Positions 1-64,000 of a stretch of DNA of 64,000 nt are shown piece after piece. The position numbers and the translations under genes were made by a program. Source of the stretch: Aquitalea magnusonii (GTDB taxonomy: Bacteria > Pseudomonadota > Gammaproteobacteria > Burkholderiales > Chromobacteriaceae); assembly GCF_002217795.2 (NCBI RefSeq), contig NZ_AP018823.1, positions 3,162,001-3,226,000 on the forward strand. The letters run 5' to 3'. Within the stretch, counting starts at the first letter, position 1. Each line of letters begins with the position of its first letter. A model generated the notes under the pieces. That model was not told where the DNA came from, searched no databases, and saw only the letters and a list, made by a program, of their open reading frames with translations.

Positions 1-462
1 CAGCGAAGCGATATTGCCAAACCAGATCACCCGCTCACCGGCCTCTCCCCGCAGGCTGAGCCGCCCCAGGTCGATGCGGCGTACGCGCTGGCTGGCAATC
101 AACTGTTCCAGTTGCTCCAGCGAATCGTTCACCCCCAGCGAACGGACAAAATCATTACCGGTGCCAAACGGCAGCGCCCCCACCGCCACGCGTTCTCGCG
201 CGGCAGCATCCGCCCGCATCACACCATTGATTACCTCGTGGATGGTGCCGTCCCCGCCCACGGCAATCAGGTAATCACAGCCCTGCGCTACCGCCTGCAA
301 GGCCATGTCTTCGGCACTCACCGCCGAGGTGGTGATGTGGATATCCACCTGATAATGCGCGGCAAAACGTTGCAACAGGCGATCGGGCAGGCTGCGCGGA
401 CAGCGCAGGCCATGCAGGATGAAAACCAGCCGGGTCTGAACCATAAATAAGCTATCGGACAT
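1..462 (-). CDS. Diacylglycerol/lipid kinase family protein, C-terminus outside window
   Basis: This is the N-terminal part of a lipid kinase with a DAGK catalytic domain, an ATP-dependent enzyme that phosphorylates lipid substrates such as diacylglycerol. It is read leftward and runs off the window start. Residues 69-73 are GGDGT, the nucleotide-binding signature, followed by IHEVING and a GTGNDF motif, both typical of YegS/DagK-like proteins. About 154 residues are visible of an expected 290-310. An ATG at 462 is the longest start and an in-frame ATG lies at 444. Neither has a clear Shine-Dalgarno sequence, so the start is uncertain. It is divergent from the que operon. The family is clear but the actual lipid substrate is not. 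Confidence 0.85.
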   Translation of the reverse strand, partial: MSDSLFMVQTRLVFILHGLRCPRSLPDRLLQRFAAHYQVDIHITTSAVSAEDMALQAVAQGCDYLIAVGGDGTIHEVINGVMRADAAARERVAVGALPFGTGNDFVRSLGVNDSLEQLEQLIASQRVRRIDLGRLSLRGEAGERVIWFGNIASL

Positions 463-759
463 TAACCGTTGGATTATCAGCCAGAAAACCGGCTTTTGAT
501 ACCGGCATTCCCGTTGCCGGCACCACGATTTCCCGCCGCACTGGCAGTAAAATCAATGCACTAATCACGGCAGGCAACTGGCTGGCAAGGCTGTTTTCTG
601 ATAAATTACGCTGTTTTGCTGCGCTGCATTTGGTTGACAGTACCTGCCGGGTGAGACCGATCCCGCGTGCGTACAGCCACCGCAACGGCACCTTGCACAG
701 CAAGGCCAAGCAAGCAGCCCCAGCACCACTGCCTCGACTGTTTATCGATGGATCACGCC
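463..759. other. Divergent intergenic region, lipid kinase / queC
   Basis: This roughly 300-base stretch separates the leftward lipid kinase from the rightward que operon and should hold both promoters. A TTGACA-like hexamer lies near 632, but no convincing -10 sits at the right distance. I looked for a preQ1 riboswitch ahead of queC and saw no matching aptamer core. No gene is supported here. Confidence 0.4.
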
Positions 760-1464
760 ATGACACCGAATACCACTAAGACTGCGGAAAAAGCACTGGT
801 CGTGCTGTCCGGCGGTCAGGACTCCACCACCTGCCTCTACTGGGCGCTGCAGAAATTCGGCGCGGCCAACGTGGAAGCCGTCACCTTCGACTACGGCCAG
901 CGCCACCGCGTGGAGCTGGACTGCGCGCGCAAGATTGCCGCCATGGCTGGCGTGCGCCAGACCGTACTGCCCATCGACACCTTTGCCGCCATCGGTGGCA
1001 ATGCGCTGACCGATGACAGCATTACGCCGGAAGAAGGCAGCCGCGATGACGACGCCCTGCCCAATACCTTTGTGCCCGGCCGCAACCTGATTTTCCTCAC
1101 TTTTGCCGCTGCCTTCGGTTACACCCGCGGTGCCCGTCACATCGTCACCGGTGTGGCGCAAACCGACTACTCCGGCTACCCGGACTGCCGCGAGAACACC
1201 TTGCAGGCGCTGCAACTGGCGGTACGCCTGGGCATGGACAGCCGTGTCGAGCTGCATACCCCGCTGATGTATCTGAGCAAGGCCGAAACCGTCACCCTGG
1301 CGCAGCAAGTAGGCGCAATGGAAGCACTGGCCTGGAGCCACACCTGCTATAACGGCGCGGTGCCGCCTTGCGGTCATTGCGCCTCCTGCGCGCTGCGCGC
1401 CAAGGGCTTTGCCGAAGCTGGCGTGGCCGACCCGCTGATCGAACGCTGCAGCAAGGAGGCCTGA
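760..1464 (+). CDS. queC: 7-cyano-7-deazaguanine (preQ0) synthase QueC
   Basis: QueC converts 7-carboxy-7-deazaguanine, ammonia and ATP to preQ0, the precursor of queuosine in tRNA. The 234-residue length is normal for the family. An ATP-pyrophosphatase P-loop, SGGQDS, is at residues 17-22. Four cysteines near the C-terminus (196, 204, 207, 210, in the pattern CX7CX2CX2C) form the structural zinc site. The ATG at 760 was chosen because it is the closest one to the conserved core; an in-frame ATG at 748 is also possible. It is the first gene of queC-queD-queE, and its stop codon lies one base before the next start, so translation is probably coupled. Confidence 0.95.
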
Positions 1465-1465
1465 C

Positions 1466-2497
1466 ATGCATGCATCCTGCCTGCTGGCCGGTGGCCGCTT
1501 TGAAGCCGCCCGCCGTGTTGCCGGTGACGAACACCGCCTGCAGGGCCTGCATGGCCACAGCTTCCGCGTGCTGGCGCGTGCCGATGTCACCCATATCGAA
1601 CAGGCCGAACTGCAAGCCGCGCTGGCACAAGTCCTGGCCCCGCTTGACTATGCCGACCTCAACCAGCAACTGCCACAGTGCGACGACCTGAGCCTGGCCC
1701 AGCACATCAAGGATGCGCTGAACTGCCCCTCCGCCCTGCTGCTGCAAAGCGCGCCGGAGCGCGGCGTGATGCTGGAAAACGGCACGGCACTGCACTGGAT
1801 TGCCGCCAGCTTCGAAGCCGCCCACCACCTGCCCCACGTACCAGCCGGCCACAAATGCGGCCGCCTGCATGGCCATGGTTTTGGCGTACGCATCGTGGCC
1901 AATGCCCGCCAGCACAGCCAGGCCCAGCTGGAAGCCGCCTGGGCACCGCTGTTCCTGCGGCTGAACCACCGCTATCTCAATGACATCGCCGGACTGGAAA
2001 ACCCCACCAGCGAAGTGATTGCCGCCTGGCTGTACCACGCGCTGCAAGACGCAGGACTGCAAGGCCTGGCCTGGGTGGAAGTGCGTGAAACCCATACCGC
2101 GGGCAGCCAGTTCGATGGCAAGCGCTTCCGCATCTGGAAAGAGCAGCGTTTTGAAAGCGCGGTACCGTTCGACAGCCATGGCAACTACACCGGCCACAGC
2201 TATCTGGTGCGGCTGATGCTCACCGGCAGCCTGGACCGCACCATGGGCTGGCTGCTGGACTTTGGCGATGTCAAAGACCGCTTCAAGCCCATCTACCGCC
2301 AACTGGACCACAACCCGCTGGACAAACTGGCTGGCGTGCGTGACGGCCACAGCCAGTCGGTGGCCGAATGGGTGCATGCCCATCTGTCGCCGCTGGTGCC
2401 GGAACTGGCACGCATCGACCTGATGGAAAACGCCCATCAGGGGGTATCGCTGCTGTTCCATGACGATATGCGCTGGCCGCTGCTGCAGGGGGAATGA
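1466..2497 (+). CDS. queD: 6-carboxytetrahydropterin synthase-like protein with three PTPS-like domains
   Basis: The gene occupies the QueD position of the queuosine operon; QueD makes 6-carboxytetrahydropterin from dihydroneopterin triphosphate. At 343 residues it is about three times the usual 120. Three PTPS-like modules can be seen. Module 1 (1-110) has HGH at 29-31 but Arg where the first zinc His should be. Module 2 (113-225) keeps the full set: FEAAH with His120, Cys131, HGH at 135-137 and Glu208. Module 3 (228-335) has GHSY at 243-246, LLDFGDVK and LDHNPLD but no Cys-HGH. Only module 2 therefore looks catalytically complete. A GGAGG site precedes the ATG, which lies one base after the queC stop. 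Confidence 0.88.
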   Translation: MHASCLLAGGRFEAARRVAGDEHRLQGLHGHSFRVLARADVTHIEQAELQAALAQVLAPLDYADLNQQLPQCDDLSLAQHIKDALNCPSALLLQSAPERGVMLENGTALHWIAASFEAAHHLPHVPAGHKCGRLHGHGFGVRIVANARQHSQAQLEAAWAPLFLRLNHRYLNDIAGLENPTSEVIAAWLYHALQDAGLQGLAWVEVRETHTAGSQFDGKRFRIWKEQRFESAVPFDSHGNYTGHSYLVRLMLTGSLDRTMGWLLDFGDVKDRFKPIYRQLDHNPLDKLAGVRDGHSQSVAEWVHAHLSPLVPELARIDLMENAHQGVSLLFHDDMRWPLLQGE

Positions 2498-2499
2498 AG

Positions 2500-3129
2500 A
2501 TGTACACGGTCAAGGAAATCTTCTACACCCTGCAGGGCGAAGGCCGACAAGCAGGCCGCGCTGCAGTGTTTTGCCGCTTTAGCGGCTGTAATCTGTGGTC
2601 TGGCCGCGAGGAAGACCGCAGCAAATCTGTCTGCCAGTTCTGCGACACCGATTTTGTCGGCACCGGCCCGGATGGCGGCAAGTTTGCCACCGCCGCCGCA
2701 CTGGCCGCCCGCATTGCCAGCCAATGGCCGGCAGGCAGCGGCGGCACACCCTATGTGGTGTGCACCGGTGGCGAGCCGCTGCTGCAACTGGACAGCGCGC
2801 TGATTGATGCCCTGCATGCCGAGGGTTTTGAAATCGCGGTGGAAACCAATGGCACCATCGCCGCACCGGACGGTATCGACTGGATCTGCGTCAGCCCCAA
2901 GGCCGGCTCACCCCTGCTGCAAACCCGTGGCAACGAATTGAAGCTGGTCTACCCGCAAGCCACCCAGCTGCCGGAAACCGTCGCCCATTTGCAGTTCGAC
3001 ACCTTCTACCTGCAGCCGATGGATGGCCCGGAGCTGGCCGCCAATACCCGCGCCGCCATTGCCTACTGCATGGCACACCCGCGCTGGCGGCTGTCGGTGC
3101 AGACACACAAGGTGGTCAACATCCGTTAA
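2500..3129 (+). CDS. queE: 7-carboxy-7-deazaguanine synthase QueE
   Basis: QueE is the radical-SAM enzyme that contracts 6-carboxytetrahydropterin to 7-carboxy-7-deazaguanine, the step between QueD and QueC. Residues 5-15 read KEIFYTLQGEG, typical of the family. The cluster-binding cysteines are C30, C45 and C48, a CX14CX2C spacing that is one of the non-canonical variants known for QueE. The TGGEPLL substrate loop follows. The protein is 209 residues from ATG 2500, which has a well-spaced GGGGGA site. An ATG at 2494 overlapping the queD stop would add two residues. It is the last gene of the operon and a strong terminator follows at once. Confidence 0.95.
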   Translation: MYTVKEIFYTLQGEGRQAGRAAVFCRFSGCNLWSGREEDRSKSVCQFCDTDFVGTGPDGGKFATAAALAARIASQWPAGSGGTPYVVCTGGEPLLQLDSALIDALHAEGFEIAVETNGTIAAPDGIDWICVSPKAGSPLLQTRGNELKLVYPQATQLPETVAHLQFDTFYLQPMDGPELAANTRAAIAYCMAHPRWRLSVQTHKVVNIR

Positions 3130-3133
3130 ACCG

Positions 3134-3161
3134 TCGGGCGCACAGTCGCCCGATTTTTTTT
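3134..3161 (+). terminator. Intrinsic terminator of the que operon
   Basis: A perfect 7-bp stem (TCGGGCG with CGCCCGA, 3134-3140 and 3147-3153) has a 6-base loop and is followed by eight T. It starts 5 bases after the queE stop codon and isolates the following bufferin genes from que transcription. Confidence 0.92.
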
Positions 3162-3169
3162 GCCTGATC

Positions 3170-3196
3170 GTGTAAGAAAGCACAAGTGAGGCCGAC
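3170..3196 (+). promoter_or_regulatory. ECF-sigma-like promoter motif, copy 1
   Basis: GTAAG (3172-3176) is separated by 16 bases from CGAC (3193-3196). The 12 bases GTGTAAGAAAGC at 3170-3181 are repeated exactly at 3308. A GTAA-type -35 and a short CG-starting -10 at N16 is the architecture of extracytoplasmic-function sigma promoters, which are known to control DUF2282/DUF692 loci in Neisseria and Caulobacter. Promoter activity is inferred. Confidence 0.5.
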
Positions 3197-3307
3197 AGAT
3201 ACTGCAGAGACAGTCACGCAGCAGACCGGCGGAAACAGCATTGAACGTATTGCAACAGCAGCCAATGGCAGCGAAATGCAAATAATTTCAAAATATTTTC
3301 TGCCAGT

Positions 3308-3334
3308 GTGTAAGAAAGCCCCCGCCCGTGCGAC
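3308..3334 (+). promoter_or_regulatory. ECF-sigma-like promoter motif, copy 2
   Basis: This is a second GTAAG (3310-3314) N16 CGAC (3331-3334), with the same 12-base -35 block and the same spacing as the copy 138 bases upstream. It sits about 50 bases before the first precursor gene start, the natural place for the main promoter of the bufferin operon. Confidence 0.6.
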
Positions 3335-3383
3335 TGACTCCTGAAACCCGGCACTTGCCGCTTACCCCCGACAGGAGATTGAC

Positions 3384-3650
3384 ATGAACGCTTCCAAGAC
3401 TCTGCTTGCTTCCGCCATGGGCGCTGTTGTTACCCTGGCTGCGCTGGCTGCCGCCCCCGCCCAGGCCGCAGAACAGGAAAAATGCTATGGCGTGGCCATG
3501 GCCGGCATGAACGACTGTGCCTCCGCCACCGGCGCACACGGCTGCAAAGGCCAGGCCACGGTGGATAAAGACCCGGGCGACTGGAAACTGCTTGCCAAGG
3601 GTAGCTGCCAGCAAATGGGTGGCAATACCATGGCACCAATGAAACAATAA
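3384..3650 (+). CDS. bufA1: DUF2282 bufferin precursor peptide, copy 1
   Basis: This 88-residue secreted peptide belongs to the DUF2282 (BufA1) family, ribosomally made precursors that are modified on cysteines by BufB/BufC and exported to sequester metal, copper in the studied cases. Residues 1-28 are a signal peptide ending in a PAQA-A cleavage site. The mature part has exactly four cysteines, C34, C45, C54 and C75, in the family pattern EKC, NDC, HGC and GSC, plus the conserved KDPGDWK block at 62-68. An AGGAG site lies 8 bases before the ATG. It is the first gene of the operon and 51 bases downstream of ECF-like promoter motif 2. Metal specificity cannot be read from sequence. Confidence 0.9.
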   Translation: MNASKTLLASAMGAVVTLAALAAAPAQAAEQEKCYGVAMAGMNDCASATGAHGCKGQATVDKDPGDWKLLAKGSCQQMGGNTMAPMKQ

Positions 3651-3671
3651 GCAGTCTATTGCAGATAGCCA

Positions 3672-3705
3672 TGCGGCATGGTCCAAGTAGACCCACCATG
3701 CCGCA
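3672..3705 (+). other. Intergenic hairpin between the two precursor genes
   Basis: A perfect 10-bp inverted repeat (TGCGGCATGG with CCATGCCGCA) closes a 14-base loop. It has no T tail, so it is not a standard terminator. It may stabilise or attenuate the mRNA between the two bufA genes, but that is inference. Confidence 0.55.
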
Positions 3706-3750
3706 CAGAACACCCCCTCTTGCTTGATCTTGTTCCACAGGAGAAACACC

Positions 3751-4005
3751 ATGAATGCATCCAAAGCCCTGCTCGCCTCCGCTCTCGGTGCCGTTGTCGC
3801 CATGGGCGCCCTCAGCGCCACCCCGGCTGTTGCTGCAGAAAAAGAAAAATGTTTCGGCATTGCCCAGGCCGGCAAGAACGACTGCGCCTCGGCCACCGGC
3901 AGCCACTCCTGCGCCGGTCAGGCCACCAAGGACAAGGACCCCGGCGACTGGAAATACGTCGCCAAGGGCAGCTGCGAAAAAATGGGCGGCAAGCTGGCCA
4001 AGTAA
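3751..4005 (+). CDS. bufA1: DUF2282 bufferin precursor peptide, copy 2
   Basis: This second DUF2282 precursor, 84 residues, is clearly a paralogue of the one just upstream. Cysteines are at the same positions (34, 45, 54, 75), the signal peptide is similar and ends in VAA, and the KDPGDWK block is identical. It differs mainly in being richer in lysine ([15 protein letters not shown]) and in lacking the Met-rich tail of copy 1. The ATG at 3751 follows an AGGAG site; an upstream in-frame start would add nine non-signal residues. Tandem duplication with divergence suggests that either dose or metal preference differs between the two products. Confidence 0.9.
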
Positions 4006-4071
4006 TCCGCTCCGCCACGGTTGCCGGCCAGGGCCGGCAGCCTCCTCCCCTCTCTCCTGGTAAACCTGGTC

Positions 4072-4902
4072 ATGACTGCGTCTTCCCTTCCCGCCGTTGC
4101 CGGCATCGGCCTGCGTGCGCCCCACTATCGTCAGGTGCTGGACACCCTGCCACCGCTGGGCTGGGTGGAAGTACACAGCGAAAACTTCTTTGATGGCGGC
4201 ATGCCGCTGGCCATGTTGCAGCGGGTGGCGCAACACTATCCGCTGTCGCTGCACGGCGTGGGACTGGGACTGGGTTCGCTGGTGCGCCCGGATGGAGAAC
4301 ATCTGGCGGCGCTCAAACGGCTGGTGGATGCCATCCAGCCAGCGGCAGTATCAGAACACCTGTCCTTCAACCACAGTGCGCAGCGTTATGTAAACGACCT
4401 GCTGCCCATTCCTTACACCAGCGCAGCGCTGGAGGTAATTGCCAGCCATGTGGCGGAAACCCAGGACGCGCTGGGGCGGCGCATCTTGCTGGAAAACCTG
4501 TCCAGCTATGTGGAATACCCCGGCAACGAGATGAACGAAGGCGAGTTTCTGGCAGAGCTGGTAAAGCGCACCGGTTGCGGCCTGCTGCTGGACGTCAACA
4601 ATCTCTACGTCAATGGCATCAATCTGGGAACCGATGTACAGGCCGTGCTGGCCGCCCTGCCGGCGGAGGCCATTGGCGAAATCCATCTGGCAGGCTATAG
4701 CGAGCGCGACGGCATGCTGGTGGATACCCACAGCCAGCCGGTACACCCCGGCGTCTGGCAGCTATACGCCCAGGTCATCGCCGATATTGGCCCACGCCCG
4801 ACGCTGATCGAGTGGGATCTGGACATTCCGCCGCTGGACACACTGCAGGCCGAAGCGGCCAAGGCCGACACCATCCTGCAAGGAGCGCGTCATGACGCCT
4901 GA
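4072..4902 (+). CDS. bufB: MNIO (DUF692) peptide-modifying oxidase BufB
   Basis: BufB belongs to the multinuclear non-heme iron-dependent oxidase family (DUF692, TIM barrel). With its partner BufC it oxidises cysteines of the DUF2282 peptide, giving thiooxazole-type groups in studied bufferins. Family landmarks are visible: GIGLRAPHY at the N-terminus, SENFF, LHGVGLGLGS, SEHLSF, LENLSSY, LDVNNLYVN, HLAGY and a C-terminal LIEWD. The His, Asp and Glu in these blocks are the expected iron ligands. The ATG at 4072 gives 276 residues, the usual length, but has no obvious ribosome site. The last 11 bases overlap bufC. Confidence 0.93.
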   Translation: MTASSLPAVAGIGLRAPHYRQVLDTLPPLGWVEVHSENFFDGGMPLAMLQRVAQHYPLSLHGVGLGLGSLVRPDGEHLAALKRLVDAIQPAAVSEHLSFNHSAQRYVNDLLPIPYTSAALEVIASHVAETQDALGRRILLENLSSYVEYPGNEMNEGEFLAELVKRTGCGLLLDVNNLYVNGINLGTDVQAVLAALPAEAIGEIHLAGYSERDGMLVDTHSQPVHPGVWQLYAQVIADIGPRPTLIEWDLDIPPLDTLQAEAAKADTILQGARHDA

Positions 4903-5641
4903 AGCACGCTGGCAGGCCGAGCTGCTGGAGCTGATCGCCCACCCCGACCAGGCCGCTGACACCACACTGGGACTCCATCCTGCCGGGCTGGCGGTCTATC
5001 GCAACAACTACCGCGTCGGCCTGATCGAAACCCTGAACATGATTTACCCGGTGTGCGGCCAAATTGTCGGCACGGAATTCATGACCGGGCTGGCGCGCGA
5101 ATACAGCAAGCGCCATGCCTCGCACTCGGGCAATCTGCATCGCTATGGCGGCAGTTTTGGCGACTTCCTGCAGGATTTTCCACCGGCACAGGCACTACCG
5201 TATCTGCCCGATGTGGCCCGGCTGGAATGGGCGGTGCATCGCAGCTATTACGCCATCGACCAGACCCCGCTGGCGGCCACGGCACTGAGCGGCATCCACC
5301 CGGATCAATTCGGCCAGCTACGCTTGCGCCTGAGTGACAGCAGCCTGGCCCTGTCATCGCCCTGGCCGGTGGTTGCCATCTGGCAGGGCCATCAGCCAGG
5401 CCAGACGCTGAATGTAGACCTTGAGTCCGGCGGCGAACAGGCACTGGTCAGCCGCCATGCCGGCAAAGTCCGCGTACAGGCAGAAACAGCCGGCATGGCT
5501 GCCCTGTTGCTGGCACTGCAACAGGGCTTGCTGCTGGAAGAAGCAGCCGGACTGGCCTTGTCGGCACAACACGATTTCGACCTGCAAGCCGGGCTGGCGC
5601 GCCTGTTTGCCGACGGCCTGCTCAGCCACTACCAACTGTAA
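4892..5641 (+). CDS. bufC: DUF2063 partner protein BufC (HvfC/BufC N-terminal domain)
   Basis: This 249-residue protein has an N-terminal DUF2063 domain, recognisable by ALYRNNYRVG-like and MIYPVC blocks around residues 30-55. BufC proteins bind the precursor peptide and present it to BufB. The second half is a variable domain ending in a helical region. The gene overlaps bufB by 11 bases, the usual arrangement for this obligate pair. No membrane segment or signal peptide is visible, so it should act in the cytoplasm on the precursor before export. Confidence 0.9.
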   Translation: MTPEARWQAELLELIAHPDQAADTTLGLHPAGLAVYRNNYRVGLIETLNMIYPVCGQIVGTEFMTGLAREYSKRHASHSGNLHRYGGSFGDFLQDFPPAQALPYLPDVARLEWAVHRSYYAIDQTPLAATALSGIHPDQFGQLRLRLSDSSLALSSPWPVVAIWQGHQPGQTLNVDLESGGEQALVSRHAGKVRVQAETAGMAALLLALQQGLLLEEAAGLALSAQHDFDLQAGLARLFADGLLSHYQL

Positions 5642-5712
5642 AACCAAAGCTGGTTCACCATCCGTCGGCCTGGCGGAGGGGTGCGGCTTGTCCACTGCAC
5701 GGGAGACCGACC

Positions 5713-6177
5713 ATGCAAGTTCTCAGACCAAAACTGCTGCCACTGCAGCAACTGTTCGACCAGGCCAGTCACTGCGCCCGTCCGCTGGTGCTGCTGCTGT
5801 TCCGGCTGTGGGTGGCAAATGTATTTTTCAAATCCGGCCTCACCAAGCTGGCTGACTGGGACACCACCCTGCTCTTGTTTACCGAGGAATACCACGTACC
5901 CTTGCTGCCGCCCGCCCTGGCCGCGGTAATGGGCACCTTTGGCGAAACCGTGTTTTCCAGCCTGCTGGCCGTCGGGCTGTTTGGCCGCTTTGCCGCCGCC
6001 GGGCTGTTCGTGGTCAACCTGATGGCGGTGATCAGCTACCCCGGCCTCACCGACGTCACCCGCCAGTTCCATTACTACTGGGCCATGCTGCTGCTGGCAC
6101 TCTTCGCCTTCGGCCCCGGCACCCTGGCGCTGGATGCCGCCTGGCAACGCTGGCGCCAGCGTCGCAGAGGGCATTGA
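5713..6177 (+). CDS. DoxX family membrane protein of the bufferin locus
   Basis: This 154-residue DoxX-family protein has four predicted membrane helices: roughly 23-40 (LVLLLFRLWVANVFF), 70-88, 92-110 and 125-140. DoxX-like proteins (HvfX in related loci) often accompany DUF692/DUF2063 genes, and their role in export or redox steps is unproven. A GGGAG site lies before ATG 5713. The gap to bufC is 71 bases, so it is probably co-transcribed. The charged C-terminus (RWRQRRRG) would lie in the cytoplasm. Confidence 0.85.
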   Translation: MQVLRPKLLPLQQLFDQASHCARPLVLLLFRLWVANVFFKSGLTKLADWDTTLLLFTEEYHVPLLPPALAAVMGTFGETVFSSLLAVGLFGRFAAAGLFVVNLMAVISYPGLTDVTRQFHYYWAMLLLALFAFGPGTLALDAAWQRWRQRRRGH

Positions 6178-6270
6178 AGCCACAGCGCCGGATGGGGACA
6201 CATCCCCATTCCGGCTGCGAGCCTGCAAGTGGCATAATGGCGGCTTGCTCAACAGATTCCATGCCCGCCC

Positions 6271-7113
6271 ATGTCCACTACCCTCGTCATTCAATCCCCC
6301 CGTCTCGACAGCCGCGAACTGCAGGAGCTGGCCAACCTTGCCGGCGCCAGCAGCATCCAGCAGCCCAGCCCGGACGTGGCCAGGCTGGCAGATGCCGACC
6401 CGGCCAGCCGCGATGCCATCAGCGCCTGCTGCCAGACCCTGGGCTATGACTTTGCCTTTGTCGACAGCAGCCTGAAACTGGCCGACTTCGGCCTGTTGGT
6501 GTCCGATATGGACTCGACGCTGATCACCATCGAATGCATTGATGAAATTGCCGACATGCAAGGCATCAAGCCGCAAGTAGCCGCCATTACCGAACGCTCG
6601 ATGCGTGGCGAGCTGGATTTTTCGGCCTCGCTGCGCGAACGGGTTGCCTTGCTGGCCGGCCTGCCGGAAAGCGCGCTGGAAAAGGTATATCAAGAACGCC
6701 TGCAACTGAGCCCTGGCGCGGAACAACTGCTGGCCCGCTGCAAGGAAAACGGCATCCGCTTCATGCTGGTTTCCGGTGGTTTCACCTTCTTTACCGAGCG
6801 GCTGAAACAACAACTGGGGCTGGACTATGCTTACGCCAACCAACTGGAAGTGGTGGACGGCAAGCTGACCGGCCGCGTGGTGGGCGATATCGTGGATGCC
6901 GCCGCCAAGCAGCGCCTGCTGATCGAAAAGCGCACAGAACTTGGCTTGCGTCCGCAACAGGTGATTGCCATGGGTGACGGTGCCAACGACCTGCTGATGC
7001 TGGGTGAAGCCGGCGTGGGTGTGGCCTACCGCGCCAAACCGGTGGTGCAGGCCAAGGCCGATGTTGCCATCAATATCGTAGGACTGGATGGCGTGGCCAG
7101 GCTGTTTGCCTGA
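6271..7113 (+). CDS. serB: Phosphoserine phosphatase SerB
   Basis: SerB catalyses the last step of serine biosynthesis, hydrolysing O-phosphoserine. It is a HAD-superfamily enzyme. The nucleophile motif DMDST is at 79-83 (Asp79 and Asp81), followed by IECIDEIADMQG, MRGELDFSASLRERVALL, motif II LVSGGFTFF and motif III MGDGANDLLML. The first 70 residues form a short N-terminal extension, less than a full ACT domain. At 280 residues it matches betaproteobacterial SerB. The ATG at 6271 has only a weak ribosome site. A PilZ-like gene follows after 25 bases. Confidence 0.95.
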   Translation: MSTTLVIQSPRLDSRELQELANLAGASSIQQPSPDVARLADADPASRDAISACCQTLGYDFAFVDSSLKLADFGLLVSDMDSTLITIECIDEIADMQGIKPQVAAITERSMRGELDFSASLRERVALLAGLPESALEKVYQERLQLSPGAEQLLARCKENGIRFMLVSGGFTFFTERLKQQLGLDYAYANQLEVVDGKLTGRVVGDIVDAAAKQRLLIEKRTELGLRPQQVIAMGDGANDLLMLGEAGVGVAYRAKPVVQAKADVAINIVGLDGVARLFA

Positions 7114-7138
7114 TGCAGTGCTACGCCGGGAGAATGCC

Positions 7139-7651
7139 ATGAATGCCTTGCCGGCACTGGATAGTGCCAGTTTCGATGCCCGGCTGCCGCTCAGCGTGCA
7201 ACTGCTGAGCAACGAGGAATGCAGCCCGGCGCAGCAGCGCGAAACCCGGCTGGCACTGCGCGTGCTGGCCGCCCCCAGCGAAACGCCGGAAGAACCAGAC
7301 CCGATGCTGGTCCGCCTGGAAGCCAAGCTGGACCTGGCGCTGGAAATCGCCCTGCTGGGCCACCATCCGGAACGTCCGCCGCTCACCCCCTGCCGACTGG
7401 GACTGGACAGCATTGCCTGGCTGTCCGATCACCCCTGGCGGGTGGGCGATACGGTGCAGATTGCCCTGTCGCCCAACCCTGATTCGGCGCTGATGCTGTT
7501 TCTGGCGGCCCGCATCGAAGCCCAGAGCCCAACCCCTGACGAATCCTATGCCATCACCGCCAGGCTGCAACTGCCGGCGGACGAGCAAACCAGTCCGCTA
7601 TGGGAGCGCTGGGTATTCCGCCGCCATCGGCGCGCCATTCTGGAGCGCTGA
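7139..7651 (+). CDS. Atypical PilZ-domain-like protein (putative c-di-GMP receptor)
   Basis: This 170-residue cytoplasmic protein has no signal peptide. Its arrangement is an N-terminal linker, an amphipathic helix (LVRLEAKLDLALEIALL, about 57-73), then a beta-rich segment (DSIAWLSDHPWRVGDTVQIAL and later strands). This resembles atypical PilZ proteins of the tPilZ type, which bind cyclic di-GMP. The canonical RxxxR motif is not evident, so ligand binding is uncertain. The ATG at 7139 follows GGGAGA. It lies between serB and a PAS/GGDEF-like gene, which supports a signalling role. The assignment is tentative. Confidence 0.55.
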   Translation: MNALPALDSASFDARLPLSVQLLSNEECSPAQQRETRLALRVLAAPSETPEEPDPMLVRLEAKLDLALEIALLGHHPERPPLTPCRLGLDSIAWLSDHPWRVGDTVQIALSPNPDSALMLFLAARIEAQSPTPDESYAITARLQLPADEQTSPLWERWVFRRHRRAILER

Positions 7652-7740
7652 TCCGGCCCCCCGCTTTTACCGGGAAATCCGCAGGCGACTGGGATAGACT
7701 GAAATCTCCGGCATCACGCCAAGCACTCAGGTCTGCCACC

Positions 7741-8669
7741 ATGGCCAGCTTCCCAGCCTTTCAGTCGCTGATCGACACCGTACAGGGCGGATTGCTGTTG
7801 GTGCAGCCGGAGGACGGCCACATTCTGGGTGCCAACCAGTTGGCTGCCATTGTACTGGCCCCCCCCATGCCGAGCTGATCGGCCAGGCCCTGGCACGTTT
7901 TCTGCCGGACGGCGATACACGGATTCCCACCCTGCTGGCAGGCCACGACATGGTGTACAACCATAGCGTAGCGCTGAAAACCGGCGGTGGGCGGCTGATT
8001 GCGGTGCAGCTCTCGCTGCGGGAAGTGCTGATCGATGGCAGCATCATCCAGGTAATCAGTTTCAGCGATCGCAGCGAACAGCAACTGCTGCGGCAACTGC
8101 TGGACTTTGAGCAGCAATTGCTGGCCCGTTCGCTGGAGCTGATCAGACATCTGCAGCCGCAGCAGGCAGCCGCTACGGCAGACGACCTGCTCATCGGCAT
8201 CATCAGCATGCCGCAGCTTCTTGCTGCCGCCCATGGCGAAACCGGCCGCATCCGCCGCTACGGCGGTGCCTTATCCGGCATTGCCTTGCAACTGCTCGGC
8301 TTGCCTGCTGCCGGCGCTGGCGTGGAGCAGGCAGAGCTGCGACGCCAGTTGCTGAGACTGGCCGGCAGCCTGTGCATCCAGGCCAGCCGCGACAGCGATC
8401 TGGTAGCACGGCAGGAAGAAGATGTTTTCCTGCTGCTACTGCCAGGCACTTCACTATCCGGAGCCGGGCAACTGGCCAGCCGGCTGCTGCGGGCATTAAG
8501 CCAGTCGGCCATCCTGAGCGGAGCGCAGGCACGACCGGCAGGGGCCTGCATGGGCATCAGTGCGCTGCGCGCCGACGAACAATCACCCAATGCCATGCTG
8601 GGACGGCTGCAGGGCGCGCTGGATCAGGCACGCATGGCGGGCGGAAACTGCATACACCGCCAGCCCTGA
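7741..8669 (+). pseudogene. PAS / degenerate GGDEF protein, interrupted by a frameshift at a poly-C tract
   Basis: A PAS-like N-terminal domain starts at ATG 7741 (SLIDTVQGGLLLVQPEDGHILGANQLAA) but hits a stop at 7876-7878. The continuation is open in another frame from the C tract at 7859-7866 to 8669. One extra C would join the frames into a protein of about 309 residues. After the PAS domain and a helical linker (about 95-150) comes a GGDEF-like fold: RRYGGALS resembles RYG-PLS of cyclases, but the active site reads RQEEDVF instead of GGDEF, so it should not make c-di-GMP. It could be a phase-variable gene, a pseudogene or a sequencing error. It follows the PilZ-like gene. Confidence 0.7.
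7859..7866 (+). repeat. Poly-C tract (8 C) inside the PAS-domain gene
   Basis: Eight consecutive C lie exactly at the point where the coding frame breaks. The reading frame would be restored with nine or six C. Such homopolymers slip during replication and are common phase-variation switches in Neisseriales, but they are also typical sites of sequencing error. Confidence 0.85.
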
Positions 8670-8700
8670 GCCTGTCTGCTGGCGGCCAGTGGCCAGCCCA

Positions 8701-10086
8701 TCAGGCAGGCTGGCGCATGGACAGTCCGTCCAGCAGCTTCTGGTGAATGCCGCCAAAACCGCCATTACTCATCACCAGGAGATGATCGCCGCTGCGCGCC
8801 TCGGCCAGAATCGCGGCAATCAAGGCATCCAGTTGATCAAAGGTCTCCGCCTTGTCGCCCATCGGCTGCAAGGCCTCGGCCGGGCTCCAGTTAAGGCCGG
8901 CGGCCGAGCAGAACACCCGGTCGGCCAGTGCCAGCGAAGCAGGCAGCGCGTCCTTCATGGTGCCCAGCTTCATGGTGTTGGAGCGCGGCTCCAGCACTGC
9001 CAGAATGCGCGCATCCCCCACATGACGGCGCAAGCCTTCCAGCGTGGTGGCAATGGCGGTGGGGTGATGGGCAAAGTCGTCATACACGGTAACGCCCGCC
9101 ACCTTGCCGCGCACTTCCATGCGCCGCTTGACGTTGTCAAAGCGCCCCAGCGCAGCAATGGCATCGCGCACGGCCACTCCGGCGTGGCGGGCGGCGGCAA
9201 TGGCGGCCACCGCATTCAGGCGGTTGTGCTCGCCCATCAGTTCCCACTCCACCCGGCCTTGCAGCTGGCCATGCAGCAATACATCGAAGTGGCCATTGGC
9301 ATCCGGCTCGCCCGCTTGCCAGCCATCAGCCACGCCGAATGCTTCCACCGGCGTCCAGCAGCCACGCTCCAGCACCCGGCTCAGGCTGGCCTCGCGGCCA
9401 TTATTGACAATCAGGCCTTGTGCCGGGATGGTGCGTACCAGGTGATGGAATTGCGTCTCGATAGCCGCCAGATCAGCGAAGATGTCGGCATGATCGTATT
9501 CCAGATTATTCAGAATGGCAGTGCGTGGCCGGTAGTGGACAAACTTGGAACGCTTGTCGAAGAAAGCGGTGTCGTATTCATCCGCCTCGATCACAAAGAA
9601 GGGGCTGGTGCTGGCCGGGTCTTGTGCCGGACGACCGGGCAGGCGGGCCGAAACGCCAAAGTTCTGCGGAATGCCGCCAATCAGGAAGCCCGGAGCCAGG
9701 CCGGCGTCTTCCAGAATCCACGCCAGCATGGAGCTGGTGGTGGTCTTGCCGTGGGTACCGGCTACCGCCAGCACCCATTTGTCGTGCAGCACGTTTTCCG
9801 CCAGCCACTGCGGGCCGGAAATATACGGCAGGCCGCGATTGAGGATTTCCTCCATCAGCGGCTTGCCGCGCGTCACCACATTGCCCACCACATACATGTC
9901 GGCACCCAGCTCCAGTTGCTCGGCCCCGAATCCCTGGGTGAGGGTGATGCCCATGGCCTCCAACTGGGTACTCATCGGAGGATAAACATTGGCATCGCAG
10001 CCGGTAACGGTATGGCCTGCCTGTTTGGCGATGGCAGCAATGCCGCCCATGAAGGTGCCGCAAATGCCCAGGATATGAATGTGCAT
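8701..10086 (-). CDS. mpl: UDP-MurNAc:L-alanyl-gamma-D-glutamyl-meso-diaminopimelate ligase Mpl
   Basis: Mpl recycles peptidoglycan by joining the released tripeptide to UDP-MurNAc with ATP. The 461-residue protein shows the Mur-ligase order: an N-terminal Rossmann domain (HILGICGTFMGGIA, 4-18), the ATP-binding AGTHGKTTT at 109-117, EADEYDTAFFDKRSKFVHYRP, NNLEYDHADIF, MGEHNRLNAVAAIAAA and a C-terminal DDFAHHPTA. The start at 10086 places the glycine-rich loop at the very N-terminus, as in the family; a longer frame upstream has no similarity. It is divergent from the esterase gene and a -10-like TATAAT lies 34 bases upstream. Confidence 0.95.
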   Translation of the reverse strand: MHIHILGICGTFMGGIAAIAKQAGHTVTGCDANVYPPMSTQLEAMGITLTQGFGAEQLELGADMYVVGNVVTRGKPLMEEILNRGLPYISGPQWLAENVLHDKWVLAVAGTHGKTTTSSMLAWILEDAGLAPGFLIGGIPQNFGVSARLPGRPAQDPASTSPFFVIEADEYDTAFFDKRSKFVHYRPRTAILNNLEYDHADIFADLAAIETQFHHLVRTIPAQGLIVNNGREASLSRVLERGCWTPVEAFGVADGWQAGEPDANGHFDVLLHGQLQGRVEWELMGEHNRLNAVAAIAAARHAGVAVRDAIAALGRFDNVKRRMEVRGKVAGVTVYDDFAHHPTAIATTLEGLRRHVGDARILAVLEPRSNTMKLGTMKDALPASLALADRVFCSAAGLNWSPAEALQPMGDKAETFDQLDALIAAILAEARSGDHLLVMSNGGFGGIHQKLLDGLSMRQPA

Positions 10087-10119
10087 GTGAGTGAATGCTG
10101 TGTTAACCGCGAGGGGGCT

Positions 10120-10148
10120 ATTATAACGCCGCATTGGCCTTATATTTC
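10120..10148 (-). promoter_or_regulatory. Candidate mpl promoter
   Basis: TATAAT on the minus strand (complement of 10120-10125) is a perfect -10 box 34 bases before the mpl start. The -35 at the matching distance is poor, so the promoter is probably weak or activator dependent. Confidence 0.4.
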
Positions 10149-10241
10149 ACTCTCGTTCGCGCGCATGGGCTCAGCAGCCGTGCGCCATCATTTCCGTCCG
10201 GCAGCACCACAGCATGCTGGCAGACCTTCCGGAGAACAGGC

Positions 10242-10928
10242 ATGCGCCACGATATCGTCATTCAACAGCCCGCCACCCCGCAGCAACTGATGCTGCTGTT
10301 TCACGGCGTGGGTGCCAGCCCCGCACACATGCAGCCAGTTGGCAATATGCTGGCCCGCAGCTTTCCGCAGGCACTGATTGTCAGCGTGGCGGGAGCGGAT
10401 GAGAGTGATCTGGGACAGGGTTTTCAATGGTTTTCGGTACAGGGCGTGACCGAGGCAAACCGCCCGCAACGCATTGCCGACGCGCTGCCCGCCTTTGTGG
10501 CGGCGGTGGAATACTGGCAGCAACAAAGCGGTCTGGGCCATGCCGCCACTGCCTTATTGGGCTTTAGCCAGGGGGCCATCATGGCGCTGGAAGCGGCGGT
10601 GGCCTACCCGGCGCTGGCCAGCCGGGTGCTGGCCTTCAGCGGGCGCTTTGCCAGCCTGCCGGCGCGCGCCCTGCCGCACACCACCATCCATCTGTTCCAT
10701 GGCAAGGCCGATCCGGTGATTCCGTATCTACATAGCGTGCAGGCGGCGGAACACCTGCTTGCCCTGGGTGGTGATGTGACAGCCGAAATCGAGCCTTTCG
10801 TCGGCCACCAGTTGCATGAAGACCTGCTGGAAAAAGCGCTGGAATACCTGCAATCCCATATTCCCAAACATGTATGGGATGAGGCGATGAGCGCCAGTCC
10901 GCAACAACTGGCCGTCAAAGCCAGGTAA
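10242..10928 (+). CDS. ypfH: Carboxylesterase of the YpfH type (alpha/beta hydrolase)
   Basis: This 228-residue alpha/beta hydrolase belongs to the phospholipase/carboxylesterase family. The oxyanion-region LLFHGVGAS is at 18-26, the nucleophile elbow GFSQG at 107-111 (Ser109), the acid Asp157 in HGKADPVIP and His189 in VGHQL. It matches E. coli YpfH in length and motifs. The ATG at 10242 has a GGAGA site. It is read divergently from mpl and ends at a GC-rich hairpin terminator. The natural substrate is unknown. Confidence 0.88.
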   Translation: MRHDIVIQQPATPQQLMLLFHGVGASPAHMQPVGNMLARSFPQALIVSVAGADESDLGQGFQWFSVQGVTEANRPQRIADALPAFVAAVEYWQQQSGLGHAATALLGFSQGAIMALEAAVAYPALASRVLAFSGRFASLPARALPHTTIHLFHGKADPVIPYLHSVQAAEHLLALGGDVTAEIEPFVGHQLHEDLLEKALEYLQSHIPKHVWDEAMSASPQQLAVKAR

Positions 10929-10956
10929 GCAGAACAATCCGGCAGGATGACAGCCG

Positions 10957-10989
10957 CGGCGCGCCCCGGAAACGGCGGCGCGCCGTTTT
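10957..10989 (+). terminator. Intrinsic terminator after ypfH
   Basis: A perfect 9-bp GC stem (CGGCGCGCC at 10957-10965 with GGCGCGCCG at 10977-10985) is followed by four T. It lies 28 bases after ypfH and just before the convergent nhaD stop. Confidence 0.7.
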
Positions 10990-10992
10990 ACA

Positions 10993-12393
10993 TCAGAAGA
11001 ACACCCAGGTCAGCAGGGCAAACAGCGGCAGCAGTACGCAGATGGACCACAGCATGTAGGCAAAGAAGCTGGGCATGGCCACGCCGCGTTGCTCGGCAAT
11101 GGCCTTGACCATGAAGTTGGGCGCATTGCCGATATAGGTATTGGCGCCCATGAACACCGCGCCCATGGAAATGGCCAGCAAGGTTTGCGCCAGCGGCCCC
11201 ATCAGCGTGACGGCATTACCGTCTGCCAGATTGAAGAACACCAGATAGGTGGGCGCATTGTCCAGAAAGCTGGACAGCAGACCGGTCATCCAGAAATACA
11301 TGGCATTCAGCGGCTGACCATCCGCCCCGGATACCGCATGCACCAGTGCCGCCAACTGCCCGGCAGTACCGGCGCGCAAGATGGCAATGGCCGGTGCGAT
11401 GGTGATGAAAATGCCGGCAAACAACTTGCCCACCTCCAGGATCGGGTCCCAGTTAAACTCATTGCCGGCCCGCACTTGCTTGGGCGTCAGCCACAAAGAG
11501 GCCAGCGCCAGCAATAGCAGCAGCCCGTCACGCACCAGGTTTTGCAGCTCGGCATGCACCCCGGCCACTTCCAGATGAATGCCCGGCTGCCAGAAGCCGG
11601 ACAACAGCACCGCCCCCACCACGCCGGCCAGCAACAGGAAGTTGCCCTTGCCATACAGCCGTAACGGCTGATCGTGATGGGGCTTGAACTCTTCGTCCTC
11701 GCGCCGGTAAAAATAGCTGTCCAACAGGAAGAACACCAGCAAGAGCGTCAGGGACAGCAGCAATACCGGCAGCAGCATGTGCTGGAAGGTCCAGCCAAAG
11801 GTTACGCCCTTGAGAAAGCCCAGAAACAGCGGCGGGTCGCCCAGCGGGGTAAGCCCGCCGCCGATATTGGCCACCAGGAAAATAAAGAACACCACCACAT
11901 GCACCTGGTGTTTGCGGTTGTCATTGGCCTTCAGCAAGGGACGAATCAGCAGCATGGCCGCCCCGGTGGTGCCCATGATGGAAGCCAGTGCCGTGCCGAT
12001 GGCCAGGATGGCGGTATTGACCTTGGGCGAACCATGCAGGCTGCCCGCCACCAGAATGCCGCCCGACACCGTATACAGCGCCAGCAGCAGCATGATGAAG
12101 GGAATGTACTCGGCCAGCAGCGCATGCACGATCAGGCTCAACACGCTGGCCAGCCCGAAGCTGGCGGTAAAGGGCAGCAGAAACAGTAGCGTCCAGCAGG
12201 CGGTGATCTTGCCAAAATGGTGGTGCCAGAAGCCGGGGGCAAAAATGGGAAACAGGGCAATGGACAACAGAATGCCGGCAAAAGGCAGCCCCCAGGCCAG
12301 GCTGAGGGTGGTGCCATCCAGATCGGCCGCCTGTGCCATGGCCGGCAGCAGGGCAAGCAAAATCAGACTGGCGAGGTGGCGCAAGGTGATCAT
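10993..12393 (-). CDS. nhaD: Sodium:proton antiporter, NhaD / ion-transporter superfamily
   Basis: This 466-residue inner-membrane protein has about 12 hydrophobic helices. After a short signal-like N-terminus, the conserved block NIGGGLTPLGDPPLFLGFLKGV (about 174-195) and the C-terminal SFLDNAPTYLVFFN and NTYIGNAPNFMVKAIAE are signatures of NhaD-type Na+/H+ antiporters, which expel sodium and help in pH balance. Conserved Asp residues in the DPPLF and DNAPT blocks are candidate ion ligands. It faces the convergent ypfH gene. A citrate- or arsenite-carrier role in the same superfamily is less likely given these motifs. Confidence 0.85.
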   Translation of the reverse strand: MITLRHLASLILLALLPAMAQAADLDGTTLSLAWGLPFAGILLSIALFPIFAPGFWHHHFGKITACWTLLFLLPFTASFGLASVLSLIVHALLAEYIPFIMLLLALYTVSGGILVAGSLHGSPKVNTAILAIGTALASIMGTTGAAMLLIRPLLKANDNRKHQVHVVVFFIFLVANIGGGLTPLGDPPLFLGFLKGVTFGWTFQHMLLPVLLLSLTLLLVFFLLDSYFYRREDEEFKPHHDQPLRLYGKGNFLLLAGVVGAVLLSGFWQPGIHLEVAGVHAELQNLVRDGLLLLLALASLWLTPKQVRAGNEFNWDPILEVGKLFAGIFITIAPAIAILRAGTAGQLAALVHAVSGADGQPLNAMYFWMTGLLSSFLDNAPTYLVFFNLADGNAVTLMGPLAQTLLAISMGAVFMGANTYIGNAPNFMVKAIAEQRGVAMPSFFAYMLWSICVLLPLFALLTWVFF

Positions 12394-12442
12394 CTAGGCT
12401 CCGGTTTAAGCTGCCCGCCGCTAAGGCAGGAGCATGCACATG

Positions 12443-12470
12443 AAAAAGGCTGGAAGACACCGCTCCAGCC
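12443..12470 (-). terminator. Intrinsic terminator of gloA
   Basis: Read on the minus strand, a 7-bp stem (GGCTGGA with TCCAGCC) is followed by five T. It lies 45 bases downstream of the gloA stop and upstream of the nhaD start. Confidence 0.8.
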
Positions 12471-12514
12471 TCTTGAGTCCCCCTGTCGTCACGACAGGCA
12501 TTTGTCTTGCGGGC

Positions 12515-12904
12515 TTAATCACTACCCTTCTGGATAAACTCGATCTTATAACCATCCGGATCTTCCACGAAAGCAATGACGGTGGTGCCGTGTTTCATCG
12601 GACCAGCCTCACGCACCACCTTGCCCCCCTTGGCACGCACCGCGTCACAGGCCTGGTAGGCATCATCCACGCCGATGGCGATATGGCCGAAGGCGTTGCC
12701 CAGTTCATAGCTGTCGGTATCCCAGTTGTGGGTCAGCTCCAGCACGGTGTGGTCGGCTTCGTCACCGTAGCCGACAAAGGCCAGGGTGAAGCGGCCTTCC
12801 GGGTAATCCTGGCGGCGCAGCAGGCGCATGCCCAGCACGTCTTGATAAAAAGCCAGCGAACGTTCCAGATTGCCGACGCGCAGCATGGTGTGCAGAAATT
12901 GCAT
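12515..12904 (-). CDS. gloA: Lactoylglutathione lyase (glyoxalase I)
   Basis: GloA isomerises the hemithioacetal of methylglyoxal and glutathione to S-lactoylglutathione, detoxifying methylglyoxal. The 129-residue protein has the two VOC-fold halves: [17 protein letters not shown] at 4-20 and [17 protein letters not shown] near 72-90. The metal ligands His5, Glu56 (VLELTHNW), His74 and Glu122 (GYKIEFIQ) are all in place, and the length indicates a Ni/Co-type bacterial enzyme. It has its own terminator. A YgjP-like peptidase gene ends 41 bases upstream on the same strand. Confidence 0.95.
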
Positions 12905-12945
12905 AGTGGACTCCTGTAATGATGAGGGCGACGCCTTGCCCCCGG

Positions 12946-13656
12946 CTAACCGAAACGGAACAGACTGCTGCCCTGTTGCTTCAGCCAGTGGCGCGCATTT
13001 TTCCAGTCGGGAAACAGGCGGGCGGTTTCCATCCAGAACGCCGCCGAATGGTTCATGTGCTGCAGATGAGCCAGCTCGTGGGCCAGCACGTAATCGATGA
13101 TCACTAGCGGGGCCTGCACCAGCCGCCAGTTAAGCCGGATATCGCCCCGCGCAGTACAACTGCCCCAGCGCGTGCGTGCCGCAGACAGCGACAGCTTGCC
13201 GGGAGGACGTGGACACTGTGGCTGCAGCAAGGCCATGCGCTGGGCAAACAACAACTGTGCCTGACGCTTGAGCCAGGCAGACACCACGGCCTGCAGGCCG
13301 GCTTCATCGCCGGGCTGGATGCCGGCAACTTGCAATACCTCGCCGTCCAGCCGGGCAGTCCGACGCACTCCACCCAGCAGTTGAATGGATAGCGGGCGTC
13401 CCAGATAGGTTAAACCAGTCTGATCGGCCAGTTGCTGCTTTTGTTCCCGCTGCATTACCACATGGCGGGCAATCCAGTCGCGCCGCGCCTGCAGCACCTC
13501 ATGCAGGCGCGCCTGGGTAACACGTGGATGGGCAATCAGCTCCACCCGGCCATCGGCAATGCGGATGCCTATGCTTTTGCGCATCCGGCGTACCAGATGC
13601 ACCTCCACCGCGCCCTCAGGCAGCGGCAGGACGGTCCAGGCGGCGGCGCTTGTCAT
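12946..13656 (-). CDS. YgjP-like metallopeptidase domain protein (SprT/DUF45 family)
   Basis: This 236-residue protein has a zinc-peptidase signature HELAH at 193-197, a third ligand at His203 and the family block RTRWGSC at 161-167. This identifies a YgjP/DUF45-type gluzincin-like peptidase, cytoplasmic, of poorly known function. The ATG at 13656 overlaps the end of plsC by 41 bases; an earlier in-frame start would overlap more and adds a low-complexity basic stretch. It reads in the same direction as plsC and gmhB, so it is likely their downstream partner in an operon. Confidence 0.88.
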
Positions 13657-14386
13657 CGGGATGGGCAAACGGGCCGACGCCGCCGATTTCCTGCTGGCGC
13701 GCTTCAATCCACTGCTGCGCCTGCTGGGTCATGGCTTCGGGGCCGACACCGTCTTGCGGGTAGATGGCCGGGCCGATCACCACGGTGATTTCACCCGGAT
13801 ACTTCAAAAAGGCATTGCGCGGCCAGAATTCGCCGGCATTGTGCGCCACCGGCACCAAGGGCATGTCCAACTGGCGCGACATGCGCGCCGCACCATGCTT
13901 GTACTTGCCAGCCACGCCCGGCTTGGTGCGGGTGCCTTCCGGAAACACGGTAATCCAGAAGCCGTGCTTCTTGCGTTCCAGCCCCTGCTTGAGCATGCGG
14001 TCGTTGGCGCGGGCACGGTCGGAACGGTTGATGGCAATCGGGTTCATCAAGGCCAGGCCCCAGCCGAAGAAGGGCAGCCACAGCAGCTCGCGCTTGGCCA
14101 CGTAAATCTGCGAAGGAAAGATTTTCTGCAAGGCCAGGGTTTCCCAGCCGGACTGGTGCTTGGAACAGATGATGGAGGGCACCGACGGGATGTTCTCGGC
14201 ACCGATCACCCGGTATTTCAGGCCAACCACATGCACCAGCAGCCACAGCATGATCTTGGCCCAGCTTTCACCAAATACATGGCGGGTACGCCGTGGCAGC
14301 GGCGCGGCAATGAACAGGCCCAGAAAGCACAGCGGCGTGACAATCAGCAGCAACAGCCAGTAAATCAGGTTACGAATCCAGATCAT
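13616..14386 (-). CDS. plsC: 1-acyl-sn-glycerol-3-phosphate acyltransferase
   Basis: PlsC acylates lysophosphatidic acid to phosphatidic acid at the inner membrane. The 256-residue protein has an N-terminal membrane helix (about 5-28). The catalytic box reads HQSGWE at 77-82, an HX4E variant of the usual HX4D that is common in beta-proteobacterial PlsC. The substrate motif FPEGTR is at 148-153, with a following KPG. The gene lies between gmhB and the YgjP-like peptidase, overlapping the latter. LPS/phospholipid genes side by side suggest an envelope operon. Confidence 0.92.
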   Translation of the reverse strand: MIWIRNLIYWLLLLIVTPLCFLGLFIAAPLPRRTRHVFGESWAKIMLWLLVHVVGLKYRVIGAENIPSVPSIICSKHQSGWETLALQKIFPSQIYVAKRELLWLPFFGWGLALMNPIAINRSDRARANDRMLKQGLERKKHGFWITVFPEGTRTKPGVAGKYKHGAARMSRQLDMPLVPVAHNAGEFWPRNAFLKYPGEITVVIGPAIYPQDGVGPEAMTQQAQQWIEARQQEIGGVGPFAHPDDKRRRLDRPAAA

Positions 14387-14415
14387 GGGTTAATTCAGCC
14401 TCACAACAAAGCACT

Positions 14416-14952
14416 TCAGGAATTGATCAGGTGCTCGGCCGCGTCAAACAGATCGTCGAACACCAGCGTGCCTTCGGGCAAGCCGCCCTTTGCCAGGGTT
14501 TGCATGCCTTTACCGGTGCGCACCAGGATGGGCTGGCCACCCACGGCGGCAACGGATTCCAGATCGCGCAGGCTGTCGCCAATCAGCGGCAGGCCCTGCA
14601 GCTTGACATTGAAACGCTCGGCCAGCTCCAGCACCATGCCCGGCAGCGGCTTGCGGCATTCACAGCCGTGATCCGGCCCGTGCGGGCAATAGGCTACGGC
14701 ATCGATACGGCCACCCGCCTGCCCCACCAGACGGTGCATCTTCTCATGCATGGCGTTGAGCGCATGCACATCGAACAGGCCACGGGCAAGGCCAGACTGA
14801 TTGGTGGCCACCACCACGCGCCAGCCCGCCTGGGTCAGATTGGCTATCGCTTCCAGACTGTGCGGCAGCGGTACCCATTCCATGGTGTTCTTGACGAAGT
14901 CATCGCGGTCTTCATTGATGACACCGTCGCGATCCAGGATAACGAGTTTCAT
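14416..14952 (-). CDS. gmhB: D-glycero-beta-D-manno-heptose-1,7-bisphosphate 7-phosphatase
   Basis: GmhB removes the 7-phosphate in the ADP-heptose pathway for the LPS inner core. The 178-residue HAD phosphatase starts MKLVILDRDGVINEDRDDF, with the nucleophile Asp7 and acid Asp9. It has ATNQSGLARG (about 50-59), a zinc-binding CPHGPDHGCECRKP loop and a C-terminal GDSLRDLE. All of these are diagnostic for GmhB. plsC starts 29 bases downstream. The upstream side carries a GGGAGTGG-type inverted repeat before glyS. Confidence 0.95.
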   Translation of the reverse strand: MKLVILDRDGVINEDRDDFVKNTMEWVPLPHSLEAIANLTQAGWRVVVATNQSGLARGLFDVHALNAMHEKMHRLVGQAGGRIDAVAYCPHGPDHGCECRKPLPGMVLELAERFNVKLQGLPLIGDSLRDLESVAAVGGQPILVRTGKGMQTLAKGGLPEGTLVFDDLFDAAEHLINS

Positions 14953-14975
14953 GTTGAGAAAGCACTTCCACAGAA

Positions 14976-15056
14976 GGGAGTGGGGAGTGGCGAGTAGAGA
15001 GTTATGGAGCCTGGCTTGTTGCCCACTCCCTATTCCCGACCCTCCACTCCCCTCCC
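14976..15056. repeat. GGGAGTGG-type imperfect inverted repeat
   Basis: GGGAGTGGG at 14976-14984 is exactly complementary to CCCACTCCC at 15022-15030, and CCACTCCCCTCCC at 15044-15056 is a second, imperfect complement. The whole gmhB-glyS gap is strongly purine/pyrimidine biased. It may be a short dispersed repeat or a transcript-end structure for glyS. Confidence 0.55.
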
Positions 15057-15059
15057 GGG

Positions 15060-17120
15060 TTAATCCGCCAGCAGCGAGATGTCCGCCACGCGGTTGAACA
15101 GGGCTGCCAGACTGGCCAGCAAGGCAATACGGTTGGCACGTACGGCCAGATCGTCCGCCATCACCATCACGCCATCAAAGAAGGCATCCACCGGTGCCTT
15201 CAGGCTGGAGAGCTGGGCCAGCGCACCGGCAAAGTCGTGGGCGGCAAACTTGGCGTCCACCTGCGGTGCCAGTTCGCTCACCGCGGCAAACAGCGCCTGC
15301 TCGGCGGCTTCGCTCAGCAAGGCCGGGTTTACCGAACCCACTTCGCCTTCCACCTTCTTCAGGATGTTCTTCACCCGCTTGTTGGCGGCGGCCAGGGTAG
15401 CGGCTTCCGGCAGTGCCTTGAAGGCAGCCACGGCGGCCAGTACGGCCGGTACTTCGTTCAGGGTGGACGGAGCGAGCGCCAGCACGGCTTCCACTTCGTC
15501 GGCCTGATAGTCAGCCGCCAGGTAGTTCTTCAGGCGGTCCATCATGAAGGCGAACACTTCGTCAGCCGTGGTGGCGGACAGCTTGCCAGCCGGGAAGGCG
15601 GCAGCCACCAGCGCCAGCAGGGCCTTGAGGTCCAGCTTGGCGGCCAGTGCCATGCGCAGCACGCCCAGGGCGGCGCGACGCAGCGCGTACGGGTCCTTGT
15701 CGCCGGTCGGAATCAGGCCGATGCCCCAGATGCCGACAATGGCTTCCAGCTTGTCGGCCAAAGCCACGGCAGTGGCGATATCGCCCTGCGGCAGGCTGTC
15801 ACCGGCAAAACGCGGGTGGTAGTGGCCTTCGATGGCGGCGGCAACCACCTCGCTTTCGCCGTCGTGCTGGGCGTAGTACATGCCCATCACACCTTGCAGC
15901 TCGGGGAATTCACCCACCATGTCGGTCACCAGGTCGGCCTTGGCCAGCAAGGCGGCACGCTCGGCCACGGACTGGTCCGCGCCCAGCAGGGCGGCAATCT
16001 GGCCGGCAATGGCTTGCAGGCGTTCCACGCGCTCCAGTTGGCTGCCGATCTTGTTGTGGTAAACCACTTCGGCCAGCTTGGCCAGACGGGTTTCCAGACG
16101 GGCTTTCTGGTCCTGCTCGAAGAAGAACTTGGCATCGGACAGACGGGCGCGCAGTACGCGCTCATTACCCTGGATGATGTGGCTGGGATCGGCGGTTTCC
16201 AGATTGGACACCAGCAGGAAGCGGTTCATCAGCTTGCCCTTGGCATCCAGCAGCGGGAAGTACTTCTGGTTCTGCTGCATGGTCAGGATCAGGCATTCCT
16301 GCGGCACCTTGAGGAATTCGGCTTCAAAGCCGGCTTCCAGTACCACCGGCCATTCCACCAGCGCGGTCACTTCGTCCAGCAAAGCGTCGTCGGCGGCAAT
16401 GGTGGCACCATGCACGGCAGCGGCGTCGGCCAGGCGTTTCCTGATCAGCTCGCGGCGGGCGTCAAAGCTGGCCAGTACCTTGCCCTGCTCGAACAGCACG
16501 CGGGCGTAGTCGTCGGCTTTTTCCACAAACACATCGCCCGAGGACAGGAAGCGGTGGCCACGAGTGGCGTTGCGGCTGGACAGGCCCAGCAGGCTGCCCT
16601 CAATCACGGTTTCGCCCCACAGCATGATCAGGCCATGCACCGGACGCACAAACTGGTAGTCGTAGTCGGCCCAGCGCATCAGCTTGGGAATCGGCAGCTT
16701 TTTCAGCGCCAGGGCAACGATGTCGGTCAGTACTGCGGACAGTGCTTCACCGGTCTTGGTGCTTTCATAGGCAAACACGTCCTGCTTGCCATCGCTCATG
16801 GTGGTGAGCGCGGAAACATCCACGCCGCAGGAGCGGGCAAAACCAGCCAGTGCCGGGGTGGGCTGGCCATCCTTCATGCCGGCGGCCACAGCCGGGCCCT
16901 TGCGCACGATTTTCTGGTCCGGCTGCACGGCCAGCACGGCCGGGACTTGCACGGCTAGGCGGCGCGGCGAGGCAAACACGGTGGCGGCGGCATCGGCAGC
17001 CACAAACTGCAGTTTTTTCAGTTCTTCGGTAATGGTCTGGCCAAAGCTGTGCGACAGCTTTTCCAGCGCCTTGGGCGGCAGCTCTTCGGTGAGCAACTCG
17101 ATAAGCAGGGTGGCGTTCAT
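15060..17120 (-). CDS. glyS: Glycine--tRNA ligase beta subunit
   Basis: GlyS is the large subunit of the alpha2-beta2 glycyl-tRNA synthetase and carries tRNA recognition and the C-terminal anticodon-binding (DALR-like) region. The 686-residue length is standard. Recognisable blocks include LLIELLTEELPPKAL at the N-terminus, RRLAVQVP, RNATRGHRF, LTMQQNQKYFPL and the RRAALGVLR segment. The glyQ partner is 444 bases upstream on the same strand, with a small secreted-protein gene between. Its start is 3 bases after that gene's stop. Confidence 0.97.
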   Translation of the reverse strand: MNATLLIELLTEELPPKALEKLSHSFGQTITEELKKLQFVAADAAATVFASPRRLAVQVPAVLAVQPDQKIVRKGPAVAAGMKDGQPTPALAGFARSCGVDVSALTTMSDGKQDVFAYESTKTGEALSAVLTDIVALALKKLPIPKLMRWADYDYQFVRPVHGLIMLWGETVIEGSLLGLSSRNATRGHRFLSSGDVFVEKADDYARVLFEQGKVLASFDARRELIRKRLADAAAVHGATIAADDALLDEVTALVEWPVVLEAGFEAEFLKVPQECLILTMQQNQKYFPLLDAKGKLMNRFLLVSNLETADPSHIIQGNERVLRARLSDAKFFFEQDQKARLETRLAKLAEVVYHNKIGSQLERVERLQAIAGQIAALLGADQSVAERAALLAKADLVTDMVGEFPELQGVMGMYYAQHDGESEVVAAAIEGHYHPRFAGDSLPQGDIATAVALADKLEAIVGIWGIGLIPTGDKDPYALRRAALGVLRMALAAKLDLKALLALVAAAFPAGKLSATTADEVFAFMMDRLKNYLAADYQADEVEAVLALAPSTLNEVPAVLAAVAAFKALPEAATLAAANKRVKNILKKVEGEVGSVNPALLSEAAEQALFAAVSELAPQVDAKFAAHDFAGALAQLSSLKAPVDAFFDGVMVMADDLAVRANRIALLASLAALFNRVADISLLAD

Positions 17121-17123
17121 GAT

Positions 17124-17558
17124 TTATTCAGGTTTCTTGTGCGGAGCGGATTTGGCGAGATAGCACACGACTTGCAGCATGGTGTCGGCAACCGAGCCTT
17201 GTTCCACCGACTGCCATTTCCAGGCAAAACGTTGTACCGGGAACATGGTGGAGTAAAGCTGGCGGCCACGCTTGTCGGCATATTCGAAGCCGACAAAGGT
17301 ATATTGCTGCTTGCTGCAGCTGGCATAACCGCTGGTACGCCGGATGAAATACTTGATGTCGGTAGCCTTGTCGTACTGACGTTCGCTAAAGCGCTCCTGA
17401 TTCACAAAATGGACCAGCCCGTCCTTTTCCACCCAGATGGAATTACGGTCCATGGCCAGTTCCAGCGCGGAACCTTGCTGGTAAACGCCCCAGTCAGGTT
17501 CTGCCGCCATGGCGGGCAGGGACAGCAGGGCCAGAAGCAGACTGATCCGTGTTTTCAT
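17124..17558 (-). CDS. Small secreted protein, surface-adhesin-E-like
   Basis: This 144-residue protein has a clear signal peptide (1-18, ending in AMA) and no further membrane helix. The mature part has alternating beta strands (WGVYQQGSALELAMDRNSIWVEKDGLVHFVNQ) and conserved-looking Cys86 and Cys132. The pattern of an environment-sensing DxxSI strand, YDKATDIKYF and W-Q-V-C resembles the surface-adhesin E family (PF16747), but I cannot confirm this by search. It lies 6 bases downstream of glyQ and 3 bases upstream of glyS, so it is translated from the glyQS transcript. Confidence 0.6.
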   Translation of the reverse strand: MKTRISLLLALLSLPAMAAEPDWGVYQQGSALELAMDRNSIWVEKDGLVHFVNQERFSERQYDKATDIKYFIRRTSGYASCSKQQYTFVGFEYADKRGRQLYSTMFPVQRFAWKWQSVEQGSVADTMLQVVCYLAKSAPHKKPE

Positions 17559-17564
17559 GGCCGG

Positions 17565-18455
17565 TCAGGCCTTGGGGCACATGGGGAAACCCAGTGCCTC
17601 GCGCGCGGCGTAGTAAGCCTGGGCCACACCACGCGACAGGGTGCGTACCCGGCCGATATAGGTGGCACGTTCGGTTACCGAGATGGCACCACGCGCATCC
17701 AGCAGGTTGAAGCAGTGACCGGCCTTGAGCACCATTTCGTAAGCCGGCAGCGCCAGCGGGATGTCCAGCAGGCGCTTGGCTTCGGATTCGTAGTAGCTGA
17801 ACAGTTCGAACAGCTTGGGCACATTGGCGTGTTCGAAGTTGTAAGTGGACTGCTCCACTTCGTTCTGGTGGTACACATCGCCGTAGGTCACGCGCTGACC
17901 GTTGGGATACACCGTCCACAGCAGGTCGTACACGTTTTCCACGCCTTGCAGATACATGGCCAGACGCTCGATACCGTAGGTGATTTCACCCAGCACCGGC
18001 TTGCAGTCCAGGCCGCCCACTTGCTGGAAGTAGGTGAACTGGGTGACTTCCATGCCGTTCAGCCAGACTTCCCAGCCCAGACCCCAGGCACCCAGTGTCG
18101 GGTTTTCCCAGTCATCTTCCACAAAGCGGATGTCGTGTACGGTGGGGTCGATGCCCAGCACCTTGAGCGAGCCCAGGTAGAGGTCCTGGATATTGGCCGG
18201 CGACGGCTTGAGCGCTACCTGGAACTGGTAGTAATGCTGCAGACGGTTGGGGTTTTCGCCGTAGCGGCCATCCTTGGGACGACGCGACGGTTGTACATAG
18301 GCGGCATTCCACGGCTCAGGGCCGATGGCACGCAGACAGGTGGCCGGATGCGAGGTACCGGCGCCCACCTCCATGTCGAAGGGTTGCATGATGACGCACC
18401 CTTGCTCGTTCCAATAATTCTGGAGGGTAAGGATGATTTCCTGGAAGGTAAGCAT
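17565..18455 (-). CDS. glyQ: Glycine--tRNA ligase alpha subunit
   Basis: GlyQ carries the class II catalytic core that activates glycine. The 296-residue protein begins [20 protein letters not shown] and contains [44 protein letters not shown] split across motifs 1 and 2, plus [20 protein letters not shown], all near-identical across bacteria. It is the first gene of glyQ, a small secreted protein gene and glyS. The start has a GGAGG-rich stretch upstream. Confidence 0.97.
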
Positions 18456-18559
18456 AGACGTGGGGTAGCGAGTAAAAAGTCAAAGGTCGATTCTACCGCC
18501 TAGCGCCCCCGGCGCAAAGCAAGGCAGTGGGCGAAAGCGGCAGCGCGTTGTGCATTGCG

Positions 18560-19897
18560 CTAATCGACAGGGCAACTGCGCTGCGCTGATGCATGCTCGG
18601 CAAGCGCACAGGCCAGTTGCCTGCCCTTGTCCAGACAGGCAGACAAGGCGGCCCCATCCAGCCAGGCCGCGCACACATGCACCCCCTGCCCGGCCAGCCC
18701 CTGCATCGCAGTACGGGCCGGGGCAATGGCTGCCGTGGCCTGCGGCAGCGCCTGTGGCCAGCGGAAAATCTGCTGCTCCAGCGGCTGGCCCTGCAGACCA
18801 AGCTTGTGGGCCAACTCCTGCTTGAGTCCGGCCAGCAAAGCCTCGTCGGCCAGCATGGCTTGTTGCCGGTATAGCTGGCCACCGACAAAACTGGTGATAT
18901 GGCACAGGGAGCTGGCCACGCGCTGCGGATAGATATTGCTGCTCATCAGGTGGCCGGCGGCAAATGCCTGTTCGCCAGGCGCATGCAAGGCACCGAAGCC
19001 TGGCAGGGGCCGCCACAGCTTCGCCCGGTCCACTAGCGTACTCACCACGCTCATCGGGGCATACACCACTTGCTGCAAGGCGCGGGCAGCCGTGGCATCC
19101 ACATCCAGCAACAGGCGGGCAGCCGCCGCGGCAGGCAGGGCCAACACCACCTGCTGTGCCATGCAACTTCCGTGTGGCGTATGCAGCAGCCACTGCCGCT
19201 GCCGCCGTTCCAACCGCAGTACCGGGCAGGAAAGATGGACATCCAGCGCGCTGGCCAGCCGCAGCGGCAACTGCGCCAACCCGCCTTGCAGCGACACGGC
19301 CTGCTTGCGCTTCAGCCGGCCACGGCATAGCTGCCACAACATGCCCTTGCCGATGGAGCCGGCCTGTGACTCCAACTGCGCCAGCCATGGCAGCGCCTCC
19401 TGCATCAGCAGCGCTTCGGCATCGCCGGCAAAAACGCCTCCCATCATGGGCGCAATCAGCTTGTCCAGCCACTCATCTCCCAGGCGGCGGCGCACAAAAT
19501 CAGCCACCGACTCCGTTGCTGCTGCAGGCGGGCTGCGCCGCCACGGCTCGCTAAGCAAACGCCATTTGGCGGCACGGCTCAGATAGTGGCTGCCCAGCAG
19601 GCTGAACAGTCCGGTGGGCAGCGCGTGGTATCTCCCCTGCCACAGCACATGGCGCAAGTGACTGGCCGGCGCAGGAGAAAATGGCTGCAAACCCAACTGC
19701 CGCAGCCAGTTACAAGTGGCGGCATTGACATACAGCGTGTGCGGGCCGGCCTCGGCCAGTACCCGCTCACCCTGCACGCTGCGCACCTTGCCGCCCACCC
19801 TGTCATCCGCTTCGAACACCTGCACCGCCATGCCCTGCTGGCGCAGCCACCAGGCACAGGACAGGCCGGATACCCCGGCCCCGATTACCGCGATCAT
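18560..19897 (-). CDS. hemG: Protoporphyrinogen oxidase, FAD-dependent (HemG/HemY type)
   Basis: This is an oxygen-dependent protoporphyrinogen IX oxidase, the penultimate haem-synthesis step. The 445-residue flavoprotein opens with the Rossmann FAD motif IAVIGAGVSGLSCAWWLRQQ and FEADDRVGGK. It keeps AEAGPHTLYVN and a C-terminal GLAGQGVHVCAAWLDGAAL FAD-closing segment. The family is called HemG or HemY in different genomes and is distinct from the E. coli flavodoxin HemG. It is read alone, leftward, from the 19.9-20.1 kb gap. hemB lies 10 kb away and is not linked. Confidence 0.88.
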   Translation of the reverse strand: MIAVIGAGVSGLSCAWWLRQQGMAVQVFEADDRVGGKVRSVQGERVLAEAGPHTLYVNAATCNWLRQLGLQPFSPAPASHLRHVLWQGRYHALPTGLFSLLGSHYLSRAAKWRLLSEPWRRSPPAAATESVADFVRRRLGDEWLDKLIAPMMGGVFAGDAEALLMQEALPWLAQLESQAGSIGKGMLWQLCRGRLKRKQAVSLQGGLAQLPLRLASALDVHLSCPVLRLERRQRQWLLHTPHGSCMAQQVVLALPAAAAARLLLDVDATAARALQQVVYAPMSVVSTLVDRAKLWRPLPGFGALHAPGEQAFAAGHLMSSNIYPQRVASSLCHITSFVGGQLYRQQAMLADEALLAGLKQELAHKLGLQGQPLEQQIFRWPQALPQATAAIAPARTAMQGLAGQGVHVCAAWLDGAALSACLDKGRQLACALAEHASAQRSCPVD

Positions 19898-20000
19898 TGC
19901 TGCACATCCTGCTCAATCCAGTCAGCCAGCAGTGTGCGACGCCCGGCCCCAAGCGGGCTTGCGCCGGGTCAAACCATGCGCCAACGGTGAGCGCAGACAA

Positions 20001-20025
20001 GAAAAAACCGGCTGACGCCGGTTTT
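20001..20025 (-). terminator. Intrinsic terminator of kbl-tdh
   Basis: A perfect 9-bp stem (AAAACCGGC with GCCGGTTTT) has a 4-base loop. On the minus strand six T follow, so it most likely ends the kbl-tdh transcript 92 bases after tdh. A second GC stem (CGGCTGCC/GGCAGCCG) lies between it and tdh. Confidence 0.75.
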
Positions 20026-20116
20026 GCTGCACATCATGCCATGCCGTCAGCGGCTGCCAAATGGCAGCCGTCGCTGCGGCAATACGCGCCACTACAGGTT
20101 TTTTTGGCTGCGGTGC

Positions 20117-21142
20117 TCAGTTCCAGTCCAGAATCACCTTGCCGCTCTGACCGGACAGCATGGCGGCGAAGCCCTGCTCAAAATCATCCACCTTGAAGTG
20201 ATGGGTGATGATGGGACGGATATCCAGCCCGGACTGGATCAGCGCCACCATCTTGTACCAGGTTTCAAACATTTCCCGGCCATAGATGCCCTTGATTTCC
20301 AGGCCCTTGAAGATGACCTGGTTCCAGTCGATGGCGGTATTGGCCGGCGGAATGCCCAGCAGCGCCACCTTGCCGCCATGGTTCATGGTTTCCAGCATCT
20401 GGCGGAAGGCCTGCGGGTTGCCGGACATTTCCAGGCCCACATCAAAGCCTTCACACATGTGCAGCTCGCTCATCACCTGTTTCAGGTCTTCCCGCGCCAC
20501 ATTTACCGCACGGCTGGCCCCCATCTGGCGCGCCAGCTCCAGGCGATAGTCGTTGACGTCGGTAATCACGATATGCCGTGCGCCCACATGCTTGGCAATG
20601 GCCACCGCCATGATGCCGATGGGGCCGGCCCCGGTGATCAGCACATCCTCACCCACCAGATTGAAGGACAGCGCGGTATGCACCGCATTGCCGAAGGGGT
20701 CGAAGATGGCAGCCAGATCATCAGAGATGTCGTCCGGAATCGGGAAGGCATTGAAGGCCGGAATCACCAGGTATTCGGCAAACGCGCCTTCGCGGTTCAC
20801 GCCCACGCCCACGGTGTTGCGGCACAGGTGACGACGGCCGGCACGACAGTTGCGGCAGTGGCCGCAGGTGATGTGGCCTTCGCCGGACACGCGCTGGCCG
20901 ATTTCAAAGCCGCGCACTTCAGAGCCCATGGCGGCGACTACGCCCACGTATTCATGACCGACGTGCATGGGCACCGGAATGGTCTTCTGCGCCCATTCGT
21001 CCCAGTTCCAGATATGGATGTCGGTGCCGCAGATGGCGGTTTTGCTGATCTTGATCAGCAGGTCGTTATGGCCGATTTCCGGTTGCGGCACATCATTCAT
21101 CCACAGGCCGGGAGCGGATTTCAGTTTGGAGAGTGCTTTCAT
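20117..21142 (-). CDS. tdh: L-threonine 3-dehydrogenase
   Basis: Tdh oxidises L-threonine to 2-amino-3-ketobutyrate with NAD+. The 341-residue zinc alcohol dehydrogenase has the catalytic [13 protein letters not shown] (Cys38) and GHEYVGVV blocks. The structural zinc site reads [15 protein letters not shown], the nucleotide loop GAGPIGIMA, and the C-terminus is VILDWN. It is 62 bases downstream of kbl, which uses its product, so the pair forms the standard threonine-to-glycine route. Confidence 0.97.
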
Positions 21143-21204
21143 TGCATTTGCCTGTCAGTGCTACGCCCGCCAGCCTTGTGGCCAGCGGGCAGCGTTAGGG
21201 AGGA

Positions 21205-22404
21205 TCAATCGATCACTTTCAGCTCACGGCCCACCTTGATGAAGGCGGCCACCGCACGCTGCACCTGCTCCACCGTGTGACCGGCGGACATCTGGGTGCG
21301 AATGCGCGCCTTGCCCTTGGGTACCACCGGGAAGGAGAAGCCGATCACGTACACGCCCTCCTGCAGCAGGCGGGCGGCCATTTCACTGGCCAGGCGGGCA
21401 TCGCCCAGCATCACCGGAATGATGGGATGCTGGCCCGGCACCAGGGTGAAACCGGCAGCGGACATTTCATTGCGGAACAGCTCGGCATTGCGCTTGAGCT
21501 GGGCGCGCAGGCACTGGCCTTCGGACTGGATCAGCTTGAGCACTTCCAGGCTGGCCGCGGCAATGGCCGGTGCCAGGCTGTTGGAGAACAGATAGGGGCG
21601 CGAACGCTGACGCAACAGATCGATGATGGGTTTGCGGCCGGACACATAGCCGCCGGAAGCCCCGCCCAGCGCCTTGCCCAGCGTGCCGGTGTAGATGTCC
21701 ACCTTGTCGGCCACGCCGCACAGTTCCGGCGTACCGGCACCGTTGTCACCGATGAAGCCAACGGCATGGGAATCGTCCACCATCACGATGGCACCATGGC
21801 GGCCAGCCACTTCGCACAGGGTTTTCAGGTCGGCAATGATGCCGTCCATGGAGAACACGCCATCGGTGACAATCAGCTTGAAGCGCGCACCGGCCGCCTC
21901 GGCGGCAAGCAGTTGGGCTTCCAGATCGGCCATGTCGTTGTTCTTGTAACGGAAGCGCTTGGCCTTGCACAGGCGCACGCCATCGATGATGGAGGCGTGG
22001 TTCAGCTCGTCGGAAATCACCGCGTCTTCTTCGCCCAGCAGGGTTTCGAACACGCCGCCGTTGGCGTCGAAACAGCTGGAATACAGAATGGTGTCGTCGG
22101 TGCCGAGGAAGCCGGAAATGGCTTGCTCCAGGTCTTTGTGAATCTGCTGCGTGCCGCAGATGAAGCGCACCGAGGCGCAGCCATAGCCATAGTCATCCAA
22201 CCCGCGCTTGGCGGCATCGATCAGGCGGGCATCATCGGCCAGCCCCAGATAGTTGTTGGCACAGAAGTTAAGTACATGCGCACCACCGGACAGGGCGATA
22301 TCGGCACGCTGCGGGGTGGCAATCACCCGTTCCGGCTTTTCAAAACCATCAGCACGGATTTGGGCCAGCGTGGCTTCCAGGTGGGCAAGATAGGTATGGT
22401 TCAT
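21205..22404 (-). CDS. kbl: Glycine C-acetyltransferase (2-amino-3-ketobutyrate CoA ligase)
   Basis: Kbl cleaves 2-amino-3-ketobutyrate with CoA to glycine and acetyl-CoA, using PLP. The 399-residue alpha-oxoamine synthase shows [57 protein letters not shown] and the PLP lysine in [15 protein letters not shown]. The ATG at 22404, with an AAGGA site, gives the usual length. A TTG 24 bases earlier is less likely. It is the first gene of kbl-tdh, and the 280 bases upstream hold no gene and should contain its promoter. Confidence 0.97.
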
Positions 22405-22709
22405 GGCAGAGATGTCCTTGTAGGCCAATCGTGAGGCGCCGGGACTGCAGTCGCAGCGGGATCACCGCGCGCCGAAAACTGTCATCCATTCTAGCCCAGC
22501 GTATCCGGCTTTATCAGTGACAGTTGTCAAGGAAATCACGGGCCGGCTGTCACCATGGCAGTATTCGGTTGCGGGGGACTGTCACCATCAGCTTAGACAA
22601 GGTGGCGGCACGATCATCGCTGCGGCAGGCAAACCGCTGCCCTGCCCGCCCACGCACAGCACAAGCGACGGCGGCTGCCCGGCCCTGCAGGCAGCCCCAG
22701 CGCGCGGTT

Positions 22710-23675
22710 TTACAGATCCAGCACGATGCGGCGGCCTTTGGCGCGTGACACGCAAATCAGCAGGCTGTTTTGCGCCTGCTTTTCTTCTTCACTGAAGTAT
22801 TGGTCGCGGTGCTCGGCCTCGCCCTCGACAATGCCTACTTCACAGGTGCCACACACGCCTTCGCGGCACAGGCAATCCACCGCCACCGCACCATCGGTCT
22901 CAATGGCTTGCAGAATGGTTTGTTCTGCCGCCACCCGGATTTCCCGCCCGGAACGGGCCAGCACCACGGTAAATGCCTCCCCGCTTTGCGTACTGGCCGA
23001 AAACTGCTCCCAATGCAGATGCGCTGGCGGTATGCCCTGCCCTGCTCCAGCCTGCTGCACCGCCTCAATCAGCGACTGCGGCCCGCAGACATAGACATGG
23101 TCCGGCTCGGCCATGTGCTGCAGCAAGCCGGCAACATTGCACAACTGGCCGCGGGCGGCGTCATAAAAATGGCAGTGCGCGCCGTAACGCGCCGCCAGCT
23201 CGTCGACAAAGGCCGCCTGCTCGCGACTGCGAAAGGCATAGTGCAGCTCAAACGCTGCGCCGCTGGACTGCAGTTCCTCCATTTGCGCCATGAAGGGCGT
23301 GACGCCGATACCGCCGGCAAGCAGAATGTGGCGCCCCGGCGTGGCATGCAGCGGGAATAAATTGTTGGGCGGGGATATCTGCAAGATGTCCCCCTCCGCC
23401 ACATGCGCGTGCATGAAAGCCGAGCCACCACGGGAGGCTTCCTCGCGCCGCACGGCAATCTGGTACTGCTCCAACTGAAAAGGCGAGCTAAGCAGCGAAT
23501 AAGCGTTGTGGAGCAGGCCGTTGGCAGCCGGGATTTGCACAATAATGTGGCTGCCACCGCCAAAGGCCGGTAGCGGGCCGCCATCTGCGGCCTGCAAGGT
23601 AAAGCGTTTGATCAGCGGACTGGCTTGTTCGATCCGCACTACGCGGACATTCATATTCGGGGACTGTAGGCTCAT
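22710..23675 (-). CDS. cntB: Carnitine monooxygenase reductase subunit (CntB/YeaX-like)
   Basis: This 321-residue phthalate-dioxygenase-reductase-type protein passes electrons from NAD(P)H to a Rieske oxygenase. Domain order is an N-terminal flavin domain with NAYSLLSSP (about 58-66), a nucleotide-binding domain with LLAGGIGVTPFMAQM (about 117-131) and YVCGPQSLIEAV, and a C-terminal plant-type 2Fe-2S domain with cysteines in CLCREGVCGTC and a later Cys in LLICVSRAKG. The neighbouring CntA-like oxygenase makes carnitine the likely pathway. It lies 173 bases downstream of cntA on the same strand. Confidence 0.85.
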   Translation of the reverse strand: MSLQSPNMNVRVVRIEQASPLIKRFTLQAADGGPLPAFGGGSHIIVQIPAANGLLHNAYSLLSSPFQLEQYQIAVRREEASRGGSAFMHAHVAEGDILQISPPNNLFPLHATPGRHILLAGGIGVTPFMAQMEELQSSGAAFELHYAFRSREQAAFVDELAARYGAHCHFYDAARGQLCNVAGLLQHMAEPDHVYVCGPQSLIEAVQQAGAGQGIPPAHLHWEQFSASTQSGEAFTVVLARSGREIRVAAEQTILQAIETDGAVAVDCLCREGVCGTCEVGIVEGEAEHRDQYFSEEEKQAQNSLLICVSRAKGRRIVLDL

Positions 23676-23848
23676 GTCGATTCATGCTCGGAGTTGACTG
23701 AGCCGAGCAGGCGCATGCCCACCCTGCAGGCCGGACAGCATTGGCCTCAGACATACGCTGGCTGTCGGCACAGCATTGGATTTTGCAATCTCATCAGATA
23801 CATCACGGCAGCGGCGGCCACCGCCAGGCAGCGCCGCCGCAGGTGGCA

Positions 23849-24967
23849 TCAGTCCTGATGCTGCCGTGCCACCAAGTGATGGAAGTGGGCAATGCCATGC
23901 TCACTGATGCCGCTGCGCTGGCGGTCGGTCATGATGCGGCCCTGGCTGCGATAACCGCGCGATTTCAGCCCGCGCTGCACGCTTTCCACCAGCCGCAGGT
24001 CCTCTGGCCGGAACACGGTGCGATACCACTCCACCAGTGCCTGTTGCTCAGCCGTCAGCTCCTTATTGCGGAAGTAGATGTCGTAGTGCTGCAAGGTGGT
24101 TTCGGCATCCATCGGGAACTCATAAATCACCGTCATGAAGTCGGCTCCGGGCGGGACATTGAACATGGTGCAAGGCCAGGCCCAGTAGCCGCTAAAGCTG
24201 GGGTTGCTGACCGAGGGGTCGATCTTGAAAGACTTCTCGGAGGAGCGGGCCAGCCCAAACTGCAGCGTCCAGTTGCCATGCAGGGTGTGCGTGTATTTGT
24301 CCACCTGCACCGAGTCGGCAAAACCCGGATGGGCCGGCGCACAGTGGTAGCACTCCAGGTAGTTGTCGACGATGATTTTCCAGTTGGCCGGCGTGGCGGT
24401 AACAAAGCGCGCCGCCAGTTGCAGCTCGTCGATCACCGGACAGGCCTTGCGCAAGCTGTCGGCCAGACCGGGTAATTGCTGCTCCACCGGCTCGGCCGCC
24501 AGATTCATGTTGATGAACACAAAGCCGGCATACTCCTCCACCTTGAGCGCCGACAAGCTAGCCTTGTCCGGATCAAAATCGACCACGTTTTCACAATTGC
24601 GGGCATGGCCCAGTTGACCGTCCAGCTTGAAAGTCCAGGCGTGATAGGGACAGGTAATCACGTTTTTGGCCCTGCCACTGCCTTGCAGCAACTGGTGTCC
24701 CCGGTGCGGACAGACATTGTAAAAACTGCGCAATACCCCATCCCGACCACGCACCACGATGATGTTTTCACCTGCCACCTCACGGGTGATGTAGTCGTTG
24801 GATTCGGCCAGTTCACTGCCATGTGCCACACAAAGCCAGCTATGGGCGAAAATCTTCTCCTTCTCAAACTGATAGACCTTATCCGAGCTGTAATAGGCGG
24901 CCGGCAGGGTCCAGGCGCGCTCGGGATCGGCACAGAAATCCGGGCTCAATCGGGTGTAGTCATGCAT
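23849..24967 (-). CDS. cntA: Carnitine monooxygenase oxygenase subunit (CntA/YeaW-like)
   Basis: This Rieske oxygenase is predicted to cleave carnitine to trimethylamine and malic semialdehyde. From ATG 24967 the protein has 372 residues, one more than known CntA. The Rieske ligands fall at C86, H88, C106 and H109, and the mononuclear iron site at H208 and H213 with bridging Glu205 in NYLECYHCAPAHP. This is the same numbering and the same Glu-for-Asp bridge reported for CntA. A longer upstream frame reads low-complexity sequence and was rejected. Related betaine demethylases are the main alternative. The BCCT, esterase and D-malate dehydrogenase genes are next to it. Confidence 0.85.
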   Translation of the reverse strand: MHDYTRLSPDFCADPERAWTLPAAYYSSDKVYQFEKEKIFAHSWLCVAHGSELAESNDYITREVAGENIIVVRGRDGVLRSFYNVCPHRGHQLLQGSGRAKNVITCPYHAWTFKLDGQLGHARNCENVVDFDPDKASLSALKVEEYAGFVFINMNLAAEPVEQQLPGLADSLRKACPVIDELQLAARFVTATPANWKIIVDNYLECYHCAPAHPGFADSVQVDKYTHTLHGNWTLQFGLARSSEKSFKIDPSVSNPSFSGYWAWPCTMFNVPPGADFMTVIYEFPMDAETTLQHYDIYFRNKELTAEQQALVEWYRTVFRPEDLRLVESVQRGLKSRGYRSQGRIMTDRQRSGISEHGIAHFHHLVARQHQD

Positions 24968-25107
24968 GAAGCTTCTCCTCTGCTGGGGGTGGTCACCGGG
25001 CTGCACATGTCTGCCCTTTGCTGGTCCGGTCATGCCCGAAAAATAAGCATGGCAAGGCCGGGGAAAGGTGGCGCAGCCCTATATGACATGCCGCTGCGCC
25101 ACCGATG

Positions 25108-26073
25108 TCATGTCTGGCCAGCCTGCATGCGCGTAATGGCTGCGGCCAGTGCGTTGTACATACGCGCCGTCTGCATGCCTTGTGGCCAGAAGCGCAGGCA
25201 GCCATGCAGCAAGCCGTGGCCGAGATGGCATTCGGCCGCCACGCCGCTGGCTTGCAGGCGTTGTACATAGCGCAGGCCATCGTCTCGCAGCGGGTCGTAC
25301 TCCGCCACGGCGACAAAGGCCGGTGGCACACCTTGCAGCCGGGGCGCAGCCAGTGGTGCCAGGCGCGGATCGGCATGCATGGCCGGATCCGGCGCGTATT
25401 GCGCCAGGTAATACGCCATGTCCGCACGGCTCAGCAGCGGCGCAGCGGCATGTTCACTTGCCGCCGGCTCTGTCGGCACCGCCGCCAATGCGGGATAGAT
25501 CAGGGCCTGCCCACACAGCGGCGGCCCTTGCCGGTCACGTGCCGCCAGGCAGAGTGCTGCAGCCAGATTGCCACCGGCGCTATCCCCGGCCACCACCACG
25601 CGCGCGGGGTCGATGCCTAGCGCCAAGCCATCCACTCTCAGCATGTCCCACACGGCCAGGCAGTCGTCGAAGGCGGCCGGAAAGACATGCTCGGGTGCCA
25701 GCCGGTAATCCACCACCAGCACGGCGGCAGCACACTCCCGCGCCAGCGAGGCGGCGATAAAGGCATGTGAATCCAGGCCGCCCAGCATCCAGCCGCCACC
25801 GTGCAAATACAGCACTCCGGGCCAAGCGGCGGCGGGCATTGTCCGGGCCGGGCGATACAGACGCAGCGGGATATCTCTGCCGGCCGCCGGCAGAACATGC
25901 TCCTCGCACAGCAGCCCATCCGGCAATGCCGGGGTGAAATAGCGGCACAGGGCATCGTAGGCCGCACGCATCTCCGCCAGGCTGTCATCGGTGGGCTCAA
26001 ACAGGGCGCACTGCCTGACAAAAGACTGCATTTCCGCAGAAAGCTGATAAGCACTCGCCATCACCGCCTCCAT
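25108..26073 (-). CDS. Alpha/beta hydrolase of the HSL family (esterase)
   Basis: This 321-residue esterase has the hormone-sensitive-lipase signature: the oxyanion motif LHGGGWMLGG (about 89-98), DYRLAPEH (about 121-128), the nucleophile elbow GDSAGGN (about 163-169), the acid in AEYDPLRDD and His near the C-terminus (HGLLHGC). The ATG overlaps the stop of the upstream BCCT transporter gene (TGATG), implying translational coupling. In this setting it may hydrolyse an acylcarnitine or another ester taken up by the transporter, but that is inference. Confidence 0.85.
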   Translation of the reverse strand: MEAVMASAYQLSAEMQSFVRQCALFEPTDDSLAEMRAAYDALCRYFTPALPDGLLCEEHVLPAAGRDIPLRLYRPARTMPAAAWPGVLYLHGGGWMLGGLDSHAFIAASLARECAAAVLVVDYRLAPEHVFPAAFDDCLAVWDMLRVDGLALGIDPARVVVAGDSAGGNLAAALCLAARDRQGPPLCGQALIYPALAAVPTEPAASEHAAAPLLSRADMAYYLAQYAPDPAMHADPRLAPLAAPRLQGVPPAFVAVAEYDPLRDDGLRYVQRLQASGVAAECHLGHGLLHGCLRFWPQGMQTARMYNALAAAITRMQAGQT

Positions 26074-27644
26074 CAGCTGGACTGCTTGCCAACCACAACC
26101 GGAGGTGGCTGTTCGCCTATCTGGTGCGCCGGGACATCGCCATAATCCTCACGCAGCCACTTGAGCAGGCCATACACCTTGACCAGGGTGATGATGGCAA
26201 AGGGAATGGCCGTCACAATCACCGTGGTCTTCATGGTATTGAGTGGTGCTTTGGCAAAAATCATTGCCAGTGGCACCAGCGTCAGCATCACGCACCAGAA
26301 CAAGCGATCGACCGGGGACGGGTCTTCGCCTTCCGCCAGATTGCGGGTACAGGTGGCGGAGACGGCGTAACCTACCGCATCCATGTGTGCGGCCAGAAAG
26401 ATCGCCATCACGGCCAGGAAAAACGCAATCACCACCCGACCAGCCGGCAACAGGGCCAGCAACTGGGCAATGGCCGATTCCCCTCCCTGAGCCTGCAATA
26501 CCTGTGGCACGGCCACCAGGCCAGTGATGAAACTGTGTACGCTGTAGCTTTCCAGCACCCCATAAACAAACCAGATACCGGAACAGCCACCAAACATCAT
26601 GGCCAGCAGTACCTCACGGATGGTGCGGCCACGCGATACGCGGGTGACAAACAAGGCCACGCCTGGGGCATAGGAAATCCACCACAGCCAGTAAAACACC
26701 GTCCATTCACGGGTAAACTTGCCGTCGCCCAAGGGGTCGGTAAACAAGCTCATGTCGACAAAACTGCTGAGCATCAAGCCCAGGCTGGACAACACATTGC
26801 TGGTAATGAAATGGGTAGGCCCCAGCAGATACACATAAGCGGCCAGCAGCAGCACGCCCCAGCACACCATCTGGCTCAAACGCTTCATGCCACCATCCAT
26901 GCCCACCCAGGATGACAGGGTGAACAGCACGGCAACCGAGAGAATCACCACCAACTGGGTGACAAAATTGTCCGGGATGCCGGTAAGGGTGGACAGCAAA
27001 CGGGTAAAGGTGGTGGCGGTCAGCACCAGGGAGATGGTCAATGCGCCGAACATGCACAGCATGAACAGCAAATCCACCAGCCGCCCCAGCACGCCGTCAG
27101 GCTGGCGGCCGGTAATCGCGGCAATAATGGCCGCCAGGCTCAAACCCTTGTTCTTGCGCACGTGATAGTAGTAGCACATGGCCACCGAGCCGACGGCATA
27201 CATGGCCCAGGCACTCAGACCGGAATGAAACAGGGAATAAGCCACGCTGTATTTCAACGCCTGCGGCGACGCCGGTGGCAGGTTCAAACCGGGGGTCTGG
27301 TAGTAATAAGCCCAATCCAGAAAGCCCCAGTACAAGGCCGATGAGCCCATGCCGGACATGATGAACATGAAAATCCACGACAAGGTGGAATAATCCGGCC
27401 CGCCCTCGCCCAGGCGGATCTGCCCGTACTTGCTCATTGCCAGCCAGGCAACAAACAGCACCGAGCCAAAGGCAAACAGCAAGATCGGCGAGGCAAATAC
27501 ATGGGTACACCAATACATCAGTCGATCCGCCGCCGCGATCGAAGCCTGCGGCATGGCGATCATCACGACGACCATCACCATCACGATGAGCAAACTGACC
27601 AGTGCCAGCGGCACGTCACGCCGGCTGTGTGTGAGCTTGTGCAT
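26073..27644 (-). CDS. BCCT-family transporter, probably carnitine/betaine
   Basis: This 523-residue betaine/carnitine/choline transporter has about 12 membrane helices. The signature [22 protein letters not shown] region (about 99-120) resembles CaiT-like carnitine carriers more than the sodium-coupled glycine-betaine carriers BetP and Opu[28 protein letters not shown] is the conserved helix-8 block. The C-terminal tail is short, without the long osmosensory extension of BetP. It is translationally coupled to the esterase and upstream of cntA, so carnitine or an ester of it is the expected cargo. Confidence 0.88.
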
Positions 27645-27755
27645 GTTGCCCCCTGCTGCCAGGCCTAGACCTGGCCGGATTCGTAAATAAGGAAATGATG
27701 CGGTCCTGCCGGCGCGATCGCCCGGCTGCGGACCGGTCCGCCAGCACGCGCTGGA

Positions 27756-28859
27756 TTAGGCTTGCACCGCCTGCGGGGCATGCGTAAGCGCAGCCACGAT
27801 GGCTTGTCCCAGCTCGGTGGTACTGGCCTTGCCACCCAGATCGGCGGTCAGCGGCCCGCTCAGCAGCACAGAGGCGATGGCCTGCATGATGGCATCGTGG
27901 GCCGCGCGGCACGGCCCCTGGCCGTGGCCAAGAAAATCCAGCATCAAGGCCGCGGACCAGATCATGCCGATGGGGTTGGCCATGTTCTGACCGGCAATAT
28001 CCGGTGCCGAGCCGTGAACCGGTTCAAACAGGGAGGGGAAACGCCGCTCGGGATTAAGATTGGCCGAGGCAGCCAAACCAATGGTGCCGGTACAGGCCGG
28101 CCCCAGGTCTGACAGGATGTCGCCAAACAGATTTGACGCCACCACCACATCGAAACGCTCGGGCTGCAATACAAAACGGGCCGCCAGAATATCCACATGC
28201 TGCAGCTCCCATTGCACCTCCGGGTAGTGCTGCGCCACCGCGGCCACCCGCTCATCCCAATACGGCATGCTCACGGCGATGCCGTTGGATTTGGTGGCGG
28301 CAGTCAGCTTTTTGCGCGGTCGGCTTTGTGCCAGGGTAAAAGCGTGGTGCAGGATGCGGTCCACCCCATGGCGGGTAAATATCGATTGCTGCAGCACCAG
28401 TTCGCGCTCCGTGCCCTCGAACATGCGGCCACCGACGGCAGAGTATTCCCCCTCGGTGTTCTCCCTGACGACCAGAAAGTCGATATCGCCGGGCTGGCGA
28501 TTGGCCAGCGGACAAGGCACTCCAGGCAATAGGCGCACCGGTCGCAGATTGACGTATTGGTCGAACACGCGGCGGAACTTCAACAGAGAACCCCACAGCG
28601 ATATGTGATCCGGCACTTGCTCCGGCATGCCGACCGCGCCGAAATAAATGGCATCAAAACCCTGCAGGATGGCCGACCAGTTGTCCGGCATCATCTGGCC
28701 GTGTTGCAGGTAATAGTCACACGATGCCCAGTCAAACAGGGTCACGGACAGATCAATGTCAAAACGCCGCACCGCTGCCTTTAGCACACGCAAGCCTTCC
28801 GGCAGCACTTCCTTGCCAATGCCATCACCGGCAATGGCCGCAATCCTGTAAGCCTGCAT
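27756..28859 (-). CDS. dmlA: Tartrate/D-malate dehydrogenase (decarboxylating)
   Basis: This 367-residue NAD-dependent beta-decarboxylating dehydrogenase converts D-malate to pyruvate and also acts on tartrate. GDGIGKEVLPEG is at 11-22, LWGSLLKFRRVFDQYVNLRPVR lies across 89-110, VRENTEGEYS at 131-140 and NLFGDILSDLGP later. The LLKFRR substrate loop separates it from isopropylmalate dehydrogenase. D-malate is the product expected from carnitine cleavage followed by aldehyde oxidation, so it closes the pathway. It is read leftward and divergent from a DmlR-like regulator. The ATG at 28859 follows an AGGAG-like site. Confidence 0.9.
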   Translation of the reverse strand: MQAYRIAAIAGDGIGKEVLPEGLRVLKAAVRRFDIDLSVTLFDWASCDYYLQHGQMMPDNWSAILQGFDAIYFGAVGMPEQVPDHISLWGSLLKFRRVFDQYVNLRPVRLLPGVPCPLANRQPGDIDFLVVRENTEGEYSAVGGRMFEGTERELVLQQSIFTRHGVDRILHHAFTLAQSRPRKKLTAATKSNGIAVSMPYWDERVAAVAQHYPEVQWELQHVDILAARFVLQPERFDVVVASNLFGDILSDLGPACTGTIGLAASANLNPERRFPSLFEPVHGSAPDIAGQNMANPIGMIWSAALMLDFLGHGQGPCRAAHDAIMQAIASVLLSGPLTADLGGKASTTELGQAIVAALTHAPQAVQA

Positions 28860-28969
28860 CCCGCTCTCCTCTGTTCTTTCGCCGTAATGACCTTGTACTG
28901 CGAGGCCTAGCATGGCGGAAAACAAAGCCCTGATAATCGGTCATTCCGTGCATACAGAAGACACGAAGC

Positions 28970-29875
28970 ATGAAGGATCTGCTGCAGCTTGAAGATTTGC
29001 GGGTGTTCTGTCTGGTCGTCCGCAAGGGCGGTTTTACCGCCGCGGCCGAAGCCATGGCTGTTTCACCGGCCTATGTCAGCAAACGGATTCGCGTGCTGGA
29101 ACAGTGCCTGACTTGCCGCCTGCTGGACCGCACCACCCGGCGCATTGCCCTGACCGAACAGGGAGAACGTGTCCACGAATGGGCACAGAAGATTCTGCGG
29201 GATGTGGAATTGATGAATGTGGAGATCGGTGCCAGCAAACAGCAGCCACGCGGCATGCTGCGCATCAGCAGCAGCTTCGGCTTTGGCAGGGTGCATCTGG
29301 CACCTGCGCTGGGCGCATTGGCATGGCACTACCCGGAGCTGAGCATCCGCCTGGAAGTGGCCGACTGTCTGATCGACCTGGCACAGGAAGGCATTGATCT
29401 GGACATCCGGGTGGGCAACGAAATTGCCCCGCAACTGCTTGCCCGCAAGCTGGCCGACAACCGGCGCATCCTGTGCGCTGCGCCAGCTTATCTGGCGCGG
29501 CATGGCACGCCAACGCAACTGAGCGCACTGGGCAAGCATAATTGCCTGGTGATCAAGGAAAGGGATCACCCTTTCGGGGTGTGGCGTCTGAATGGTCCGC
29601 AGGGGGAATGCAGCATCCGGGTGCAGGGCGCATTGGCGGCAAACCATGGTGAGGTGGTACACCAGTGGGCCTTGCAGGGCCACGGCATCATGCTGCGCTC
29701 ACTGTGGGATGTACACCGCGATCTTGAACGCGGTGATCTGGTGCAGATACTGCCGGACTATCACCTGCCGGCAGATGTCTGGGCTGTTTATCCGGTCAAG
29801 CTGGCAAATTCGGCCAAATTACGTGTTTGTGTCGAATTCATCCAGCACTATTTCAGCCAAGGTCCGCTGGCCTGA
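28970..29875 (+). CDS. LysR-family regulator, DmlR-like, of the carnitine/D-malate cluster
   Basis: This 301-residue LysR-type regulator has an N-terminal winged helix (LEDLRVFCLVVRKGGFTAAAEAMAVSPAYVSKRIRVLE, in two pieces across 8-45) and a substrate-binding effector domain. The reading direction is opposite to dmlA with only 110 bases between, the classic arrangement for a LysR factor controlling its divergent neighbour. It probably activates dmlA and perhaps the whole transporter-cnt block in response to malate or carnitine. Confidence 0.88.
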   Translation: MKDLLQLEDLRVFCLVVRKGGFTAAAEAMAVSPAYVSKRIRVLEQCLTCRLLDRTTRRIALTEQGERVHEWAQKILRDVELMNVEIGASKQQPRGMLRISSSFGFGRVHLAPALGALAWHYPELSIRLEVADCLIDLAQEGIDLDIRVGNEIAPQLLARKLADNRRILCAAPAYLARHGTPTQLSALGKHNCLVIKERDHPFGVWRLNGPQGECSIRVQGALAANHGEVVHQWALQGHGIMLRSLWDVHRDLERGDLVQILPDYHLPADVWAVYPVKLANSAKLRVCVEFIQHYFSQGPLA

Positions 29876-29896
29876 GCCAAGCGGCACAGGGCAGAT

Positions 29897-30106
29897 TTAC
29901 TTGGGCTTGCGCAGGCTGGCAGGGGTGTGGCCTGCCGGGCTGTCCGGCCCATCTTCGTCGTCGTCCTCGGCATAAGGCTGCGGCTTTACCCCCGGCAGAT
30001 CAACCGGCGGCGGAGCCTTGGACAGGCGTGCCAGCGAGCCGATGGTGGACATCACCAGCGCCACGATGACAAACAGCCAGAACCAGGTGGAGTGCAGAAT
30101 ATCCAT
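29897..30106 (-). CDS. Small single-pass membrane protein of unknown function
   Basis: This 69-residue protein has one N-terminal membrane helix (STWFWLFVIVALVMSTIGSLA, about 6-26) followed by a proline- and acid-rich soluble tail (DDDEDGPDSP). I do not recognise a family. It starts 63 bases downstream of hemB on the same strand and probably shares its transcript. The ATG at 30106 is preceded by GGGAGTAGGTC, an acceptable ribosome site. Confidence 0.65.
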   Translation of the reverse strand: MDILHSTWFWLFVIVALVMSTIGSLARLSKAPPPVDLPGVKPQPYAEDDDEDGPDSPAGHTPASLRKPK

Positions 30107-30169
30107 GACCTACTCCCTTCATTGTTCAGCCCCTGACCAGCCACCGGCAAGCCAGGGGCGGCCGGGCGG

Positions 30170-31782
<1,613 letters not shown>

Positions 31783-32892
31783 ATGAAAAAACTCGTACTC
31801 GCTGCCGCTATTGCGGCAGCCATGCCGGTATTGGCTCATGCCGATGTCACCATCTATGGCTCCATCCGTGCTGGCCTGGACAGCATGAAGAGCACCGACA
31901 CCAGCTTCAAGTCGAGCACTGGTGTGGACGACTTCGCCAGCCGTATCGGCTTCAAGGGTAACGAAGACCTGGGCAATGGCCTGAAAGCGATCTGGCAGGT
32001 TGAAACCGGCATGAACGTGGATGGCGTTGCCACCAGCGGCACCGGTGCCGGCACCTTCGCCAACCGTACCAGCTTTGTCGGCGTGGAAGGCGGCTTCGGT
32101 AAAGTTCGTCTGGGCTACATCGACGACGTACTGGGCGAAACCGAATCCACCGACAACCTGTACGGCCCGCGTCGCGATGCGAGCACCGGCATTGCCTTCC
32201 CTCTGTACGAAGGCACGGATGTATTCGGTGCCTATGGCGATAGCCGCGTGAAAAACGGTGTGCGCTATGACAGCCCGGACCTGAACGGCTTCAATGCCAT
32301 CGTCCAGCTCGGCTCTGGTGAATCTCAGGTTGCCGGCGGCAAGAAAACCGGCAACACCCTGGGTACCCGTCTGGCCTACGCCAATTCCGGTTTCTTCGGT
32401 GCTTACGCCTACATGGCCAAGTACAACACCGTGGCAGACCACAACAGCGGCATTCACCGCGTTGAATTCGGCTATGACGCCAACAATCTGTACCTGGCTG
32501 CCACCCTGCAACGCAGCAGCCTGTGGGGCAATGCCTGGGCAACCAATACCGATGGCAGCCAAGCTGTTGCCGGCATCGCCAATACCACCGTTGCCAACAC
32601 CGGTGCCAACAAGCTGACCAGCAATGTCTGGGCCGTCAATGTTGCCTACACCATTGGCGCCTTCAAGCCGTCCTTCGTCTACTCCAAGCGCAGCAGCGTC
32701 AAGGTAGACGGTCAGTCGCAAGACTGGGGTGCCACGCAGTGGGCTGCCGCTCTGGATTACAGCCTGAGCAAGCGCACCATGTTTGAAGCCGGTTACGGTC
32801 AGGTGAAAGAAGACAAGGGCGCACAAACTGCAATGGGTTGGGCTCAGGACAAGGCCACCATTACCTGGGTGATGCTGAAGCACAACTTCTAA
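31783..32892 (+). CDS. Gram-negative trimeric porin
   Basis: This 369-residue outer-membrane porin has a signal peptide (1-20, ending in AHA) followed by DVTIYGSIRAGLD, the standard first strand. Typical Neisseriales/beta-proteobacterial porin blocks follow: SRIGFKGNEDLGNGLKAIWQVE, GKVRLGYIDDV and NGVRYDSPDLNGF. The C-terminus is HNF, the final Phe needed for assembly by the Bam machinery. AGAGGA lies 3-8 bases before the ATG. A strong terminator follows. Diffusion selectivity cannot be judged from sequence. Confidence 0.95.
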   Translation: MKKLVLAAAIAAAMPVLAHADVTIYGSIRAGLDSMKSTDTSFKSSTGVDDFASRIGFKGNEDLGNGLKAIWQVETGMNVDGVATSGTGAGTFANRTSFVGVEGGFGKVRLGYIDDVLGETESTDNLYGPRRDASTGIAFPLYEGTDVFGAYGDSRVKNGVRYDSPDLNGFNAIVQLGSGESQVAGGKKTGNTLGTRLAYANSGFFGAYAYMAKYNTVADHNSGIHRVEFGYDANNLYLAATLQRSSLWGNAWATNTDGSQAVAGIANTTVANTGANKLTSNVWAVNVAYTIGAFKPSFVYSKRSSVKVDGQSQDWGATQWAAALDYSLSKRTMFEAGYGQVKEDKGAQTAMGWAQDKATITWVMLKHNF

Positions 32893-32931
32893 GCACGGCC
32901 CACTGGCTGGTTCCTTTGAAGAAAGTCATTT

Positions 32932-32959
32932 GCCACCGCACTGCCGCGGTGGCTTTTTT
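32932..32959 (+). terminator. Intrinsic terminator of the porin gene
   Basis: An 8-bp stem (GCCACCGC with GCGGTGGC) has a 6-base loop and is followed by six T. It lies 40 bases after the porin stop codon. Confidence 0.93.
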
Positions 32960-32987
32960 CATTTTGTTCTAATATTGCGCTGCCAAT

Positions 32988-33014
32988 AAAAAACGGAGCC
33001 CGCAGGCTCCGTTT
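32988..33014 (-). terminator. Intrinsic terminator of the dnaJ end of grpE-dnaK-dnaJ
   Basis: A perfect 10-bp stem (AAACGGAGCC with GGCTCCGTTT) has a 4-base loop. On the minus strand it runs into six T. It ends the chaperone operon 22 bases after the dnaJ stop. Confidence 0.9.
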
Positions 33015-33036
33015 GTTTTTCCATCACAGGCAGCAC

Positions 33037-34164
33037 TTATTCGAAGAAATCGCGCAGCTTGTCCATGAAGGATTTGGAACGCGGATTGTGAGTGGCCGCA
33101 TCGCCCTGGCTGATGGCGTCGAATTCGCGCAGCAGCTCTTTCTGGCGCTCGGTCAGCTTGACCGGGGTTTCCACCACCACATGGCAGTGCAGATCGCCAT
33201 AATCGGTGCCACGTACCGCCTTCACGCCCTTGCCGCGCAAACGGTATACGCGGCCACTTTGCGTTTCGGCGGCAATCTTCACCTTGGCCATGCCGTCCAG
33301 CGTGGGGATCTCAATCTCGCCACCCAGGGCAGCCGTCGCGAAGGAGATGGGCATTTCGCAGTGCAGATCCATGCCATCACGCTGGAACACCGCGTGCTGC
33401 TTGATGTGGGTCACTACATACAAATCACCCGACGGCCCGCCATTCTGCCCCGGTTCGCCTTCGCCGGACAGACGAATGCGGTCGCCCTCGTCCACGCCAG
33501 CCGGAATCTTCACGTTCAGCGTCTTGTTGGTCTTTTTCTGACCGGCACCATGGCAACTGGTGCAAGGGTCGGTAATCTGCTTGCCGGTACCATGGCAGGT
33601 CGGGCAGGTTTGCTGGATGGAGAAGAAGCCCTGGCTCATCCGCACCTGACCATGACCACCGCAGGTGGAGCAGGTCTTGGGCTGGGTGCCCGGTTTGGCA
33701 CCGGTGCCGTGGCACACTTCGCAATCTTCATGCGAAGGAATGCGGATCTGCTTTTCGCAGCCGCGGGCGGCTTCTTCCAGCGTGATGTCCAGGTTGTAGC
33801 GCAGGTCTGCGCCACGATAGACATTGGAACGACCACCACCAGCGCCACCACGGCCACCGCCGAAGATGTCGCTGAAGATATCGGCAAAATCGCCAAAACC
33901 GCCAAAGCCGGCACCACCACCGCCAGCACCGGCCTGCGGGTCTACCCCGGCGTGGCCAAACTGGTCGTAGGCGCTGCGCTTCTGGCTGTCAGAGAGGATT
34001 TCATACGCCTCTTTGACTTCCTTGAACTTTTCTTCGGCTTCCTTGCTGTCCGGATTACGGTCCGGGTGATACTTCATCGCCAGCTTGCGGTAAGCCTTTT
34101 TGATGTCGTCCTCGGAAGCATCGCGATTGACGCCGAGCACATCATAAAAATCTCTTTTGGACAT
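33037..34164 (-). CDS. dnaJ: Chaperone DnaJ
   Basis: DnaJ is the Hsp40 co-chaperone that delivers substrates to DnaK and stimulates its ATPase. The 375-residue protein has the J domain (1-70) with HPD at 33-35. A Gly/Phe-rich linker rich in GAGGGG follows, then four zinc motifs [24 protein letters not shown] and CTSCHGAG, and a C-terminal beta-sandwich domain. It is the third gene after grpE and dnaK, 130 bases downstream of dnaK. Confidence 0.98.
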
Positions 34165-34220
34165 GGTGTTTCACTCTCTGGCCGTGACCAACCGGTACGG
34201 CAGGCAATGATCTTCTTAAC

Positions 34221-34270
34221 ATGGCAAAGGCACAGAGGCCGGTGGAGCACCCTCCGCCATTCCCTGTGCC
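34221..34270 (-). terminator. Possible hairpin in the dnaK-dnaJ gap
   Basis: GGCACAG (34229-34235) pairs with CTGTGCC (34264-34270) around a GC-rich inner stem. On the minus strand only TTTG follows. It may partly terminate or process the dnaK message so that less dnaJ is made. Confidence 0.35.
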
Positions 34271-34294
34271 TCGTTCAATCAGCAAGCCGCCGGC

Positions 34295-36214
34295 TTACTT
34301 CTTGTCTTTTACTTCTTCGAACTCGGCATCCAGCACATCGCCTTCGTCCTTGGCCTTGCCGGCATCGGCAGCACCCTGGCCAGCTTCAGCCTGCTGAGCC
34401 TGGGCGTACATGATTTCGCCCAGCTTCTGGCTGGCCTTGGCCAGTTCTTCGGTCTTGGCTTCGATGACAGCCTTGTCTTCGCCCTTCACCACTTCTTCAG
34501 CGGCTTTGACAGCGTCTTCGATCTTGGCCTTTTCAGCCGCGTCGATCTTGTCGCCATGCTCGGACAGGGACTTCTTCACGCTGTGGATCAGGCCTTCTGC
34601 CTGGTTACGTGCAGTCACCAGTTCGTGCAGTTTCTTGTCTTCCTCGGCATTGGCTTCGGCATCCTTCACCATGCGCTGGATTTCCTCTTCGGACAAGCCG
34701 GAGGAAGCCTGGATGGTGATGTTGGCCTGCTTGCCGCTGGCCTTGTCCTTGGCCGATACGTGCAGGATACCGTTGGCGTCGATGTTGAATTCCACTTCGA
34801 TCTGCGGAATGCCACGCGGTGCCGGCGGAATGTCACCCAGATTGAACTGACCCAGGCTCTTGTTGGCCGCTGCCTTTTCACGTTCGCCTTGCAGCACGTG
34901 GATGGTAACCGCAGTCTGGTTGTCATCCGCCGTGGAGAAGGTTTGCGATGCCTTGGTCGGGATGGTGGTGTTCTTCTGGATCAGCTTGGTCATCACGCCA
35001 CCCAGGGTTTCGATACCCAGCGACAGCGGTGTCACGTCCAGCAGCAGCACGTCCTTGCGATCGCCGGACAGTACCGAACCCTGAATGGCAGCACCAACGG
35101 CCACGGCTTCGTCCGGGTTCACATCCTTGCGCGGTTCCTTGCCAAAGAATTCCTTCACCGCATCCTGTACCTTCGGCATACGGGTCTGGCCACCCACCAG
35201 AATCACGTCGGTGATGTCGGACAGGGATACACCAGCGTCCTTCAGGGCAACGCGGCACGGCTCGATGGAGCGGGTAATCAGGTCGTCAACCAGGCTTTCG
35301 AACTTGGCACGGGTAATCTTCATGGCCAAGTGCTTCGGACCAGTGGCGTCCATGGTGATGTACGGCAGGTTCACTTCGGTCTGGGTGGCGCTGGACAGCT
35401 CGATCTTGGCCTTTTCAGCAGCTTCCTTCAGACGTTGCAGGGCCATTACGTCGTTCTTCAGGTTCACGCCCTGTTCGCGCTGGAACTCGGTCACGATGTA
35501 ATCGATGATGCGCTGGTCGAAGTCTTCACCACCCAGGAAGGTGTCACCGTTGGTGGACAGCACTTCGAACTGGTGCTCGCCGTCAACGTCGGCGATTTCG
35601 ATGATGGAAACGTCGAACGTACCACCACCCAGGTCGTATACGGCGATCTTGCGGTCACCTTCCTGCTTGGCCAGGCCAAAGGCCAGCGCAGCAGCGGTCG
35701 GTTCGTTGATGATGCGCTTTACTTCCAGACCGGCGATACGGCCGGCATCCTTGGTGGCCTGACGCTGGCTGTCGTTGAAGTAGGCCGGTACGGTAATCAC
35801 CGCTTCGGTCACTTCTTCACCCAGGTAGTCTTCGGCAGCCTTCTTCATCTTGCGCAGCACTTCTGCGGAGATTTGCGGCGGAGCCAGTTCCTGGTCACGT
35901 ACCTTCACCCAGGCGTCGCCATTGGAAGCCTTCATGATCTGGAAGGGCATCAGGTCGATGTCTTTTTGCACTTCCTTGTCTTCGAAGCGGCGACCGATCA
36001 GGCGCTTGGCTGCGTACAGGGTGTTCTTCGGGTTGGTGACGGCCTGACGCTTGGCCGGTGCACCTACCAGGATTTCGCCATCTTCCATGTAAGCAATGAT
36101 GGAAGGCGTGGTGCGAGCACCTTCGGCGTTTTCAATCACTTTCGGGTTGCCACCTTCAACTACGGCTACGCAGGAGTTGGTCGTACCCAGGTCAATACCA
36201 ATGATTTTGCCCAT
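34295..36214 (-). CDS. dnaK: Chaperone protein DnaK (Hsp70)
   Basis: DnaK is the ATP-dependent folding chaperone. The 639-residue protein starts [18 protein letters not shown] and contains the phosphate loops [15 protein letters not shown] and [13 protein letters not shown], the linker [14 protein letters not shown], and a C-terminal lid ending in [10 protein letters not shown]. The EEVKDKK tail is typical of proteobacterial DnaK. It lies 133 bases downstream of grpE and 130 bases upstream of dnaJ. A CTTGAAA element in the upstream gap suggests a second heat-shock promoter. Confidence 0.98.
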
Positions 36215-36284
36215 GTTGTATTCCTTTATATCTGAATTCGTTGCGACTACGGCCAGCAAGCTGATAGCCGAGGCCTGTTGCGTT

Positions 36285-36315
36285 CATAGGTATTGGCTAT
36301 ATGGTCTTTTTCAAG
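36285..36315 (-). promoter_or_regulatory. Possible heat-shock promoter ahead of dnaK
   Basis: CTTGAAA on the minus strand (complement of 36309-36315) matches the sigma-32 -35 element. A loose -10 (ATACCTATG) lies about 15 bases further on. It is weaker than the grpE and htpG elements. Confidence 0.35.
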
Positions 36316-36347
36316 AGCCGGCCAAGAACCTTTTTATGTGTTTCGTG

Positions 36348-36893
36348 TCAGGCCTTGGCCTTGGCCACGATCACCATGGCCGGACGCAGCGTGCGCTCAG
36401 CCAGCTGATAACCTTTTTGCAGCACCCGTAACACCGTATTGGCTTCGGCGTCGGACTCTTCCGCGCTCATCGCCTGGTGTTGATGCGGATCCAGCTTGTC
36501 GCCCACTGCCGGGCTGATTTCCTTGATTTGTGCCTTGTCAAAGGCGGCCACCAGCTGCTTGAGGGTCATGTCCACGCCCATTTTCAGGGTGTCGATCTGA
36601 CCGCTTTGGTCCAGCAGCGCCATTTCCAGGTAGTCCTTTACCGGAACCAGTTCCTGGGCAAACTTGTTGATGGCGTATTTCTGCGTGTTCAGCAGTTCTT
36701 CGGCATTGCGGCGACGCAGGTTTTCCTGGTCTGCACGGCTGCGCAGCAGTTGATCCTGCAGATCGGCCACCTGGGCTTCCAGTTCGGCAATGCGCTGTTC
36801 CACGGTTTGCTCTACTTGCTGTTCGCTGGCAGCGGCGTTGTTCACGTCCTCAACGACGGCTTCGTTGTTCGTGTTGTTCTGGTTTTCCTGCAT
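36348..36893 (-). CDS. grpE: Nucleotide exchange factor GrpE
   Basis: GrpE releases ADP from DnaK. The 181-residue protein has a long acidic, Asn-rich head (1-30), a coiled-coil region (about 30-90) with AELEAQVADLQDQLLRSRAD, and a beta domain with VDMTLKQLVAAFDKA and FDPHQHQA-like LDPHQHQAMS, which contacts DnaK. It is the first gene of grpE-dnaK-dnaJ, with a sigma-32-like promoter 45 bases upstream. Confidence 0.97.
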   Translation of the reverse strand: MQENQNNTNNEAVVEDVNNAAASEQQVEQTVEQRIAELEAQVADLQDQLLRSRADQENLRRRNAEELLNTQKYAINKFAQELVPVKDYLEMALLDQSGQIDTLKMGVDMTLKQLVAAFDKAQIKEISPAVGDKLDPHQHQAMSAEESDAEANTVLRVLQKGYQLAERTLRPAMVIVAKAKA

Positions 36894-36937
36894 GGCAAGA
36901 CCTCAAAAAAGTCGGCTTTTAACAATGTCCCGACCTC

Positions 36938-36965
36938 AGATAAGGTCTCTTGCAGGGAATTCAAG
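36938..36965 (-). promoter_or_regulatory. Heat-shock (sigma-32-like) promoter of grpE
   Basis: On the minus strand CTTGAA (complement of 36960-36965) is followed after 14 bases by CCTTATCT (complement of 36938-36945). This is close to the sigma-32 consensus of CTTGAAA and CCCCATNT and is 45 bases before the grpE start. Confidence 0.65.
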
Positions 36966-36980
36966 TCCTTTGTCTTGCCC

Positions 36981-37005
36981 CCCGGTAACAGCGCCTGTTA
37001 CCGGG
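36981..37005. repeat. Perfect 11-bp inverted repeat upstream of grpE
   Basis: CCCGGTAACAG (36981-36991) and CTGTTACCGGG (36995-37005) form a perfect palindrome with a 3-base centre. There is no T run on either side. It sits just upstream of the grpE heat-shock promoter and could be an operator or an end-of-transcript structure. It is not the CIRCE element of HrcA. Confidence 0.7.
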
Positions 37006-37129
37006 CCTCACCAGGCTGCGCGTTTTCGGACTTTTGTTTTCGCAACTGCAACAAAATGCGCGCAATATTACCTTCGGTTTTCGCCATGATTGTTATCTTC
37101 TGAACATCGGTTTTTTTTCGGTGTTGCAC

Positions 37130-37161
37130 TGCACACAAGCCATTTTTTTTGTGCATATAAT
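37130..37161 (+). promoter_or_regulatory. Candidate aceA promoter
   Basis: A perfect TATAAT (37156-37161) lies about 185 bases before aceA. The -35 region (CACAAG) is poor, so an activator is likely. The resulting leader contains a short CCGG hairpin and no gene. Confidence 0.4.
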
Positions 37162-37346
37162 GGCTCACACATGCTAAGTGACCCACCCGGAGAGCCGTCA
37201 GCCACGGGCATCCGGTGGTCATAAGGGGCAATGGACATAAACCGTTGTCAACAAAATCAGTCCGGAAAAACCGGAATGTCATTTGGCCAGAGGACTGCCG
37301 GAATTTACCGGCTCTGCAGAGAAAACTATTCGAGAAGGGTTTGAAC

Positions 37347-38645
37347 ATGACTACTCGCGAACAACGTATCGCCGCCATTCAACATGACTGGGACACCAAC
37401 CCGCGCTGGAAAGGTATCAAGCGTGGTTACACCGCTGCCGACGTAGAGCGTCTGCGTGGTTCGGTACAAGTGGAACACACCCTGGCCCGCCAAGGCGCCG
37501 AGAAACTGTGGAACCTGGTCAACAACGAACCCTACATCAACTGTCTGGGCGCGCTGACCGGTGGTCAGGCCATGCAGCAGGTGAAGGCCGGCATCAAGGC
37601 CATCTACCTGTCCGGCTGGCAAGTCGCCGCCGACAACAACGAATACTCCGCCATGTACCCGGACCAGTCCCTGTACCCGGTGGACTCCGTGCCGAAGGTG
37701 GTAGAGCGCATCAACAACGCCTTCACCCGCGCCGATGAAATCCAGCACTCCAAGGGTGTTGAAAAAGGCCAGCCTGGCTTTGTTGACTACTACGCGCCCA
37801 TCGTGGCCGATGCCGAAGCCGGTTTCGGCGGCGTGCTGAACGCTTACGAACTGATGAAGGCCATGATCCGCGCCGGTGCCGGTGGCGTTCACTTCGAAGA
37901 CCAGCTGGCTTCCGTGAAGAAGTGTGGCCACATGGGCGGCAAGGTACTGGTTCCGACCCAGGAAGCCATCCAGAAGCTGATCGCAGCCCGTATGGCTGCT
38001 GACGTATACGGCGTGCCGACCCTGGTGATTGCCCGTACCGATGCTGAAGCTGCTGACCTGATCACCAGCGACTACGACGCCAACGACAAGCCTTTCCTGA
38101 CTGGCGAGCGCACTGCCGAAGGCTTCTACAAGACCAAGAAGGGTCTGGAACAAGCCATCAGCCGCGCCGTGGCCTACGCTGACTACGCCGACCTGGTATG
38201 GTGCGAAACCGGCACCCCGGATCTGGAATTTGCCCGCAAGTTCGCTGAAGCCGTTCACGCCAAACACCCGGGCAAACTGCTGGCCTACAACTGCTCGCCG
38301 TCCTTCAACTGGAAGAAGAACCTGGACGATGCCACCATCGCCAAGTTCCAGCGCGAACTGGGTGCCATGGGCTACAAATACCAGTTCATCACTTTGGCTG
38401 GCATCCACAACATGTGGTACAACATGTACGACCTGGCACAAGACTACGTTGCCCGCGGCATGTCGGCTTATGTTGAGAAGGTACAAGAGCCGGAATTCGC
38501 TGCCCGCGAACGTGGCTACACCTTCGTATCGCACCAGCAAGAAGTGGGCACCGGCTACTTCGACGATATCACCACCGTGATTCAAGGCGGCCAATCCAGC
38601 GTGACCGCGCTGACCGGCTCCACCGAAGAAGAGCAGTTCCACTAA
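37347..38645 (+). CDS. aceA: Isocitrate lyase
   Basis: AceA splits isocitrate into succinate and glyoxylate, the first step of the glyoxylate shunt. The 432-residue protein has the catalytic KKCGHMGGK at 191-199 (Cys193), [19 protein letters not shown] and YNCSPSFNW, all diagnostic. The ATG at 37347 follows AAGGG. An in-frame GTG far upstream would add 44 residues with no family match. malate synthase lies 3.8 kb downstream rather than adjacent. Confidence 0.98.
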
Positions 38646-38874
38646 GCCAGGACAAGAGCTGCATGCCAGCTCTTGTTACCACGCCCGCCAGCCTCGCGCT
38701 CGCGGGCGTTTTGTTTTGCTGCTGCAATTTATTAAATCTGGCTAAACAATCAATTCATCAAAAGCGACTAGTCCTGACACGAACAATCACTATACTGAAC
38801 GCTGCTATTCTTTCTGGCGTGCCGTTCATGGCACCTCACTTACTCCCGACTCATCTGCAGAAAAGGCATACACC

Positions 38875-39429
38875 ATGAGCAAGGTTGTCGTTGTCTATCA
38901 TTCCGGTTACGGCCATACCCAGCGCGTTGCCCAGCAAGTGGCCGCTGGTGCCAATGCCGAACTCATCGCCATCGATGCTGAAGGCAATGTGCCGGACAGC
39001 GCCTGGGATCAACTGGCCGCGGCCGATGCCATTATCTTTGGTGCGCCCACCTATATGGGCAGCCCGAGCTGGCAATTCAAGAAATTTGCCGATGCCACGT
39101 CCAAGGCCTGGTTCACCCGTGCTTGGCAAGACAAGGTATTCGGTGGCTTTACCAATAGTGCCAGCCTGAACGGCGACAAGCAGGTTGCCCTGATCACCCT
39201 GCAAACCCTGGCTTCGCAACATGGTGGCATCTGGGTCAGCCTGGGCCTGCTGCCGAGCAACACCAAGGCCGCCCAGCGTACCGACATTAACAATCTGGGT
39301 GGCTCGGTGGGCCTGCTGGTGCAATCACCGTCTGATGCCAGTGCGGATGAAATCCCGCAGGGTGATCTGGACACCGCCAAGCAATATGGCGCACGCGTGG
39401 CTGCCATCGCCGCCAAGCTGCGCGGCTGA
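38875..39429 (+). CDS. Flavodoxin-fold NAD(P)H oxidoreductase, WrbA-like
   Basis: This 184-residue FMN-binding protein of the flavodoxin-like fold has an N-terminal phosphate loop HSGYGHTQRVA (9-19), a second loop GAPTYMGSPSWQFKKF (about 56-71) and GGFTNSASLNGDK. This pattern matches WrbA-like quinone reductases and NADPH-dependent FMN reductases. It is slightly shorter than E. coli WrbA (198). It is preceded by 230 bases without a gene after aceA and ends in a strong palindromic terminator. The substrate quinone is unknown. Confidence 0.82.
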   Translation: MSKVVVVYHSGYGHTQRVAQQVAAGANAELIAIDAEGNVPDSAWDQLAAADAIIFGAPTYMGSPSWQFKKFADATSKAWFTRAWQDKVFGGFTNSASLNGDKQVALITLQTLASQHGGIWVSLGLLPSNTKAAQRTDINNLGGSVGLLVQSPSDASADEIPQGDLDTAKQYGARVAAIAAKLRG

Positions 39430-39450
39430 TTTTTCCGCATTGCAGATACA

Positions 39451-39478
39451 AAAAAGCCACCTCGCGAGGTGGCTTTTT
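39451..39478. terminator. Bidirectional terminator between the flavodoxin gene and the APC permease
   Basis: The sequence is a perfect palindrome, 14 bases each side (AAAAAGCCACCTCG and its complement), with A and T runs at the ends. It can end both the rightward flavodoxin gene and the leftward permease gene. Confidence 0.93.
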
Positions 39479-39495
39479 CTTTGGCAAAGACCAAA

Positions 39496-40893
39496 TCAGG
39501 CTTGCTTGTGCAGATGTGAATTCTTGCGCGAGTAGCCGAAGTACACCACCAGGCCAATCACCAGCCACACCACGAAGCACAGCCAGGTGAGCATGGATAG
39601 CTGCGCCATCAGGAACACGCAGAAGATGACGGCCAATGCCGGTACATAAGGCACGCCCGGGCAGAGGAATTTGCGCGGCAGGTTCGGCTCGGTCTTGCGC
39701 AGCTTGATGATGGCAATGGCAATCAACGAGAAGGCAGCCAGCGTACCGATGTTCACCAGTTCGGCCAGGGTATGCAGCGGGATAAAGCCGGCAATCAGCG
39801 CAATGATGGTGCCGATCAGCCAGGTCGCCTTGTACGGCGTACCGTATTTCGGGTTCACTTCGGAGAAGATTTTCGGCAGCAGACCGTCGCGGCTCATGGC
39901 AAACAGGATGCGGGTCTGACCGTAGGTCATCACCAGAATCACCGTCAGCATGCCCAGAATGGCACCCAGATCGACGAAACCGGCAAACCAGTCCAGCTTG
40001 GCCACTTGCAACGCCAGCGATACCGGGTGGTCGATACCGGCAAACTGCGCATAAGGCACGATGCCGGTCATGATGGCCGACACAATCACATACAGCAGCG
40101 AACAGATGGCCAGCGACCAGATCACCCCCTTGGGGATGTCGCGCGCCGGGTCTTTCACTTCTTCGGCTGCACAAGTCACCGCGTCAAAACCCAGGAAGCT
40201 GAAAAACACGATGGCCGCGCCGTGGAATACGCCATTCATGCCGTAAGGCAGGGCCGGGCTCCAGTTGACCGGTTTGACATGCCATACGCCAATGGCGATG
40301 AACATCAGCACCACCGCCACCTTGATCAGCACCACGATATTGTTGACGCGCTTGGATTCCTTGATGCCAAAGGCCAGCAAGGCGGTGATCAGCATGGCGA
40401 TGGCAAAGGCCGGCAGGTTGAAGATGGTATCTTTACCCGGCGCAGCACCGGCAGCCGCGGTCAGCGCATCTGGCAGATGAATGCCAAAACCACCCAGCAG
40501 GCTCTGGAAATAGCCAGACCAGCCCACCGAAACCGCCGACGATGCCAGCAGGTATTCCAGCATCAGGTCCCAGCCGATGATCCAGGCCACCAGCTCGCCC
40601 AGCGTGGCGTAGGCATAGGTATAGGTTGAACCGGAAATCGGCAGCATGGCCGCAAACTCGGCATAGCACAGCGCGGCAAAGCCACATGCCAGTGCTCCGA
40701 TGACAAACGACAGCACCAGGCCAGGACCGGCCACAGTGGCACCGGTGCCGGTCAGTACGAAAATGCCGGTCCCGATGATGGCACCGATCCCCAGCATGGT
40801 CAGGTCGAAAGCCGTCAGCTCCTTGCGAAGCCCTTTGGCGGTCTGGGCAAATTCCAGCATGCCCTGAACGCTCTTCTTGCGCATCAAACTCAT
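39496..40893 (-). CDS. APC-family cationic-type amino acid permease
   Basis: This 465-residue inner-membrane permease has about 12 helices. It contains MLGIGAIIGTGIFVLTG (the APC substrate loop), FFSFLGFDAVTCAAEEVKDPARDIPKG and RILFAMSRDGLLP, the fingerprint of the YfnA/CAT-like group of amino acid permeases. It has no linked biosynthetic gene, so the substrate is open. The 460 bases upstream of its start hold no gene. Confidence 0.88.
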   Translation of the reverse strand: MSLMRKKSVQGMLEFAQTAKGLRKELTAFDLTMLGIGAIIGTGIFVLTGTGATVAGPGLVLSFVIGALACGFAALCYAEFAAMLPISGSTYTYAYATLGELVAWIIGWDLMLEYLLASSAVSVGWSGYFQSLLGGFGIHLPDALTAAAGAAPGKDTIFNLPAFAIAMLITALLAFGIKESKRVNNIVVLIKVAVVLMFIAIGVWHVKPVNWSPALPYGMNGVFHGAAIVFFSFLGFDAVTCAAEEVKDPARDIPKGVIWSLAICSLLYVIVSAIMTGIVPYAQFAGIDHPVSLALQVAKLDWFAGFVDLGAILGMLTVILVMTYGQTRILFAMSRDGLLPKIFSEVNPKYGTPYKATWLIGTIIALIAGFIPLHTLAELVNIGTLAAFSLIAIAIIKLRKTEPNLPRKFLCPGVPYVPALAVIFCVFLMAQLSMLTWLCFVVWLVIGLVVYFGYSRKNSHLHKQA

Positions 40894-41356
40894 GTTCAGA
40901 CTATCCTGTGTACACCGGTGCCGCCGCCATGTTTGGGCAAGGGGACAACCGGCCTTAGATGATCATACTCAGCCCATCCGCAGCTGCCCTGTCCGTGCCG
41001 GTTCGTGACCGGCAACTCAACGCAGAACACTGCCGCGGAAAACGCGCGATCTTACAGGAAGGGGGGAACAGTTCAAGCCAGAAACTTGGACAAAGTGTAT
41101 CCATTATCCATTCACCACTGATTTCGGCGGCAGGATTTGCCCCCAAATTGTCATACTTTCTGAAAAATCAGCAGTTAATAGCACGTTACCATCATTATTA
41201 CGGCAGAAATTGCTGCAAAAACGCAATGCCATGCCTATTTGGCATATCCTTGCGCAGAAACAAGCAGTCGCTAAGCAGCAATAAGCCAAGCCCTGCCAAT
41301 CGGCGTCTCACGCCACATGACAAAGCAAATAAGCCCCCATCGTGCGTGGTCCGTCT
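40894..41356. other. Intergenic region without a gene
   Basis: This stretch lies between the leftward permease and the leftward LysR gene and should contain the permease promoter and the LysR transcript end. The sequence is more AT-rich around 41140-41260. I found no coding frame with convincing composition and no strong terminator or repeat. Confidence 0.5.
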
Positions 41357-42253
41357 TCAGTCCCAATAAGCAGGGGCAGTATAAATCTGGCGTAAATGTT
41401 CGATGAAATGCCTGACCCGAGCCGGCAGGAAGCGACGCTGCGGCACCACGGCATACACCGGATAATCCGGCGAGGCAAACTGATCCAGCACGGTAACCAG
41501 CCGCCCTTCTGACAGGTCATCCTTCACCTCCCACAAGGAGCGCCAGGCCAGTCCCAGTCCCTGCAATGCCCAGTCGTGTAGTACCGCTCCATCATTACAT
41601 TCCTGCCGTCCTGATACGCGCAGATTAATCAGTACGCCATCGCGTTCGAAGCTCCAGCCCCGACTCTGACTTTCCCCCAGTGACAGGCAGTTGTGCTGGG
41701 CCAGTTCTTCCAGCGTATGTGGAATGCCGTAGCGCGCCAGATAGGCGGGCGACGCCACCACCACGCGGCGGTTTTCCGCCAGACGCATGGCCACCAGCGA
41801 GGAGTCGGCCAAATCAGAAATGCGGATGGCACAGTCGATACGCTCGCGCTGCAAATCGATCAGCCGATCGGACAAATCCAGCGTCACGCGAATATCCGGA
41901 TGCGCCTGCTGGAAAGTTGCAATATGGGGAGCCACGTGACGCCGCCCAAAACCGGCCGGAGCGGATATCCGCAGATGACCGCGCGCCCTGCCACTGCCGG
42001 AGGCAACCGCCGCCTCGGCCTCGGACAGCTCGGCCAGAATGCGCTGGCAATCTTCAAAAAAGGCCGAACCTTCCTGCGTCAGGGTCACGCGGCGCGTAGT
42101 GCGCACCAGCAGCTTCACCCCCAGCCGCTCCTCCAGCGCATCCAGACGGCGACCTATCATGGCAGCCACTACCCCCTGCTGGCGGGCGGCAGCGGACAGG
42201 CTGCCATGATTGACCACCGCCACAAAGGTTTCCAACTGTTTCAGCTCACTCAT
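41357..42253 (-). CDS. LysR-family transcriptional regulator divergent from aceB
   Basis: This 298-residue LysR regulator has a winged helix at 4-62 (LETFVAVVNHGSLSAAARQQGVVAAMIGRRLD, in parts) followed by the effector domain. LRISAPAGFGRRHVAPHIATF is the usual start of the inducer-binding domain. It is read opposite to aceB with 149 bases between, so it is a candidate regulator of malate synthase. It could equally act elsewhere. Confidence 0.85.
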   Translation of the reverse strand: MSELKQLETFVAVVNHGSLSAAARQQGVVAAMIGRRLDALEERLGVKLLVRTTRRVTLTQEGSAFFEDCQRILAELSEAEAAVASGSGRARGHLRISAPAGFGRRHVAPHIATFQQAHPDIRVTLDLSDRLIDLQRERIDCAIRISDLADSSLVAMRLAENRRVVVASPAYLARYGIPHTLEELAQHNCLSLGESQSRGWSFERDGVLINLRVSGRQECNDGAVLHDWALQGLGLAWRSLWEVKDDLSEGRLVTVLDQFASPDYPVYAVVPQRRFLPARVRHFIEHLRQIYTAPAYWD

Positions 42254-42402
42254 TACCTACTCAAAAGTAAAAGATGTTATGCCTATTTATGCATTTTTTT
42301 TTACTGTTTGGCTAGATACACTGCTGTCATCGCATTGCAGCATTTTGATGAATCCAGGCGGCAGCCTGCCGTCGCAACGCAATTCACTTCAGGAGCAAGC
42401 AT

Positions 42403-43998
42403 ATGGCCGTCACCCTTCCGCAAGGCGTGGAAATCCTCGCCCCGCTGACCCCGGCGTTTGAAGAAATCCTCACCACCGAAGCCCTGGCCTTTGTTGCCAA
42501 GCTGCACCGCCAGTTTGAAGGCCGCCGCCGTGAGCTGATTGCCGCCCGCGTGGTACGCCAGGCGGAACTGGATGCCGGCAAACTGCCTGACTTCCTGCCG
42601 GAAACCGCCGCCATCCGCGCTGGCGACTGGAAAATTGCCCCGCTGCCGCAAGACCTGCTGGACCGCCGCGTGGAAATCACCGGCCCGGTTGATCGCAAAA
42701 TGATGATCAATGCACTGAACTCCGGTGCCAAGAGCTTCATGGCCGACTTCGAGGACTCCAACTGTCCGAGCTGGGAAAACCAGATCAGCGGCCAGATCAA
42801 CGTCCGCGATGCGTATCGCAAGACCATTTCCTTTGCCAACCCGGACGGCAAGCAATACAAGCTGAACGACACCATTGCCACCCTGATCCTGCGTCCGCGC
42901 GGCTGGCACCTGATGGAAAAGCACGTCACCGTGGATGGCGAGATTGTCTCCGGCGCACTGTTCGACTTCGCCTTGTCCTTCTTCCACAATATTGCCTACC
43001 TGCAAACCGTGGGCAGCGCCACCTATTACTATCTGCCCAAGATGGAAGGCCATCTGGAAGCGCGCCTGTGGAACGATGTGTTCGTGTTTGCCCAGAAGGA
43101 ACTGGGTATCCCGCAAGGCACCATCAAGGCCACCGTGCTGATTGAAACCATCCTCGCTGCCTTCGAGATGGACGAAATCCTCTACGAACTGCGCGAACAC
43201 AGCTCCGGTCTGAATGCCGGTCGCTGGGACTACATCTTCAGCTGCATCAAGAAGTTCAAGCAGAATCGCGACTTCTGCCTGGCCAACCGTGCACAGATCA
43301 CCATGACCGTGCCCTTCATGCGTGCCTATGCCCTGCTGCTGCTCAAAACCTGCCACCAGCGCAATGCGCCGGCCATTGGCGGCATGGCGGCACTGATTCC
43401 GATCAAGAACGATCCGGTGGCCAATGAAAAGGCGCTGGGCGGGGTGAAGGCCGACAAGGACCGCGATGCCACCGACGGCTACGACGGCGGCTGGGTTGCC
43501 CATCCGGGCCTGGTGCCGATTGCCAACGAGGCCTTCAGCCGCGTGCTGGGTGATGCGCCCAACCAGATTGCCAAGCAGCGTCCGGATGTGAATGTCACCG
43601 CCGCCGACCTGCTGAATTTCCAGCCGGAAGCGCCGATCACCGAAGCCGGCCTGGCCATGAACATCAATGTGGGCATCCAGTATCTGGGCTCATGGATTTC
43701 CGGCAACGGCTGCGTGCCCATCCACAACCTGATGGAAGATGCCGCCACCGCAGAAATCTCCCGCTCGCAGATCTGGCAATGGATCCGCAGCCCCAAGGGC
43801 GTGCTGGAAGATGGCCGCAAGGTGACGGTGGAACTGTTCCGCGAACTGCAAGCCGCCGAAGTGGCCAAGCTCAAGGCGGAATACGGCAATCGCTGGACCA
43901 AGCAGTACGAGGACGCAGCCAGCATGTTCGACCATCTGACCACCTCGGATGACTTTGTCGAGTTCCTCACCCTGCCGGGTTACGACTACATCGACTAA
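42403..43998 (+). CDS. aceB: Malate synthase A
   Basis: AceB condenses glyoxylate with acetyl-CoA to malate, completing the glyoxylate shunt begun by AceA. The 531-residue length fits isoform A (E. coli 533). It contains [64 protein letters not shown] and [25 protein letters not shown] gives the ribosome site before ATG 42403. A repeat element and a terminator follow. A LysR gene is divergent upstream. Confidence 0.98.
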
Positions 43999-44006
43999 AG
44001 ACAAGG

Positions 44007-44101
44007 TACAAAATAGGGCATTGACCCTGAGGCAAGGCGCGCCGACGTAGACAGTACATTGAGTACGGCAAGGAGGCGCAACGCAGCAGCAGGGTTTTGT
44101 A
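44007..44101. repeat. Small repeat element with terminal inverted repeats downstream of aceB
   Basis: TACAAAA at 44007-44013 and TTTTGTA at 44095-44101 are perfect inverted ends. Inside, GCGCC (44039) pairs with GGCGC (44075) and GTAC-N5-GTAC forms the centre. The 95-base element resembles short noncoding palindromic repeats seen after genes in many proteobacterial genomes. I see one copy in the window. Confidence 0.6.
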
Positions 44102-44151
44102 GGCTCTGAACGATCGATCCAATGGTTGGCAATTTGCCAGCTTACACTCAT

Positions 44152-44180
44152 GCGGCCCGTGATCCGGGCCGCTTTTTTTT
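44152..44180 (+). terminator. Intrinsic terminator downstream of aceB
   Basis: A perfect 7-bp GC stem (GCGGCCC with GGGCCGC) has a 7-base loop and is followed by eight T. It lies after the repeat element and before the ABC transporter operon. Confidence 0.93.
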
Positions 44181-44334
44181 CGCCTGCCGGGCGATCGGGC
44201 AACTTCCTGTCTCCAACATCCAATCTCAGCCATTTTATTGCGCAACGCAACAAGAAAAATCTTTGGTATTGGAATAAAATTGCGCGAAATATTCATTTTC
44301 CAAAAAAATCTATCCTGACTCACAAGGAATTGCC

Positions 44335-45294
44335 ATGTCCCTACGCCATCGCCAACTGCTGGCTGCCGCTGCAGCCGTGCTCTCCCTGTCTGCTTCCGCA
44401 GCCGAACTCAAGTCGGTTGCCATTACGGCCATTGTCGATCACCCGGCGCTGGATGCCGCCCGCAAAGGGGTGACTGACCAACTGAAAGCCGAGGGTTTTG
44501 GTGAGGACAAGGTCAAGGTGCAGTATCAAAGCGCGCAGGGCAACCCGGCCACTGCCGGCCAGATTGCCCGCAAGTTCGTCGGCGACAAACCTGACGTCGC
44601 CGTGGCCATTGCCACACCGTCGGCCCAGGCACTGGTTGCCGCCAGCAAAACCCTGCCCATCGTGTTTACCGCTGTTACTGACCCGGTGGCAGCCAAGCTG
44701 GTGAGCAGCTGGAAAGCCAACGGCACCAATGTAACCGGCGTTTCCGACATGCTGCCGCTGGGCCCGCAGGTGGACCTGATCCTGAAGGTGAAACCGGGTG
44801 CCAAGCGCATCGGCATGGTGTTCAGCCCGGGTGAAGTCAACTCCACCATTGTGGTGAAGGAATTAAAAGCCGAACTGGCCAAGCGCGGCATGAGCCTGGT
44901 GGAAGCCCCGGCACCGCGCACCGTGGACGTGGCGCCGGCAGCCAAGAGCCTGATCGGCAAGGTTGACGCCATCTACACCAGCACCGACAACAATGTGGTG
45001 TCCACCTACGAATCGCTGGTGGCCGTGGCCAATCAGGCCAAGCTGCCGCTGATTGCCTCGGATACCGACTCGGTGAAACGCGGTGCCATCGCCGCCTTGG
45101 GCATGAACTACTACGATATGGGGCGTCAGACCGGCAAGATCGTGGTACGCATCCTGAAGGGTGAAAAGCCGGGTGCCATCGCTCCGGAAGTTGGCAGCAA
45201 GCTGAGCCTGACCGTGAACCCGTCTGCCGCCATGAAGCAAGGCGCCCCGCTGTCCGCCGCCCTGCTGAAAGAAGCGCAGAACACGATCAAGTAA
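44335..45294 (+). CDS. ABC transporter substrate-binding protein (TrpX-like family)
   Basis: This 319-residue periplasmic binding protein has a signal peptide (1-22, ending in ASA). The two lobes resemble the ABC_sub_bind family (PF04392): ITAIVDHPALDAARKGVTD, FVGDKPDVAVAIATPSAQAL, FTAVTDPVAAKLV, PGAKRIGMVFSPGEVNS and IYTSTDNNVVSTYESL. Members bind tryptophan, tyrosine or other small ligands, so the cargo is not certain. It leads a three-gene operon with a permease and ATPase. Confidence 0.88.
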   Translation: MSLRHRQLLAAAAAVLSLSASAAELKSVAITAIVDHPALDAARKGVTDQLKAEGFGEDKVKVQYQSAQGNPATAGQIARKFVGDKPDVAVAIATPSAQALVAASKTLPIVFTAVTDPVAAKLVSSWKANGTNVTGVSDMLPLGPQVDLILKVKPGAKRIGMVFSPGEVNSTIVVKELKAELAKRGMSLVEAPAPRTVDVAPAAKSLIGKVDAIYTSTDNNVVSTYESLVAVANQAKLPLIASDTDSVKRGAIAALGMNYYDMGRQTGKIVVRILKGEKPGAIAPEVGSKLSLTVNPSAAMKQGAPLSAALLKEAQNTIK

Positions 45295-45424
45295 GCTGCT
45301 CCCAGCCTGACCGCCCAGATGCCATGCCTGCCATCTGGGCGTTTTCCGTATCCACAGCCCGGCCTCACCCAGGCCAGGCTTGCCGGCCCCCACCCCGACG
45401 GGCCGGCATGTTGCAGAGGTGTTC

Positions 45425-46327
45425 ATGTCCCTGATTTCACTGATGGGCGCGCTGGAAATCGGCCTGATCTTTGCCCTCGTCGCACTGGGCGTGCTGATTT
45501 CCTTCCGCCTGCTCAATTTTCCCGACCTTACCGCCGACGGCAGTTTCCCGCTGGGCGGTGCCGTGGCTGCCGTGCTGATTGCCGGTGGCCATGACCCGTG
45601 GCTGGCTTGCGGCCTGGCCGCCATTGCCGGTGCCGCCGCCGGCTGGCTCACCGCCTGGCTCAATGTGCGTCTGGGCATCTTGCAATTGCTGGCCAGCATT
45701 CTGGTGATGATTGCGCTCTATTCCATCAATCTGCGCATCATGGGCGCACCCAATATCGCGCTGATCGGCCTGCCCACCGTATTCACTCCCTTCATCAGCA
45801 CGGTGAATGACAACGCCTGGCTGATTCAGCCTGCTGTGCTGGCGGTCATAGTGGTAATCGCCAAGCTGTTGCTGGATGCCTTCTTCGCCTCGGAAACCGG
45901 CCTCGCGCTGCGCGCCACCGGTGCCAACCCGCGCATGGCACGGGCCCAAGGCATCTCCACCGACCGCATGACCCTGGCCGGCATGGCCCTGTCCAATGCG
46001 CTGATTGCACTGGCCGGTGCGCTATACGTGCAAACCCAGGGCGGTGCCGACATCTCCATGGGCATCGGCACCATTGTGGTGGGCCTCGCCGCCGTCATCA
46101 TCGGTGAAACCCTGCTGCCGCCACGCACACTATGGCTGGTGACACTGGCCACTGTGCTGGGCGCACTGCTCTACCGCCTGCTGATCGCCCTGGCGCTGAA
46201 TGCCGATTTCATCGGCCTGCAAGCGCAAGACCTGAACCTGATTACCGCCGTGCTGGTGGGCCTGGCGCTGGTACTGCCCAAGATCAAAGGCAAGCTGCGC
46301 AACAAGCAAGGAGGAAAATCCGCATGA
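45425..46327 (+). CDS. ABC transporter permease
   Basis: This 300-residue inner-membrane permease of the branched-chain/LivH-like type has about 8-9 helices. It contains the family features NFPDLTADGSFPLGGAVAAV (N-terminal), the conserved ATGANPRMARAQGIS coupling loop and ALGAL-type repeats at the end. The ATG at 45425 follows AGAGG. It overlaps the ATPase start by four bases (ATGA), so the two are translationally coupled. Confidence 0.9.
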   Translation: MSLISLMGALEIGLIFALVALGVLISFRLLNFPDLTADGSFPLGGAVAAVLIAGGHDPWLACGLAAIAGAAAGWLTAWLNVRLGILQLLASILVMIALYSINLRIMGAPNIALIGLPTVFTPFISTVNDNAWLIQPAVLAVIVVIAKLLLDAFFASETGLALRATGANPRMARAQGISTDRMTLAGMALSNALIALAGALYVQTQGGADISMGIGTIVVGLAAVIIGETLLPPRTLWLVTLATVLGALLYRLLIALALNADFIGLQAQDLNLITAVLVGLALVLPKIKGKLRNKQGGKSA

Positions 46328-47118
46328 TGCGCGCCGACAATCTGTTCAAAACCTTTAATCCCGGCACACCGCTGGAAAACCCGGTGCTGCGCGGCCTGTC
46401 GCTCACCATCGAGTCCGGCCAGTTCGTCACCGTGATTGGCAGCAATGGTGCTGGTAAATCCACTTTTCTGAATGCCATCAGCGGTGACATCAGCCCGGAC
46501 AGCGGCAGCCTGTTCATTGACGGGCAGGATGTCACCCGCCAGTCAGCCTGGCAGCGTGCGGCACTGGTAGCCCGCGTGTTTCAGGACCCGCTGGCCGGTA
46601 CCTGCGAAGGGCTCACCATTGAAGAAAACCTGGCACTGGCCATGCAGCGCGGCCAGGGACGCGGCCTGTCGCGCGCGGTCAAGGCCAGTTATCGCGCAGC
46701 CTTCCGCGACAAGCTGGCCACCCTCAAGCTGGGCCTGGAAAACCGCCTGGGCGACCGCATGGGCCTGCTCTCCGGCGGTCAGCGCCAGGCTGTCAGCCTG
46801 CTGATGGCCTCCTTGCAGCCTTCCCGCCTGCTGCTGCTGGATGAGCACACCGCCGCGCTCGACCCGAAAACCGCAGCCTTCGTGCTGGAGCTGACCGACC
46901 GCATCGTGACCGAGAACAAGCTGACCGCCCTGATGGTGACCCACTCCATGCGCCAGGCGCTGGATCACGGCCATCGCACCGTCATGCTGCACCAAGGCCG
47001 CGTGGTACTGGATGTCAGCGGCGACAGCCGCAGCCGCATGGATGTGCCCGATCTGCTGGCCATGTTCGAGCAGACGCGTGGCGAAAAGCTGGACGACGAC
47101 GCGCTGTTGCTGGGCTAA
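46324..47118 (+). CDS. ABC transporter ATP-binding protein
   Basis: This 264-residue ATPase drives the preceding permease. Walker A is GSNGAGKS (about 39-46), the Q-loop region is ARVFQDP, the signature is LSGGQRQ (about 150-156), Walker B is LLLLDEHTAALD (about 170-181) and the switch His lies in MVTHSM. The start ATGATG overlaps the permease stop and has a strong GGAGGAAAA site. The start was chosen by this overlap; the long upstream frame lies inside the permease gene in another phase. Confidence 0.95.
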   Translation: MMRADNLFKTFNPGTPLENPVLRGLSLTIESGQFVTVIGSNGAGKSTFLNAISGDISPDSGSLFIDGQDVTRQSAWQRAALVARVFQDPLAGTCEGLTIEENLALAMQRGQGRGLSRAVKASYRAAFRDKLATLKLGLENRLGDRMGLLSGGQRQAVSLLMASLQPSRLLLLDEHTAALDPKTAAFVLELTDRIVTENKLTALMVTHSMRQALDHGHRTVMLHQGRVVLDVSGDSRSRMDVPDLLAMFEQTRGEKLDDDALLLG

Positions 47119-47256
47119 GCCCTGTCCCCGTGCCGGTTGCTGCACACCAGCCGGCACGGGCCTGCCACGCTCAGTGGCCAATTCCTAGCCAGATATGCGA
47201 ACCTTCTGCATCAGCCCCGCTCAAACGCCTGTTTGCTTATCTTTGCAGGAGTCCGC

Positions 47257-47952
47257 ATGAAAACCACGCTTATTCCCTCCCTGATGGCAGCCAGCCTGCT
47301 CATCGCGCCGGCCCTGGCCAAGGCAGCCGATGGCATCGAACTGCGCCTGTCAGGCTCAGCCCAGCAAGAAGTCGCCAACGACCAGTTGCAAGCCACGCTC
47401 TACCTGCAGGAAAAAAGCGAGCAGCCCGCCACGCTGGCCAATCGCCTGAACAAGGGCATTGCCCAGGGCATGGCACTTGGCAAGAAATATCCGCTGGTGG
47501 ACGTCAGCAGTGGCAGCTATAACAGTTGGCCCAGCTACGACAAGAACGGCAAGATCCAAGGCTGGCAAGGCCGGGCCGAAATCCGCCTGAAAAGCCGGGA
47601 TATGACCCAGGCTGCCGAGCTGGTAGCACAGCTACAAAAAACCATGCTGCTGGAAGGCGTGCAGTTCACCGTCTCCGATACAGCCCGCCGCGCTGCGGAA
47701 AAAGCCATGATCCCGGCAGCATTGGCCGAAATGCAGGCACAAGCCAATATCACGGCGCAAACCCTGGGCAAAAGCCGTATCTCCATCAAGGAGCTGGAGT
47801 TTGGCAATGCCGCGCCAGCATTCCGGCCGCCCATGCTGATGCGCGCTGCCGTCGCGCCCATGGCCAAGGAAGCCGATGTGGCACAGCCAGACTGGCAACC
47901 CGGCCAAAGCCAGTTGCAACTCACCATCAATGGCAAGATTGAGCTCAACTAG
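47257..47952 (+). CDS. SIMPL domain-containing periplasmic protein (DUF541)
   Basis: This 231-residue exported protein of the SIMPL/DUF541 family has a signal peptide (1-24, ending in AKA). The mature protein starts GIELRLSGSAQQEVANDQLQ and carries the typical repeating VxAxxxAxxL pattern (RRAAEKAMIPAALAEMQAQANI). The function of the family is unclear, with envelope or oxidative-stress roles reported for some members. CAGGAG lies before the ATG. It stands alone between the ABC operon and a GST gene. Confidence 0.85.
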   Translation: MKTTLIPSLMAASLLIAPALAKAADGIELRLSGSAQQEVANDQLQATLYLQEKSEQPATLANRLNKGIAQGMALGKKYPLVDVSSGSYNSWPSYDKNGKIQGWQGRAEIRLKSRDMTQAAELVAQLQKTMLLEGVQFTVSDTARRAAEKAMIPAALAEMQAQANITAQTLGKSRISIKELEFGNAAPAFRPPMLMRAAVAPMAKEADVAQPDWQPGQSQLQLTINGKIELN

Positions 47953-48046
47953 CCCTTTATGCCACCGCGACCTTGCGCTACAGTAAGCAACACAACGGGC
48001 TGAATACATCAGCCCGCTTTTACGACCCGCCGAGCACTCTACCACC

Positions 48047-48658
48047 ATGAAACTGATTGCCTCCTACACCAGTCCGTATGCCCGCAAGGTACGCATCGTA
48101 CTGGCCGACAAGAAGATTGATTGCCCGCTGGAAGAGGACATGCCGTGGAATCCGGACAGCCAGGTCCCGCATTACAACCCTCTGGGCAAAGTCCCGGTGC
48201 TGGAGCTGGATGACGGCAGCACCCTGTTCGATTCGCGGGTCATCGTGGAATATCTGGACAATATCTCGCCAGTGGCCCGTCTGCTGCCACAGGAAAACCG
48301 CCGTCTGATCAATACCCGGCGCTGGGAAGCACTGGCCGATGGCATTACCGATGCTGCAGTCGCCATTGTGCTGGAACAACGCCGGCCGGCAGACAAGCAG
48401 ATGCCGGAGTGGATTGCGCGCCAGCAGGACAAGATTGACCGCGGCCTTGCCGCCATGTCGTCGGATCTGGCAGAACGCCAATGGTGTAATGGGGAAAGCT
48501 ATAGCCTTGCCGATATTGCCGTCGGCTGCTGCCTGGGCTACCTGGACTTCCGCTTTCCGGCCATCGACTGGCGCGAACGCCACCCCAATCTGGCCAATCT
48601 GCTGGAACGGTTGTCCACCCGCCAATCCTTCATCGATACCCTGCCACCGGCAGTCTGA
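48047..48658 (+). CDS. Glutathione S-transferase family protein
   Basis: This 203-residue protein has an N-terminal thioredoxin-like domain (MKLIASYTSPYARKVRIVLADKKI), with a serine- and tyrosine-rich substrate loop (TSPYARK) and the glutathione-binding VPVLELDDGSTLFDSRVIVEYLD. The helical C-domain has YSLADIAVGC. It resembles beta-proteobacterial YfcF/YibF-like GSTs. It ends at a strong terminator. It probably acts in detoxification; the substrate is unknown. Confidence 0.85.
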   Translation: MKLIASYTSPYARKVRIVLADKKIDCPLEEDMPWNPDSQVPHYNPLGKVPVLELDDGSTLFDSRVIVEYLDNISPVARLLPQENRRLINTRRWEALADGITDAAVAIVLEQRRPADKQMPEWIARQQDKIDRGLAAMSSDLAERQWCNGESYSLADIAVGCCLGYLDFRFPAIDWRERHPNLANLLERLSTRQSFIDTLPPAV

Positions 48659-48670
48659 GCAAGGCACACC

Positions 48671-48695
48671 AAAACCGGGGTAATCCCGGTTTTTT
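48671..48695 (+). terminator. Intrinsic terminator of the GST gene
   Basis: A 9-bp stem (AAAACCGGG with CCCGGTTTT) has a 5-base loop and is followed by a T run. It lies 12 bases after the GST stop. Confidence 0.9.
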
Positions 48696-48717
48696 ATTTC
48701 GCTCACCACCACACTCA

Positions 48718-49053
48718 TCACTGCCGTGGTGCCAGCATGATGATGGCCATGCCAGCCAAGGCCAGCGTGGCACCCAGCACGTCCCATAGTCCGGGCCGCA
48801 CGCCATCAACCACCCACAGCCATAACAAGGCCACCACCACATAGACACCGCCGTAAGCGGCATAGACCCGCCCGGCCGCTGCCGGATGCAAGGTCAGCAG
48901 CCAGACAAACAGCAGCAGTGAAAGCGCTGCTGGCACTAATAAATAGACTGAACCCTGCTGTTTCAGCCACAGCCAGGGCAGATAGCAGCCGGTAATCTCG
49001 GCCAGCGCGGTCAGAGCAAACAGCAATAACAATTTCAAACCAGTCACAGGCAT
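48718..49053 (-). CDS. YnfA-family (UPF0060) small membrane protein
   Basis: This 111-residue protein has four membrane helices (about 5-22, 28-47, 62-80, 88-106). The motifs [37 protein letters not shown] and [15 protein letters not shown] define the YnfA family. It resembles small multidrug-resistance proteins in size and topology, so an efflux role is possible but unproven. ATG 49053 has an AAGGAA site. Upstream in-frame sequence is noncoding. Confidence 0.92.
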
Positions 49054-49099
49054 TTCCTTACATCTGCAGCCATGTACTATGGCACAAGCCCGCCAAGAG

Positions 49100-49987
49100 C
49101 TAGGCCAGCCCACGCTGATACAGCGCCACTTCCTCGGCCATCCAGCCAGCAAAATCACGCTGCTTGAGTAAAGAGCTTTCGCGTTGCGGCCATACCAGCC
49201 AGTGTGGATAGGGATAAGGCACCACAATATCACTCAGCTGTACCAGCATGCCGGACTTCAATCCGGCATCCACCAGGCTGCGGCGCTCCAGCGCCACGCC
49301 CATTCCCTGCTGCACCGCCTGCAATACCAGATTGGAATCATTAATCCACAGCCCAGCTTGTGACGGTTCTTCCACTCCGGCTGCCTGACACCAGCCCATC
49401 CAGCTTTCCACGGTGCGAACCACCGGCCCGGCAACAATCTCAGCGGGAGTCCGTGGCAGTTTGCCCTGCCGGAAACCAGGCGCAGCCACCACCACCAACT
49501 CATCATCAAACAAATGTTGCTGCTGCAAGCCCTCCCAACCGCCCTGCCCCATGCGCACACCGATATCCACCAGCCCCTGACGCAAATCCTGAATATCCAG
49601 ACTGGCACGCAGGCTGATGCGATATTGCGGGAAACGCACCTGAAAACGGGGTAAGCGCGGCAACAGCCAGTGCGCACCAAAGGAAGGCATGACCGCCACC
49701 ACCAGCTCGCCATCCCGCGGGCGCGCCTGAATCAAACGTGTAGCTTCGGTTAACTCGGTCAGCCCGATACGCACTTGCAGTGCATACAGCCGTCCATCCT
49801 CGGTCAGGCGCAGTCCTCGGCCTTCCCGGACAAACAACACCACACCCAGCATGTCCTCAAGCTGGCGTATTTGCTGGCTGATGGCCGAATGCGTCACATG
49901 CAGCTCGCTGGCTGCCTGCGTAACACTACCCAGTCGGGCGAGTGCTTCGAAACTGCGTAGCGCAGATAGGGGTGGTAAAGGTCTCAT
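49100..49987 (-). CDS. LysR-family transcriptional regulator, GcvA-like
   Basis: This 295-residue LysR regulator of the GcvA type has [22 protein letters not shown] and [22 protein letters not shown] as winged helix (1-60), then an effector domain starting with [20 protein letters not shown]. It is divergent from the DUF2917/GST pair with about 95 bases between, so it may regulate them. The YnfA-type gene ends the same strand 46 bases downstream. Confidence 0.88.
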
Positions 49988-50081
49988 GTAAGAAAAACTA
50001 ACATGAATTCCAAATAAATATCAATTTTCAGCAGCAACCGCACAACTTATAGTGAACTCACCCCCACGAAAGGAGATGACC

Positions 50082-50345
50082 ATGTCCCACTCATTAAGGC
50101 TGGAACTGGCAAAAGGTGAACTGCTGGTGATGCAACTATCCCGCCCCTGCCAGATCGTTGCCCGTAGCGGCGCGCACTGGCTGACGATTGACGGCCAGGA
50201 CATCTGCCTGCAAGGTGGAGACTCAGTACAGCTCCCTGCCGGCAAGCTGCTGCTGGAAGGACATGGCCAGCTGGAAATGCGCCCCGCCACCAATACCCCT
50301 CAATGCAGCTGGCTAAGCATTGCCAGCCATTTTCAAACCGCTTGA
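50082..50345 (+). CDS. DUF2917 domain-containing protein
   Basis: This 87-residue protein has the DUF2917 pattern: LRLELAKGELLVMQLSRPCQIVARSGAHWLTIDGQDICLQGGDSVQLPAGKLLL, here in overlapping pieces, folding as a small beta-barrel/cupin-like unit. It has no membrane segment. The function of the family is unknown. ATG 50082 has AAAGGAG at the correct distance. It lies 15 bases before a GST gene and is divergent from a LysR gene, a common neighbourhood for this family. Confidence 0.85.
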   Translation: MSHSLRLELAKGELLVMQLSRPCQIVARSGAHWLTIDGQDICLQGGDSVQLPAGKLLLEGHGQLEMRPATNTPQCSWLSIASHFQTA

Positions 50346-50360
50346 ACAGGAAGGCAGATC

Positions 50361-50966
50361 ATGCAACTGATTGGCATGCTGGACTCCCCCTATGTGCGCC
50401 GTGTTGCCATCAGCATGCGCTTGATGGGGATTCCGTTTACCCATCGCGCGGTATCGGTATTCCGCCATCTGGCGGAATTTCAAGCCATCAATCCGGTGGT
50501 AAAGGCCCCCACCCTGATTCTGGATGATGGCAGCACGCTGATGGACTCCACCCTGATTCTGGATTATCTGGACAGCTTGCATCCGGAGCGCAGCCTGATG
50601 CCCAAGACCCTGCCACAGCGGCAACGCACGCTGCGCTTGCTGGGACTGACCCTGGCGGCAATGGAAAAAAGTGTACAACTGGCCTACGAGCAGAACTTGC
50701 GGCCCGAGGACAAACGACATCTACCCTGGCAGGAACGGATCAGCGCCCAGTTGCTGGCCGCCTATGGCTTGCTGGAAAAGGAGCTGACTATTGAAGCGCT
50801 GTCTTCCACACCACTAGACCAGGCAGGGATCAGTATCGCCGTGGCCTGGCGCTTCAGCCGTGAGCTACTGCCACAGCAATTGGTCTGGGACGATTTTCCG
50901 CTGCTGCAGCAATGGAGCACACAAGCCGAGGCCCTGCCAGCCTTTGTGGCCACACCCTTTGAGTAA
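50361..50966 (+). CDS. Glutathione S-transferase family protein
   Basis: This 201-residue protein has an N-terminal thioredoxin-like domain MQLIGMLDSPYVRRVAIS (with the SPYVRR active-site loop), APTLILDDGSTLMDSTLILDYLD and a helical C-domain. It differs from the GST at 48047 in sequence and probably in substrate. It shares the rightward transcript with the DUF2917 gene, 15 bases upstream. Confidence 0.85.
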   Translation: MQLIGMLDSPYVRRVAISMRLMGIPFTHRAVSVFRHLAEFQAINPVVKAPTLILDDGSTLMDSTLILDYLDSLHPERSLMPKTLPQRQRTLRLLGLTLAAMEKSVQLAYEQNLRPEDKRHLPWQERISAQLLAAYGLLEKELTIEALSSTPLDQAGISIAVAWRFSRELLPQQLVWDDFPLLQQWSTQAEALPAFVATPFE

Positions 50967-50967
50967 G

Positions 50968-51228
50968 CTATTCCCCGGGCGGCTCCTGCGATTCCAGTTG
51001 CAATAGCAGCGACAGCCGCTGCTCACGCGCCACCTGCTGCCACGGCTGATCATCCAGCGCACCTTGCAGCGCCCACAACAAGTTGAGGCTGGCCTGGGGA
51101 TGGTGTTGTTTCACCAAACGATAGCTGGCTACTGCACCGTAATGGACCAACTGTGCGAACGTGACAATACCGGCATCGTTCAGCATCCGCCGTGATGCCG
51201 GCCCCAGGTTGCGCCAAGGTTTACTCAT
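50968..51228 (-). CDS. Stand-alone TfoX C-terminal domain protein
   Basis: The 86-residue product contains only the TfoX/Sxy C-terminal helix-hairpin-like domain: LGPASRRMLNDAGIVTFAQLVHYGAVASYRLVK. No N-terminal TfoX domain is present. Such short proteins occur in beta-proteobacteria, and their role, including any link to competence, is unproven. It faces the GST gene convergently and has GGAGCGGTC before its ATG. The next leftward gene, htpG, is separate. Confidence 0.8.
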   Translation of the reverse strand: MSKPWRNLGPASRRMLNDAGIVTFAQLVHYGAVASYRLVKQHHPQASLNLLWALQGALDDQPWQQVAREQRLSLLLQLESQEPPGE

Positions 51229-51258
51229 GACCGCTCCTTTGCCACGCTGATGAATGAA

Positions 51259-51300
51259 AACCGCCCCAGATACGCGGCAAGCCGGTTATCTGGGGCGGTT
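51259..51300. terminator. Terminator region between htpG and the TfoX-C gene
   Basis: A perfect 14-bp stem (AACCGCCCCAGATA with TATCTGGGGCGGTT) has a 14-base loop. On the minus strand it is followed by four T. It most likely ends the htpG transcript. Confidence 0.75.
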
Positions 51301-51323
51301 TCAGTGTACAGCGGATCGTGGGC

Positions 51324-53225
51324 TTAGGCGGACAGTTCCAGCAGCAGCTTGTTGATACGTTTGACAAAAGTAGCCGGGTCTTCCAGCTTGCCGCCCTCGG
51401 CCAGCAAGGCTTGGTCGTACAGCACCTGGGCCAGATCGGCCGCACGTCCAGCGTCCGACTCTTCGGCCAGACGCTTCACCAGTACATGCTCCGGGTTGAT
51501 CTCCAGCGTAGGTTTGCTGGCTTCCACCTTCTGGCCGGCAGCCTTCAGCATGCGTTCCAGGTGGGCACTCATATCGTGTTCACCCGCAACCAGGCAGGCC
51601 GGGCTATCGGTCAGGCGCGCGGTGGCGCGCACTTCCTTCACCTTGTCGCCCAAGGCAGTTTGCACTTTTTCCACCACCGGTTTGGCGGCTTCTTCAGCCT
51701 GCTTTTGGGCTTCCTTGTCGGCTTCGTCCTCCAGTGCGCCCAGGTCCAGTTCGCCTTTGGCCACCGACTGCAAGGATTTGCCATCAAATTCAAACAAGGA
51801 ACCGACCACCCATTCGTCCACACGGTCGGTCAGCAACAGCACCTCCACGCCCTTCTTCTTGAACACTTCCAGATGCGGGCTGTTGCGCGCCGCAGCCAGC
51901 GTATCGGCGGTGATGTAGTAGATCTTGTCCTGACCTTCTTTCATGCGGCCGATATAGTCGCTCAGGCTGACAGTCGGCTCATCGCTTTCCACCGTGCTGG
52001 AAGCAAAGCGCAACAGCTTGGCGATACGCTCCTTGTTGGCATGGTCTTCGCCCACGCCTTCTTTCAGCACCTGGCCGAACTCTTTCCAGAATGCGGCGTA
52101 TTTTTCCGGCTGATTGCTGGCCAGATCTTCCAGCAAGCCCAGCACTTTCTTAACACAACCGGCGCGAATGGCATCGATATCCTTGCTTTCCTGCAAGATT
52201 TCGCGCGAAACATTCAGTGGCAGATCATTGCTGTCGATCACCCCGCGCACAAAGCGCAGGTATTGCGGCATCAGCTTGTCGCTGTCTTCCATGATGAACA
52301 CGCGACGCACATACAGCTTGATGCCCTGCTTGCGCTCGCGGTCCCACATGTCGAACGGTGCGCGGGCCGGGATGTATAGCAGTTCGGTGTATTCCTGACG
52401 ACCTTCGACGCGGGCATGGCTCCAGGCCAGCGGGTCGGCAAAATCATGCGCCACGTGCTTGTAAAACTCGATGTACTGCTCGTCGCTGATTTCGCCCTTG
52501 CTGCGGGTCCACAAGGCCGAAGCGGCATTGACGGCTTCAAGCTCATCGCTTTCAATCACTTCGCCATTTTCGCCGTAGCTATTGCCCTTCTTCATCAGAA
52601 TCGGGATGGAGATGTGATCGGAGTAAGTACGCACGATACGCTTGAGTGCCCAGTCGGCCAACAGCTCGTCTTCGCCTTCCTTCAAGTGCAGTACGATGTC
52701 AGTACCGCGGCCGGCTTTTTCCACCTGTTCCAGCGTGTACTCACCCTCGCCCTGGGATTCCCAGCGAACACCTTCGCTGGCGGCTGCACCGGCACGGCGG
52801 GTGGTCAGGCTCACCTTGTCGGCCACAATAAAGGCCGAGTAAAAGCCGACACCAAACTGGCCAATCAGATTGGCATCCTTCTTGGAGTCGCCAGACAACT
52901 GTTCGAAGAATGCCTTGGTGCCAGACTTGGCGATGGTGCCGATATTGGCAATCACCTCGTCGCGACTCATGCCGATACCATTGTCGGAAATGGTGATGGT
53001 GCGGGCTTCCTTGTCAAAGCTGACGGTAATCTTCAGCTCGGCATCATTCTCAAACAACTCGGGCTTGGCCAGACCTTCAAAACGCAGTTTGTCGGCAGCA
53101 TCCGATGCATTGGAGATGAGTTCTCGCAGGAAGATCTCCTTGTTGGAGTACAAGGAGTGGATCATCAGGTGAAGCAGTTGCTTGACTTCGGTCTGAAAGC
53201 CCAAGGTTTCTTTCTGTGCGCTCAT
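51324..53225 (-). CDS. htpG: Molecular chaperone HtpG (Hsp90)
   Basis: HtpG is the bacterial Hsp90 ATPase chaperone. The 633-residue protein shows the GHKL ATPase domain with [17 protein letters not shown] (about 31-47), [21 protein letters not shown], a middle domain with [11 protein letters not shown] and a C-terminal dimerisation region ending in [12 protein letters not shown] sigma-32-like promoter lies 40-67 bases upstream of the start. Confidence 0.98.
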
Positions 53226-53264
53226 AGTCTCTATTCATCAGTAGTTGGGTAACAGTGAGCAGAC

Positions 53265-53291
53265 AGATAGGGACAAGCCAGCCGATTTCAA
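53265..53291 (-). promoter_or_regulatory. Heat-shock (sigma-32-like) promoter of htpG
   Basis: On the minus strand TTGAAA (complement of 53286-53291) is followed after 13 bases by CCCTATCT (complement of 53265-53272). It matches the element before grpE in sequence and spacing and fits the sigma-32 consensus. Confidence 0.7.
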
Positions 53292-53340
53292 TACCCTTTC
53301 TCACACAGGGGGTGAGTGACATCGTTTCATGACGATCCCA

Positions 53341-53823
53341 CTATTGCTCCGGCTTGAGCAGTTGCAACAGCTCTGCCACCACGGTAATGGCAATGGCAGC
53401 AGGCTGGCGATTCTGCACGCCGGGTGAGGCCAAAAGACAGCGAATAGCGGCAATACGGCCTAATGGAACACAATTGATCAGGCGCAGATTGAAATCTGCC
53501 AGCTTGCTGTGACAGCACAACAAACCGATGTAGCGGGCATCGTTGCGCAACAGGATGTGCTCTATCCAGTCATAATCCTGCTCATCGCTATGCGTCATGA
53601 CCAACCAACATGCATCTGCCGGAAGGTGGGCCATCTGCTCAACTGAACCAACAATGGCAGTGGTATTTGGCGGAAGCCTGGCTGGGAAGAAGGCGGGTCG
53701 GCTGTCCAGCCAGAATACCCTGCAAGGTAGGTCTGCCAATAAGCGACACACCGCCCGCCCCACATCAGATGCACCACACAACACCACCTGCATGAGCGAT
53801 GAGGACAAATCATCTTGTCGCAT
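53341..53823 (-). CDS. XdhC-like C-terminal Rossmann-domain protein, short
   Basis: This 160-residue protein matches the C-terminal NAD-binding-like half of XdhC, a chaperone that loads molybdopterin cofactor into xanthine dehydrogenase. It has VVLCGASDVGRAVCRLLADL, WLDSRPAFF, LVMTHSDEQDYDWIEHIL, YIGLLCCHSKLADF and PAAIAITVVAELL. The N-terminal XdhC_CoxI domain of about 100 residues, which carries the conserved Cys, is missing. It is the last gene of the purine operon, 50 bases after the NCS2 permease. No xanthine dehydrogenase is in the window. Confidence 0.75.
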   Translation of the reverse strand: MRQDDLSSSLMQVVLCGASDVGRAVCRLLADLPCRVFWLDSRPAFFPARLPPNTTAIVGSVEQMAHLPADACWLVMTHSDEQDYDWIEHILLRNDARYIGLLCCHSKLADFNLRLINCVPLGRIAAIRCLLASPGVQNRQPAAIAITVVAELLQLLKPEQ

Positions 53824-53873
53824 GCTTCCCCCTGCACATTCGTCCCCACTCCTGATACTGCCGCCTTAGAACT

Positions 53874-55229
53874 TCAATGCCCTGGCACCGACATCACTTC
53901 GGTTGTGCTGGTTTCAGACAGGTCGGCAGTACCCAGGCCATTGAAAAATGCGTTCAACACCACAGCAGTCAGGCTGGCAAGCAGGATGCCACTATGCAAT
54001 AGCGGCGCCATGCCGGCTGGCATCTGGCCAAAGAAATCTTTGGCGACAGTCGGAATCATGCCCATACCCAGACTGATAGCCACGATGTACAGGTTGTAGC
54101 GATTATGGAAATCCACCCGCGACAACACCTTGATACCCGTCGCCAGCACCATGCCGAACATCACGATACCGGCACCACCCAGTACAAAGGGCGGAATGGA
54201 CGCCACCACGATAGACATCTTGGGCACCAGGCCAAATGCAATCAAGATAAAACCGGCCATCACACAAACCCAGCGACTGCTCACACCGGTAATGCTGACC
54301 AAACCGATATTTTGCGAAAACGATGTATGCGGGAAAGTATTGAATATGCCACCTACCATCGTTCCCAGCGCATCCACCCGCAAGCCCCGTACCAAATCAT
54401 CACGCTTGACCGGGCGGTCGACAATTTCGCCCAGTGCCAGGAACATGCCCATCGACTCGATGAAGACAATCAGCATCACCACGGTAAGAGTGACAATCGA
54501 CCACAGCTCGAAACGCGGTGTACCAAACTTGAAGGGAGTAATCAGGGCAAACCAGCTGGCATCCTGTAAACCGTTGAAATCCACTTTCCCCAACAACAGT
54601 GCGATGCAAAACCCCAGCACCAGTCCCAGCAGGATGGAGATATTGGCCAGGAAACCACGGGCAAAGCGGATGATCAGCAAGATAAAGATCAACACACTAA
54701 GCGAGATGCCAAGATACAGCGGACTACCGTAATCCGGTGAGCCCAGTCCGCCAGCCGACCAGTTGATACCGACACCGATGATGGACAAGCCAATTGAAGT
54801 AATCACCACACCAGTTACCAGCGGTGGAAAAAAGCGGATCAAGCGGCCAATCAGCGGCACCAACAGCAAAGACAGCAGCCCTGCAGCGATGGTGGCACCA
54901 AAAATTCCGGGCAGCCCTAAGGCCGGATTCTGGCCAATGGCAATCATCGGCCCCACGGTGGCAAAAGTCACCGCCATGATAACCGGCATGCGGATGCCAA
55001 AGCCCTTGCAACCCAGGCATTGCAACAACGTGACCAAACCACAGCAGAACAGGTCGGCACTGACCAGAAAAGCGATCTGCTCCTTGGGCAAGCCCACTGC
55101 GCCACCGACAATCAATGGCACCGCCACGGCGCCGGCATACATCACCAGTACGTGTTGCAAGCCCAGTGTGAACAACTGCACCAATGGCAGCTTTTCATCC
55201 ACCGGATGAACATTTTGTGACGAGTTCAT
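53874..55229 (-). CDS. NCS2-family nucleobase permease (xanthine/urate type)
   Basis: This 451-residue inner-membrane carrier of the nucleobase:cation symporter-2 family has about 12-14 helices. It contains LQHVLVMYAGAVAVPLIVGGAVGL (in parts), ESMGMFLALGEIVDRPVKRDDL and the signature NTFPHTSFSQNIGLVSITGVSSR. The Gln-Asn in SFSQNIG and the ESMG motif are typical of xanthine/urate rather than uracil carriers. The ATG at 55229 has GGAGAG upstream. It sits in the urate operon and is the likely uptake system. Confidence 0.92.
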   Translation of the reverse strand: MNSSQNVHPVDEKLPLVQLFTLGLQHVLVMYAGAVAVPLIVGGAVGLPKEQIAFLVSADLFCCGLVTLLQCLGCKGFGIRMPVIMAVTFATVGPMIAIGQNPALGLPGIFGATIAAGLLSLLLVPLIGRLIRFFPPLVTGVVITSIGLSIIGVGINWSAGGLGSPDYGSPLYLGISLSVLIFILLIIRFARGFLANISILLGLVLGFCIALLLGKVDFNGLQDASWFALITPFKFGTPRFELWSIVTLTVVMLIVFIESMGMFLALGEIVDRPVKRDDLVRGLRVDALGTMVGGIFNTFPHTSFSQNIGLVSITGVSSRWVCVMAGFILIAFGLVPKMSIVVASIPPFVLGGAGIVMFGMVLATGIKVLSRVDFHNRYNLYIVAISLGMGMIPTVAKDFFGQMPAGMAPLLHSGILLASLTAVVLNAFFNGLGTADLSETSTTEVMSVPGH

Positions 55230-55362
55230 CAAGTCTCTCCTTTGCATGAGTCATCCGCCAGCGCAAAAGACGCTGGACGGGAAGGTGGCCCGCCAGGAAA
55301 CAGGCGTAACGGGGCCACCCTGTTGCAGCGACAACAAGGACTAGAACGGGAACAATCAGGAA

Positions 55363-55872
55363 TTAAGGCGGGTTGGCAGCCTCAATGCGATAGCCCGTGG
55401 ACAAGACCACTTCATCACAGTTGTGCCCACTTCCTACGCGGTCTACTACGATGAAATCACCTTCCTTTCCCAGACTGATCAAGGGGTGATGCCAGCATCC
55501 ACTGCGATAGTTAACCCCCTGATCGGCACGGACATGAAAAGCACGTAGTCCGCGCTCATCAGGCATGCCATTCGGCAGGCTGGGTGCCACCACGACGATA
55601 AAAGGCACACCATTGCAGGGAATGAAGGATTGGCTGCCCAACGGATGGCGTTCGAGCATATTGATGCTCAGTGGGAAATCAAAGGCCGCGCCACGTGCCA
55701 TGCTGATGGCGGGATATCCGCCCTCGCCCAGCACTTCGACCATGCCCAGCTTGTGATAACGCTGAGTGCTGCCATTATTGATGGGAAACCAGTCACTGCC
55801 TTCGATTTCAATGACCTCGCCAAAGGGGGCGAACGCTTCCTTGCTCAGGGCTTCCAGAACCAGCAGGGCCAT
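55363..55872 (-). CDS. allA: Ureidoglycolate lyase
   Basis: AllA cleaves ureidoglycolate to glyoxylate and urea, the last step of allantoin breakdown. The 169-residue protein has LSKEAFAPFGEVIE, INNGSTQRYHKLG, LERHPLGSQSFIPC and GCWHHPLISL, diagnostic for AllA. His and Glu residues in these blocks line the active site. It is 41 bases downstream of alc, which makes its substrate, and 133 bases upstream of the NCS2 permease. Confidence 0.95.
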   Translation of the reverse strand: MALLVLEALSKEAFAPFGEVIEIEGSDWFPINNGSTQRYHKLGMVEVLGEGGYPAISMARGAAFDFPLSINMLERHPLGSQSFIPCNGVPFIVVVAPSLPNGMPDERGLRAFHVRADQGVNYRSGCWHHPLISLGKEGDFIVVDRVGSGHNCDEVVLSTGYRIEAANPP

Positions 55873-55913
55873 GATGTTTCTCCTCTTGAGAATCGGTTTG
55901 TTGTGCGGCTGTG

Positions 55914-56954
55914 CTAATCAACCAAACGCCCCCAGATGCGTAAGCGGCTCACGCCACCATCCGGGAAGATATTCAGCCGCACATAATTCACCGGTCCCAA
56001 CGGACGGATTTGCTCACGGTCATAAAAATGCTGCCGGTCCATCGTGGTTTTCTGTTCGGGCAGCAACGTGTCCCAGAACATCGCCTGGGTCACGATGGAC
56101 TGATCAGTCCCTTGCGTCACCAGGGCTGCCTGGATGGAAACACTATCTGGATAATTGCCCTTGAAATGAGCCGTATCCACCTCGATGCGCTCCACAACAG
56201 CAGTACGTCCCAGTTGGACAATACACCAGTCATTGCCGGGCTCACGCCGGCGACGGGTTTCCCAGCCATCCCCCATATTGATGCCACGACCGGGCATGAT
56301 CAGGCGAAATGGCACGCCAAAATGGGCATCGTTATAGGCAACAATACGTCCACCATGCTGCAACGCAGATACTTCGTGCAGGGCAGAACGGTCCTTGCTC
56401 TGCCAGTCAATGCTAGGTTGCCCATACACCCGCAGGCGCGCCACGCCGCCATCTGGATAGATATGCAGCCGCAGATGCGTCCATACCCGGCTGTCATCGA
56501 CACTGAAAAAGTGATGCGCACTGCTGCCCAACGCTGCCGCTGGCAAGATTTCGGTCCACTCGGTGTGCTCGTCGGGCACACCCACAACATGACAAACTTC
56601 TACCGAAGCTGCTGGCGGGAAATTGCCGGTAAAGTGGCTGGTATCGATATCCAGCCCCTTGATCACGCCAGGCAGACCCAATTGGATGACGGCATGATCA
56701 TGCCCTCCATTGCGGCGGCGACGCGTCTCCCAGCCATCCATCCACTTGCCATGATCATCAAACTTGCCCACAACAAAGACAGGTGATGATGACTGCAGCA
56801 TGCGTTCTGCCGGCGCAAACCACTCATCCGTACAGGACAGTACGCAAGCGCCGAAATCAGGCTCAGCCAGATTGACATGGCGACGGGCAAACTCGGGCAA
56901 TTCAACCGGTGCCGCCGGTAAAACATTCGATCCGGGATGCAATGCAATACTCAT
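55914..56954 (-). CDS. alc: Allantoicase
   Basis: Allantoicase hydrolyses allantoate to ureidoglycolate and urea. The 346-residue protein has two homologous jelly-roll repeats, each with a DGWETRRRR motif (about 71-79 and 228-236) and a [22 protein letters not shown] motif, which is the family hallmark. The ATG at 56954 has AGAGGAGAG upstream. It lies between the LysE gene and allA in the purine operon. Confidence 0.97.
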
Positions 56955-57011
56955 GTGATCTCTCCTCTTTTTTTGCTTTACCACCAACAAGATTTTCTAG
57001 GTACCACTTCT

Positions 57012-57635
57012 TCACAGGACAACGATGGCCAAGGTCTGTCCCAACAGCACACTGCCCATCGCAACAAAACAGATTGCCGAAGCCATCAAAAACAACTGAC
57101 GCAAGATAGCCATACTGGCCAGCAATCGGCTGGCCAGCAGGCCATAAGTGAGCTTGCACAACAGATCGACCACCATCCATCCCAGCACCATCCACAGTAG
57201 CTGTGGCAGTAGTGGCTTGGACGGCGTCATGAATTGCGGCAGCAAAGCCAGGAAAAAAGCGATGTCCTTGGGATTGCTGATACCCAGCAGAAAAGCTTTG
57301 GAAAACAGGTGTGCCCGCCCCTGGCGACTATCCGCTACACTCGCCGCCACCTTACGCCCCTGCCAAGTGCGGAGGCCCAGATAAAACAGATAGCAGGCGC
57401 CGACAGCCTGCAGCAGCAGAAAACTGCGGGGTGATGCCAGCAGCAAGGAGCCGATACCGAGTGCCGATAGCACAAGCAGGCTGACTGAGGCCAATACCCC
57501 GCCGACAAAACCGGGCCAGCTTTTCCAGACACCAAACTGCAGGGCATTGCCCACCATGAATAGCGATAGCGGCCCAGGTACGGCGATGACCACGGTGATG
57601 GCCAATAGATACAGACCCAGCGTTTCCGGACTCAT
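57012..57635 (-). CDS. LysE/RhtB-family exporter in the purine operon
   Basis: This 207-residue protein has about six membrane helices and the LysE-family pattern: VVIAVPGPLSLFMVGNALQFGVWKSW at the N-terminus and KAFLLGISNPKDIAFFLALLPQF in the middle. Such proteins export amino acids or similar small metabolites. Its ATG overlaps the uraD stop, so it is translationally coupled, and alc starts 57 bases further on. A purine-pathway intermediate or product could be its cargo, which is unproven. Confidence 0.88.
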   Translation of the reverse strand: MSPETLGLYLLAITVVIAVPGPLSLFMVGNALQFGVWKSWPGFVGGVLASVSLLVLSALGIGSLLLASPRSFLLLQAVGACYLFYLGLRTWQGRKVAASVADSRQGRAHLFSKAFLLGISNPKDIAFFLALLPQFMTPSKPLLPQLLWMVLGWMVVDLLCKLTYGLLASRLLASMAILRQLFLMASAICFVAMGSVLLGQTLAIVVL

Positions 57636-58162
57636 ACGCAAACGCCTTCTGGCAGCAATGCTTCCAGACGCAAACGCCCGATGCGATAGATCTGTTCCAG
57701 GCACTCGCGTCGCTCCTCCTCCACTCCCAGTTGCAAGCGGCGCTCGAACTCGCGAATGATCTCAGCCCGGTTATAGCCGCGTACCGCCAGGATGAAGGGA
57801 AAGCCGAATTTATTGCGATAGGCATTGTTCAGTTCGGTCAGCCGGGCAAACTCCTCCGGACTGCATTGATCCAGGCCTGCTCCTGCCTGCTCGGTGCTGG
57901 ACTCTGCAGTCAGCTCACCGCGTATCGCCGCCTTACCGGCCAGTTCCGGGTGAGCCCGGATCAGCGCCATCTGTGCGGCATAGCCAGCTTTTTCCACTTC
58001 GCCGGCCATGACAGCAGCCAGCTCTGCCACCGAATGGAAAGGACGCAAGGCTGCAGTGCGCTCCGCCACCCACGGCGAATGCTCATAGATACCACCCAGG
58101 GCAGCAACAAAAGCATCAAATGGCAACTGATTCAATAATGACAGAGTGAGAGGCTGGCTCAT
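57632..58162 (-). CDS. uraD: 2-oxo-4-hydroxy-4-carboxy-5-ureidoimidazoline decarboxylase
   Basis: UraD decarboxylates OHCU to S-allantoin, the third step after urate oxidation. The 176-residue protein has the family blocks FVAALGGIYEHSPWVAE, the catalytic RAHPELAGKA (His70 region), SPEEFARLTELNNAYRNKFGFPFI and a C-terminal RLRLEALL. It overlaps puuE by four bases (ATGA) upstream and the LysE gene by four downstream, so the three are one translational unit. Confidence 0.95.
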   Translation of the reverse strand: MSQPLTLSLLNQLPFDAFVAALGGIYEHSPWVAERTAALRPFHSVAELAAVMAGEVEKAGYAAQMALIRAHPELAGKAAIRGELTAESSTEQAGAGLDQCSPEEFARLTELNNAYRNKFGFPFILAVRGYNRAEIIREFERRLQLGVEEERRECLEQIYRIGRLRLEALLPEGVCV

Positions 58163-59097
58163 CGGCAGGACTCCAGATCAGGGTGGGGATAATGACGCAG
58201 CCAGTGATGGGCGATATCTACGCGACGGCATACCCATACCCATTCATGCTGCTGCACATAATCGAGAAAACGCTGTAATGCAGCAAAACGTCCAGGGCGA
58301 CCAATCAGCCGGCAGTGCAGGCCAATGGACAGCATGGCAGGGGCGGTTTCGCCTTCGGCATACAGCACGTCGAAACTATCCTTCAGGTACTGGAAAAAAT
58401 GCTCACCGGTATTAAAACCCTGCGGTGAGGCAAAGCGCATATCGTTGGCATCCAGGGTATAAGGCACAACTAGGTGGGGCTTGGACTGGCCATTACCCAG
58501 GCGTACTTCGGTCCAGAAGGGCAGCTCGTCGCCATAGTAATCAGCGTCGTAGAGGAATCCTCCCTCCTCCACCACCAGTCGGCGGGTATTCGGGCTGTCG
58601 CGTCCGGTGTACCAGCCAGCCGGATGCGAACCGGTCAAATGGCTGATGATTTCCACACAGCGCTGCATGTGTTCGCGCTCCAGACCGACATCCGCATTCT
58701 GGTAATGCAGCCAGCGATAACCGTGGCAGGCCAGCTCATGCCCCAACTCCACAAAGGCGGTCGCTGCTTCCGGATTGCGCTCCAGCGCCATGCCCACGGC
58801 AAACACCGTCAGCGGCAGCTCACGCTTTTCGAATTCGCGCAGAATGCGCCATACCCCCACCCGCGAACCGTACTCATACAGGCTTTCCATCGACATGTGA
58901 CGCGCAGGATAGGCCGCTGCACCGACGATTTCGGAGAGGAACTGTTCGGAGAGTGCATCGCCGTGCAGCACATTGCTCTCCCCCCCCTCCTCATAGTTGA
59001 GGACAAACTGCACGGCCACCCTGGCCTGGCCTGGCCAGTTCACTGGGGGCCGCTGGCGGCCGTAGCCGATCATGTCGCGCGGATACGCCTGTTGCAT
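58159..59097 (-). CDS. puuE: Allantoinase PuuE (polysaccharide-deacetylase type)
   Basis: PuuE opens allantoin to allantoate. It is the cofactor-independent allantoinase of the carbohydrate esterase 4 fold, not the amidohydrolase AllB. The 312-residue protein has VQFVLNYEEGGESNVLHGD, SMESLYEYGSRVGVWRI, GHELACHGYRW and WYTGRDSPNTRRLV. ATG 59097 has AAGGAG at the right distance. It starts 25 bases after gntR and overlaps uraD by four bases. Confidence 0.95.
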   Translation of the reverse strand: MQQAYPRDMIGYGRQRPPVNWPGQARVAVQFVLNYEEGGESNVLHGDALSEQFLSEIVGAAAYPARHMSMESLYEYGSRVGVWRILREFEKRELPLTVFAVGMALERNPEAATAFVELGHELACHGYRWLHYQNADVGLEREHMQRCVEIISHLTGSHPAGWYTGRDSPNTRRLVVEEGGFLYDADYYGDELPFWTEVRLGNGQSKPHLVVPYTLDANDMRFASPQGFNTGEHFFQYLKDSFDVLYAEGETAPAMLSIGLHCRLIGRPGRFAALQRFLDYVQQHEWVWVCRRVDIAHHWLRHYPHPDLESCR

Positions 59098-59122
59098 GCG
59101 TTGAACTCCTTGGTCTAGGCAC

Positions 59123-59878
59123 CTAAAGCTGACGATGAAACATCGTCCATGGGTCTGGTATATTTCTGTCGGCAAAATGCATGCGCTGCTCACAATCCTG
59201 CAAATGCTGTCGCATGGCTTGCTGTGCCCCTTCCCGGTCTCCCTTGGACAACTGCTGCAGGATCTGCTCATGCTCATCGAAAGAGCAGGCACTGCATCCC
59301 GGCTTGTCGTACAGGGCGATGATTAGCGAAGTGCGTGAACACAAGCTGTTCATCAATTCGGCCAGTACCTCGTTTTCGGCCAAACGCACTAACTGCACAT
59401 GGAAGGCATTGGACAGGCGAATCCAGCTGACCCGGTCCTGCCGTTCGAAAGCCGCCCGCTCTTGCCGCACCATTTGCCATAACTGCTGCAGACGATCTGG
59501 CAAATCGGGCAGGCTCAGCAATTTATCCAGAATGGCCGCTTCTACCATGCGTCTGGCCTCGAATACATCGCGGGTTTCCTTGATGTCAGGCTGCGCCACA
59601 AATGCCCCGCGATTGGGCTGCAGTTCGACAATTTTGTCATGTTGCAACTGCGCCAATGCGGCACGTACCGTACTGCGCGAACAGGAAAACACGTCACAGA
59701 GCACGGCCTCGGTCAGCTTGACTCCTGGGCGCAAACGCTGATCGATTACCGCATCGAAGATTTCCAGATACAGCCGCTCCACTTCGCCCGGCGGCTGGCC
59801 CTCGTAACACAAGCTGGAGGCTGGTGGTGCCACCATGACTTCCTCGTCCTCCTGCACAGGCCATTGATGATTGTTCAT
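59123..59878 (-). CDS. GntR-family regulator of the purine operon (FadR subgroup)
   Basis: This 251-residue GntR regulator of the FCD/FadR subgroup has a winged-helix head (EVERLYLEIFDAVIDQRLRPG and LCDVFSCSRSTVRAALAQLQHD, about 29-80) and an all-helical FCD ligand domain (about 95-235). It is the first gene of gntR-puuE-uraD-lysE-alc-allA-permease-xdhC and is divergent from hiuH-puuD, so it probably represses both by binding the palindromic sites between them. Urate or a catabolite is the expected ligand. Confidence 0.92.
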   Translation of the reverse strand: MNNHQWPVQEDEEVMVAPPASSLCYEGQPPGEVERLYLEIFDAVIDQRLRPGVKLTEAVLCDVFSCSRSTVRAALAQLQHDKIVELQPNRGAFVAQPDIKETRDVFEARRMVEAAILDKLLSLPDLPDRLQQLWQMVRQERAAFERQDRVSWIRLSNAFHVQLVRLAENEVLAELMNSLCSRTSLIIALYDKPGCSACSFDEHEQILQQLSKGDREGAQQAMRQHLQDCEQRMHFADRNIPDPWTMFHRQL

Positions 59879-59914
59879 TTTTTCAATTTCCACAATACGG
59901 TAACGACTTCCAAA

Positions 59915-59957
59915 ATATTGTTGACAATTATCGATAGGATAAAACAATATCGTCAAC
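59915..59957. promoter_or_regulatory. Candidate GntR operator and hiuH promoter
   Basis: Two nested inverted repeats lie in the gntR/hiuH gap: ATATTGTT (59915-59922) with AACAATAT (59943-59950), and GTTGAC (59920-59925) with GTCAAC (59952-59957). A perfect TTGACA -35 (59921-59926) overlaps them, with a loose -10 17 bases on. This is the layout of a repressor site over a promoter. Confidence 0.55.
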
Positions 59958-60040
59958 TCAAATCGCCTCATGCTTTGCACAACAACAACAGCCCACCGAC
60001 CGAAGATTGTGTAGGGCTGACACATCGGAGACAAAAACAG

Positions 60041-60394
60041 ATGGGAAAACTTTCCACACACGTATTGGATACCATGCATGGCCGCCCCGCGGCCGGGGTG
60101 CGCGGTGAGCTGTACCGGATACAAGGAGATGGACGCACTCTGCTGCGTCAGTTCGACACTAACGAGGATGGCCGCTGCAATGAGCCGCTACTGTCTGGTA
60201 GCGCCATGCAGGCCGGTCTGTATGAGCTGGTTTTTCATGCCGGCGACTACTTCCTAAGCCAGGGAGTGAATCTGGCGCAGCCCTGTTTTGTCGATCAGGT
60301 CGTTCTGCGCTTTGGCATTGCCAATCCGGCTGAAAACTATCACGTCCCGCTGGTTGTCACGCCTTGGGCGTACTCGACCTACCGCGGTAGTTGA
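60041..60394 (+). CDS. hiuH: 5-hydroxyisourate hydrolase (transthyretin-like)
   Basis: HiuH hydrolyses 5-hydroxyisourate to OHCU, the second step after urate oxidation. The 117-residue protein has the N-terminal LSTHVLDTMHGRPAAGV (His7), the inner YELVFHAGDYF and ends in YRGS, the family's C-terminal signature. ATG 60041 has a GGAGAC site. puuD, which makes its substrate, starts 28 bases later. Confidence 0.96.
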   Translation: MGKLSTHVLDTMHGRPAAGVRGELYRIQGDGRTLLRQFDTNEDGRCNEPLLSGSAMQAGLYELVFHAGDYFLSQGVNLAQPCFVDQVVLRFGIANPAENYHVPLVVTPWAYSTYRGS

Positions 60395-60422
60395 CCCCTT
60401 CTTTCGATCAGGAACTTCGCTC

Positions 60423-61682
60423 ATGGAAAGCTACCTCCTCGAGTTCGGCAACCTGCTGCTACGCTGGTTGCACGTGATCGCCGCCATTGCCTGGATTGGC
60501 GAGTCCATCTACTTCGTCATGCTGGACAACAGCCTCACAGCACCAAAGGGAGAACAAGATCCGCGTTATGACCTGCTGGGTGAGATGTCCTCAGTACACG
60601 GCGGCGGCTTTTACCATAACCAGAAATATCTGAGCCGCCCGCCTTTTCCGCTCGACAATAAACTGCACTGGTCATTCTGGAAGTCCTACACCACCTGGCT
60701 ATCTGGATTTGCCTTATTTTGCCTGCTGTACCTGAGTAACCCGGCAGTTTATCTGGCCAATCCATCTAGTCCCTGGGCCTGGGCCGCCGTACTGACGCCG
60801 AGTGAGGTTAATATCGCGGCCATTGCCCTGCTCATCGTTGGCTGGCTGGTTTACGACGAACTATGCCGGCGCATCAGCCCGGAAATGCAGCGTGATGGGC
60901 TGCTAAGCGTGGCAGTTGCGCTCATGATGGCTGGAGTGGCCTACTTCAGCTCCCATGTATTCCAGGGGCGTGCTGCCTTTCTGCTGACCGGCGCGGTCAT
61001 GGCAACCTGTATGTCAGCCAATGTGCTGTTCTGGATCATCCCCGGCCAGCGGCGGATGGTGGCTGCGCTGCAGGCAGGTGAGACACCTAATCCACTGGAT
61101 GGCAAGCGCGGCAAGCAAAGATCGGTGCATAACACTTACTTCACATTGCCGGTAGTGTTCCTGATGATCAGCAACCACTATGCCTTTGCCTATAGCAATG
61201 ACACGGCCTGGTTCATCATGGTGTTATTCATCTTGGTTGGAGCCTTGATCAGACAATATTTTGTACTGCGCCACCGTGGTCAGAATGTGCTGACCCTGCC
61301 AGCCGCCAGCGCCATCATGCTGCTGGTCATCGGCATGATTGCCGCACCATCCAGCACGCCAAGCACCCCGCCCAGTGCCAGCCCGAGTACAGCCAGTACC
61401 GATGCAGTCACGGCTGGTGGCACGGCAGCAAGTGACAAGAGCAAGGAACTGCAAAACGTTGTCAGTGTGCTACAGCTGCGCTGTATCGCCTGCCATGCCG
61501 CCAAGCCAACCCAGCCAGGCTTTGCCGCGCCACCCGCAGGTATCAAACTAGACAATGACAGGGATATCCTCTTGCATCACCTCAAGATCAAACAGGCTGT
61601 CGCCAGCAAATATATGCCACTAGCGAATACAACCAAGATGAGCGAGGAAGAGCGTCAGTTGATTGCCCAGTGGCAACCATAA
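60423..61682 (+). CDS. puuD: Urate hydroxylase PuuD with C-terminal cytochrome c domain
   Basis: PuuD oxidises urate to 5-hydroxyisourate at the inner membrane. The 419-residue protein has an N-terminal urate-oxidase membrane domain (about 1-300, eight or so helices) with LRWLHVIAAIAWIGESIYF, HGGGFYHNQKYL and HWSFWKSYTTW. A Ser/Thr/Pro-rich linker follows, then a c-type cytochrome with CIACH at 354-358 and a candidate axial Met in YMPLANTTKM. The cytochrome should pass electrons to the respiratory chain instead of making peroxide. It is preceded by hiuH on the same transcript. Confidence 0.95.
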   Translation: MESYLLEFGNLLLRWLHVIAAIAWIGESIYFVMLDNSLTAPKGEQDPRYDLLGEMSSVHGGGFYHNQKYLSRPPFPLDNKLHWSFWKSYTTWLSGFALFCLLYLSNPAVYLANPSSPWAWAAVLTPSEVNIAAIALLIVGWLVYDELCRRISPEMQRDGLLSVAVALMMAGVAYFSSHVFQGRAAFLLTGAVMATCMSANVLFWIIPGQRRMVAALQAGETPNPLDGKRGKQRSVHNTYFTLPVVFLMISNHYAFAYSNDTAWFIMVLFILVGALIRQYFVLRHRGQNVLTLPAASAIMLLVIGMIAAPSSTPSTPPSASPSTASTDAVTAGGTAASDKSKELQNVVSVLQLRCIACHAAKPTQPGFAAPPAGIKLDNDRDILLHHLKIKQAVASKYMPLANTTKMSEEERQLIAQWQP

Positions 61683-62045
61683 AGGCCACAGCCAATCTGC
61701 GGGGCCAGTTTGGCATGTCTGTTTCCCGGCCACAGCAAGACCTGGATCAGCGCGTCTCTCGGGCTTAGCTGTGGCAGGGCAGTCATCATCAACTGGCCTT
61801 CCATATATATGGCAGGCCAGCACTCAACCCGCCGCCGCACCAGGATATCCAGTCTGCGCGGGACAGGATGAGACTGCCGCCGCAAGCGGAAGTAGGCAGC
61901 CAACACGAGTTCGTAGGCCATCACGAAGCGCAACAAACCAGCCAGGTTTATTGCACATTTCATTTGCTCAGCAACATAAAGGGGCGGATTTCTCCGCCCC
62001 TTTTCTACATCCACTCCGCCCAATAACTTGCCAATACCCGTCTGA
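61683..62045. other. Convergent intergenic region, puuD / glxR
   Basis: This 363-base gap lies between two convergent operons. It contains one bidirectional terminator (61978-62003). An open frame runs leftward through most of it and 28 bases into puuD, but it has no recognisable features and reads through the terminator, so it is not called. Confidence 0.55.
61978..62003 (-). terminator. Terminator of gcl-hyi-glxR
   Basis: A perfect 11-bp stem (AAAGGGGCGGA with TCCGCCCCTTT) has a 4-base loop, with short A and T runs on both sides. It lies 42 bases after glxR on the minus strand and can also stop read-through from puuD. Confidence 0.8.
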
Positions 62046-62930
62046 CTACTGAGCCGGGATGGCAAAACCCGATAACTGTTCCAGCGCCCTTACCATCGCA
62101 CTATGGTCCCATCCCGCCCCCCCCTGAGCCACGCAGCTATTAAATAGTTGCTGTGCCAGCGCTGTTGCCGGCAAAGCCAGTGCCATTTTCTGAGCACTGG
62201 ACAGGGCCAGGTTCAAGTCTTTTTGATGCAAGGAAATCCGGAAACCGGGATCAAAAGCCCGTTTAACCATACGCTCACCATGTACTTCGAGAATCTTGGA
62301 TGAAGCAAAGCCACCCAATAGAGCCTGCCGTACTTTGGCTGGATCGGCACCGGCACGCGCCGCAAATAGCAGGGCTTCGCTGACCGCTTCTATCGTGAGT
62401 GCCACAATCATTTGATTCGCCACCTTGGCAGTCTGACCATCACCATTCTCTCCAACACGGGTGATGTTTTTGCCCATTAACTGCAGCACGGGCAGTAACT
62501 GCTCGAATACAGCCTGCGGTCCACCAACCATGATAGACAAGGTAGCGGCTTTGGCCCCCACTTCGCCACCAGACACGGGTGCATCTAAATAGTACCCGCC
62601 CAGCTTTTCGATACGGCTGGCATACTGTTTGGTTTCCAATGGAGAAATCGACGACATATCGATAATGACCTTGCCTGCCAGCTCGGCTTCTGCAACGCCA
62701 TTGGTGCCAAACAATACCTCGCCGACATCCGCGGTATCCGGCAACATCGTAATGATGACTTCTGCCTGCTGGGCTACCTGACTAGCATTGTCACACACCG
62801 TCAAGGGCTGGGATGCCAGCGACGCTGGCAGCCCGCTACGCGAATGGACAAACAAGGCATGGCCAGCGTTTACCAGATGTCCGGCCATGGGAGCCCCCAT
62901 GATGCCCAGTCCAATGAATCCTATCTTCAT
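62046..62930 (-). CDS. glxR: 2-hydroxy-3-oxopropionate (tartronate semialdehyde) reductase
   Basis: GlxR reduces tartronate semialdehyde to D-glycerate with NAD(P)H, after Gcl. The 294-residue beta-hydroxyacid dehydrogenase starts MKIGFIGLGIMGAPMA and contains DAPVSGGEVGAKAATLSIMVGG (in parts), the catalytic lysine in GQTAKVANQM and a C-terminal helical domain. ATG 62930 has AAGGAG six bases away, while the ATG at 62936 is too close to it. It starts 20 bases after hyi. Confidence 0.95.
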   Translation of the reverse strand: MKIGFIGLGIMGAPMAGHLVNAGHALFVHSRSGLPASLASQPLTVCDNASQVAQQAEVIITMLPDTADVGEVLFGTNGVAEAELAGKVIIDMSSISPLETKQYASRIEKLGGYYLDAPVSGGEVGAKAATLSIMVGGPQAVFEQLLPVLQLMGKNITRVGENGDGQTAKVANQMIVALTIEAVSEALLFAARAGADPAKVRQALLGGFASSKILEVHGERMVKRAFDPGFRISLHQKDLNLALSSAQKMALALPATALAQQLFNSCVAQGGAGWDHSAMVRALEQLSGFAIPAQ

Positions 62931-62950
62931 TGCCATCTCCTTCTATTTGT

Positions 62951-63730
62951 TCAGGAAAGATATTGTTGGGCCCACGTCAGACCGGCCAGGGTTCCGTTGC
63001 GTGGTTTATACTCACAGCCAATCCAGCCCTGATAACCGATCTCATCCAGCAAACCGAATAAATAGGGATAGTTGATCTCACCACTGCCAGGTTCATGTCG
63101 ACCGGGATTGTCAGCCAGTTGGATATGAGCGATATGCGCCAATTGCAACTGCAAGGTTTGTGCCAGTTCGCCTTCCATTCGCTGCATATGGTAGATGTCG
63201 TACTGGACAAACATATTGTCACTACCGATATCGCGGATCAGTGCCAGAACCTGCCGAGTACGGGATAGCGCAAACCCTGGAATATCAAAGGTATTGATGG
63301 CCTCAACCAATAGTTTGATCCCCTCGCTGCGCAGCGCATTGGCAGCGAATCGCAAGTTGTTGTAAAGGGTCTCCTCCACCAAATCAGCATCGGTCCGTGC
63401 AGGACGAATGCCGGCCAGCACATTCAACTGGCGGCATCCCAAAGCCTTGGCATAGGCAATGGCCTCGCCCACACCATCCTGGAACTCCCCAACCCGGTCT
63501 GGCAGGCAGGCAATGCCGCGCTCTCCCGCGTCCCAGTTTCCTGCAGGAAGGTTATGCAGCACCTGCACCAGTTGATGCTTGTCCAACTGTTCTGCCAGTT
63601 GATGCTTGTCGTAGGCATACGGAAACAAATACTCCACCCCACGAAAACCGGCACGCGCAGCGGCTTGAAAGCGTGACATAAAATCAACTTCACCAAACAA
63701 CATGGTCAGATTGGCAGCAAATCTTGGCAT
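62951..63730 (-). CDS. hyi: Hydroxypyruvate isomerase
   Basis: Hyi interconverts hydroxypyruvate and tartronate semialdehyde. The 259-residue TIM-barrel protein has RFAANLTMLFGEVDFMSRF, VLHNLPAGNWDAGERGIACLPDR, VEAINTFDIPGF, QYDIYHMQRMEG and GCEYKPRNGT. The Glu and His residues in these blocks bind the metal and substrate. It is the middle gene of gcl-hyi-glxR, with 30 bases to gcl. Confidence 0.95.
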   Translation of the reverse strand: MPRFAANLTMLFGEVDFMSRFQAAARAGFRGVEYLFPYAYDKHQLAEQLDKHQLVQVLHNLPAGNWDAGERGIACLPDRVGEFQDGVGEAIAYAKALGCRQLNVLAGIRPARTDADLVEETLYNNLRFAANALRSEGIKLLVEAINTFDIPGFALSRTRQVLALIRDIGSDNMFVQYDIYHMQRMEGELAQTLQLQLAHIAHIQLADNPGRHEPGSGEINYPYLFGLLDEIGYQGWIGCEYKPRNGTLAGLTWAQQYLS

Positions 63731-63760
63731 ATGAATCTCCCGATAAAGTTGGCAAGTACA

Positions 63761-64000
63761 TCAGACCGGCAGGTCGATAATGTCTTCGAACTCGTTGATG
63801 GCATTGATTTCTGCACCCATGGCGATATTGGTCACTCTTTCCAGAATCACCTCCACCACGACGGGCACTGCATATTGCTCCATCAACTGCTGAGCCTCGG
63901 CCAGACCTGCTGCTAATTGCTCAGGATCACGAATACGCACAGCCTTACAACCCAGCCCTTCGACCACACGCACGTGATCGACGCCATAACTGCCAAGCTC
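63761..64000 (-). CDS. gcl: Glyoxylate carboligase, C-terminal part
   Basis: Only the last 79 codons are present; the gene continues past the right edge. The visible end reads [18 protein letters not shown], then a helical segment and [18 protein letters not shown], matching the C-terminal part of the TPP-dependent Gcl that joins two glyoxylates into tartronate semialdehyde and CO2. It leads gcl-hyi-glxR and uses the glyoxylate made by the allantoin genes to the left. Confidence 0.9.

Follow-up and report, generated by a model that had tools for sequence, protein, structure and literature searches.

A predicted Aquitalea operon for two sister bufferin-type peptides, with conserved sites that suggest control by a stress-response sigma factor

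A predicted operon with two precursor genes

The window analysed here is a 64,000-nucleotide stretch of an Aquitalea-like (Chromobacteriaceae) chromosome. Judged from its sequence, one locus in this window is an operon for two sister bufferin-type peptides, of the Buf1 cluster type. It has the following features.

3133..3154, + strand: intrinsic-terminator-like hairpin with an 8-pair stem and a T run after it, directly behind a queE-like gene
3171..3196, + strand: distal ECF-type promoter-like site TGTAAG-N16-CGAC, 1 of 3 matches in the chromosome
3309..3334, + strand: proximal ECF-type promoter-like site TGTAAG-N16-CGAC, 75 bases before bufA1
3384..3650, + strand: bufA1, Met-rich DUF2282 precursor, 88 aa (PF10048, 77.5 bits, cut-off 22.4)
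3672..3705, + strand: hairpin between bufA1 and bufA2, stem of 11 (intergenic z = -2.35)
3751..4005, + strand: bufA2, Lys-rich DUF2282 precursor, 84 aa (PF10048, 85.1 bits, cut-off 22.4)
4019..4042, + strand: hairpin between bufA2 and bufB (z = -1.01, weak evidence)
4072..4902, + strand: bufB, MNIO-family bufferin maturase, 276 aa, ATG start (PF05114, 345.8 bits)
4892..5641, + strand: bufC, DUF2063 and RRE-like partner, 249 aa (PF09836), overlapping the end of bufB
5713..6177, + strand: doxX, membrane protein of bufferin clusters, 154 aa (PF07681, 54.7 bits)

The initial annotation described a bufferin-type gene content in which two DUF2282 peptides with the same Cys spacing are followed by a BufB-type MNIO, BufC and DoxX. 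Family matches and gene order bear this out, as both peptides exceed the PF10048 cut-off and each carries Cys at positions 34, 45, 54 and 75. The cluster, with its two precursors and conserved Cys, fits the Buf1 type: it combines a DUF2282 precursor, the order precursor, MNIO and DUF2063 partner together with DoxX, a bufferin-type MNIO, and a DUF2063-RRE-like partner. Of the span first proposed, 3165..6177, the end coincides with the end of doxX, but the start is intergenic, and the first of the operon's own signals is at 3171. The hairpin at 3133..3154 apparently sets buf apart from the upstream que genes; the terminator scan found 5 such sites in the stretch, compared with 2.7 expected in shuffles.

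The two precursors are the only DUF2282 matches in the 4.85 Mb chromosome. They differ in tail and charge, as originally noted: copy 1 ends in GGNTMAPMKQ and copy 2 in MGGKLAK, and, in the part starting 5 residues ahead of the first Cys, copy 1 contains 6 Lys and Arg, 6 Asp and Glu, and 5 Met, whereas copy 2 contains 10, 7 and 1, respectively. By eye, both N-termini resemble signal peptides, with a basic start, a hydrophobic run, and AQAA or AVAA ahead of the mature part. C34, C45, C54 and C75 are invariant across a precursor alignment of 45 sequences, picked for spread from 102 references (100 from other loci and the two window peptides). The sole NCBIfam model matched by the precursors belongs to the other bufferin family, BufA2 (NF050166), to which copy 1 scores 27.9 against a cut-off of 60 and copy 2 has no match. 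A structure model of BufA1 has a pLDDT of about 90 over residues 31-80, and a comparison with solved folds gave no match (best E 5.5).

BufB passes the NCBIfam model NF050167 (MNIO_BufB) with 360 bits against a cut-off of 310, and aligns with 3bww, 8hci_D and MbnB. The BufC model (pLDDT 91.9) was built on an alignment of 29 of 78 references (77 plus that of the window), picked for spread. It matches the TglHI partner chain 8hci_A and gonococcal NGO1945 (3dee) at E < 0.001, and MbnC and TbiB1 weakly (E 0.3-0.5). BufC and DoxX also match the NCBIfam Hvf models NF050145 and NF050144, respectively, both below cut-off.

A divergent precursor pair in relatives

Exactly two DUF2282 genes are found in 10 of 10 Aquitalea genomes and in 18 of 19 Chromobacterium-group genomes. 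Tandem bufferin precursors are already mentioned in the accessible part of an earlier report (PMC12452194). The buf loci compared here are the best 80 of 131 BufB relatives, with BufA frames found by pattern rather than by profile; this pattern missed the first copy of L047 (seen later in genome G020) as well as any second copy at L051, and it recovered no copy at L053.

Both precursors are under purifying selection, and neither copy therefore looks decayed. The second gene might simply provide dosage, that is, more of the same peptide, with the differences due to neutral drift. The shared Cys spacing and single enzyme set would fit this explanation, as would the closer tandem copies of Pseudogulbenkiania subflava (L044; 68 of 85 residues identical) and Photobacterium indicum (L062; 79 of 85). 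However, the copies inside one Aquitalea genome differ by a dN of 0.18-0.24 (7 genomes), versus only 0.015-0.083 (dS 0.12-0.75) when each window copy is compared with its counterpart in five other Aquitalea, and the tail and Met-richness of copy 1 are retained in 7 of 7 Aquitalea loci. Dosage is thus a possible but doubtful explanation.

The initial annotation suggested that the peptides may bind different metals or form a dose response. The difference in Met content, 4-7 in copy 1 versus 1-2 in copy 2 at all seven Aquitalea loci, could mean that they bind different metals, with Cu(I), Ag or Au, for example, bound by Met-rich copy 1 and Cu(II) by Lys-rich copy 2. Bufferin clusters also go by the name of gig operons, which are gold-induced, according to the available parts of two papers (PMC12452194; PMC10304878). 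Nevertheless, both copies have their Cys at identical positions, and Chromobacterium retains a divergent second copy that is not Met-rich (2-3 Met at 7 Chromobacterium loci, 0 at 4 C. haemolyticum-group loci). We consider specialization by metal unlikely. Within the rows examined, only Aquitalea has the Met-rich copy, and these sequences do not support Met-richness of one copy as a general rule. A common origin of the divergent copies in Aquitalea, Chromobacterium and the C. haemolyticum group is neither shown nor rejected (p-AU 0.32-0.54, few columns). The precursor tree covered 53 hand-chosen rows from 33 sources.

Significance of the intergenic hairpins is confined to part of the loci: z scores of -2 or lower occur after copy 1 in 11 of 18 loci, and after copy 2 in 5 of 18.

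Promoter-like sites and a candidate sigma factor

Both TGTAAGAA-N14-CGAC sites lie between the terminator-like hairpin and bufA1, 138 bases apart, and an A/T-rich stretch is found directly 5' of the proximal site. In 7 of 7 Aquitalea loci the TGTAAGAA and CGAC blocks show no variation, while the spacer of the distal site has diverged. Kinship among these genomes accounts for part of the block invariance. The -10 block reads CGACAGA and CGACTGA in the window, and CGACTAA at some other sites in the family.

TGTAAG-N16-CGAC occurs three times in the whole chromosome, twice at buf, compared with 14 occurrences of a reversed control pattern. One match in this genome, TGTAACAATCTGGACATTAGCGCGAC, falls within the candidate TIGR02943 sigma gene described below, and similar intragenic matches recur in the sigma genes of other genomes, such as G015 and G022; we counted these as chance matches. 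Allowing one mismatch gave 16 matches in this genome versus 21 for the control, and therefore no wider regulon emerges there. Neither the strict nor the one-mismatch search placed a site at msr genes of the same genome. A scan of positions 2900-6400 for sigma-70-type promoters found none, and no part of the window matched a known RNA element in Rfam at the gathering score.

Of the 22 other buf loci of Chromobacteriaceae, 16 have a strict site ahead of the first bufA gene, and of 57 buf loci of other groups, 0 have one; L046 and L048 have a bufferin gene and lack a strict site. In sister genera, single sites occur a short distance before different genes, namely bufferin genes, msrB (L164-L169) and an Oxidored_molyb (msrP-like) gene (L172). 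The two conserved sites suggest that a stress-response sigma factor, of a type that also controls the repair of oxidised methionine, turns the operon on.

The candidate sigma gene of this genome is located far from buf (G000:C1:832650-833210), and its product passes TIGR02943 (248 bits, cut-off 162). Its 59-residue anti-sigma partner passes NF052368, antisigmaE (73 bits, cut-off 50), and carries H-x3-C-x2-C. We take the Neisseria and Haemophilus sigma factors to belong to TIGR02943 as well. A motif-like site was found neither in the 600 bases ahead of the Aquitalea sigma gene nor at the sigma genes of G041, G042 and G043.

Among the matches listed, TGTAAGAA-N14-CGAC occurs in at least 31 of the 52 family genomes that encode a homologue of this sigma factor (E to 1e-20), and in 0 of the 9 that lack one. 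This association has a Fisher p of 0.0008, uncorrected for kinship and based on counts made by hand from matches that are incomplete for G059 and G060. Genome G039 has bufABC and a TIGR02943 sigma gene in divergent orientation, with motif-like sites facing in both directions, and genome G047 has a single cluster of bufABC-doxX, a TIGR02943 sigma gene and an HD-GYP gene. These are the only loci examined in which the sigma gene is linked to buf, and their sigma factors are 41-42% identical to that of Aquitalea. From these data we infer that a TIGR02943 sigma factor and a zinc-type anti-sigma factor control buf.

The assignment to TIGR02943 would be wrong if another ECF sigma factor, such as an RpoE-type (L108) or PRK09047-type (L109) protein, or an unrelated regulator controlled the operon. 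Several ECF factors are present in the genome, and an adjacent ECF factor in Cupriavidus could not be shown to drive a bufferin operon, according to the available portion of that study (PMC10304878). Resemblance of the motif to the neisserial sigma-E consensus, the co-distribution, and the gene adjacency in G039 and G047 nevertheless all favour TIGR02943, and NrsF, the partner of Caulobacter sigma-F, is absent. We therefore regard control by another regulator as somewhat unlikely. An NrsF-controlled cluster as in Caulobacter was considered separately and rejected, as PF06532 had 0 matches in this genome and a Caulobacter vibrioides control was positive. It is improbable that the two blocks are repressor or activator sites instead of promoters, because although two similar sites in the same direction 138 bases apart can also mark operators, a pair of blocks at a fixed distance, with 16 bases of free sequence between them, has the shape of an ECF promoter, and the sister genera have single sites shortly before different genes.

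Proposed function

We consider it probable that this Buf1 operon is its own transcription unit, encodes two co-substrates for one maturase, and is driven by a TIGR02943 sigma factor as an arm of an oxidant and methionine-repair regulon. By analogy with Caulobacter Buf1, BufB with BufC would oxidise the central Cys 45 and Cys 54 of both precursors, and the outer Cys 34 and Cys 75 would form a disulphide. The oxidation would turn Cys into thiooxazoles, for which an absorbance near 305 nm is reported (PMC13097082). On the same analogy, the peptides would exit via Sec and chelate periplasmic copper in their mature forms. Transcription would start from two ECF sigma promoters, both presumably read by the TIGR02943 factor, which the 59-residue zinc anti-sigma factor would restrain. 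This pair likely corresponds to sigma-E/MseR of meningococci and to RpoE2/HrsE of Haemophilus. If so, the production of bufferins would be part of an envelope regulon for oxidant defence and methionine-sulfoxide repair. The two precursors are probably old paralogues maintained by selection, and the hairpins after the precursor genes may favour precursor mRNA over enzyme mRNA.

A more speculative extension, which we think has little chance of being correct, would give Met-rich BufA1 a second role beside copper buffering, that of a renewable methionine shield, and leave Lys-rich BufA2 a plain copper buffer, with the pair again an arm of the oxidant-repair regulon. The extra Met residues of BufA1 would take damage from HOCl or copper-made oxidants, and Msr enzymes of the same regulon would mend them.

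The proposed control by a TIGR02943 sigma factor suggests that two families of copper-RiPP precursors share one kind of sigma/anti-sigma switch: DUF2282 peptides in Chromobacteriaceae, and EGKCG peptides in Neisseria and Haemophilus. As this switch also governs methionine-sulfoxide repair, the stress to which bufferins respond, copper alone or copper with oxidants, becomes directly testable. A conserved divergent precursor pair before one maturase is also a natural experiment on the substrate tolerance of BufB and BufC. Our literature search, which reached few subscription papers and preprints, found no DUF2282 bufferin on a TIGR02943/zinc-anti-sigma promoter in Chromobacteriaceae, and nothing relevant on copper-RiPPs of Aquitalea or Chromobacterium.

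Comparison with known systems

ECF control of DUF2282 or MNIO operons, or an ECF gene beside them, is already known from Caulobacter SigF, Sinorhizobium RpoE7 and Cupriavidus rpoQ; the details below come from those parts of the cited papers that were available. In Cupriavidus metallidurans, gigPABT, named a bufferin operon in PMC12452194, is divergent from the ECF gene rpoQ, an arrangement also seen in G039. The gig operon is induced by copper and gold, and the available text reports that no evidence was obtained for a start from an RpoQ promoter and that gig expression in metal-treated cells rose when rpoQ was deleted (PMC10304878). Adjacency of a sigma gene is therefore no proof of control. 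The Cupriavidus anti-sigma factor RsqA is predicted to be membrane-bound (PMC10304878), whereas that of Aquitalea is predicted to be of the small zinc type.

The operon SMb20527-SMb20530 of Sinorhizobium meliloti, with RpoE7 (ECF16), resembles the Aquitalea case in its ECF sigma factor, its DUF692/DUF2063 operon (linked to the sigma gene there) and its TGTAAC-type two-block promoter, but differs in having an ECF16 factor with a SigF-NrsF-like pair (PMC6180224). In the sections available, its authors found no induction by peroxide, cadmium or chromate (PMC6180224).

The Caulobacter Buf1 cluster, CC3252-CC3257, includes sigF and a negative regulator (PMC12452194, PMC3511200). It shares with Aquitalea a DUF2282 precursor, DUF692 (MNIO), DUF2063 and DoxX in the same order. 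It is ECF-controlled through the two-block promoter GTAACC-N16-CGAA; Aquitalea has GTAAG-N16-CGAC, in two copies. The sigma-F regulon includes a second DUF2282 cluster and YedY (Oxidored_molyb) (PMC12452194, PMC3511200). Unlike Caulobacter, Aquitalea has two precursors per operon, no NrsF, and, apparently, a sigma factor of another family (TIGR02943), paired with a zinc anti-sigma factor.

Parallels to the proposed switch are found in Neisseria and Haemophilus. The neisserial sigma-E consensus is GTMAGBWTT, 12-13 bases, CGTCTAAH (PMC2893595); the GTAAG block and spacing of Aquitalea fit it, with -10 CGAC here and CGTC there. Neisserial sigma-E/MseR and Haemophilus RpoE2/HrsE have a small ZAS anti-sigma factor, as the partner in Aquitalea probably is, judged from family models. 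These systems control a DoxX cluster and methionine sulfoxide reductase, and the Haemophilus DoxX cluster contains COG3220/UPF0276 and DUF2063 proteins (PMC2893595, PMC3240639, PMC7907618). Their precursors are EGKCG peptides (gonophorin, oxazolin; PMC13097082), whereas those of Aquitalea are DUF2282 peptides, and the sigma gene, which is within the operon in Neisseria, is elsewhere on the chromosome in Aquitalea.

The bufferin operon and its maturation enzymes

The window derives from a complete chromosome of 4.85 Mb (G000:C1:3162001-3226000), in which open reading frames and family matches support the gene content and order proposed by the initial annotation, bufA1-bufA2-bufB-bufC-doxX. The relevant features are as follows.

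3133-3154, terminator-like hairpin behind a queE-like gene
3171, TGTAAGAAAGCACAAGTGAGGCCGAC, promoter-like site between this hairpin and bufA1
3309, TGTAAGAAAGCCCCCGCCCGTGCGAC, second promoter-like site in the same interval
3384-3650, bufA1, DUF2282 precursor
3751-4005, bufA2, DUF2282 precursor
4072-4902, bufB, MNIO maturase
4892-5641, bufC, DUF2063 partner
5713-6177, doxX

Frames resembling queC, queD and queE are located upstream of the operon and a serB-like HAD gene downstream, all named by eye; the queE-like protein scores 26.8 bits against Radical_SAM, just under the cut-off of 29.5. By BufB, the closest named relatives are Aquitalea species (93-96% identity, among the best 80 of 131 relatives). 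Judged by its genes, this is a real and ordinary bufferin operon. Its novelty would lie in a conserved pair of paralogues and in the inferred control of two putative promoters by a TIGR02943 sigma factor and a zinc anti-sigma factor.

BufB exceeds the cut-off of the NCBIfam bufferin maturase model and aligns with solved chains of the MNIO family (3bww, 8hci_D and MbnB). The sole Pfam signature of BufC is DUF2063, and a search by sequence for a solved relative found none. Its predicted model (pLDDT 91.9) matches the TglHI partner chain 8hci_A and NGO1945 (3dee) with E < 0.001, and more weakly MbnC and the RRE protein TbiB1, which fits what PMC12452194 leads one to expect of type-1 partners. For BufA1, the model of the mature part is confident and shows strands at 31-35 and 67-71 plus a short helix at 74-77. 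Both window peptides have Cys at 34, 45, 54 and 75, as had been claimed, and are the only two DUF2282 matches in the chromosome. According to the Fig. 3 legend of PMC12452194, the modification falls on the two central Cys of a bufferin precursor, with the outer pair joined in a disulphide; by homology, the same chemistry may apply to the window precursors.

Tandem precursors

DUF2282 is present in 57 of 61 Chromobacteriaceae genomes. Exactly two matches are found in all 10 genomes of the window's genus and in 18 of 19 genomes of what we take as the Chromobacterium group, and other genomes of the family mostly have one. Tandem copies also occur in 14 Photobacterium loci. In a tree of 53 precursors, Aquitalea copy 1 (BufA1) is one supported group (100/100), Chromobacterium copy 1 is a group of its own (99/93) and C. 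haemolyticum-type copy 2 is grouped (100/100), with the canonical copies left unresolved. A single origin of the divergent copies is neither supported nor rejected (p-AU 0.32-0.54).

Precursors of the window and of five other Aquitalea differ by dN 0.015-0.083 and dS 0.12-0.75, whereas bufA1 and bufA2 of the same genome are dN 0.18-0.24 apart (seven genomes); the difference between bufA1 and bufA2 is therefore real and conserved. Copy 1 is also Met-rich in 7 of 7 Aquitalea loci (4-7 Met, versus 1-2 in copy 2), a feature that does not extend to Chromobacterium. To judge from these sequences, the tandem precursors are old and have been kept. As a class, tandem bufferin precursors are already in print in PMC12452194, which also treats several precursors served by one enzyme pair.

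Against its shuffles, the spacer after copy 1 has the better fold in 11 of 18 loci and that after copy 2 in 5 of 18, taking z of -2 or lower as the limit. In Aquitalea loci the hairpin stems recur and their sequences differ. Such hairpins may help to keep precursor mRNA above enzyme mRNA. Across the bufA1-bufA2 spacers (window 3651-3750; loci L028-L045), the hairpin tends to persist despite sequence change between species, and in the C. haemolyticum group, where z falls as low as -7.6, it is very strong.

Promoter-like sites upstream of bufA1

The promoter region is the part that the initial annotation missed. The chromosome has three matches to the strict pattern TGTAAG-N16-CGAC and 14 to its reversed control, and the pattern is therefore rare and not enriched; the telling point is its clustering before bufA1. 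An alignment of the upstream regions from the window and six further Aquitalea shows TGTAAGAA and CGAC unchanged at both sites in all seven rows, and the spacer of the distal site has diverged. Of 22 other Chromobacteriaceae buf loci, 16 have a strict site no further than 400 bases from the first bufA found, and eight of these have two. In L047 it precedes a first bufA copy that the search pattern missed, L045 and L051 have the variant CGTAAGAA-N14-CGAC, L037 has TGTAAT in place of TGTAAG, and the 400 bases searched in L046 and L048 contain no strict site. Outside the family, none of 57 buf loci has one. Other conserved blocks, approximately TGAAAG...CTATC and TGAAA...CCCTTTCTTAT, are found upstream of bufferin genes in 31 loci among L069-L107 (mostly Vibrio) and 14 Photobacterium loci, and are perhaps promoters of another sigma factor.

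The third strict site (L128, G000:C1:4129619-4129644, minus strand), the only one in the chromosome besides the two before bufA1, is just before an HD-GYP-like gene (PF13487). The motif listing includes related sites in genomes G001, G004, G005, G006 and G007. A search of the window's genome allowing one mismatch returned only background (16 hits versus 21 for the control).

Twenty stretches were taken, two being sigma loci of the window's genome and 18 further TGTAAGAA-N14-CGAC sites in the family. Genes downstream of these sites include msrB (L164, L165 and the g10 loci L166-L169; frame read in L164-L167, Pfam SelR tested for L164), bufA (L170, L171 and L173) and, at L172, an Oxidored_molyb gene that resembles msrP/yedY; L163 and L176 are the sites to which no downstream gene was assigned. 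In other Aquitalea (L159-L162; Pfam tested for L160), a Sel1-repeat gene is directly behind the motif. L157 and L158 share this promoter and start and lack a listed long Sel1-type frame, and no site in front of a Sel1-repeat gene is listed for the window's genome.

A candidate sigma factor

An ECF sigma factor of the TIGR02943 family (186 amino acids) is encoded in the chromosome, and the next gene specifies a 59-residue protein that carries H-x3-C-x2-C and exceeds the NF052368 antisigmaE cut-off. Homologues of this sigma factor (E to 1e-20) are present in 52 of 61 family genomes. Among the matches listed, TGTAAGAA-N14-CGAC occurs in at least 31 of these 52 and in none of the nine others (Fisher p 0.0008, counted by hand); because the genomes are related, this co-distribution is support and not proof. 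Counting against TIGR02943 control, the 600 bases 5' of the sigma gene in the window's genome contain no motif-like site, and the sigma genes of G041, G042 and G043 likewise have none.

In genome G039, a TIGR02943 gene is divergent from bufABC, with TGTAAGAA...CGACTAA toward the sigma gene and TGTAATGA...CGACCAA toward bufA, and spacers one base longer than those of the window. In genome G047, TGTAATGG...CGACTAA is 5' of bufA, and behind bufABC-doxX come genes for an oxidoreductase, an HD-GYP protein and a TIGR02943 sigma factor. The adjoining sigma factors of both genomes are 41-42% identical to that of Aquitalea. The HD-GYP protein of G047 (locus L201) and the Aquitalea protein behind the third strict site share 58% identity across 264 columns, and the latter could act as a signalling partner in the bufferin response. 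Adjacency alone is weak evidence for control, because in Cupriavidus, where gigPABT and the ECF gene rpoQ are arranged divergently, PMC10304878 demonstrates no RpoQ-dependent start and reports higher gig expression upon rpoQ deletion.

G047 has five DUF2282 matches and four sigma-search hits. Its second cluster is apparently present three times (G047:C13, with L201; G047:C34; G047:C36) at an identical DUF2282-to-sigma distance on different contigs, which could mean that the segment is mobile or repeated, or that the assembly produced the copies.

Comparison with known regulation

PMC2893595 gives the neisserial sigma-E promoter consensus as GTMAGBWTT, 12-13 bases and CGTCTAAH, preceded by an A/T-rich stretch. 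The window sites resemble it in spacing, in the GTAAG of the -35 element and in an A/T-rich stretch before the proximal site, but their -10 element is CGAC rather than CGTC. A DUF692/DUF2063 operon of Sinorhizobium is under the control of RpoE7 (ECF16; PMC6180224). Neisseria and Haemophilus regulate msrAB and a DoxX cluster through a factor of the sigma-E type with a ZAS anti-sigma factor, and the Haemophilus cluster includes the COG3220/UPF0276 and DUF2063 proteins (PMC7907618, PMC2893595, PMC3240639). The Caulobacter sigma-F regulon comprises two DUF2282 clusters and YedY, with the promoter GTAACC-N16-CGAA (PMC3511200). The Chromobacteriaceae bufferin is of the DUF2282 type, like that of Caulobacter, and its switch looks neisserial in kind, so that this family would unite both: a Caulobacter-like bufferin on an apparently neisserial-type switch.
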